Counted from the stretch's first letter, positions 1 to 33,697 are shown. The stretch: 33,697 nt of DNA from Alphaproteobacteria bacterium (GCA_021413465.1 JAIOQG010000087.1:1-33697), one strand, 5' to 3'. Notes: generated by a model from the sequence alone, not told the origin. Numbers and translations are program-made.

Positions 1-433
1 GGTGCCGCTTGTGGGGACACGATGGGCCGCGATATCGCCCGGATTGCGATGCCATTGGGGTGTTGTTGCGACGATTTAGGCGGATTGATGTTCGCGCGTA
101 GCCGGCGTCACGTCGATGACGAGATTGTCATGGAGGCGTGATCGCATCAGACGGCGCCGCCGATGAAGTCGCGATCCGGCTTGACCGGTGCGGCGATGGT
201 GAGTACTTTGACCGACCTCGAAACGTCAGCCAGAGGAGAAATGAAAATGATTGTCGCTATTTCCCCGCGGGCTGGCCGCGCGCAGGTTTGCGTCTAAAGA
301 TCTTGTTCGGGTGCGGTTAGCGCCTGCGGTCTTTTCCCCTTCCTTTCCGTCCAGCCCATTTTCGTCTGCCCGGCCGGCGCTCGTTTGCGCCGCGTGCGGG
401 TCGTCATTCCTATCTCTTGGGACGATTACGGCT

Positions 434-1507
434 GTGAAGCACAAATATGACGCTCCGTCGGCGGAGCCATTGACGTTGAAGGATTTCGGTTGGAGCGCGC
501 ATTTTCAGGCGCAGCTTGGCGACGACGATGCGGAGGCGATGCCGCTGCGGGTCGTGGCGGTGCATCGCGATGCGCTTGAGGTGGCGGGTCCGGGCTTTGA
601 GGGGCGTGTTGCGCCGCTGGCGCCGGACGACGACGGCGACGTGGCGACGGTGGGCGATTGGCTGCTGGCCGAGGCCGCGACGCAGCGGCCGGTGCGGTTG
701 CTTGAGCGGCGCAGCGTCTTCAAGCGCAAGAGTGCCGGTACCGGGCGGCGGGTGCAGTTGATTGCGGCCAATGTCGATACGCTGATCTTGGTGACGTCGG
801 CCAATCAGGATTTCAACCCGGCGCGGCTGGAGCGGTATTTGGCGCTGGCGCGCGAGGCGGAGGTTGCGCCTTTGGTCGTCATCACCAAAGCCGATCTGGC
901 GGGCGACGTCGCGGACTATGTGTCGGCGGCGCGCGGGTTGATGCCGGGCCTTCTGGTCGAGGCGCTGGACGCGCGCGGCGGCGAGGCCGGTCGTGTGCTG
1001 GCACCGTGGCTGGCGCGCGGGCAGACGCTGGCTTTGCTCGGCTCATCGGGCGTGGGCAAGTCGACGTTGGTCAACACGTTGTCGGGGCAAGCGCTGCAAG
1101 CGACGCTCGGCATTCGCGAGGACGACGCCAAGGGGCGCCACACCACAACCGGCCGTTCGCTGCACCGGTTGACCTGCGGTGCGTGGTTGATGGACACGCC
1201 GGGCATGCGCGAGTTGCAATTGATCGACGCGGCCGGCGGCATCGACGAGGTGTTCGAAGATGTGACGCAGCTGTTTACCGCGTGCAGATTTAGCGATTGC
1301 ACGCACGCAAACGAGCCAGGTTGCGCGGTGCAAGCGGCGCTGGCGTCGGGCGCGCTCGATGGGGAGCGGTTGAAGCGCTATCAGAAGCTGTTGCGCGAGG
1401 AACGTCATAATTCCGAGAGCATCGCCGATGCGCGGGCACGATCGCGCAAGTTCGGCAAGATGGCAAAGGGCGTGTTTGCGCAGAAGCTGAAGCAGCGGGA
1501 GTTTTAG
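434..1507 (+). CDS. rsgA: Ribosome small subunit-dependent GTPase A (RsgA/YjeQ), copy 1; GTG start at 434 preferred over the longer ORF at 251
   Basis: Circularly permuted G motifs in order: TKAD (G4), GSSGVGKSTLVN (G1), GRHTTTGRSL (G2), DTPGMRE (G3). C-terminal zinc motif CRFSDCTHANEPGC. Confidence 0.9.
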   Translation: MKHKYDAPSAEPLTLKDFGWSAHFQAQLGDDDAEAMPLRVVAVHRDALEVAGPGFEGRVAPLAPDDDGDVATVGDWLLAEAATQRPVRLLERRSVFKRKSAGTGRRVQLIAANVDTLILVTSANQDFNPARLERYLALAREAEVAPLVVITKADLAGDVADYVSAARGLMPGLLVEALDARGGEAGRVLAPWLARGQTLALLGSSGVGKSTLVNTLSGQALQATLGIREDDAKGRHTTTGRSLHRLTCGAWLMDTPGMRELQLIDAAGGIDEVFEDVTQLFTACRFSDCTHANEPGCAVQAALASGALDGERLKRYQKLLREERHNSESIADARARSRKFGKMAKGVFAQKLKQREF

Positions 1508-1574
1508 CGTTGTCGTTGACCCGACGCGTGGTGAGGCCTAGCTTCGCGCACCCTCGCTAAGGACGCATCTGGTT

Positions 1575-2603
1575 TTGGCAAGCACGAACGATTCGGCGCT
1601 CGACGGACTGACATTGGACGACTATGGCTGGAGTCCGCATTTCGCGGGCCAGCTGAGTGACGCAGATGCGGGCACCCTGCCCGTGCGCGTTATGGCGGTG
1701 CATCGCGATGCGCTGGATGTCGCGGGACCCGAATTCGAGGGACGCATTGCGGGTCTGGCGCGGCGCGACGACGGCCAGACCGCGACGGTCGGCGATTGGT
1801 TGTTGATCGACGGCGCGCGGCGGGCGGTGCGCCTGCTCGAGCGTTGCAGTTTGTTCACGCGCAAGAGTGCCGGCACGGCGCGCCGCGTGCAGTTGATCGC
1901 GGCAAACATCGACACGATGTTGTTGCTGACCTCCGCCAATCAGGATTTCAACCTGGCGCGGCTTGAGCGGTTTTTGGCTTTGGCGTCCGAAGCGCACGTT
2001 ACGCCCGTCGTTTTAATCACGAAGGCCGATCTGGCCGAGGATGTTGCGCCCTATATCGCATCGGTGCGGCGGTTGATGCCGGGCATCGCGGTCGAGGCGT
2101 TCGACGCGCGCAGCGCGGATGCGGCCGTGCAATTGAAGCCTTGGTTCGGGCGCGGCAAAACGCTGGTGCTGCTCGGGTCTTCGGGGGTCGGCAAGTCGAC
2201 CCTGGTCAACAGTTTGATGGGCCGCCTGCTGCAGGAAACGCAAAGCGTGCGCGGCGACGACGATAAGGGGCGGCACACGACGTCGGGGCGCTCGTTGCAC
2301 CGGTTGCCCAACGGCGCCTGGCTCATCGATACGCCAGGCATCCGCGAGCTGCAGCTGATCGATGCGGCGCAAGGGGTGGACGAGGTGTTCGAAGACGTGG
2401 CTTTGCTGGCCGCTGGCTGCCGGTTCAGCAACTGCACACATGAAAGCGAACCCGGTTGCGCGGTTCAGGCGGCGCTGGCCGACGGCACGCTCGATGCGCC
2501 GCGGCTCAAGCGGTTTCAAAAGCTACAAGCGGAAGAGCGGCAGAATACGAACGCCGTTGCGCGCGCCAAACGACCCGGGCGCCTGGCGAAGCGCGAGCGC
2601 TGA
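1575..2603 (+). CDS. RsgA-like GTPase, copy 2 (tandem paralog)
   Basis: Co-linear with copy 1: TKAD, GSSGVGKSTLVN, GRHTTSGRSL, DTPGIRE, CRFSNCTHESEPGC. TTG start. Confidence 0.88.
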   Translation: MASTNDSALDGLTLDDYGWSPHFAGQLSDADAGTLPVRVMAVHRDALDVAGPEFEGRIAGLARRDDGQTATVGDWLLIDGARRAVRLLERCSLFTRKSAGTARRVQLIAANIDTMLLLTSANQDFNLARLERFLALASEAHVTPVVLITKADLAEDVAPYIASVRRLMPGIAVEAFDARSADAAVQLKPWFGRGKTLVLLGSSGVGKSTLVNSLMGRLLQETQSVRGDDDKGRHTTSGRSLHRLPNGAWLIDTPGIRELQLIDAAQGVDEVFEDVALLAAGCRFSNCTHESEPGCAVQAALADGTLDAPRLKRFQKLQAEERQNTNAVARAKRPGRLAKRER

Positions 2604-2697
2604 AATACCGCAATTGCGCCATTGGGGCTGCGCTACACAATCGCGCCGGGGTCGGCTAGCCTTGCGCACAAGAACACTTTGATCGGGGAAACGGTTT

Positions 2698-4716
2698 ATG
2701 GGCTCTTTCTTACGCGGACTTGGCATCGGCGTTGTCGCGACGGCGCTGTTGCTGGGCGGATTTGCTTACATGTTTCGTGGCGTGCTGCCGATGATTTTGG
2801 GGGCGCCGGCGCCTAGCATTCCGAAAGATGTGGTGGCTGAGGCGACGACATCCACCAAAGAAGCGCGCGAGAAAATCCTCAAAGAGCTGCCGTTCTCGAA
2901 CAAGCAGGATTTCGACTTCGCGGCGCGCGGGTTTATCGCGACGCGCGAGGATCCGAAAATCACGGGTGAGAACGGCAAGCTTGTGTTCGACCTTGCTTCG
3001 TACGACTTCCTGAAAGGCGACGCGCCAGAGAGCGCGAACCCAAGCCTGTGGCGCCAGGCGCAGCTAATCACCAAGCACGGGCTCTACAAGGTCGCCGAAC
3101 GCATCTATCAAGTGCGCGGATTCGATGTTTCCACAGTGTCGTTCATCGTCACCGATAAGGGCTACATCGTCGTCGATCCGCTGACCACGGTCGAGGTGGC
3201 GAAGGCGGCTCTGGACCTCGTCAAGAAGCATGTCGGCGACAAGCCCGTCGTCGCGGTCGTCTATTCGCACAGCCATGGCGACCATTTTGGCGGCGTGGCC
3301 GGCGTCACGACCGAAGAGGACGTAAAGGCCGGGCGCGTCAAGATCATTGCGCCGGAAGGTTTTATGGAACATGCGATCTCCGAGAACGTGATCGCGGGGC
3401 CTGCCATGACGCGGCGCGCGCGTTTCCAATTCGGTACGACATTGCCGCGCGGCGTCGAGGGCGAGATGACGTCGGGGCTTGGGCCTGGGATTTCGGCGGG
3501 CTCGATCTCGCTGATCGCGCCGACGGACATCATCTCGAAGACCGGCACCGAAATGACGGTCGACGGCGTGACGATGGTGTTTCAGGTGACGCCGGGCACG
3601 GAAGCGCCGGCAGAGATGAATTTCCATCTGCCGCAGATGCGCGCGTTGTTCATGGCGGAGAACGCGAATGCGACCATGCACAATCTGCTGCCGGCGCGCG
3701 GCGCGTTGGTGCGCAACGCGAAGGATTGGGCGGACTATCTGACGCAAGCGATCCGGCTCTATGGCGACCAAAGCGACGTGATGTTCGCCGCGCACGGCAT
3801 TCCGCGGTTCGGCACGGACGTGATCAAGGACTTTTTGTCCAAACATCGCGACGCGTACAAGTATCTGCACGATCAGACGGTGCGGTTGATGAATAACGGG
3901 CTGACGGGCGTGGAGATCGCCGAGCAGCTGCAGCTGCCCGATGTGCTGGCGCACGAGTGGTACAATCGCGGCTATTACGGCACGATGAGCCATAACACCA
4001 AGGCCGTGTATCAGCGTTACATGGGCTGGTACGACGCCAATCCGTCGTCGTTGAATGCTCTGCCGCCGGTGGCTGCGGGCACACATTATGTAGAGGCGAT
4101 GGGCGGCGCGGATGCCGTGATCGCGAAAGCCGATGCGGCGGCGAAAGCGGGCGAATATCGCTGGGCGGCGATGCTGCTCAATCATGTCGTGTTCGCGGAC
4201 GCAGGCAATACGAAGGCAAAGGAGATGCTCGCCGACGATTACACGCAGCTCGGCTATCGCGCGGAAGCCGGTACGTGGCGCAACATCTATCTGACCGGCG
4301 CGCAGGAACTGCGCCACGGCGTGGTCGATGCCGGCATTCAGCGTTTCAGCGCAGCACTCGTGCGGGCCACACCGACGACCATGATGCTCGACTTCGCGGC
4401 GGTGCGCTTCAATGCGGAACGCGCGACTGGCAAGGCGTTGAAGATCAATATCGTGCTCAGCGACGTCAACGAAAAGCATTTGATCACGGTCGAGAACGGC
4501 GTCTTCATCCACGAAGAGGGGATCGTCGACGACAAGGCGGACGCGACGGCGATGATGAAGCGCTCCGATTTGTTGGAGACGTTGCTCGCGGGCGTGCCGT
4601 TGACGTTGAAGACCGCGACTGGGGCAGTGAAGGTTTCGGGCAAGAGCGACGCGTATGCGGAACTCGTCGGGTTGATCGATCCGGTGCAGGCGAACTTCAA
4701 TGTGGTGACGCCTTAG
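2698..4716 (+). CDS. Alkyl/aryl-sulfatase, SdsA1/BDS1-like (metallo-beta-lactamase fold plus C-terminal SCP2-like domain), N-terminal membrane/signal segment
   Basis: Zinc motif HSHGDHFGG; GYIVVDPLTTVEVAKAAL; AENANATMHNLLPARGALVRNAKDWADYL; C-terminal SCP2-like region. Confidence 0.88.
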   Translation: MGSFLRGLGIGVVATALLLGGFAYMFRGVLPMILGAPAPSIPKDVVAEATTSTKEAREKILKELPFSNKQDFDFAARGFIATREDPKITGENGKLVFDLASYDFLKGDAPESANPSLWRQAQLITKHGLYKVAERIYQVRGFDVSTVSFIVTDKGYIVVDPLTTVEVAKAALDLVKKHVGDKPVVAVVYSHSHGDHFGGVAGVTTEEDVKAGRVKIIAPEGFMEHAISENVIAGPAMTRRARFQFGTTLPRGVEGEMTSGLGPGISAGSISLIAPTDIISKTGTEMTVDGVTMVFQVTPGTEAPAEMNFHLPQMRALFMAENANATMHNLLPARGALVRNAKDWADYLTQAIRLYGDQSDVMFAAHGIPRFGTDVIKDFLSKHRDAYKYLHDQTVRLMNNGLTGVEIAEQLQLPDVLAHEWYNRGYYGTMSHNTKAVYQRYMGWYDANPSSLNALPPVAAGTHYVEAMGGADAVIAKADAAAKAGEYRWAAMLLNHVVFADAGNTKAKEMLADDYTQLGYRAEAGTWRNIYLTGAQELRHGVVDAGIQRFSAALVRATPTTMMLDFAAVRFNAERATGKALKINIVLSDVNEKHLITVENGVFIHEEGIVDDKADATAMMKRSDLLETLLAGVPLTLKTATGAVKVSGKSDAYAELVGLIDPVQANFNVVTP

Positions 4717-4725
4717 GGTGCGCGC

Positions 4726-5064
4726 ATGATAGCTGTGGCGTCGTTTCGCAAGCTCGCTTTGTCGTTGCCCGATGCGACGGAGGCGCCGCATTTCGAGTTG
4801 GCGTCCTTTCGCGCCAAGGGCAAGATCTTTTCGACTCTGTCGGAGAAAGAGCAGCGGGCGATGGTGAAGTTGACGCCGGAGCAGCAGGAGATGATGACCG
4901 CGGCGGAGCCAGCGATCTTCCAGCGCATTCCCAATGCTTGGGGCGACAAGGGCGCGACGTGGTTGCACTTGAAGAAAGCCGACCGCAAGGCGGTGGAGAG
5001 TGCGCTCAAGACCGCGCACGCCAACGTCACGGTCAAAAAAGCGGCAGCCAAACGCCGTGGTTGA
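4726..5064 (+). CDS. MmcQ/YjbR family protein
   Basis: FRKLALSLPDATEAPHFELASFRAKGKIFSTL... followed by WGDKGATWLHL, typical of YjbR-like proteins. Confidence 0.8.
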   Translation: MIAVASFRKLALSLPDATEAPHFELASFRAKGKIFSTLSEKEQRAMVKLTPEQQEMMTAAEPAIFQRIPNAWGDKGATWLHLKKADRKAVESALKTAHANVTVKKAAAKRRG

Positions 5065-5719
5065 GCCGCTGATTCTTGCTACGGGTTTTTCCGTCTTTCC
5101 GGGCGCGCCGGAGAATCCGACCGCGTGGGCGATGGAGGAGATCGAGGGTTCGGGATGGCAACCGTCGGGCGCCCGCCTTGTCACGCGCACGCTGCCGGTT
5201 AAGTTCGATCTTTGGGAACGTGAGTTTTCACCACTGCTCGCCGAGCGTAATCCGGACGCCGTGATCTCGTTCGGCTTGAGCGCCAAGGCGACCGGCATCA
5301 CGCTTGAATCCACGGCGCGAAACGCCGTTGCCACGGACCGGCCGGACTTTACCGGCGCGTGTTCGCGCAGCGCTTGCGTCAACGACACGGGGCCCGATGT
5401 GTTGCCGACGCGCTTGCCGCTGAGTGCGATTTCGAATGCGCTGCGGGCACGGGACATTCCCATGGCGCGCTCGGACAGTGCGGGCGATTACTTGTGCAAC
5501 CTGTTGTTCTACCGGTTGATGGAGCATGCGGGAGCCGGCGGCGCGCGGGTCGCGGGATTTATTCATGTGCCCTATATCGATGTGCAGGCCCGGCGCTTGA
5601 TTGCGGCCGGTGCGATCGCGGATGGCGTGTTTACGCTGAGCGAGAAACAGTTGTTGGAAGCGGTGCAAACGATCATCGAGGTTTGCGCGACGGCGCTTCG
5701 TGATACTAGAGTTGCGTGA
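5057..5719 (+). CDS. pcp: Pyroglutamyl-peptidase I (peptidase C15)
   Basis: LATGFSVFPGAPENPT; ESTARN (Glu), SAGDYLCN (Cys), GFIHVPY (His) catalytic motifs. GTG start at 5057 overlaps the upstream stop by 8 nt. Confidence 0.85.
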   Translation: MVEPLILATGFSVFPGAPENPTAWAMEEIEGSGWQPSGARLVTRTLPVKFDLWEREFSPLLAERNPDAVISFGLSAKATGITLESTARNAVATDRPDFTGACSRSACVNDTGPDVLPTRLPLSAISNALRARDIPMARSDSAGDYLCNLLFYRLMEHAGAGGARVAGFIHVPYIDVQARRLIAAGAIADGVFTLSEKQLLEAVQTIIEVCATALRDTRVA

Positions 5720-5753
5720 TGTCTTGCCCCTACGAGCCGGGAGTTCGATTACG

Positions 5754-6371
5754 ATGACGATGCTGAAGACGATTGCGATCTCGTTTGTGTCCGCGAGCGC
5801 GCTGGCCTTTGCAGCCGCGGCGGCGGACAGCGGCGGGCCTTTGAGCATCCCCGTCAATGTGAAGCTGCCGGACCTCAAGCCCTTGGTGTCGCCGTGCGCC
5901 GATCCGGCAGCCGACCGCTTCCTTGAAATCGATATCTCGCAACGGCCGCCTGCCGGCGCCACGCGCGTGCAGCGACTTAGCGCGTGGGTGACGCCGGACG
6001 GCGTGTTCCACTGGCCGTTCGTGATGCGCGTGCGCAATATCGGCGATCAGCCCTTCATGGGCAAACCCATGTTGCAATCGGCCATCGTGATCGAAGACGA
6101 ATTTGCGGGGAAGACCAGAGGCAAAGTGGCCGGCGAAACGAAGTTCGACCGGATCCCGGCGCATAGCAGCGTTGCCGTGCGTTTCGAGTTCACCGCGCCG
6201 GTCGAGGTCGTCCGAAAGGCGACGTTCCACCGCATCTATACGCTGTCGCTCAAATACGACGAGCTAAGCGACGCGATCGTCACCGGAAAGAACGGCGACT
6301 GCGATCTGCAAAACAATAGTTTTGCGATAGAGTTCGACGGCAGCCGCAAGGGTTGGATTTTCGCGAAGTGA
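5754..6371 (+). CDS. Hypothetical secreted protein
   Basis: ORF with an N-terminal signal peptide-like segment (MTMLKTIAISFVSASALAFAAAAADS); no family recognised. Confidence 0.6.
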   Translation: MTMLKTIAISFVSASALAFAAAAADSGGPLSIPVNVKLPDLKPLVSPCADPAADRFLEIDISQRPPAGATRVQRLSAWVTPDGVFHWPFVMRVRNIGDQPFMGKPMLQSAIVIEDEFAGKTRGKVAGETKFDRIPAHSSVAVRFEFTAPVEVVRKATFHRIYTLSLKYDELSDAIVTGKNGDCDLQNNSFAIEFDGSRKGWIFAK

Positions 6372-6379
6372 GTTTGCCT

Positions 6380-7156
6380 TCACCCCAGATAGCCCAACGC
6401 CGTCACAAGCTCGTCGGGTTGCTCCAACGTCACCATGTGGCCGGCTTTGGGAATGATCGTCAGCTGCGCGCCCTTGATCGCTTGTCTGAACGCCTCGCCA
6501 TAGACGGGCGGGATGAGTTTGTCGCTGGCGCCCCAAACGATGTGGGTTTTGGCTTTGATGCGATAGAGGCGTTCGCTCAAGCCGCGTTCGGGGATGGGAA
6601 ACAGGATTTTTCCGGCCATGCCCATTTGGCGTGCGTTCATCACCAAGAAGCCCTTGAGCCATTCGGGATCGTTTAACGCGACGCCCGCCGTCATCAGTTT
6701 CGTGCCCATTTCCACGTCGTGGAAGAGATAGGGCGGCATCTCGTAAGGGAGCATCGCGAATAGATCGGGGATCGGGTGTTTTTCGAGCCAGAGGCCCGCC
6801 GGACAAACGAGGACCAGCTTCGCGAAATCGTTGTGCGCGATCGCGGCCATTTCGGCAGCGATCATGCCGCCCATGGAATGACCGGTGAGGATAGGGTCTT
6901 TCAGGCCGAGCGCTTCGACCACGTCGAGCGTGTGGAGCGTGAAGTCGAGCATGTCGCGCATGGCGCCGCATTCCTGACTGTCGCCGTAGCCGGGCAGCAG
7001 CGGCGCGTAGACGTGGAATTTCTGCGCGAGCTTAGCGAGGAAGGGATCGGCGGGAAGAATGCCGCCGGCGCCGTGCAAATAGACGAGCGGTTTGCCCTTG
7101 CCGCCTTCGTAGTAGCGAACCGGGACGCGCGGGGTTTGGATTGTTTTGAGTTCCAT
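6380..7156 (-). CDS. Alpha/beta hydrolase
   Basis: VYLHGAGG oxyanion motif, GHSMGGM nucleophile elbow, GKAGHMVTLEQPDE region carrying the catalytic His. Start at MELKTIQ. Confidence 0.85.
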   Translation of the reverse strand: MELKTIQTPRVPVRYYEGGKGKPLVYLHGAGGILPADPFLAKLAQKFHVYAPLLPGYGDSQECGAMRDMLDFTLHTLDVVEALGLKDPILTGHSMGGMIAAEMAAIAHNDFAKLVLVCPAGLWLEKHPIPDLFAMLPYEMPPYLFHDVEMGTKLMTAGVALNDPEWLKGFLVMNARQMGMAGKILFPIPERGLSERLYRIKAKTHIVWGASDKLIPPVYGEAFRQAIKGAQLTIIPKAGHMVTLEQPDELVTALGYLG

Positions 7157-7166
7157 GATCTCCCCC

Positions 7167-8429
7167 TTACGCGCGGGCCAAGCGCGCGGCGTCATCGGCG
7201 CGCGGCAGGCTTCCGGGTTTGACTTGCGCCTGCATCGGTTTGCACCAGAAGCGGCCGTCGTCGGCGAATTCGGGATAGAGGTGGCGCAGTTTCGGCATGA
7301 CTTTTTCCGCGAAGAGCTGCGTCGAGTACATCGCCTTTTCCTTGGGCATGTTGCCGACATGCATGAGGCAGAAGATGTTGCCGACGCGCAGGCCCTTGAT
7401 CAGTTCTTCCATGCGCTGGCGCACGGTTTCGGGGCTGCCGGCGATGACGTGGCCGCCGTCGATGAGATCTTTCCACGTCAGGTGCGCGTAACCGTCGATC
7501 GGCGGCGCATATTGCGACAGGGCGCCGGTTTGGATCGTCTTGATCGTGCGATAGCCGGGCGCGTCGGCGAAGCCCGCATAGACGTGCAGGCAGCGATTGT
7601 AGAAATAGAGCACGTGTTCGCTGTAGAGACGCTCGGCCTCTTCGTCGGTGTCGGCGACGCAGATCGTTTGCGCGAAGCCGGCGCGGTAGGGCGAGGTGTC
7701 GGGGGCGTTACGCTGGGCCACGCGGTCCCAATAGCCCTGCATCAACGCCTTGCCGCGAATGTAGCCGGAGAACGAGAGGTAGGAATAAGAATAGGTGTTG
7801 TCGATGCAGAAATCGTAGGTCTCGACCGAGCCGCCGCCGGGGATGTGGATCGGCGGGTTCGGCTTTTGGATGGGCCGCGGCCAAATATTGACGTGGCGCA
7901 GTTTGTTGTAGCGGCCGTTAAAGGCGAACGGGTCCGGGTTGTGCCAGGCCTGCATAATCAGATCGTGGGCTTCGAGGTATTTTTCGCGCGTCAGCGCCGG
8001 GATTTGGCCGTAGCAATAGTTCGTGTCCATCGACGTGCCGACGGGGAAGCCCGCCACGAGGCGGCCGCCCGAGATGCAGTCAAGCATCGCGAATTCTTCG
8101 GCGACGCGGACGGGCGGATTGTAGAGCGCGATCGAATTGCCGAGAACGACGAGGCCCACATCTTTGGTTCGGCGCGCGAGGCCGGCCGCGATGATGTTGG
8201 GCGACGGCATGATGCCATAGCCGTTCTGATGATGCTCGTTGACGCCGATGCCGTCGAAGCCGAGCGTTCCGGCATATTCGAGCAGGTCCATGTAGGTGTT
8301 GTAGACCTCATGGCTTTTCTCGGCATCGAACAGGCGCGAGTCGATGTCGACCCAAACCGAGCGATGCTTCTCGCGGAAGTCGTCGGGCAGATGAGGCCAC
8401 GGCATCAAGTTGAACCAGGTGAACTTCAT
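7167..8429 (-). CDS. LLM class (luciferase-like) flavin-dependent oxidoreductase
   Basis: LEYAGTLGFDGIGVNEHHQNGYGIMPSPNIIAAGLARRTKDVGLVVLGNSIALYNPPVRVAEEFAMLDCISGGRLVAGFPVG, characteristic of the family. Confidence 0.9.
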   Translation of the reverse strand: MKFTWFNLMPWPHLPDDFREKHRSVWVDIDSRLFDAEKSHEVYNTYMDLLEYAGTLGFDGIGVNEHHQNGYGIMPSPNIIAAGLARRTKDVGLVVLGNSIALYNPPVRVAEEFAMLDCISGGRLVAGFPVGTSMDTNYCYGQIPALTREKYLEAHDLIMQAWHNPDPFAFNGRYNKLRHVNIWPRPIQKPNPPIHIPGGGSVETYDFCIDNTYSYSYLSFSGYIRGKALMQGYWDRVAQRNAPDTSPYRAGFAQTICVADTDEEAERLYSEHVLYFYNRCLHVYAGFADAPGYRTIKTIQTGALSQYAPPIDGYAHLTWKDLIDGGHVIAGSPETVRQRMEELIKGLRVGNIFCLMHVGNMPKEKAMYSTQLFAEKVMPKLRHLYPEFADDGRFWCKPMQAQVKPGSLPRADDAARLARA

Positions 8430-8472
8430 GCGCGTTCCTCCCGGGCGACGTGGCCCACACTGTCGATTGCGG

Positions 8473-9768
8473 TTATTTGATTTTGTAGCGCACCGGCATC
8501 TTTTTCGGGCCGTTGACGAAATTCGCGGCCGATAGACGGGGTTCGCCGTTGAATTCGATCGATTCCAGACGCGGGATCAGTTCGTCGAACAGCGCGCGCA
8601 TTTCCATTTTGGCGAGATGCTGGCCGATGCAGACATGGGCGCCGAAGCCGAACGACAGCAGCTTGTTCGGGCTGCGGTCGACTTTGAACTTGAACGGTTC
8701 GTCGAAGACTTCCTCGTCGCGGTTGCCCGACGGGTAGAGCAGCATCAGCCAATCGTCTTTTTTGATCGTTTGGCCGCGCAGTTCGTAGTCCGCCGTCGCC
8801 GAGCGCATAAAGTGGCGCACCGGCGTCGTCCAGCGGATTGCTTCGTCGACGAAGCCCGGCATCAGCGCCGGGTTGTCTTTCAGCTTCTTGAATTCGGCCG
8901 GATTGTCGATCAAGGCCCACATGCCGCCCGCGGTCGAGGCGCTGGTGGTGTCGTGACCGGCGGCGGCGAGGATGACGTAATAGGACATGGCGTTGAAGGG
9001 ATCGAGCGGTTGGCCGTCGATCTTGCCGTTGGCGATGACGCTCGCCACATCGTCGCGCGGATGGGCGCGGCGGTCTTCGGTGATGGCGTTGAAGTATTGG
9101 AAGAAATCCATCACGGTCGCCTGCAGCGAGGCGACGGCCTCGTCGCTCATCAGCGCGCCAAAGCCGCCGGGTGCATCGCCGGCGCGGCCAAGTTCGGGAT
9201 CGGTGGCGCCGAACAGTTCCTGCGTCAGTTTCAGCATGCGCGGCTCATCGGCTTCCGGCACGCCAAGGATGTCCATGATGACGCGCAGCGGATACCAGAC
9301 GGCGACGTCGGAGACGAAATCGCAGCTGCCGTCTTTTTCCGCCATGCGATCGACGTAGATCTTGGCCAGCTGGCGCAAGCGCGGTTCGAGCTTGCGCAAG
9401 TTTTGCGGCAGGAACCAAGATTGAGTCAGCACGCGATATTTCGAGTGGTCGGGCGGGTCCATCTGCACCAGCGACTTCACGAGATGCGGCGTGCCGGTGA
9501 TTTTCATCACCTGTTCGGTTGCGGCCTTGGTCGTGAACGTGGTCGATTTCACACCGTTCATGAACAGCGCGTTCTGCTTGCTGATGTCGAGAATGTCGGC
9601 GTGTTTCGACACCGCCCAAAAGGGCTCGCAACCTTCGACCTCGGCGATGGCGAGCGGGTAGTCCGCGCGCATTTTCGTAAAGGCGCCGTGGATGCGGCCT
9701 GCGTCCGCATGCGCCAACGGGTCGACGATCGTCAGCGCCAGGTCTGCCGGCAGATGCGGTGCGCTCAT
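8473..9768 (-). CDS. Cytochrome P450
   Basis: I-helix AAAGHDTTSAS, ExxR (DEAIR), heme loop FGFGAHVCIGQHLAKMEMR. Confidence 0.95.
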   Translation of the reverse strand: MSAPHLPADLALTIVDPLAHADAGRIHGAFTKMRADYPLAIAEVEGCEPFWAVSKHADILDISKQNALFMNGVKSTTFTTKAATEQVMKITGTPHLVKSLVQMDPPDHSKYRVLTQSWFLPQNLRKLEPRLRQLAKIYVDRMAEKDGSCDFVSDVAVWYPLRVIMDILGVPEADEPRMLKLTQELFGATDPELGRAGDAPGGFGALMSDEAVASLQATVMDFFQYFNAITEDRRAHPRDDVASVIANGKIDGQPLDPFNAMSYYVILAAAGHDTTSASTAGGMWALIDNPAEFKKLKDNPALMPGFVDEAIRWTTPVRHFMRSATADYELRGQTIKKDDWLMLLYPSGNRDEEVFDEPFKFKVDRSPNKLLSFGFGAHVCIGQHLAKMEMRALFDELIPRLESIEFNGEPRLSAANFVNGPKKMPVRYKIK

Positions 9769-9771
9769 CGT

Positions 9772-11016
9772 TTAGCGGCCGGTCGGGAGCTTGTTGAACG
9801 GGATGTCCTTGTCGACGCGAATGTCGGCGGGAAGACCCAGCACGCGCTCGGCGATGATGTTCTTCAAGATTTCATCCGTGCCGCCGGCGATGCGCAGGCC
9901 CGGTGCCCACATGTAGGATTGCTGGAACGCGCCCATTTGCGGCGAGTCCTCGCCGACCATGACGCCGCCCATGTCTTCCAAATCCATGGCGAAGGACGAC
10001 AGGTCCTGCATCTTCGGCGCGACGACGACTTTCGCGATCGAGGCTTCGGGGCCGGGCACCTTGCCTTGGCTGAGCGCAGTCAGGGTGCGGTAGGTGGTGT
10101 ATTTCAGGCCCTGGCCGCGGACGTACCATTCGGCAATCCGCTCGCGCACGGCCGAGTTGCGGATGGCGGGGCCGTCTTCGAGTTCCGTTTCACGCGCAAG
10201 CGCGATGAGTTCTTTGATGTCGGGGCCGGAGCCGCCGGCGCCGCCGCCGACCGCCAGACGCTCATGCATCAAGGTGGTGAGGGCCACGCCCCAGCCTGCG
10301 CCGACTTCGCCGAGGCGCTGGGAATCGGGGATGCGGACGTTGGTGAAATAGACTTCGTTGAAGTTCGCGCCGCCGGACATTTGCTTGATGGGCTTCACTT
10401 CGACGCCCGGCGATTTCATCGACAGGTAGAACATCGTCAGGCCTTTGTGCTTTTGCGCCGTCGGGTCGGTGCGCGTAAGCAAAATGCCGAAGTCGGAATA
10501 GTGGGCGCCGGAGGTCCAGACCTTCTGGCCGTTGACGATCCAATCGTCACCGTCCTTTTCGGCGCGCGTGCGCAGGCCAGCAACGTCGGAGCCGGCCGAG
10601 GGTTCGGAGAAGAGCTGGCACCAGATCTCCTCGCCGTAAAGCGCCGGCTTCACATAGCGCGCGGCGACTTCTTTCGAGGCGTAGTGCGTGACGGTCGGGA
10701 TGCACATGCCGAGCCCGATTTCGAAGAAGCCCGAGGGCACGTCGAACTTCGCTTCTTCCTGGCTGTAGACGACCTGCTGCATCGGGGTGCCGCCGAGGCC
10801 GCCGTTCTCCTTCGGCCAGGTGATACGGGCGTAGCGCTTCTCGGCTTTCTTCGCCTGCCAGGCCTTGGCGATTTTCAACGAGTCGGCTTCGTTGCGTTGG
10901 AAGCGCGGGTTCTCGGCGGAGAAGCCGGTCGCGCTTTTCGGTTTGGCGTTCGCTTCTAGCCAGGCGCGCACTTCTTGGCGGAAGGTGGCTTCGGCGGGGG
11001 TGTCGTTGAAATCCAT
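9772..11016 (-). CDS. Acyl-CoA dehydrogenase family protein (large, FadE29-like type)
   Basis: EPSAGSDVAGLRTRAEKDGDDWIVNGQKVWTSGAH; C-terminal RIAGGTDEILKNIIAERVLGLP. Three nt from the P450 gene. Confidence 0.9.
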   Translation of the reverse strand: MDFNDTPAEATFRQEVRAWLEANAKPKSATGFSAENPRFQRNEADSLKIAKAWQAKKAEKRYARITWPKENGGLGGTPMQQVVYSQEEAKFDVPSGFFEIGLGMCIPTVTHYASKEVAARYVKPALYGEEIWCQLFSEPSAGSDVAGLRTRAEKDGDDWIVNGQKVWTSGAHYSDFGILLTRTDPTAQKHKGLTMFYLSMKSPGVEVKPIKQMSGGANFNEVYFTNVRIPDSQRLGEVGAGWGVALTTLMHERLAVGGGAGGSGPDIKELIALARETELEDGPAIRNSAVRERIAEWYVRGQGLKYTTYRTLTALSQGKVPGPEASIAKVVVAPKMQDLSSFAMDLEDMGGVMVGEDSPQMGAFQQSYMWAPGLRIAGGTDEILKNIIAERVLGLPADIRVDKDIPFNKLPTGR

Positions 11017-11075
11017 GGGCGTCGGTCCTTCAGATGCGATTTTTTGGTGATTGGATGTTTGAAGCGGGTCTCAAT

Positions 11076-11229
11076 CTGTCATCCCGGCAAAGCGGAGCGT
11101 AGCGACGCGCGAGCCGGGACCCAGGCGACCGGGCTCGGCGGTTCATCACGCAAACTCCTGGGTCCCGGATAGTAGCGCTCGCACTCCAATTGCTTCGCAA
11201 TTGGGCGCGCGCAACTTCCGGGATGACAG
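11076..11229. repeat. REP/MITE-like nested palindromic intergenic element
   Basis: Outer perfect 12-bp inverted repeat CTGTCATCCCGG (11076-11087)/CCGGGATGACAG (11218-11229). Inner perfect 12-bp inverted repeat CCGGGACCCAGG (11114-11125)/CCTGGGTCCCGG (11157-11168). Additional hairpin CCAATTGC-TTC-GCAATTGG (11186-11204). Confidence 0.8.
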
Positions 11230-11238
11230 TTCTAAGCA

Positions 11239-12366
11239 TCAGGCGACGTTCTTTTTCTCGAGGTGGTTGATCAAACGATCTTTCCATACGCGCGACGCCC
11301 CGAGCGCGAGGCTGAGCGTCTTCGAGCGGCGATAGAAGAGGTGGCAATCGAGTTCCCAGGTGAAGCCCATGCCGCCGTGGGTTTGGATGTTTTCCTGCGC
11401 GGCGTTGTGGAAGGCATCCGTCGCGCTGATGCGGGCACCGGCGGCGGCTTCGGGCAGGTCTGGGGCGTTCGTCGACAATGCCCAGGCACCGAAATAGGCG
11501 TTCGAGCGCGCCAGTTCGTTCAGGACGTACATGTCGGCGAGCTTGTGCTTGATGGCTTGGAACGAACCGATCTGGCGGCCGAAGGCATAGCGGTTGAGCG
11601 CGTAGTCCTTTGCCATGGCCAGGCAGGTGTCGGCGCCACCGACCTGTTCGAAGGCCATGAGGATGGCCGCGCGGTCGAGGATACGGCGCGTTAGGTCCCA
11701 GCCTTCGCCTTGGGCGCCGAGCGCTTCGGCGGCGGCACCTTTAAACGTGATTTCGGCCTGGCTGCGCGAGGGGTCGACCGTCTTTACCGTGCGGCGCGTG
11801 ACGCCGGCGGCCTTCAGATCGACGATGGCGAGCGACAGGGCGCGTTCGCCCTGCCCTTCGCCCGAGCGCACCAGCACCACGGCGAAATCCGCGACGTCGC
11901 CGTCGGGCACGGGCGATTTGATGCCGTCGAGCTTGCCGGATTTGAAGCTCGCTTTCACCGTCTTGGGGCTTGGCGGCTGCGCGCCTTCGGCGAGCGCGAA
12001 GGTGCCGATGAGTTCACCGGCGGCGAGTTTGGGCAGGTATTTCTTTTTCTGCGCCTCGCTGCCGGCGAGCATGATGGCCTCGGTCGCGAGATAGACGGTG
12101 GAGGAGAAGGGAACGGGCGCGATGGCGCGGCCGAGTTCTTCGGCGATGACGCAGAGTTCGAGGTGGCCGAGGCCGAGGCCGCCGTATTCTTCCGGAATGG
12201 CGGTTCCGAGCCAGCCCATCTCGCCGATCTGTTTCCACAGCGCCTTGTCGTAGGGCTCATCGCTTTCGAGAATTTTGCGGACCGCTTTGGTCGGACATTT
12301 CTCGGTCAGGAACTTGCGCGCCTGATCCTTCAGCATTTTTTGGTCGTCGGAGAAATCGAAATTCAT
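11239..12366 (-). CDS. Acyl-CoA dehydrogenase family protein (partner, FadE28-like type)
   Basis: MNFDFSDDQKMLKDQARKFL; IPEEYGGLGLGHLELCVIAEELGRA; THGGMGFTWELDCHLFYRRSKTL. Start at 12366 preferred over 12402. Confidence 0.88.
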   Translation of the reverse strand: MNFDFSDDQKMLKDQARKFLTEKCPTKAVRKILESDEPYDKALWKQIGEMGWLGTAIPEEYGGLGLGHLELCVIAEELGRAIAPVPFSSTVYLATEAIMLAGSEAQKKKYLPKLAAGELIGTFALAEGAQPPSPKTVKASFKSGKLDGIKSPVPDGDVADFAVVLVRSGEGQGERALSLAIVDLKAAGVTRRTVKTVDPSRSQAEITFKGAAAEALGAQGEGWDLTRRILDRAAILMAFEQVGGADTCLAMAKDYALNRYAFGRQIGSFQAIKHKLADMYVLNELARSNAYFGAWALSTNAPDLPEAAAGARISATDAFHNAAQENIQTHGGMGFTWELDCHLFYRRSKTLSLALGASRVWKDRLINHLEKKNVA

Positions 12367-12407
12367 AGTCGCCCTCAAAGTTGAACCTTGCGGGCGGCGC
12401 ACGCAGC

Positions 12408-12947
12408 CTAATCTTCGGCGCCGCCTAGATTGCGTTTCAGCTTCTGCAGTTGCGCAATCAAATCCTTCACCTCACCCTGTCGCATACCTTGCAGGGTTCG
12501 CGCAAATGTTCCCTTCGCAGCTGCGGCGAGCTGGGGGAAGAACTTGTCGATCTTTGCCGTAGCGTAAACCCGGCGCGCGCGCCGGTCGTTCGGATCGTCC
12601 TTGCGAATTATCCACCCGCCGGCTTCCAAACGGTCGAGCGTTTTGCCGAGCGGCGCCTTTTCGATCTCGGTCAGGTCGGCGAGTTCGGTTTGGGTCTGGC
12701 CGCCCTCGGTGCGTTCGACCGTAACCAGCACGCGCCACTGCGTGCGCGTCAGACCGAGGCCGGCAATGCGGCTTTCGAAGTCCTTGCCTAACAACCGGTG
12801 AATATCGTGAAACAGCCAGCCGAGCGTGTTTTCGACTTCGAGTTCGGCCTTCAAGCGCTCTTTTTCGGCCTGACGCGCGTCCGTCGAGGCCTTCGCCTTG
12901 CGGGCGGCGGGTTTGGCGCGGTCCGTCCTTAATAAAACCTGCGTCAA
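12408..12947 (-). CDS. MarR family transcriptional regulator
   Basis: LTRTQWRVLVTVERTEGGQTQTELADLTEIEKAPLGKTLDRLEAGGWIIRKDDPNDRRARRVYAT winged helix. Confidence 0.85.
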   Translation of the reverse strand: MTQVLLRTDRAKPAARKAKASTDARQAEKERLKAELEVENTLGWLFHDIHRLLGKDFESRIAGLGLTRTQWRVLVTVERTEGGQTQTELADLTEIEKAPLGKTLDRLEAGGWIIRKDDPNDRRARRVYATAKIDKFFPQLAAAAKGTFARTLQGMRQGEVKDLIAQLQKLKRNLGGAED

Positions 12948-12980
12948 CGTGTTGTTTCCTGTGCGGCGGCTTTAATATGG

Positions 12981-13007
12981 ACGTATATAGTAATCACGTA
13001 TACTAAT
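12981..13007. promoter_or_regulatory. Candidate regulator site: direct repeat ACGTATATAGTAAT / ACGTATACTAAT in an AT-rich divergent intergenic region
   Basis: ACGTATA at 12981-12987 and 12996-13002 (15 bp apart), between marR (-) and the RND adaptor (+). Confidence 0.45.
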
Positions 13008-13045
13008 TATCTCCATCCGACACTTTCCGCAAGCGGTTACGATTG

Positions 13046-14206
13046 ATGCGCGTCCCCCGGCCCGTTCCATTCCTCATATTCTTGGCGCTCTCAGTTGCCG
13101 TCTCCAGTTGCGGCAAAGCGGTCGAGGCGAAGAAGGCAGAGGCGGTTGCCGAAGCGATCCTGGTTTCGAACGCCGAGGTTACGTTTGCCGACGTGACGAC
13201 GCCGATCGTGGGTACGGGCAACATCACGCCCGTGAAGTTGACCGACATCGGCCCCTCGGTCGACGGCATTATCGACGAGGTGATGGTCAAAGTCGGCGAC
13301 GTCGTGAAGAAAGGCGATGCGTTGTTCCGCACGCGCGACGTGGACACCAAGCTGCAGATTCGCGAATTGGAGCAGCAGGTGGCGCTGGCGCGCGCGCAAT
13401 ATGCCAACGCCAACAGCGATATGAAGCGCCAGAGTTCGTTGAAGTCCGGCGGCTGGGTCAGTCAGTCGCGGATGGATACGACGCGCACCAACGCCGCCGT
13501 TGCGCTGGCGCAGGCCGGCGTATGGGAAGCGCGCCTTGCGGCGGCCCGCCAGCAGCTGAAGGACACCGTGGTGCGGGCGCCCTATGACGGCGTGATCACG
13601 CGCAAGGACGTGTATGAGGGGCGCTTCATGGCGACGCGCTTCGGCGGCGGCGGAATGATGGGGGGCGCGGCCGGCGTGGTGCAGATCATGGACATCGCGA
13701 TTGTCGCCGCGATCGTCAACGTGCCGGAATCGTATCTGGCGCAGATGGAGCTCGGCTTGCCGGCGAAGATCCATGTTGACGGGCTCGACAAGACTTACGA
13801 CGCTAAGATCGCCGTGATCAATCATCGCGTCGACGATCGCACGCGCTCGGTCGAGGTACGCTTTGGCATCGACAACAAAGATTTGAAGATCAAGCCCGGC
13901 CTGTTCTGCCGCGCCGATATCTTGCCGCCGGCGCGCAAGGTTCTGGTCGTGGCGCGCAAGGCCGTGCTGGGCAGCGAGGGGGCGCACTACGCCTATATCG
14001 CGCAGAACGGCCGGGCCAAAAAGATCGCGCTGTCCGCACGCGACCTCGACGGCGAGCGGGTCGAAATCACATCAAACGTTCCTGCCGGTACGATGTTTCT
14101 GACCGGACCCAATCTGGCACAGCTCGCCGACGGCATGGCGGTGAAGCTCGAGAGCGAAAAAGCTAAGCCCGCGGCGTCGCCCGCACCCAAAGCCGCGAGC
14201 CTCTAG
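13046..14206 (+). CDS. RND efflux periplasmic adaptor subunit (membrane fusion protein), putative lipoprotein
   Basis: Lipobox-like VAVSSC near the N-terminus; VDGIIDEVMVKVGDVVKKGDALF; VRAPYDGVITRKDVYEG. Confidence 0.9.
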   Translation: MRVPRPVPFLIFLALSVAVSSCGKAVEAKKAEAVAEAILVSNAEVTFADVTTPIVGTGNITPVKLTDIGPSVDGIIDEVMVKVGDVVKKGDALFRTRDVDTKLQIRELEQQVALARAQYANANSDMKRQSSLKSGGWVSQSRMDTTRTNAAVALAQAGVWEARLAAARQQLKDTVVRAPYDGVITRKDVYEGRFMATRFGGGGMMGGAAGVVQIMDIAIVAAIVNVPESYLAQMELGLPAKIHVDGLDKTYDAKIAVINHRVDDRTRSVEVRFGIDNKDLKIKPGLFCRADILPPARKVLVVARKAVLGSEGAHYAYIAQNGRAKKIALSARDLDGERVEITSNVPAGTMFLTGPNLAQLADGMAVKLESEKAKPAASPAPKAASL

Positions 14207-14210
14207 CGCA

Positions 14211-17200
14211 ATGTGGATTTCCGATCTTTCGATCCGGCGGCCGGTTCTTGCCGTCATGGTGATCAGCGCGCTGGTCGCGCTGGGACTTGTTTCGTTGTCG
14301 CGGATCGGCGTCGATTTGTTTCCGCGCGTCGAGTTTCCGTATGTCGTCGTGCACACGACGCTTGAAGGGGCTAGTCCCGAGGCGATCGAGACGCAGGTCA
14401 CCGACGTCGTCGAGTCGCAGGTCAATACGATTTCCGGCATCAAGTCGCTGTCGTCGCAGAGTTCCGAAGGCAACTCGCAGGTGATGATCGAGTTCGGCCT
14501 GAGCGAGAATGCGGACGTCAAGGCGCAGGATGTACGCGACAAGGTCAACATCGCGCTGCGCGATCTGCCGCAGGATGCGGACCAGCCCGTGATCCAGAAA
14601 ATCGATCCGGACGCCGAGCCGATCTTGTCGGTGATGCTGTCGGGCAATATTCCGGCACGCGATCTCACCCATATCGCCGACAAGACGATCAAAGAGCGGC
14701 TGCAACGCGTGTCGGGGGTCGGCGCGGTGACGATTTTGGGCGGGCGCGAACGGCAGATCCGCGTTTGGCTCGACGCGAACCGGATGCGCGCCTATGGCGT
14801 GACGGCCGACGACGTGGCCGCGGCGCTGCGGCGCGAGAATGCCGACATTCCCGGCGGCAGCATGGAATCCGCCGACGCGCGCAGCGAGTTCGGCGTCAAG
14901 ACCAAGGGTGAAGTGAAATCCGTCGCGGCGTTCAATCAGATCGTGGTGGCGTTCCGCGCCGGCGGATTGGCGACGCTGCTGGGCGATGTGGCTCGCGTTG
15001 AAGACGGCGCAGAAGACGAGCGCACTTATGCGGCGCTTAATGGCGTGCCGGGCGTTTCGCTTGAGGTGCGGCGGCAGTCCGGTCAGAACACGCTGGAGGT
15101 CGCCAAGGCGGTGAAGGCGGAGGTGGAGCAATTGCGGCCTTTGTTGCCGCCCGGCGTCAAAGTCACGATCGCCAAAGACATTTCGATCTTCATCGAAGAC
15201 TCCGCCAACGATGTCGGGTTCGACATCATCATCGGCATATTCTTGGTCGTCGTCATCGTGTCGGCGTTTTTGCTCGACTTTCGCGCCACCGTGATCGTGG
15301 CGATCGCGATGCCGACGTCGCTGATTGCGACGTTCTTCGCGTTCTATTGGGCTGGGTTCACGCTGAACATGCTGACCTTGATGGCGTTCTCCGTCGCGGT
15401 CGGGCTTTTGGTCGACGACGCGATCGTCGTGCTGGAAAGCGTGCATCACAAACTGGAAGCCGGCATGCCCGCGGCGCAAGCGGCATCCGAGGGCACGAAG
15501 GAGGTCGCGGTTGCGGTGATGTCGGGCACGTGGGCGGTCGTGGCCGTGTTCGTGCCTATCGCGTTCATGGACGGCGTGGTCGGACGTTTCTTTTATCAGT
15601 TTGGGCTCGCGATCGTTTTTTCGGTGCTGGTGTCGTTGCTGGTTTCGCTGACGCTGACCCCTGCCCTGTGCTCGAAGTTCCTGTCGAAACTAAAGCTCGG
15701 CGCGGTGGCGCAAAGGTTCGAAAGGTTTCACCGCGGCCTCGAAGCGTTTTATCGCGGCGTCTTGCAGTGGGCGCTTGCCCATCCTTGGCTGGTGCTCGGA
15801 TTCGGTGCCGCGACGATCGCGGGCGGTGTGATGCTGGCGCGCACGATCCCGTTCGATTTTCAATCGCGTGCCGACCGGTCGGAGTTTCTGGCGAGTGTCG
15901 ACTTGCCGTTCGGCGCGGGCATTGCCGAAACGAAAGCGATCGGCGAGCGGGTGACGAAGGCGTTGCTCGCTTCGCCGGAAATCAAAACCGTGTTCATGAC
16001 CATCGGGTCCGGCAATCAGGCGCGCATCAATCGCGTCAATTACTATGTCGGCCTGACGCCCAAGAAAGGCCGCGGCATAGATCAATTTCACGTCATGCAA
16101 GACGCGCGCGCCCTGATCGTCAAAACGGCACCGGAAGCCAAGCACGTCGAAACGATCGATGTGCCGTGGATCGGCGGGAACTCGAGTTTCAACTCGGCGA
16201 TCAGCTATTCGCTGCAAGGCACGTCGCTTGAGGTGCTGCGGCAGAAGTCGGACGAGATCGTGGCACGCATGTCGGCGAACAGAGCCATCTTCGCGGATGC
16301 GCGTACGAGCTATGAAGAGGGCAAGCCCGAAGTTCAAATCACGATCGACCGCGCGCGTGCCGCCGATCTTGGTGTCGCCATTCGACCGCTCGCGACCACC
16401 GTGCGCGCGCTCGTCGGCGGGGTCGACGCGGGCACGTTCGAAGAGATGGGCGACCGCTATGACGTGCGCGTGCGCTTGGAAGAAGCTCAGCGCAACGACC
16501 CCTCGAAGCTAAGCCAGATTCAGGTGCGCGGCCAAAACGGCACTCTGGTCGAGCTTGCCAATATCGCCGAATTCAAGATCGCCGAAGGTCCGGCCCAGAT
16601 CGATCGCCGCAACCGCGCGCGGACGATTACGATCTTCGGCAATACGCCGCCCGGCGTGGCGCTGGGCACGGCGACCGACGCGATGCAGAAAATTGTCGAC
16701 GAGGTCAGTTTGCCGCCGGGCTATTTCGGCACCTATGTCGGACAGGCCGAGCGCATGAAGGAATCGGAGTCGGCGATTGGATTTGCGTTCATTCTGGCGC
16801 TGGTCGCGCTCTACATGATTTTGGGCAGTCAGTTCAACAGCTTCTCGCAGCCGGCGATCATCATGTTGACGGCGCCGTTGTCGTTTGTAGGGGCGTTTGC
16901 GGCGCTGTCGTTCACCGGCATGACGCTGACCATGTTCGCGCAGATCGGCATGCTGGCTTTGATGGGCCTTGTCATGAAGAACGGCATTTTGCTTGTCGAC
17001 TATGCCAACGTTGCGCGCGAGACGCGGGGGCTTAGCGCCCGCGAGGCGATCGAGGAAGCCGGTTGGCGCCGTATGCGCCCCGTACTTATGACTCAACTTG
17101 CCACCGTATTCGGCATGATCCCCGTCGCCATTTCGACCAGCCAAGGGGCCGAGTTTCGCAACGCTATGGGCGTACTTGTGATCGGCGGAATCTTGTCGTC

Positions 17201-17327
17201 GACGTTCCTGACGCTTTTGATCGTACCGGTTGCTTATACGTTAATGTCCGATCTTTATGACAGTTTCGGGCGGCTGCGCAGGCGCTGGACCGGCACGGAC
17301 CGCAAGGACACGGCGCCCGCAGAGTGA
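14211..17327 (+). CDS. RND efflux permease (AcrB/HAE1-like)
   Basis: 1038 aa; SRIGVDLFPRVEFPYVVVHTTLEGASPEAIE, GLLVDDAIVVLESVHH proton-relay Asp pair, MKNGILLVDYAN. Confidence 0.95.
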   Translation: MWISDLSIRRPVLAVMVISALVALGLVSLSRIGVDLFPRVEFPYVVVHTTLEGASPEAIETQVTDVVESQVNTISGIKSLSSQSSEGNSQVMIEFGLSENADVKAQDVRDKVNIALRDLPQDADQPVIQKIDPDAEPILSVMLSGNIPARDLTHIADKTIKERLQRVSGVGAVTILGGRERQIRVWLDANRMRAYGVTADDVAAALRRENADIPGGSMESADARSEFGVKTKGEVKSVAAFNQIVVAFRAGGLATLLGDVARVEDGAEDERTYAALNGVPGVSLEVRRQSGQNTLEVAKAVKAEVEQLRPLLPPGVKVTIAKDISIFIEDSANDVGFDIIIGIFLVVVIVSAFLLDFRATVIVAIAMPTSLIATFFAFYWAGFTLNMLTLMAFSVAVGLLVDDAIVVLESVHHKLEAGMPAAQAASEGTKEVAVAVMSGTWAVVAVFVPIAFMDGVVGRFFYQFGLAIVFSVLVSLLVSLTLTPALCSKFLSKLKLGAVAQRFERFHRGLEAFYRGVLQWALAHPWLVLGFGAATIAGGVMLARTIPFDFQSRADRSEFLASVDLPFGAGIAETKAIGERVTKALLASPEIKTVFMTIGSGNQARINRVNYYVGLTPKKGRGIDQFHVMQDARALIVKTAPEAKHVETIDVPWIGGNSSFNSAISYSLQGTSLEVLRQKSDEIVARMSANRAIFADARTSYEEGKPEVQITIDRARAADLGVAIRPLATTVRALVGGVDAGTFEEMGDRYDVRVRLEEAQRNDPSKLSQIQVRGQNGTLVELANIAEFKIAEGPAQIDRRNRARTITIFGNTPPGVALGTATDAMQKIVDEVSLPPGYFGTYVGQAERMKESESAIGFAFILALVALYMILGSQFNSFSQPAIIMLTAPLSFVGAFAALSFTGMTLTMFAQIGMLALMGLVMKNGILLVDYANVARETRGLSAREAIEEAGWRRMRPVLMTQLATVFGMIPVAISTSQGAEFRNAMGVLVIGGILSSTFLTLLIVPVAYTLMSDLYDSFGRLRRRWTGTDRKDTAPAE

Positions 17328-17411
17328 TGCGTTTAACCGCGCTTTAAGGCGATGTGCCGCACCATCCCGCTAGAACGATAAGCGCTTTCGCGCACATTTC
17401 GGGGTGGTGGC

Positions 17412-17948
17412 ATGGCCAAGGCACAATTCCACAAGAACCAACGCGTCTATGTGAAGACCGTCGGCACGTGGGCGCTCATTGAAAAAGTCATGCCGCACTG
17501 GGCCAAGGGTCTGGATGAGCCGTTGCGCGTTTTCTACGATTTGGGGCTGGGGCGCGACTTTGCGGCGGAAGAGCTGCAAAGCGAAACGGTGGCGCCGAGC
17601 AAGATCACGGGCAATGCCGAGCAGTGGCGCATGGTTCGTGCACGCAACAAATGGAAATCGCCGGAAGAATGCTCACACCATCCCTATCCCGGTACGCATC
17701 CGCAGGTGATGACCGGCGATACTGATTGGGGCGGTTGGCGGGTGCCGGGCGCGGAGTACGATCTCTATCCGGAAAAAGTGGAACACCAAGCGCGCATGAT
17801 CGTGAACGCCCCCCGGATGGCGGCGCTGTTGAGCGTGTTGGTCGACAAGGTCAAGATCGAGCCGGAAAACGTTCCCGACGACGTAGCCGCGCTGGCCCAC
17901 GAGGCGAATGCGATCTTGCGTTACATCGAGCAGGACGTGCCGCAGTAA
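17412..17948 (+). CDS. Conserved-looking hypothetical protein
   Basis: 178-aa ORF with ATG start, filling the gap between flanking genes; no domain recognised. Confidence 0.65.
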   Translation: MAKAQFHKNQRVYVKTVGTWALIEKVMPHWAKGLDEPLRVFYDLGLGRDFAAEELQSETVAPSKITGNAEQWRMVRARNKWKSPEECSHHPYPGTHPQVMTGDTDWGGWRVPGAEYDLYPEKVEHQARMIVNAPRMAALLSVLVDKVKIEPENVPDDVAALAHEANAILRYIEQDVPQ

Positions 17949-17949
17949 A

Positions 17950-18423
17950 CTAAAGCCAACGCGGCACTCGCGATTTGTAAGCGATATAGTCTTCGCCGAA
18001 TTTGCGTTCCAGATAGGCTTCTTCTCGCGCCACTACGCCGTAGCGTATGACCGCAAAAAGCGGCAGCGCGAGCGCAAGCATGCCCCAGCTGTTCATGGCG
18101 GCAGCGATCCCGAAGTAAAAGAGAAACAAGGCGATATAGATCGGGTTGCGACTGAGCGCGTGTGCTCCCCTCGTCACCAAGGCGGATGTGGGTGCACGCG
18201 TGGGAACGGGCGTGCCTGCCCGACGAAAGCCGCCGACGGCGAGTACGATGATCACCAGCGCCGCGAGCAGCAGTGTGGCGCTTGCGTACCAGCGCGGAGC
18301 GGGATCAATCGCGGGCGCCGACGCGATCCACATGACGTCGGCTACCATGCCGGCGATCAGGAACAGCAGAAAGATGACAGGCGGCGGCGCTATGACGCCG
18401 GGTACTTCTTTGTCTTGGCTCAT
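17950..18423 (-). CDS. Isoprenylcysteine carboxyl methyltransferase-like membrane protein
   Basis: Multiple hydrophobic helices and C-terminal LSRNPIYIALFLFYFG...REEAYLERKFGEDYIAYKSRVPRWL, typical of the ICMT/PEMT-like family. Confidence 0.85.
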   Translation of the reverse strand: MSQDKEVPGVIAPPPVIFLLFLIAGMVADVMWIASAPAIDPAPRWYASATLLLAALVIIVLAVGGFRRAGTPVPTRAPTSALVTRGAHALSRNPIYIALFLFYFGIAAAMNSWGMLALALPLFAVIRYGVVAREEAYLERKFGEDYIAYKSRVPRWL

Positions 18424-18448
18424 GAAGATACTTCCCTCGGACCCTTTT

Positions 18449-18491
18449 TGACAATATTTTTGTCATATTAGATGTGACAATTTATTTGTCA
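18449..18491. promoter_or_regulatory. Two tandem perfect palindromic operators in a divergent promoter region (likely MarR sites)
   Basis: TGACAA-TATTT-TTGTCA (18449-18465) and TGACAA-TTTAT-TTGTCA (18475-18491), centres 26 bp apart. Minus strand has TTGACA (18492-18487), 16-bp spacer, TAATAT (18470-18465), consistent with a promoter for the ICMT-like gene. Confidence 0.75.
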
Positions 18492-18529
18492 ATAAGATCG
18501 TAGTCACCGGAACGAAACTCGGGGGTTTA

Positions 18530-18979
18530 ATGGCCGACAAGCATCAGGCGAAAGGCGACGCCTTCGCCGAACTCATCTTTGAAGTGACGGCGTGTTTCTT
18601 CAAATTTCGCGCCGCCGGGCAACTGCTGGGGTTCGTGAACGAACACGGCGGCGGAACGGTCGGCTTCATGCGCTCTCTGGCGACGCGGGGACCGATGACC
18701 GTGCCGGACCTCGCCCGCATGCGCCCGACAAGTCGCCAGCGCATGCAACAACTTGCCGACGAATTGGAGAGCGCTGGACTTATCGAGTTCATCGACAATC
18801 CGCACCACCGCAAATCGAAACTTGCGAAGCTGACACGAAAAGGCGACACGCAGTATCTTGCCCTGCTGCAGCGAATGCGTGATCTGGGCGCGGCGCTCGC
18901 CAGCGATCTTGCAGAGGCGGACATGCGCAAGGCGAAGTCCGTGATTCAGCATTTGCGCGAGCGCTTGATGCCGGACTAA
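18530..18979 (+). CDS. MarR-type winged-helix transcriptional regulator
   Basis: LATRGPMTVPDLARMRPTSRQRMQQLADELESAGLIEFIDNPHHRKSKLAKLTRKGDTQY. Confidence 0.83.
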   Translation: MADKHQAKGDAFAELIFEVTACFFKFRAAGQLLGFVNEHGGGTVGFMRSLATRGPMTVPDLARMRPTSRQRMQQLADELESAGLIEFIDNPHHRKSKLAKLTRKGDTQYLALLQRMRDLGAALASDLAEADMRKAKSVIQHLRERLMPD

Positions 18980-19072
18980 CGCTTTCTCTCGGGCGTTGAC
19001 GTCACTTTTCGGGAGGCGGCTGATGAAGGAACGCAGTATGACTCCAACTCCCAATTCAATTCGGAGATAATC

Positions 19073-19882
19073 ATGTCGTCCAAGTGCGCCACCTTTCGCC
19101 ACCTGCATGAGAGCGGTTGTTTCGTTATTCCCAATCCGTGGGATCGCGGCAGCGCGATCTATCTTCAGAGTTTGGGTTTCAAAGCGATTGCCAGCACGAG
19201 TGCGGGGCTCGCGTGGTCGTCGGGGCGGCCGGACAATGGCGTGACGGTCGATCTGGTGCTGGCGCATTTGAAGGAAATTGCTTCGGCGACCACGATACCG
19301 CTGAATGCGGACTTCGAGGGTGGCTTTGCGATCGAGCCTGCGGGCGTTGCAGCGAACGTCACGCGGGCGGTCGCAACCGGTATTGCCGGGCTTTCGATCG
19401 AAGACGCCACGGGCGACGCGCAAAATCCGCTGTTCGACTTCAAGCTTGCCGTCGAGCGCATCAGAGCCGCGCGCGCGGCCATCGATGCGTCGGGAACAGG
19501 CGTCGTGTTGACGGGACGCTCGGAGGGTTTCTTCGCCGGGCGGCCGGACATCAAGGAAACGATCAGGCGCCTTGAAGCGTACGCGGCGGCGGGCGCCGAT
19601 TGTCTTTACGCGCCCGGGATAAAAACGAAGGACGATATTGTCGCTGTCGTGAAAGCGGTGGCACCCAAGCCGGTGAACCTTCTTGTCGCCGGCAATTGGA
19701 TCACCGTTGCGGAAGCTGCAGACTTGGGGGTCAGACGCATCAGCGTCGGCGCGGCGTTGGCACGCGCGGCGTGGATTGGCTTTGCGAAAGCGGCCACCGA
19801 GATTGCCGAAAAGGGTTCGTTTGGCGGCTTTGTTTCGGGCGGACCTGCCCTCGATCTCAACGAATTGTTTCGCCGAAAATGA
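19073..19882 (+). CDS. Isocitrate lyase/phosphoenolpyruvate mutase family protein
   Basis: IPNPWDRGSAIYLQSLGFKAIASTSAGLAWSSGRPD, LNADFEGGFA, GLSIEDATG, VLTGRSEGFFAGRPD. Confidence 0.88.
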   Translation: MSSKCATFRHLHESGCFVIPNPWDRGSAIYLQSLGFKAIASTSAGLAWSSGRPDNGVTVDLVLAHLKEIASATTIPLNADFEGGFAIEPAGVAANVTRAVATGIAGLSIEDATGDAQNPLFDFKLAVERIRAARAAIDASGTGVVLTGRSEGFFAGRPDIKETIRRLEAYAAAGADCLYAPGIKTKDDIVAVVKAVAPKPVNLLVAGNWITVAEAADLGVRRISVGAALARAAWIGFAKAATEIAEKGSFGGFVSGGPALDLNELFRRK

Positions 19883-19885
19883 AGA

Positions 19886-21418
19886 TCAATGACCAGCGGC
19901 GGCGCGCGCATGAGCGGCCGGCGAGGCCTTGAGTAAGGCTCCAAGACGCTTCGCGCTTTCGCGGAGCTTTTCGGGGCGGAAGCCCGCAAAGCCAAGCAGG
20001 AGCCCTGACTGTTTGGGCTCGTTGGCGTAGAAGCGACTCAGCGGTTCGACGAGGATGCCGGCATCGCGTGCGGCGGCGGCGAAGGCGACGTCGTCTAGGG
20101 GTTGCGCGAATTTTGCGCAAAGGTGAAGTCCTGCCGTTGCATTGTCGAGCAAAAACACGCCGCCGCATTCTTCGCGCAGCGCGCTCAGCAAGGCGTCGCG
20201 GCGCTCCTGATACGCTTCTTTGCAGCGTCGCACGTGCTTCACGAACTGTCCGGAGGCGAGAAAATCCGCCAAGACGATTTGGTTGGGAACGGTGGCGTAG
20301 CGCTCGGTCTGGCGTAACGTTTCGCTGAAGCGTTCGCAGATGGGCTTCGGGACGATGAGGTAGGACAAGCGCAGCGAGGGGAAGATCGTTGTGCTGAAGG
20401 TGTTCATGTACAAGACGCGCGATGCGCCGAGCATGGTGAAGAGCGCCGGAGAGGGGCGCCCAACGTCGAACTCGCCCGCGAAGTCGTCTTCGAGGATGAA
20501 CGAACCGACCGACGCCGACCATTCCAGAAGACTTTGCTTGCGCGCATCCGAGAGGCGGACGCCGGACGGAAACTGAAATGACGGCGTGACGATTGCCATC
20601 GCCGCCTTAGGCGCCAGGCGACGTCCGTCGGCGATATCTAGGCCCTCGCTATCGACCGCGACGGGTACCGGCGCCAAGCCGGCCGCTTGAAGGGCGGTGC
20701 GGGTGCGGAAGTATCCAGGCTCCTCCATCCACACGACGCTACCGGGACGACAAAGCACTTCGCCGGCCAGCAGAATCGCCGCATGCGCGCTGGTGGTGAC
20801 GAAGACTTGCGACGGCAAGCAATTGATGCCGCGCGCCGTTGCAACGTGGCGCGCGATAGCTGCACGCAGTTCCGGCCAACCGCCGTCGTGGCCCGGTTGA
20901 AGAGCGTCGAGCGGCATTTCCTTCCAGCGGCGCGCTTGCATGCGTCGCCACACTTGCATCGGAAAGAGATCGAGCCCCGGCACGCCGACGGCAAAGGGGA
21001 TGTGGGGCTTAAGCGAGTCCGAATGATCCGGATCGGTTTTGTCCGGCTTGATATTGGACGCCGTTCCCGACCACGAGACATAGGTGCCGGACCTGCTGCG
21101 CGCTTCGGCCAAACCTTCGGCGATCAACATGTCGACGGCGATGACGGAGGTCCAGCGCGAAACGCCGGCGTCGCGCGCGATCAGGCGCGTGCCCGGCAGT
21201 TTTTCGCCGTGCCGCAAGGCGCCATCCAGTATCCGGTTACGCAACGTTTCGAACAGGCGCTCGGCCAATGCGAGGTCGCCGTCTTTTTGCGTCAGCTTTC
21301 CTATCCCCAATGCCCGGCGCACAAATGTCTTTCGCTCCGCCCCGATGTGTCGCGTGACGCTATCATTTGTTTTACACGCGGCGTTCAAAAGCGCGTGATG
21401 ATCCGCAACAAAACGCAA
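19886..21418 (-). CDS. MocR/PdxR-like regulator, paralog 1 (GntR HTH plus aminotransferase-like domain lacking the Schiff-base Lys)
   Basis: HTH LAERLFETLRNRILDGALRHGEKLPGTRLIARDAGVSRWTSVIAVDMLIAEGLAEARSRSGTYV; aminotransferase region with VTPSFQFPSG, EDDFAGEF, NTFSTTIFPSLRLSYLIVP. TTG start uncertain. Confidence 0.85.
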   Translation of the reverse strand: MRFVADHHALLNAACKTNDSVTRHIGAERKTFVRRALGIGKLTQKDGDLALAERLFETLRNRILDGALRHGEKLPGTRLIARDAGVSRWTSVIAVDMLIAEGLAEARSRSGTYVSWSGTASNIKPDKTDPDHSDSLKPHIPFAVGVPGLDLFPMQVWRRMQARRWKEMPLDALQPGHDGGWPELRAAIARHVATARGINCLPSQVFVTTSAHAAILLAGEVLCRPGSVVWMEEPGYFRTRTALQAAGLAPVPVAVDSEGLDIADGRRLAPKAAMAIVTPSFQFPSGVRLSDARKQSLLEWSASVGSFILEDDFAGEFDVGRPSPALFTMLGASRVLYMNTFSTTIFPSLRLSYLIVPKPICERFSETLRQTERYATVPNQIVLADFLASGQFVKHVRRCKEAYQERRDALLSALREECGGVFLLDNATAGLHLCAKFAQPLDDVAFAAAARDAGILVEPLSRFYANEPKQSGLLLGFAGFRPEKLRESAKRLGALLKASPAAHARAAAGH

Positions 21419-21427
21419 CAGCGTTGC

Positions 21428-21439
21428 CGAAACTGGATC
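21428..21439 (+). promoter_or_regulatory. Candidate operator, copy 1 of the repeated 12-mer CGAAACTGGATC (upstream of MocR-like paralog 1)
   Basis: Exact match to the 12-mer at 23076 and 23161. Confidence 0.45.
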
Positions 21440-21482
21440 GATTCAGGCGCTCGATCTGGGCAATGAATGACGCCTTGCTCGT

Positions 21483-23006
21483 TCATCCGGCAGCGGCGCG
21501 ACTGTGGACGACGTGGAAGGCGTTGAGCACGCCGGCAAGTTTCTGTACGCCCGCACGCAAGGCTTCAGGGCGATGAGCTGCAAAGCCGAGGAGCAATCCG
21601 CAGTCGGCCGTGGGGTTGGCATAGAAGGCGCTCAACGGCTCTGCGACGACGCCCACCTCGCGCAGACGCTTGGACACCGCGACATCATCGGTCCCCGGCG
21701 GCAAACGGGTGCAGACGTGCAAGCCGCGTTGGCCCTCTTCAACCGTTAAGAGACCACCACATTCTTCGCTTAGCGCGTACAACAACGCGTCGCGGCGTTG
21801 CGTGTATGCCTCGCGACAGCGCCGGAGGTGTTTGCCGAGTTGTCCGGAGGCAAGAAAGTCGGCCAAGATGATTTGGTTCGGCACGCCGGGCGGGCGATCG
21901 AAATCGTGCTTGGCTGCATGGACGCGCTCCAACGCTTCGCGCGGCACGATCAAGAACGCGACGCGAAGCGCGGGGAACAGCAGCTTGCCGAAGGTATCGA
22001 AGTAGATCACGCGCTTGGCACCCGGCATCGCCGCCATGGGCTGAGAGTCCGGGAGGCCGAACGGAAATTCGGAGGCGTGATCGACTTCCAATATCCAAGA
22101 ATCCGCCGACGACGCCCAATCCATCATACGGCGCCGGCGCGCGTTCGACATCCGAATACCGGTCGGGAATTGCACAGAGGGCGAAACGACGGCCATCGAT
22201 GCCAAGGGGGCCAGTCTGCAGCCTTCATCGACATCGAGACCTTCGCGATCGAGCGCCACTGGCAGCGGTTCGAGATTTGAGCTCGTGACGACGGCGCGCG
22301 CGATCGGCGGTCCGGGGTTTTCGATCCAGGCGAAGTTTCCGGGGCGGCATAGCGCCTTGGCCGCCAAGCGACCGGCGGCTTCGACGCTCGACACGACGAC
22401 GACCTGTTCGGCGGTGCATTGAATGCCGCGGGTCGTTGCCGCGTATTCCGCGATCGCTTGGCGCAAGGCCGGCCAGCCTTCGGGATCGCCGTCATCAAGC
22501 GCCTCCGACGGCATCTGACGCCATCGGCGACCCTGAAGTCGCCGCCAAACATGCATCGGGAAGAGTTCCAATGCAGGCGTCGCGATCTCGAAAGGCACGT
22601 TCGGCCGCGGCGACGACGTTTGGTTTGAAGCTTGCTCGTCCTTCCTGCTTTCACCGCGCCAAGCGACGTAGGTGCCGGAGCGCTTTCTCGCTTCGACCAA
22701 GCCTTCGGCAATCAGCATGTCGACGGCCACGACGGCCGTCCAACGCGAAACGCCCGCATCGCGCGCGAGCAGCCGCGTGCCGGGTAATTTTTCGCCGTAG
22801 CGCCACAGGCCGTCGCGGATGCGGTTGCGCATGTTTTCGAACAGGCGCTCGGCCAGCGCCATATCGCCATCGCCGCGCGCGAAATTGACGATGCCCAATG
22901 CGGTGCGCGCCACGTTGTCATTCTCCCCGACCAACCCAGGGCTTAGGCTATCACTCCATTTTGAGCCGACGTTCAAAAGGGCGTGATCGTTGGCGCCGTC
23001 TTTCAT
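21483..23006 (-). CDS. MocR/PdxR-like regulator, paralog 2 (GntR HTH plus degenerate aminotransferase-like domain)
   Basis: LAERLFENMRNRIRDGLWRYGEKLPGTRLLARDAGVSRWTAVVAVDMLIAEGLVEARKRSGTYV; VSPSVQFPTG, EVDHASEF, DTFGKLLFPALRVAFLIVP. Start at MKDGANDHALLN (23006) preferred over 23042. Confidence 0.86.
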   Translation of the reverse strand: MKDGANDHALLNVGSKWSDSLSPGLVGENDNVARTALGIVNFARGDGDMALAERLFENMRNRIRDGLWRYGEKLPGTRLLARDAGVSRWTAVVAVDMLIAEGLVEARKRSGTYVAWRGESRKDEQASNQTSSPRPNVPFEIATPALELFPMHVWRRLQGRRWRQMPSEALDDGDPEGWPALRQAIAEYAATTRGIQCTAEQVVVVSSVEAAGRLAAKALCRPGNFAWIENPGPPIARAVVTSSNLEPLPVALDREGLDVDEGCRLAPLASMAVVSPSVQFPTGIRMSNARRRRMMDWASSADSWILEVDHASEFPFGLPDSQPMAAMPGAKRVIYFDTFGKLLFPALRVAFLIVPREALERVHAAKHDFDRPPGVPNQIILADFLASGQLGKHLRRCREAYTQRRDALLYALSEECGGLLTVEEGQRGLHVCTRLPPGTDDVAVSKRLREVGVVAEPLSAFYANPTADCGLLLGFAAHRPEALRAGVQKLAGVLNAFHVVHSRAAAG

Positions 23007-23075
23007 TGTACGTTTGCGACATGTCGGCGGGTGGAACATCAATGCTGGCGCCGATTCCCAAGCGATCCGGATTGG

Positions 23076-23172
23076 CGAAACTGGATCGTTGACCCGGCCC
23101 CAATTCTGGATTGTTTAATCATTACATATCGGTAACTGGCTCTTGGACCGTTCCTTGGCGCGAAACTGGATC
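23076..23172 (+). promoter_or_regulatory. Cluster of direct repeats CGAAACTGGATC plus degenerate copies in the mocR2/lysR divergent region
   Basis: Exact 12-mers at 23076-23087 and 23161-23172. CTGG cores at 23081, 23106, 23136, 23166 (spacing 25, 30, 30 bp). Confidence 0.5.
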
Positions 23173-23240
23173 TTGGCTTCTTCCGTGCGCTGATGATCAT
23201 TCCGCACAACAGAGTAAGTTCATTTACCGGTGGCGCAACA

Positions 23241-24164
23241 ATGACGATCGATCGGCTGGATGCGATGCGGACGTTTGTGGAAATCGTCGACGCGGGATCG
23301 TTTTCGGCGGCGGCGCGGCGGATGGGCGTGTCGGTGCCGGCGATCAGCCGCAGGCTGGCGGGCTTTGAAGAGCGGCTGGGAACGCTCCTCATGCATCGCA
23401 CGACGCGCAGCCAGGAACTTACCGAATACGGCCGCAGCTATTACGAGAAAGCCAAGCGCATATTGTCGGACGTGGACGATGCCGAGCTGTCGCTTGAAGG
23501 CATTCGCACATCGCCCTCGGGCGTTCTTCGCGTGGCGGCGCCCAATGTGTTTGGGCGTAAGTTCGTGGCCCCTTTGATGCCCGAGTTCCTGGGTTTGTAC
23601 CCTCGGCTTCGCGTGAATTTGTCTTTGGTTGGCGGGCCTGCAGGAAACGGCACGGAGACCAATGGCAACAGCGACGTGGATGCCTCCATCCATCTGTGTA
23701 TGCCTGCGCCGCAGAAAGATATGGAATCACGCTCGTTGGGGTCATTCCGCCACGTTTTGTGCGCCTCGCCGCGATATGTGGAGCGTTTGGGCGCTCCCAA
23801 ATGTCCGGAGGATCTGGCCCGGCACGACTGCATATTCGAGGCGACGGCGGGCCGCGCCACGTCGTGGCCGTTCCGGCGCCGCGGGCGCGACATGGCCCTG
23901 CCCGTCGACGGCCGCTTGGTATGCGACGATGCCGACGCGGTGCTCAATGCGGCGCTCGCCGGATCGGGAGTGGCGCGCGTGCCGTCCTTCCAGGTGCGCG
24001 ATCACGTGCGGGAACGGCGCTTGGAGATTCTGCTCGAGGATTTCGAACCGCCCGCAACGCAGACGCGGATCGCCTATTCGAAACAGGGCGCGGCGTCGCC
24101 GAAGATCGCGGCGTTCGTCCGGTTTCTGGCGGACAGTATTCCGCAGGAACAGCTCGACCTTTGA
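23241..24164 (+). CDS. LysR family transcriptional regulator
   Basis: MTIDRLDAMRTFVEIVDAGSFSAAARRMGVSVPAISRRLAGFEERLGTLLMHRTTRSQELTEYG; ATG at 23241 preferred over the longer ORF at 23193. Confidence 0.92.
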   Translation: MTIDRLDAMRTFVEIVDAGSFSAAARRMGVSVPAISRRLAGFEERLGTLLMHRTTRSQELTEYGRSYYEKAKRILSDVDDAELSLEGIRTSPSGVLRVAAPNVFGRKFVAPLMPEFLGLYPRLRVNLSLVGGPAGNGTETNGNSDVDASIHLCMPAPQKDMESRSLGSFRHVLCASPRYVERLGAPKCPEDLARHDCIFEATAGRATSWPFRRRGRDMALPVDGRLVCDDADAVLNAALAGSGVARVPSFQVRDHVRERRLEILLEDFEPPATQTRIAYSKQGAASPKIAAFVRFLADSIPQEQLDL

Positions 24165-24481
24165 CTGGCTTGTAATCACAGCGGCGCGAGCGCGCGCGGC
24201 GACGACCGCGCCAGTTTCACGAAATAATTTCTCACATCTGGCTAATCGGACATTGCGATCACGCGCGTGTGAGGACTCGAGGCGTGCGTTATTACCCTGT
24301 CCCTTTATCAAAAATTCAAAAACTGCGCCGCATTCGCGATGCCTGCGCCGCTCAACTGGACTGCGCATTTCATGTTGATCTGGCCTGTGATTTCAACGCG
24401 ACGCGCACTTCACAAAACTTCGCACCGTAAAGAAACCTACTAGCCACGATTCACGATTGAGTGAGATGTAGGACGCAACGT

Positions 24482-24519
24482 CTCGCTGCAAATCTTGATG
24501 CGCAATTTGCACAAGCGAG
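24482..24519 (+). other. Hairpin in the long leader of the TonB-dependent receptor gene
   Basis: CTCGCT-GCAAAT / ATTTGC-(aca)-AGCGAG: 12 bp of stem with a 3-nt bulge and an 11-nt loop. Confidence 0.4.
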
Positions 24520-24619
24520 TGAAAAGGCAGCGCATCGGTCGCGGTTCGTCATTGGGGTGACAGAAGCGGTCCAGTTTTAGGGGCAAGCCGCAAAAGCGGC
24601 GAAAACGGTGGGGGACTAA

Positions 24620-27600
24620 ATGACTAGACTTCGTCAAGTATTTTTGGCGACCGCGAGCGCGGTTGCGTTGATCGCGGTCGGATCGGTACCTTCGATAGCG
24701 CAAGACACAAAACCAGCAGCGGACAGTAAGGGACCGGTCGAGAAAGTGACGGTGACGGGTTCGCGCATCAAGCGGCCCACTTACGATTCATCGCTGCCAA
24801 CATCGTCCATTACCGCTGAAACAATGGACCGGCGGCAGAATCTCAACGTGCTTGACGCACTTCTTGAAAATAGAAGCACGAATGCCGGAGCTTCGCCTGC
24901 CGGCGCGCAAGCCGGATTCGGAGCAGGATCGCAATTCGTCGCGCTGTTCGGTCTTGGGTCAAACCGCACGTTGACGTTGTTAAACGGCCGGCGCTTCGTT
25001 GGCGGCAATCAAGCAACCTTGTTCGGCCAGGCCAACCCAGGTCTGCAGGTCGACTTAAACGCAATTCCAACCGCCTTAATCGAACGGATCGACATTGTTG
25101 CGGTCGGGGGCGCGCCGTCTTACGGCGCGGATGCGATTGGCGGTGTGGTCAACATCATACTCAAAGACGACTTTGACGGATATCAGTTCGACGGTTTCTA
25201 CCGCACGAATGAAGTCGGCGTCGGCGGTTCCTACCGCTACCGTGGGGTCGCTGGTTGGAATTTTGACGATAAAGCCGGAAACGTTACAATTAGTGCCGAG
25301 CACTCGGAGGACGAGGGCTTCCGGTACACCGACAGCCCGTTTCAATTCCCTTCCGACTTCCCATTCTTCTCGCCGAACCCTTTGAACACGTCCGGCGCCG
25401 ATGGCATACCCAACAACATCCTGCTTTTTGACCGGAGAATCACTGCGCTCACTGCCGGTGGCGGTCTGATCACGAATCCGGCCGCCGGCGCAGGCATTGG
25501 GACCCTGCTGCGGGCACAGGATCGTCAGTTGTTACGCGATCGTCCGGGTATCGATCCTCTCCTCGCCATCAACCCCGCATCAGGGTTCTTTACGCGGCCG
25601 GCGACTGCAGCCGAAACGGCGCTCGGCACCGTCGCACGCCCGATCACTCAAGTCGTTGTGCCGCTGCAATTCGCTGCGAACGGTAACTTGGTGCCGTTCA
25701 ACATTGGCCTAATCGGAGCAAACGTCCCGCTAACAAACACTATCGCATCAGGAGGCGACGCTCTCGATCTTACAGATCTAACGAGCCTCAATTCCGACGT
25801 CGACCGCACCATCGTCACTACGCTGGCAAACTACGACGTTGCCGATTGGATGAACATCTTCTTCGAAGGGCTTTACCAGAAGGTCACCGGCGTGGAAGTC
25901 GTCAACCAACCGTCGTTTCAGAACAATCTCTTTGGCGGCCCCATGGTGTCGGCGTTCGCAACCGGCGCATACGTGACACCGGCAGCCGTTAGCGGACCCA
26001 TTACAGTCAGCAACACCTATGCATTCCTGACGCCCCAAGCGCAGGGCGTGTTGGCCGCCAATGGTGTCACATCGTTCAACCTCCAGCGGGCCAACATCGA
26101 TATCAACGATGACACAAAATCGATAAACAATGGCGAGACGTATCGCTTTGCCGCTGGCGCCAAAGGTGATTTCACGCTGTGGAACCGCTTGCTTACCTAC
26201 GATTTTGGCTTGGTCTATGGTCGATCGGCTGGCGAAAGCACGGCGACCACGGTGCTCCGTCGCGAGTTCGCTCTTGCAATCGACGCCGTCACTAATGCTG
26301 CTGGACAGGTAGTCTGCCGGGCCCAAACGTTGGCGGCCGGCACCGTGACCTGGCAGGACCCGGCGGTCGCGGCTACACCACAAGCCGTGCCTCAATCCGT
26401 CATCGACGCTTGCCGACCTTTGAATCTCCTTGGAACCAATTTGGCTTCGGCCGAGGCCAAGCGCTTCATTCGCAGTGACGCCACGTCCGAAAACCGAAAT
26501 GACCAGTATCTTGGTGAGTTCACACTGACCGCGGACTTGTTGGACTTGCCAGCGGGCACCTTCACGGTTGCTACGGGCGCCTCTTGGCGCCAGGAGCGTA
26601 GTGTATTCGAGCCTGACACGGCGTTGCGCCTCGGTCTTGGGCGCAGTGCACCCATTGTCCAAACGAAAGGCAGGTTTACGTCTGAGGAGTACTTGTTTGA
26701 ATTTCTGTTTCCGATCTTTGGCGGCGATCTTCAAACTCGGTTCATGCGCGAACTGACGCTCGAGGGGAACTTCCGCGTGATGGACAATGACCGCTCAGGC
26801 AAGGCGGATGCCGGAACATGGGCGTTGACCTATCGTCCGTTCGACTGGTTGAAATTCCGTGGAAACTACACGAACTCGTTGCGTGCTCCGGCTCTGACAG
26901 AGCAGTTCCTGCCGGCGTCGACGACCTTCTCAACCGCCGCCGATCCCTGCGATTCCACGCTTATCGACTCAGGCCCCAATCCAGCCACGCGTCGCGCCAA
27001 TTGCGAGGCTGAATGGCTTGCGCGCGGATATACAAGTAATCTGGGGACTTTCATTTCAAACGCTCGTCTCGCTACGGTTCGCGGCCAAACTGGAGGGAAC
27101 CCAAATCTCGTTCCGGAAACGTCGACGGCGTTCAGCTACGGTTTTGTGCTGCAGCCAGACTGGTTCTTGGACGATTTCGCACTGGCCGTTGATTACACGA
27201 AGATCAATGTAACCGGAGCCATCTCAAACCTGAACCTGCTCGCCATCATGCAACAGTGCTACGATGCTACCAACCTGGCAGCGTGCCCGCAGAATTTTGT
27301 GTCTGGCGGCGCAGCTGGATTTGGCCGAGGGCCGGACGGCCAAGTACTGCTGCAGAACGCGTTTAATGCCGGTTTTATCAACGCCGGATACTTGAACTAT
27401 GACGGCATAACGGCTTCGCTCGACTGGAGAATTGGGCTCAATCATACGGCAGAATGGCTGGGGCATCCGGTCGGCGGCGACATCGGCGATCTTAGGGTGG
27501 GCGTGTCATATCAATACTATGACAATGTCGAGACTTCTATCTCAGGCCTTCGGAACCTCGACAACAACCCCAACAACACCGAGATCGGCTTCCCCGAACA

Positions 27601-27910
27601 CTCGTTCACGCTCAATCTGCTATACTCCCTGGGTGAAGTTAGTGCGCTTTGGCAGATGCAGTACCAGACCGAGCAGCAGTTCAACTACCTCAACACGGAC
27701 GAGACCCAGGACATCCGCTTTGTCGACGACTACCAACTTCACAATGCAACCTTGCGTTGGGACATCAACGACAACCTTCAAGCTCAGGTGATCGTCAATA
27801 ACATATTCAACACTGCCCCACCGTTCCCGATCGGGCCGGAGGCGGCTGCCATTGGAGTGTATGATCTGGTCGGAAGGTCGTACACGATCTCTGCCACGAC
27901 GAAATTCTGA
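24620..27910 (+). CDS. TonB-dependent receptor
   Basis: Signal peptide, KVTVTGSRIKRPTYDSSLPTSSITAETM plug start, LTLLNGRRFVGG, LIERIDIVAVGGAPSYGADAIGGVVNIILK, C-terminal beta-strand ending in TISATTKF. Confidence 0.95.
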   Translation: MTRLRQVFLATASAVALIAVGSVPSIAQDTKPAADSKGPVEKVTVTGSRIKRPTYDSSLPTSSITAETMDRRQNLNVLDALLENRSTNAGASPAGAQAGFGAGSQFVALFGLGSNRTLTLLNGRRFVGGNQATLFGQANPGLQVDLNAIPTALIERIDIVAVGGAPSYGADAIGGVVNIILKDDFDGYQFDGFYRTNEVGVGGSYRYRGVAGWNFDDKAGNVTISAEHSEDEGFRYTDSPFQFPSDFPFFSPNPLNTSGADGIPNNILLFDRRITALTAGGGLITNPAAGAGIGTLLRAQDRQLLRDRPGIDPLLAINPASGFFTRPATAAETALGTVARPITQVVVPLQFAANGNLVPFNIGLIGANVPLTNTIASGGDALDLTDLTSLNSDVDRTIVTTLANYDVADWMNIFFEGLYQKVTGVEVVNQPSFQNNLFGGPMVSAFATGAYVTPAAVSGPITVSNTYAFLTPQAQGVLAANGVTSFNLQRANIDINDDTKSINNGETYRFAAGAKGDFTLWNRLLTYDFGLVYGRSAGESTATTVLRREFALAIDAVTNAAGQVVCRAQTLAAGTVTWQDPAVAATPQAVPQSVIDACRPLNLLGTNLASAEAKRFIRSDATSENRNDQYLGEFTLTADLLDLPAGTFTVATGASWRQERSVFEPDTALRLGLGRSAPIVQTKGRFTSEEYLFEFLFPIFGGDLQTRFMRELTLEGNFRVMDNDRSGKADAGTWALTYRPFDWLKFRGNYTNSLRAPALTEQFLPASTTFSTAADPCDSTLIDSGPNPATRRANCEAEWLARGYTSNLGTFISNARLATVRGQTGGNPNLVPETSTAFSYGFVLQPDWFLDDFALAVDYTKINVTGAISNLNLLAIMQQCYDATNLAACPQNFVSGGAAGFGRGPDGQVLLQNAFNAGFINAGYLNYDGITASLDWRIGLNHTAEWLGHPVGGDIGDLRVGVSYQYYDNVETSISGLRNLDNNPNNTEIGFPEHSFTLNLLYSLGEVSALWQMQYQTEQQFNYLNTDETQDIRFVDDYQLHNATLRWDINDNLQAQVIVNNIFNTAPPFPIGPEAAAIGVYDLVGRSYTISATTKF

Positions 27911-27928
27911 GCCCTCGCTCGGAAGACC

Positions 27929-27960
27929 CCGAACCCGATGGCGTCCATCGGGTTCGGTTT
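27929..27960 (+). terminator. Rho-independent-like terminator 1
   Basis: Perfect 13-bp stem CCGAACCCGATGG-CGT-CCATCGGGTTCGG followed by TTT. Confidence 0.7.
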
Positions 27961-27992
27961 GACTACGACTAACCCAAAAACAATCAACTTCC

Positions 27993-28016
27993 GGCGGGCC
28001 GTTTGCCCGCCTTTTT
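27993..28016 (+). terminator. Rho-independent terminator 2
   Basis: GGCGGGC-CGTTT-GCCCGCC followed by TTTTT. Confidence 0.8.
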
Positions 28017-28117
28017 CTGTGGCATATGCCGGTCAAGAGCGGCCCCTCGTCTTTCGCGTCTTGATCGAATAAAACCCCGGGCCTGGCTCGCGCCCACCGC
28101 ACACAGAGGCCCGCTTG

Positions 28118-30754
28118 ATGAAAACCGACCAGCCTGTCGCCATTCGCCGCGAAGATTATCGTCCTGCGCCCTATCGGGTGGTGCGGACGGCGCTTGAGTT
28201 TCTGTTGGAGCCTGCGGCGACGCGGGTGCATGCGACGCTTGATATCGAGCCGAACCAGGACCGGCCGGGGGCCTTGGAGCTGCACGGCGAGCATTTGAAG
28301 CTTGTCGACATCAAGATCGAAGGGCGGCCGTTGGCGAAGGACGCTTATGCGGTGACCGACGATAAGCTCATCATCAAGGCGCCGCCGGCGACGCGGTTCC
28401 GGCTGGATACGACGGTTGAGATCAATCCGCTGGCGAACACGGCGTTGTCGGGACTTTATATCTCGGACAATATGTTCTGCACGCAGTGCGAGGCGGAAGG
28501 GTTCCGGCGCATCACCTATTCGCTCGACCGGCCGGACAATATGTCGGTTTACTCCGTGCGCATGGTGGCCGACCGGGCGCATTATCCCGTGCTGCTGTCG
28601 AACGGCAACGAAGTGGCGCGCGGCACGCTGCCGGGCGGGCGGCACTTCGCCGAGTGGCAGGATCCGTTTCCCAAGCCGTCTTATCTGTTCGCGCTGGTCG
28701 CTGGCGATCTGGCGCATGTCGAGGATCACTTCACCACCATGTCGGGGCGGCGGGTGAAGCTCGGCATCTATGTGACGCACGGGAACGAGGACAAGGTTTC
28801 GTTCGCCATGGGCGCCTTGAAGCGTTGCATGAAGTGGGACGAGGACGCGTATGGGCGCGAGTACGATCTCGACGTGTTCAACATCGTGGCCGTCAGCGCG
28901 TTCAATTTCGGCGCGATGGAGAATAAGGGCCTCAACATTTTTAACGACAAGCTGATCTTGGCGCGGCCCGACACGGCGACGGACACGGACTACGATTTGA
29001 TCGAAGCGGTTGTGGGGCACGAGTATTTTCACAATTGGTCGGGCAATCGCATCACGTGCCGCGATTGGTTTCAGCTGTCGTTGAAAGAAGGCTTCACCGT
29101 ATTCCGCGATCAGTCGTTCTCGGCCGACATGCGCTCGGCGGCGGTGGAACGCATCGGCGACGTGCGCGCGCTGCGCTCGCGCCAGTTCCAAGAAGACGGC
29201 GGCCCGCTGGCGCATCCGGTGCGGCCGGATGCTTACGTCACGATCGACAATTTCTATACCGCAACGGTTTATGAAAAAGGCGCCGAGCTGTGCCGCATGG
29301 TGCGCACCATTTTGGGGCCTGAGGCGTTTCGCAAAGGCTCGGACCTTTATTTTGCGCGCCACGACGGCACGGCGGCGACGTGCGACGACTTCATCAAGGC
29401 GATGGAAGATTCGAGCGGCGTCGACCTGGCGCAGTTCAAGCTGTGGTACGCGCAAGCCGGCACGCCGCAGGTGAAGGCGCACGGCACGTATGACGCGGCT
29501 TCGAAGAGCTATGCGTTGACGCTGGAGCAGAACTTGACGGCGGCGCCGGGTCAGAGCGCGACTGCGCCTATGCATATACCCGTCGCGGTCGGCCTTGTCG
29601 GGCGCAATAGCGGGCGCGACTTGAAGATTGCGCTCGATGGCGGTGCTGCTGCCGAGACGCTGGTGTTGAATCTGCGTCAGGGCAAGCAGACGTTCAAACT
29701 CACGGGCGTGAGCGAAGTGCCGGTGCCGTCGATCGGGCGCGGTTTTTCGGCGCCGGTTCGCTTTGCGATGGAGCTTAGCGGCGAGGACCGCGCGTTCCTG
29801 ATGGCGAAGGATTCCGATTCCTTCAATCGCTGGGAGTCGGGACAGAAGCTCGCAACCGAACTCTTGGTGCGGATGACGAATGAAGCGCGCGCCGGCAAAG
29901 CGCCGAAAGTCGATCAGCTGTTCGTCGACGCCTTTGGCGAGTTGTTGCGCGACGCACGCAAGGATCCGGCGTTCACGGCGATGGCGGTGCAATTGCCGAC
30001 CGAAATGGAGTTGGCGCAGATCATCGACGACGCCGATCCCGATGCCATTCACGTCGCGCGCGAGACGCTGCGCAAGTCGTTGGCGGCGACGCATGGCGGC
30101 GCGTTTCGCGACATCTATCAGTCATTGAAAAGCAACGAGCCCTACTCGCCCGATGCGGCGCCTTCGGGGCGGCGGGCGCTGCGGAATATGTGCCTGCGCT
30201 ATTTGACCGCGGACGATACGGCGGCAACGCGGGCGCTGGCGTTCGAGCAGTTCCGCTCGGCCGACAACATGACCGATCAAGCCGGCGGCTTGGCGCCGCT
30301 GACGGATATGAGCGGCGAGGAACGCGATACGGCGCTGAAGCAGTTCTACGAACGGTGGAAAAACAACCCGCTGGTCATCGACAAGTGGATGTCGTTGCAG
30401 GCGATGTCGAGCCGGCCGGACACGCTTTCGCACATCGAAAGCTTGACGAAGCACCCTGCGTTCAACATCGAAAACCCGAATCGCGTCCGTGCCTTGGTGG
30501 GCGCGTTTGTCATGAACAATCAACTGCGCTTCCATGCGGCGGACGGCGCGGGATACCGATTCCTGGCCGACCGCGTGCTGCAGCTCGACGGCTTAAACCC
30601 GCAGGTTGCCGCGCGTTTGTGCGGGGCGTTCGAAACATGGCGCCGCTTCGACGGCAAGCGCCAAACCTTGATGCGCGAACAGCTGATGCGCATCAAAAAC
30701 GCACCCGGCCTTTCGCGCAACGTTGCGGAGATTACGGAGAAGACTTTGGGCTGA
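28118..30754 (+). CDS. pepN: Aminopeptidase N (M1 family)
   Basis: GAMENKGLNIF exopeptidase motif, VVGHEYFHNWSGNRITCRDWFQLSLKEG zinc site (HExxH-18-E). Confidence 0.96.
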   Translation: MKTDQPVAIRREDYRPAPYRVVRTALEFLLEPAATRVHATLDIEPNQDRPGALELHGEHLKLVDIKIEGRPLAKDAYAVTDDKLIIKAPPATRFRLDTTVEINPLANTALSGLYISDNMFCTQCEAEGFRRITYSLDRPDNMSVYSVRMVADRAHYPVLLSNGNEVARGTLPGGRHFAEWQDPFPKPSYLFALVAGDLAHVEDHFTTMSGRRVKLGIYVTHGNEDKVSFAMGALKRCMKWDEDAYGREYDLDVFNIVAVSAFNFGAMENKGLNIFNDKLILARPDTATDTDYDLIEAVVGHEYFHNWSGNRITCRDWFQLSLKEGFTVFRDQSFSADMRSAAVERIGDVRALRSRQFQEDGGPLAHPVRPDAYVTIDNFYTATVYEKGAELCRMVRTILGPEAFRKGSDLYFARHDGTAATCDDFIKAMEDSSGVDLAQFKLWYAQAGTPQVKAHGTYDAASKSYALTLEQNLTAAPGQSATAPMHIPVAVGLVGRNSGRDLKIALDGGAAAETLVLNLRQGKQTFKLTGVSEVPVPSIGRGFSAPVRFAMELSGEDRAFLMAKDSDSFNRWESGQKLATELLVRMTNEARAGKAPKVDQLFVDAFGELLRDARKDPAFTAMAVQLPTEMELAQIIDDADPDAIHVARETLRKSLAATHGGAFRDIYQSLKSNEPYSPDAAPSGRRALRNMCLRYLTADDTAATRALAFEQFRSADNMTDQAGGLAPLTDMSGEERDTALKQFYERWKNNPLVIDKWMSLQAMSSRPDTLSHIESLTKHPAFNIENPNRVRALVGAFVMNNQLRFHAADGAGYRFLADRVLQLDGLNPQVAARLCGAFETWRRFDGKRQTLMREQLMRIKNAPGLSRNVAEITEKTLG

Positions 30755-30803
30755 GAGTCACTTTGGCCACAAACGCTTACCGAGTGTTGCAGAATGTGCT
30801 CAC

Positions 30804-30850
30804 AGGGGATGACAAGGCCCGGGTCGCAGACATAATCGACCCGGGGACCT
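30804..30850. repeat. Short REP-like palindrome between pepN and the histidine kinase gene
   Basis: Perfect 9-bp stem CCCGGGTCG (30818-30826)/CGACCCGGG (30837-30845) flanked by GGGGATGACA and GGGACCTG, sequence similar to the 11076-11229 element. No T-tract. Confidence 0.5.
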
Positions 30851-30858
30851 GATTCGAG

Positions 30859-33363
30859 TTGACACAGTCTGAAATGGCAATCGCCACACCCATCTACAGC
30901 GGCGCATCCCAGGAACGTGCAAATATTGCGCGCCCGCGAACGATGTCGAGAAGCGGAACGACACTGTGGATCGTTCTGGGTACGCTTGCCGTGGTTTTGT
31001 CGGTCGCTGCCGCCGCCGCGCTGCAGATGCGCAAGGACCATGCGCTTGCGCTCGCTCAAATCGAGCGCGAATCCCAGGCCTTCATTTCGCTTTCCGGCGC
31101 GCTGGTTGGGGCGGCGCTCGACCGCACGCAGGTTACCGTCATGCGCGCCTCGCGGGGAGCACAGGGCCTTGCAATTGCCGGCGCCGATCCGGCGCTTGTG
31201 AACGTCATCGTGACCGACGCGCAAGGCAATGTGAGCTGGGACCGAAACGGCGCACCGGCCGATTTGCGGAAATTGTCGGACACCGCCTTGTTGCAGCGCT
31301 TTGCCGCCAGGCAAGACGCCGTGCGTTTTATGTCGGGAACTTTGACGGACGCGGAAACCGGCAAGAGTTCGATGGCCATCGTGATGCGCGGCGACGTGCT
31401 GCCGGGACAATTCATTTTTGCGCTGATCGATCCGAGATTTCTGAACAACTTGCTTGAGAGCGCACAGGGCAGCCGCGGGCTTAGCGTCGTCTTGGCCGAC
31501 AGCCAAATGCACAAAGTCGCGGGGACGCAAATCGACGACGCGCTGTATCAAACAGCGGCGGCGGCGCTGCCGACGAACGTGACGACGAGTCCGGCGCTGC
31601 GTTACGTGACCGACGACAACGGCACGCATTATCTTGCGACGGCACGGCTGATACCGGGCTACGACTTGCAACTGATCACGGTCGAGCGCGCGGCCGATGC
31701 GCTGTCGCAGTGGTATGAGTCGCTACCGCTTTATTCCATCATGATTTTTGGACCCAGTCTTTTGGGTGCGGCGCTGGCGTGGGCTTTGCTGAATCAAATC
31801 GAACGCACCTCGCGCGCGGACGGCGTGCTGCGGCGGACGGAGGAGCGTTTCGAACTTGCGGTCAGCGGTGCGAAATGCGGGATTTGGGACTGGGACATTT
31901 CCAACCGGCGCATCTTTTGGTCCGGGGCGATGAATGCGCTGATCGGGCGGGGAAAGCAGCCGCGCATCGTGGCGCTCGAAGATGTCGAAGCGATGATGCA
32001 CCCCGACGACCGGTATATGTTGTCGTCGATCGAAAACGCGATCCGCAACGGTGCCGCGAGTTACGACAAGTCATTCCGCTTGCAACATACCGACGGGCAC
32101 TGGGTGTGGATGCGCGCGAAGGGCCAGCACTACCGGACGATCAGGTCGGAAGGCGGAAGGTTGTCCGGCATCGTGCTCGACATTTCCGATCAGAAGGACG
32201 CCGATCAGCGCGTGGACACGGCCGAACGCGTTCTTGAGGCCGCATTTGAAAACGCAGCCGAGGCTTTTGCGCTGTGGGACAGCGACGACCGGTTGATGCT
32301 GTGCAATCGCCGCTTTTTGGAATTCTACGGCCTTGCCGACGCCAAGCCCGGCGAAGCGCGGCAGGACATTTTCGCGCGGGCAAGCGCACCGTTGGAAAAT
32401 GCCGATCCGCAGCACATGTTCGAGTCTTTCGATTCAAGCGGGAGCAGCGGCACAATCGAGTTGCAGCGCGCGGGTGGACGTTGGCTGCTGCTCAGCGAGC
32501 GCCGGGCGCTCGACGGCGGCAAGATTTCGGTTGCGACGGACATTACGGCGCTGAAGGCGCACGAGGACGAGTTGGAAACGTCGCGGGCGCGGCTTGAAGC
32601 GCAGACGGGCGAGCTGGGCGTGATCGCGACCAAGCTCGAAGCGGAAAAGACGCGCGCCGAACAGGCCAATCAGACGAAGTCGGAATTCTTGGCCAATATG
32701 AGCCACGAGTTGCGCACGCCGCTGAACGCGATCATCGGGTTCTCGGACGTGATGCGCAACCAGATGCTGGGCGGCTTGCCGGACCGCTATGTGGAGTACG
32801 CCGCCGACATCCATCGCAGCGGGCAGCAGTTGCTCGATCTCATCAACGACATACTCAACATGTCGCGGATCGAGACGGGCAAGCTCGACCTTGAAATCGC
32901 GGCGACCGACATCTCGGTTCTGGTCAACGACGTCATCAAGACCATGGAGCCGCGCGCGAAAGAGTCCGAGCTCGAGTTCCGGGTGAACCTGCCGGTGCTG
33001 GCGCCGGTGCTCGCCGACAAGCGCGCGATCAAGCAGGTCCTGCTCAATATCGTTTCGAACGCCGTCAAGTTCACGCCGGCCGGCGGCTTCGTCACCATCG
33101 AGACGCGCGCGGAGAACGGCGGCGTGACGATATGGGTGCACGATACGGGTATCGGCATCGCGCAGAGCGATATTGCGCGCGTGGTCAAGCCGTTCGAGCG
33201 CGTCGAGACGTCGGCGATGGGCCGTAGGCGCAGCGGCGTGGGACTTGGCCTTGCGGTGTCGACGGCTTTGATCGAGTTGCACGGCGGCAGGCTTACGCTC
33301 GACAGCGAGTTCGGTATCGGCACCAGCGTCTGTTTCACGCTGCCCTTCGCCACCGCCCACTAG
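30859..33363 (+). CDS. Membrane sensor histidine kinase with PAS domains (PleC-like kinase core)
   Basis: Two TM segments flanking an extracytoplasmic region, PAS regions (WDWDISNRRIFWSG; FALWDSDDRLMLCNRRFLEFYG), H-box FLANMSHELRTPLNAIIGFSDVM, N-box NIVSNAVKFTPAGG, DTGIGI, RRSGVGLGLAVS. Confidence 0.9.
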   Translation: MTQSEMAIATPIYSGASQERANIARPRTMSRSGTTLWIVLGTLAVVLSVAAAAALQMRKDHALALAQIERESQAFISLSGALVGAALDRTQVTVMRASRGAQGLAIAGADPALVNVIVTDAQGNVSWDRNGAPADLRKLSDTALLQRFAARQDAVRFMSGTLTDAETGKSSMAIVMRGDVLPGQFIFALIDPRFLNNLLESAQGSRGLSVVLADSQMHKVAGTQIDDALYQTAAAALPTNVTTSPALRYVTDDNGTHYLATARLIPGYDLQLITVERAADALSQWYESLPLYSIMIFGPSLLGAALAWALLNQIERTSRADGVLRRTEERFELAVSGAKCGIWDWDISNRRIFWSGAMNALIGRGKQPRIVALEDVEAMMHPDDRYMLSSIENAIRNGAASYDKSFRLQHTDGHWVWMRAKGQHYRTIRSEGGRLSGIVLDISDQKDADQRVDTAERVLEAAFENAAEAFALWDSDDRLMLCNRRFLEFYGLADAKPGEARQDIFARASAPLENADPQHMFESFDSSGSSGTIELQRAGGRWLLLSERRALDGGKISVATDITALKAHEDELETSRARLEAQTGELGVIATKLEAEKTRAEQANQTKSEFLANMSHELRTPLNAIIGFSDVMRNQMLGGLPDRYVEYAADIHRSGQQLLDLINDILNMSRIETGKLDLEIAATDISVLVNDVIKTMEPRAKESELEFRVNLPVLAPVLADKRAIKQVLLNIVSNAVKFTPAGGFVTIETRAENGGVTIWVHDTGIGIAQSDIARVVKPFERVETSAMGRRRSGVGLGLAVSTALIELHGGRLTLDSEFGIGTSVCFTLPFATAH

Positions 33364-33379
33364 GCGCCGCCGACAAACG

Positions 33380-33697
33380 TCACATGTACCAGTCGTATTC
33401 GTGCGCCGGGATGAGGTTCCGGAAGCGGTCGAGTTCCGTGCGCTTTGTGGCGCAGTATTGGTCGACGTAAGTCGGGCCCAAATATTCGCGCATGATCGAA
33501 CCGTTCTCGAGGGCGAGAAGGGCCGAATCGATGTTGAAGGGCAGCGTTTGATCGAAGAAAGCGTTGGCGTTGCCGTCGAAGGGTTGGCCCGGATCGATTT
33601 GATGGCTGATGCCGTGGTGAATGCCCGCAAGCACGGCGGCGATGACGAGATAGGGGTTGGCGTCGGCACTGGCGACGCTGTGTTCGATACGGCGCGC
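33380..33697 (-). CDS. Glutamine synthetase family protein, C-terminal fragment (truncated by window end)
   Basis: Continuous reading frame ARRIEHSVASADANPYLVIAAVLAGIHHGI...FDQTLPFNIDSALLALENGSIMREYLGPTYVDQYCATKRTELDRFRNLIPAHEYDWYM, typical GS C-terminus. Confidence 0.85.
   Translation of the reverse strand, partial: ARRIEHSVASADANPYLVIAAVLAGIHHGISHQIDPGQPFDGNANAFFDQTLPFNIDSALLALENGSIMREYLGPTYVDQYCATKRTELDRFRNLIPAHEYDWYM

Follow-up and report, generated by a model that had tools for sequence, protein, structure and literature searches.

Two adjacent MocR-type genes, P1 and P2, are arranged head to tail, both on the minus strand, in a 33,697-nucleotide stretch of DNA from an Alphaproteobacteria bacterium (GCA_021413465.1, JAIOQG010000087.1; the window), with P2 upstream and P1 downstream. 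They most likely encode MocR regulators that work without an aldimine and control their own promoters as well as the divergent LysR gene. In an uncultured alphaproteobacterial genus, tandem duplication of a PdxR/MocR-like gene would have produced two copies, each giving up the canonical PLP internal aldimine by a different route. P1 would have exchanged the Schiff-base Lys for Thr while retaining the remaining PLP cage; P2 would have retained the Lys while losing the pyridine-N Asp, the stacking tyrosines and the Ser preceding the Lys. Both products would still fold as MocR-type proteins and be maintained by selection, with recognition domains that hardly differ. Their dimers probably bind the same direct-repeat boxes, GATCCAG[T/A]TT, in the P2-LysR gap and upstream of P1, and would in this way control their own genes and the LysR gene. 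As apo-like regulators with no PLP-Lys aldimine switch, they might be constitutive or respond to a non-covalent ligand, which for P1 could be PLP, PMP or a preformed aldimine.

In published descriptions, MocR regulators depend on PLP and have Lys312 and Asp279 (GabR numbering) in all clusters, and laboratory mutants of the Lys lose regulation. A natural, selected clade without Lys312 or Asp279 would mean that the aminotransferase domain can be retained as a regulatory module without the usual cofactor chemistry. Judging from their sequences, P1 and P2 look like functional regulators devoid of the usual sensing chemistry of the family, not like decaying genes.

Domain architecture and the PLP pocket

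The P1 and P2 proteins are 52% identical, and Pfam detects GntR and Aminotran_1_2 (class I/II aminotransferase-like) domains in both. Each has the architecture of MocR regulators, with a GntR wHTH at the N-terminus joined to a fold-type-I aminotransferase-like domain. The AlphaFold2 models have a mean pLDDT of 90.4 (P1) and 90.1 (P2), and their C-terminal domains superpose on the GabR and PdxR structures at about 2.0-2.4 Å (Foldseek), in agreement with the fold proposed for both proteins in the initial annotation. The best PDB match by sequence is GabR for P1 and PdxR for P2. The NCBIfam PdxR model (NF052282) scores the two proteins at 347.1 and 336.5 bits (cut-off 320); NCBIfam naming would call both PdxR, a PLP-responsive label that is possibly undeserved. 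The linkage to pyridoxine/PLP biosynthesis or salvage genes that characterizes PdxR is absent: Pfam and NCBIfam scans revealed no pdx gene among the larger ORFs of the window or the neighbours of the orthologs. The neighbouring genes found in the window and around the orthologs encode LysR, PEP mutase-family, AcrB/HlyD, TonB receptor and M1 peptidase proteins, and nothing at the PEP mutase-family gene points to its control by the pair.

Orthologous P1-P2 tandems were found in three genomes, namely the window and two related MAGs, G010 and G006. P1 occurs without P2 in G002 (100% complete) and G005 (99%), and P2 was found in G004, where the contig ends. This sample of nine sequences comes from a single genus and mostly from MAGs.

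In GabR, Tyr205 and Tyr281 are stacking residues, Asp279 contacts the pyridine N, Lys312 forms the aldimine, Arg319 contacts the phosphate, and Arg207 and Arg430 serve the ligand carboxylate; Phe250 also belongs to the pocket (PMC6917764). Conservation of Asp279 and Lys312 in every MocR cluster has been reported (PMC6677901). The canonical relatives compared here carry Lys, Asp, Tyr281 and Arg319 in 30/30 each. P1 reads LEDDFAGEF, NTFSTTIFPSLR, TTSAHAA and EEPGYFR at the pocket motifs, and P2 reads LEVDHASEF, DTFGKLLFPALR, VSSVEAA and ENPGPPI; the motifs quoted in the initial annotation were all recovered. The alignment to GabR that it suggested as a check proved ungapped over the Lys motif and places Thr at the Lys312 position of P1 and Lys at that of P2. 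A different Lys at the Schiff-base position of P1 was rejected on this alignment, the motif containing no compensating Lys in any P1 ortholog.

Position 312 is Thr in all five P1 orthologs, encoded by ACA or ACC, while Asp279, Tyr205, Phe250, an aromatic residue at 281 and Arg319 are kept in 5/5 each. Position 311 is Ser/Thr, Arg207 is found in 4/5, and Arg430 and His248/Asp282 are missing. In the four P2 orthologs, Lys312 is retained (4/4), Asp279 is replaced by V/A/G/V and Tyr205 by P/T/T/P, position 281 is His and position 311 Gly (4/4 each), and both Arg207 and Arg430 are missing. As far as the alignments tell, the Schiff-base Lys expected of a MocR protein is held by P2 alone and the pyridine-N Asp by P1 alone, P1 being a nearly whole PLP cage without the anchor and P2 the anchor without most of the cage. 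The pockets had been described as differently degraded, which is true; the degradation is unequal, however, since, of the PLP contacts listed, P1 is missing just the Lys and P2 several (Asp279, Tyr205, Tyr281 and Ser311). Lys and Asp never vary in the canonical relatives, and each substituted position is uniformly changed within its own clade, P1 or P2, so the pattern is beyond chance. A MocR regulator is expected to bind PLP as an internal aldimine and to respond to an amine effector; this is predicted to be absent from P1 and is doubtful in P2.

The loss of only the Lys means that non-covalent binding of PLP or PMP may be possible for P1. The main alternative, conceivable if on balance doubtful, is that P1 senses free PLP, PMP or a ready-made PLP-amino-acid aldimine, bound non-covalently, and that P2 is a B6-free, ligand-blind partner or brake. 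Fold type I proteins that lack the Lys and bind PLP non-covalently do exist, and the retention of the cage in P1 orthologs in spite of the fixed Thr, together with the loss of several of the same residues from P2, is consistent with such a sensor. Against it, the ligand-carboxylate Arg430 and His248/Asp282 are missing from P1, the kept residues could be structural, and EnuR K302H is without PLP colour. For aldimine-independent regulation, which we consider the better reading, the corresponding difficulties are that P1 may hold PLP non-covalently and respond to it and that the Lys of P2 may still form a weak aldimine. The initial annotation had supposed PLP-independent pseudo-aminotransferase sensors. 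Sensors without an internal aldimine are indeed what the substitutions, conserved in orthologs under purifying selection, fit best in P1 and probably also in P2. Mutants of the Lys in other MocR proteins are instructive here. EnuR Lys302His holds no PLP, still dimerises and is a constitutive repressor (PMC8739950), a precedent in favour of aldimine-independent regulation, and MpaR K314A is inactive, the Lys-to-Ala exchange abolishing activation (PMC10790758). Judged by these mutants, P1 probably cannot function in the manner of a canonical MocR protein; the loss of regulation in MpaR also speaks against a working regulator without the Lys.

Table 1. Features of the P1/P2 locus, numbered from the first nucleotide of the window
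Feature	Position	Strand	Remark
PEP mutase/isocitrate lyase-family enzyme, convergent with P1	19073..19882	+	neighbour kept in four genomes
P1, MocR-like regulator: GntR wHTH + aminotransferase-like domain, Lys312-equivalent replaced by Thr	19886..21322	-	GTG start proposed
P1 codon ACA (Thr) at the Schiff-base Lys position (GabR Lys312)	20390..20392	-	
P1 codon GAC, pyridine-N Asp (GabR Asp279) kept	20486..20488	-	
P1 promoter-like element, TCACGCGCTTTTGAAC-N17-TGATAG	21360..21398	-	conserved ahead of all P1/P2 genes
Operator-like box in the P2-P1 intergenic region, GAAACTGGATC	21429..21439	+	upstream of the P1 promoter-like element
P2, MocR-like regulator: Lys312 kept; Asp279 to Val, Tyr205 to Pro, Tyr281 to His, Ser311 to Gly	21483..22913	-	GTG start proposed
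P2 codon AAG, Lys312-equivalent kept	21984..21986	-	
P2 codon GTC (Val) at the pyridine-N Asp position (GabR Asp279)	22083..22085	-	
P2 promoter-like element, TCACGCCCTTTTGAAC-N17-TGATAG	22948..22986	-	conserved ahead of all P1/P2 genes
Operator-like box 4, GAAACTGGATC	23077..23087	+	
Operator-like box 3, AATTCTGGATT	23102..23112	+	25 bp from box 4
Operator-like box 2, GTAACTGGCTC	23132..23142	+	30 bp from box 3
Operator-like box 1, GAAACTGGATC	23162..23172	+	30 bp from box 2
Divergent LysR-type regulator	23193..24164	+	adjoins P2 in 4/4 P2-holding genomes

Promoter-like elements and candidate operator boxes

The P1 ORF opens at TTG 21418 and the P2 ORF at TTG 23042, with an ATG at 23006. The initial annotation had ended the region at 23006, which matches this ATG of P2, but comparative data favour shorter GTG starts. 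We propose GTG 21322 for P1 and GTG 22913 for P2, both with a GGAG/GGGGAG sequence ahead of them. All P1 and P2 genes have TCACGCG[C/T]NTTTGAA-N17-TGATA-like DNA upstream that resembles a -35/-10 promoter. In the window this element falls within the ORFs, and its translation as 'HALLN' creates the appearance of a common N-terminus; 'HALLN' as a shared protein N-terminus was rejected, being conserved promoter-like DNA (TCACGCG..TTTGAAC-N17-TGATA) read in frame.

The P2-LysR region contains four boxes in the same direction with the consensus GATCCAG[T/A]TT[C/T] and a spacing of 30-30-25 bp. Boxes at matching spacing (60-62 and then 25 bp) are present in G010, G006 and G004, where the middle position, that of box 2, is degenerate (GATCCAC). 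Two boxes precede P1 in G010. The exact 11-mer GAAACTGGATC has four copies in the genome, three of them at the P1/P2 locus, and its reversed control has none. The fourth copy lies inside an apparent TonB-receptor gene (G000:C88), probably by chance. The repeated operator boxes expected of a MocR regulator are represented here by candidate sites whose geometry is conserved in four genomes. No recognisable box was found in G002, which has P1 only, so the operator may be mainly that of P2; the same genome counts against control of P1 by the boxes. Inspection by eye showed no obvious box ahead of the MocR cluster of G066.

Direct repeats separated by two to three turns of the helix are common in MocR operators; TauR binds direct repeats CTGGACYTAA, and PdxR favours direct repeats in the apo form and inverted repeats in the holo form (PMC5320631). 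The box core CTGGA matches the TauR repeats. By analogy with PdxR, an operator made up of direct repeats only fits regulators that would be locked in an apo-like state, and P1 and P2 offer a natural test of how PLP affects DNA binding, in the choice between direct and inverted repeats and between the apo and holo states. The wHTH regions of P1 and P2 are 70-84% identical, compared with 43-54% for the aminotransferase domain, and the recognition segment AGVSRWT is invariant in 9/9 proteins. The LysR gene is a likely target of the four-box operator.

A converted switch would be a bolder use of the same operator: P1 would sense a non-covalent B6 form or a preformed PLP-amine adduct and P2 would be a co-operating B6-blind paralog, the two forming a two-protein switch in place of the PLP-aldimine one. 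We regard this as rather improbable. It is unlikely that the genes are ordinary ligand-blind MocR duplicates, that is, constitutive repressors or activators kept for dosage or autoregulation alone. The EnuR K302H precedent of a constitutive repressor, the near-identical wHTH domains and the autoregulatory look of the boxes would agree with such duplicates; however, a 350-residue sensory domain under selection and the fixed cage of P1 are needed by neither protein for dosage alone.

Orthologs, selection and descent

Values of dN/dS were about 0.13-0.28 within each of the P1 and P2 sets and are approximate, dS being above 1 and near saturation; they indicate that both sets are under purifying selection. 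The initial annotation had called for a search for orthologous tandems with conserved substitutions, and these were indeed found in G010 and G006, the P1 Thr and the loss of the P2 Asp recurring in every ortholog (5/5 and 4/4). It had also held that orthologs with canonical residues would point to error or decay; none of the P1/P2 orthologs found has them, the canonical protein being an out-paralog in G003 only.

The P1 clade (support 100/99) and the P2 clade (100/100) are sisters (100/98) nested in an 11-member clade (100/97), which also includes the canonical G003 protein and a Lys-to-Arg protein of G006. Three Lys-less G066 proteins (Lys to N, P and H) extend it to 14 members (100/99), 13 of which lack Lys312 or Asp279. 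Among the 27 next-closest class-wide relatives, Lys is kept in 25 and Asp in all 27, the exceptions being G157 (Arg) and G260 (Asn). On this tree, the P1/P2 duplication would be older than the P1-only genomes, which would have lost P2. A quick tree of 91 rows requires at least seven changes of the Lys state and at least three of the Asp state, so Lys loss appears as a recurrent event; its fixation in an orthologous tandem was seen only for P1/P2.

An obligate P1-P2 heterodimer, each subunit supplying what the other has lost, had been suggested as well and is very improbable. The genes are adjacent with similar promoters, the tandem is conserved in the window, G010 and G006, the residue losses are opposite, and the GabR dimer is domain-swapped. 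The required co-occurrence of both subunits fails, however, in the near-complete genomes G002 and G005. Moreover, a PLP site in fold type I proteins draws its Lys and its Asp from a single chain. Since Lys312 and Asp279 belong to one subunit's site, no heterodimer site would have both and split losses cannot rebuild the pocket; P2 further lacks Tyr205 and Tyr281. A facultative heterodimer would be compatible with these findings. Gene decay or an assembly or sequencing error is hardly credible: the window genome is a draft MAG (82% complete, 417 contigs) and P1/P2 genes are wholly missing from several related genomes, but the frames are open at full length in independent assemblies, the predicted folds are confident, dN/dS is well below 1, and the same substitutions are kept in all orthologs despite codon turnover, which under purifying selection speaks for neither error nor decay.

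Comparison with known systems

PdxR of Bacillus clausii (NF052282; PDB 7pq9, 7zla) has the domain order and fold of P1 and P2, which match its structures and pass its cut-off, and its apo form prefers direct repeats (PMC5320631), the arrangement of the candidate boxes of P1/P2. PdxR binds PLP via Lys and controls B6 genes, whereas P1 has lost the Lys and P2 the Asp, and neither gene has a B6 gene next to it. GabR of Bacillus subtilis (PDB 4n0b, 5x03), the best PDB sequence match of P1, has the same domain architecture and autoregulates through direct repeats, to which the candidate boxes of P1/P2 can be likened. It uses the Lys312 internal aldimine, Asp279, Arg207 and Arg430 for PLP-GABA, whereas P1 lacks Lys312 and Arg430, and P2 lacks Asp279, Tyr205, Arg207 and Arg430. 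TauR of Rhodobacter capsulatus is an alphaproteobacterial MocR protein whose direct-repeat operator CTGGACYTAA has the CTGGA core in common with the P1/P2 boxes; it is a canonical PLP-type regulator of taurine use, and taurine genes are absent from the P1/P2 locus.

Sporadic Lys-less MocR-like proteins occur elsewhere in Alphaproteobacteria (G066 x4, G006:C178, G157, G260 and TMPK1). Like P1, they have another residue in place of the Schiff-base Lys, here N, P, H, E, R or Q, but they are single cases or long branches and, unlike P1/P2, show no conserved tandem orthologous pair. No description of Lys-less MocR proteins was found in the open literature searched, a set without the main papers of the field. 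The EnuR Lys302His mutant of Ruegeria pomeroyi is the laboratory equivalent of P1, in that it folds and dimerises, shows no PLP colour and is a constitutive repressor (PMC8739950). It is an engineered protein, however, the Lys being strictly conserved in 278 natural EnuR proteins. The nearest relative with both Lys and Asp is the canonical out-paralog of G003 (L035), a member of the same 11-member clade that is 51% identical to P1 and has one GAGCCAGTTTC box upstream. It differs from P1/P2 in keeping EDDYDSEF and NTFSKTLFPALR intact and in being a single gene with other neighbours.

P1, P2 and other genes of the window

The regulator gene P1 lies tail-to-tail with the PEP mutase-family gene, and the ends of the two genes touch or overlap in four genomes. 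A promoter-like element, TCACGCG..TTTGAAC-N17-TGATA, is highly conserved and precedes every P1 and P2 gene; the exact sequence TCACGCGCWTTTGAAC from this element occurs once in the genome. Two neighbouring RsgA-type GTPase genes of the window are tandem paralogs.

Positions of the features
Feature	Locus	Position	Strand
P1/PEP mutase-family junction	window	19882-19888
	L031	5899-5902
	L032	4215-4218
	L033	9966-9969
Promoter-like element	window	21360-21398	-
	window	22948-22986	-
RsgA-type GTPase genes (2)	window	251-1507	+
	window	1575-2603	+
MocR-like genes, G066:C207	L127	2813-4324
	L127	4410-6041
	L127	7031-8569
	L057
Divergent MocR pair, Rhodospirillales TMPK1	L043	6561-8129	-
	L043	9063-10487	+

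MocR-like proteins lacking the Schiff-base lysine

A single contig of a same-family MAG (G066:C207) carries four MocR-like genes adjoined by a TonB receptor, and the Schiff-base Lys is absent from all four proteins (replaced by P, E, H and N). In the divergent TMPK1 pair, one member is canonical and the other has Lys replaced by Gln and Asp by Leu. Isolated MocR-like proteins without this Lys were found in other alphaproteobacterial families at L143 (genome G157; GTLSRVMFPALR) and L160 (genome G260; GALDNTLVPALR).
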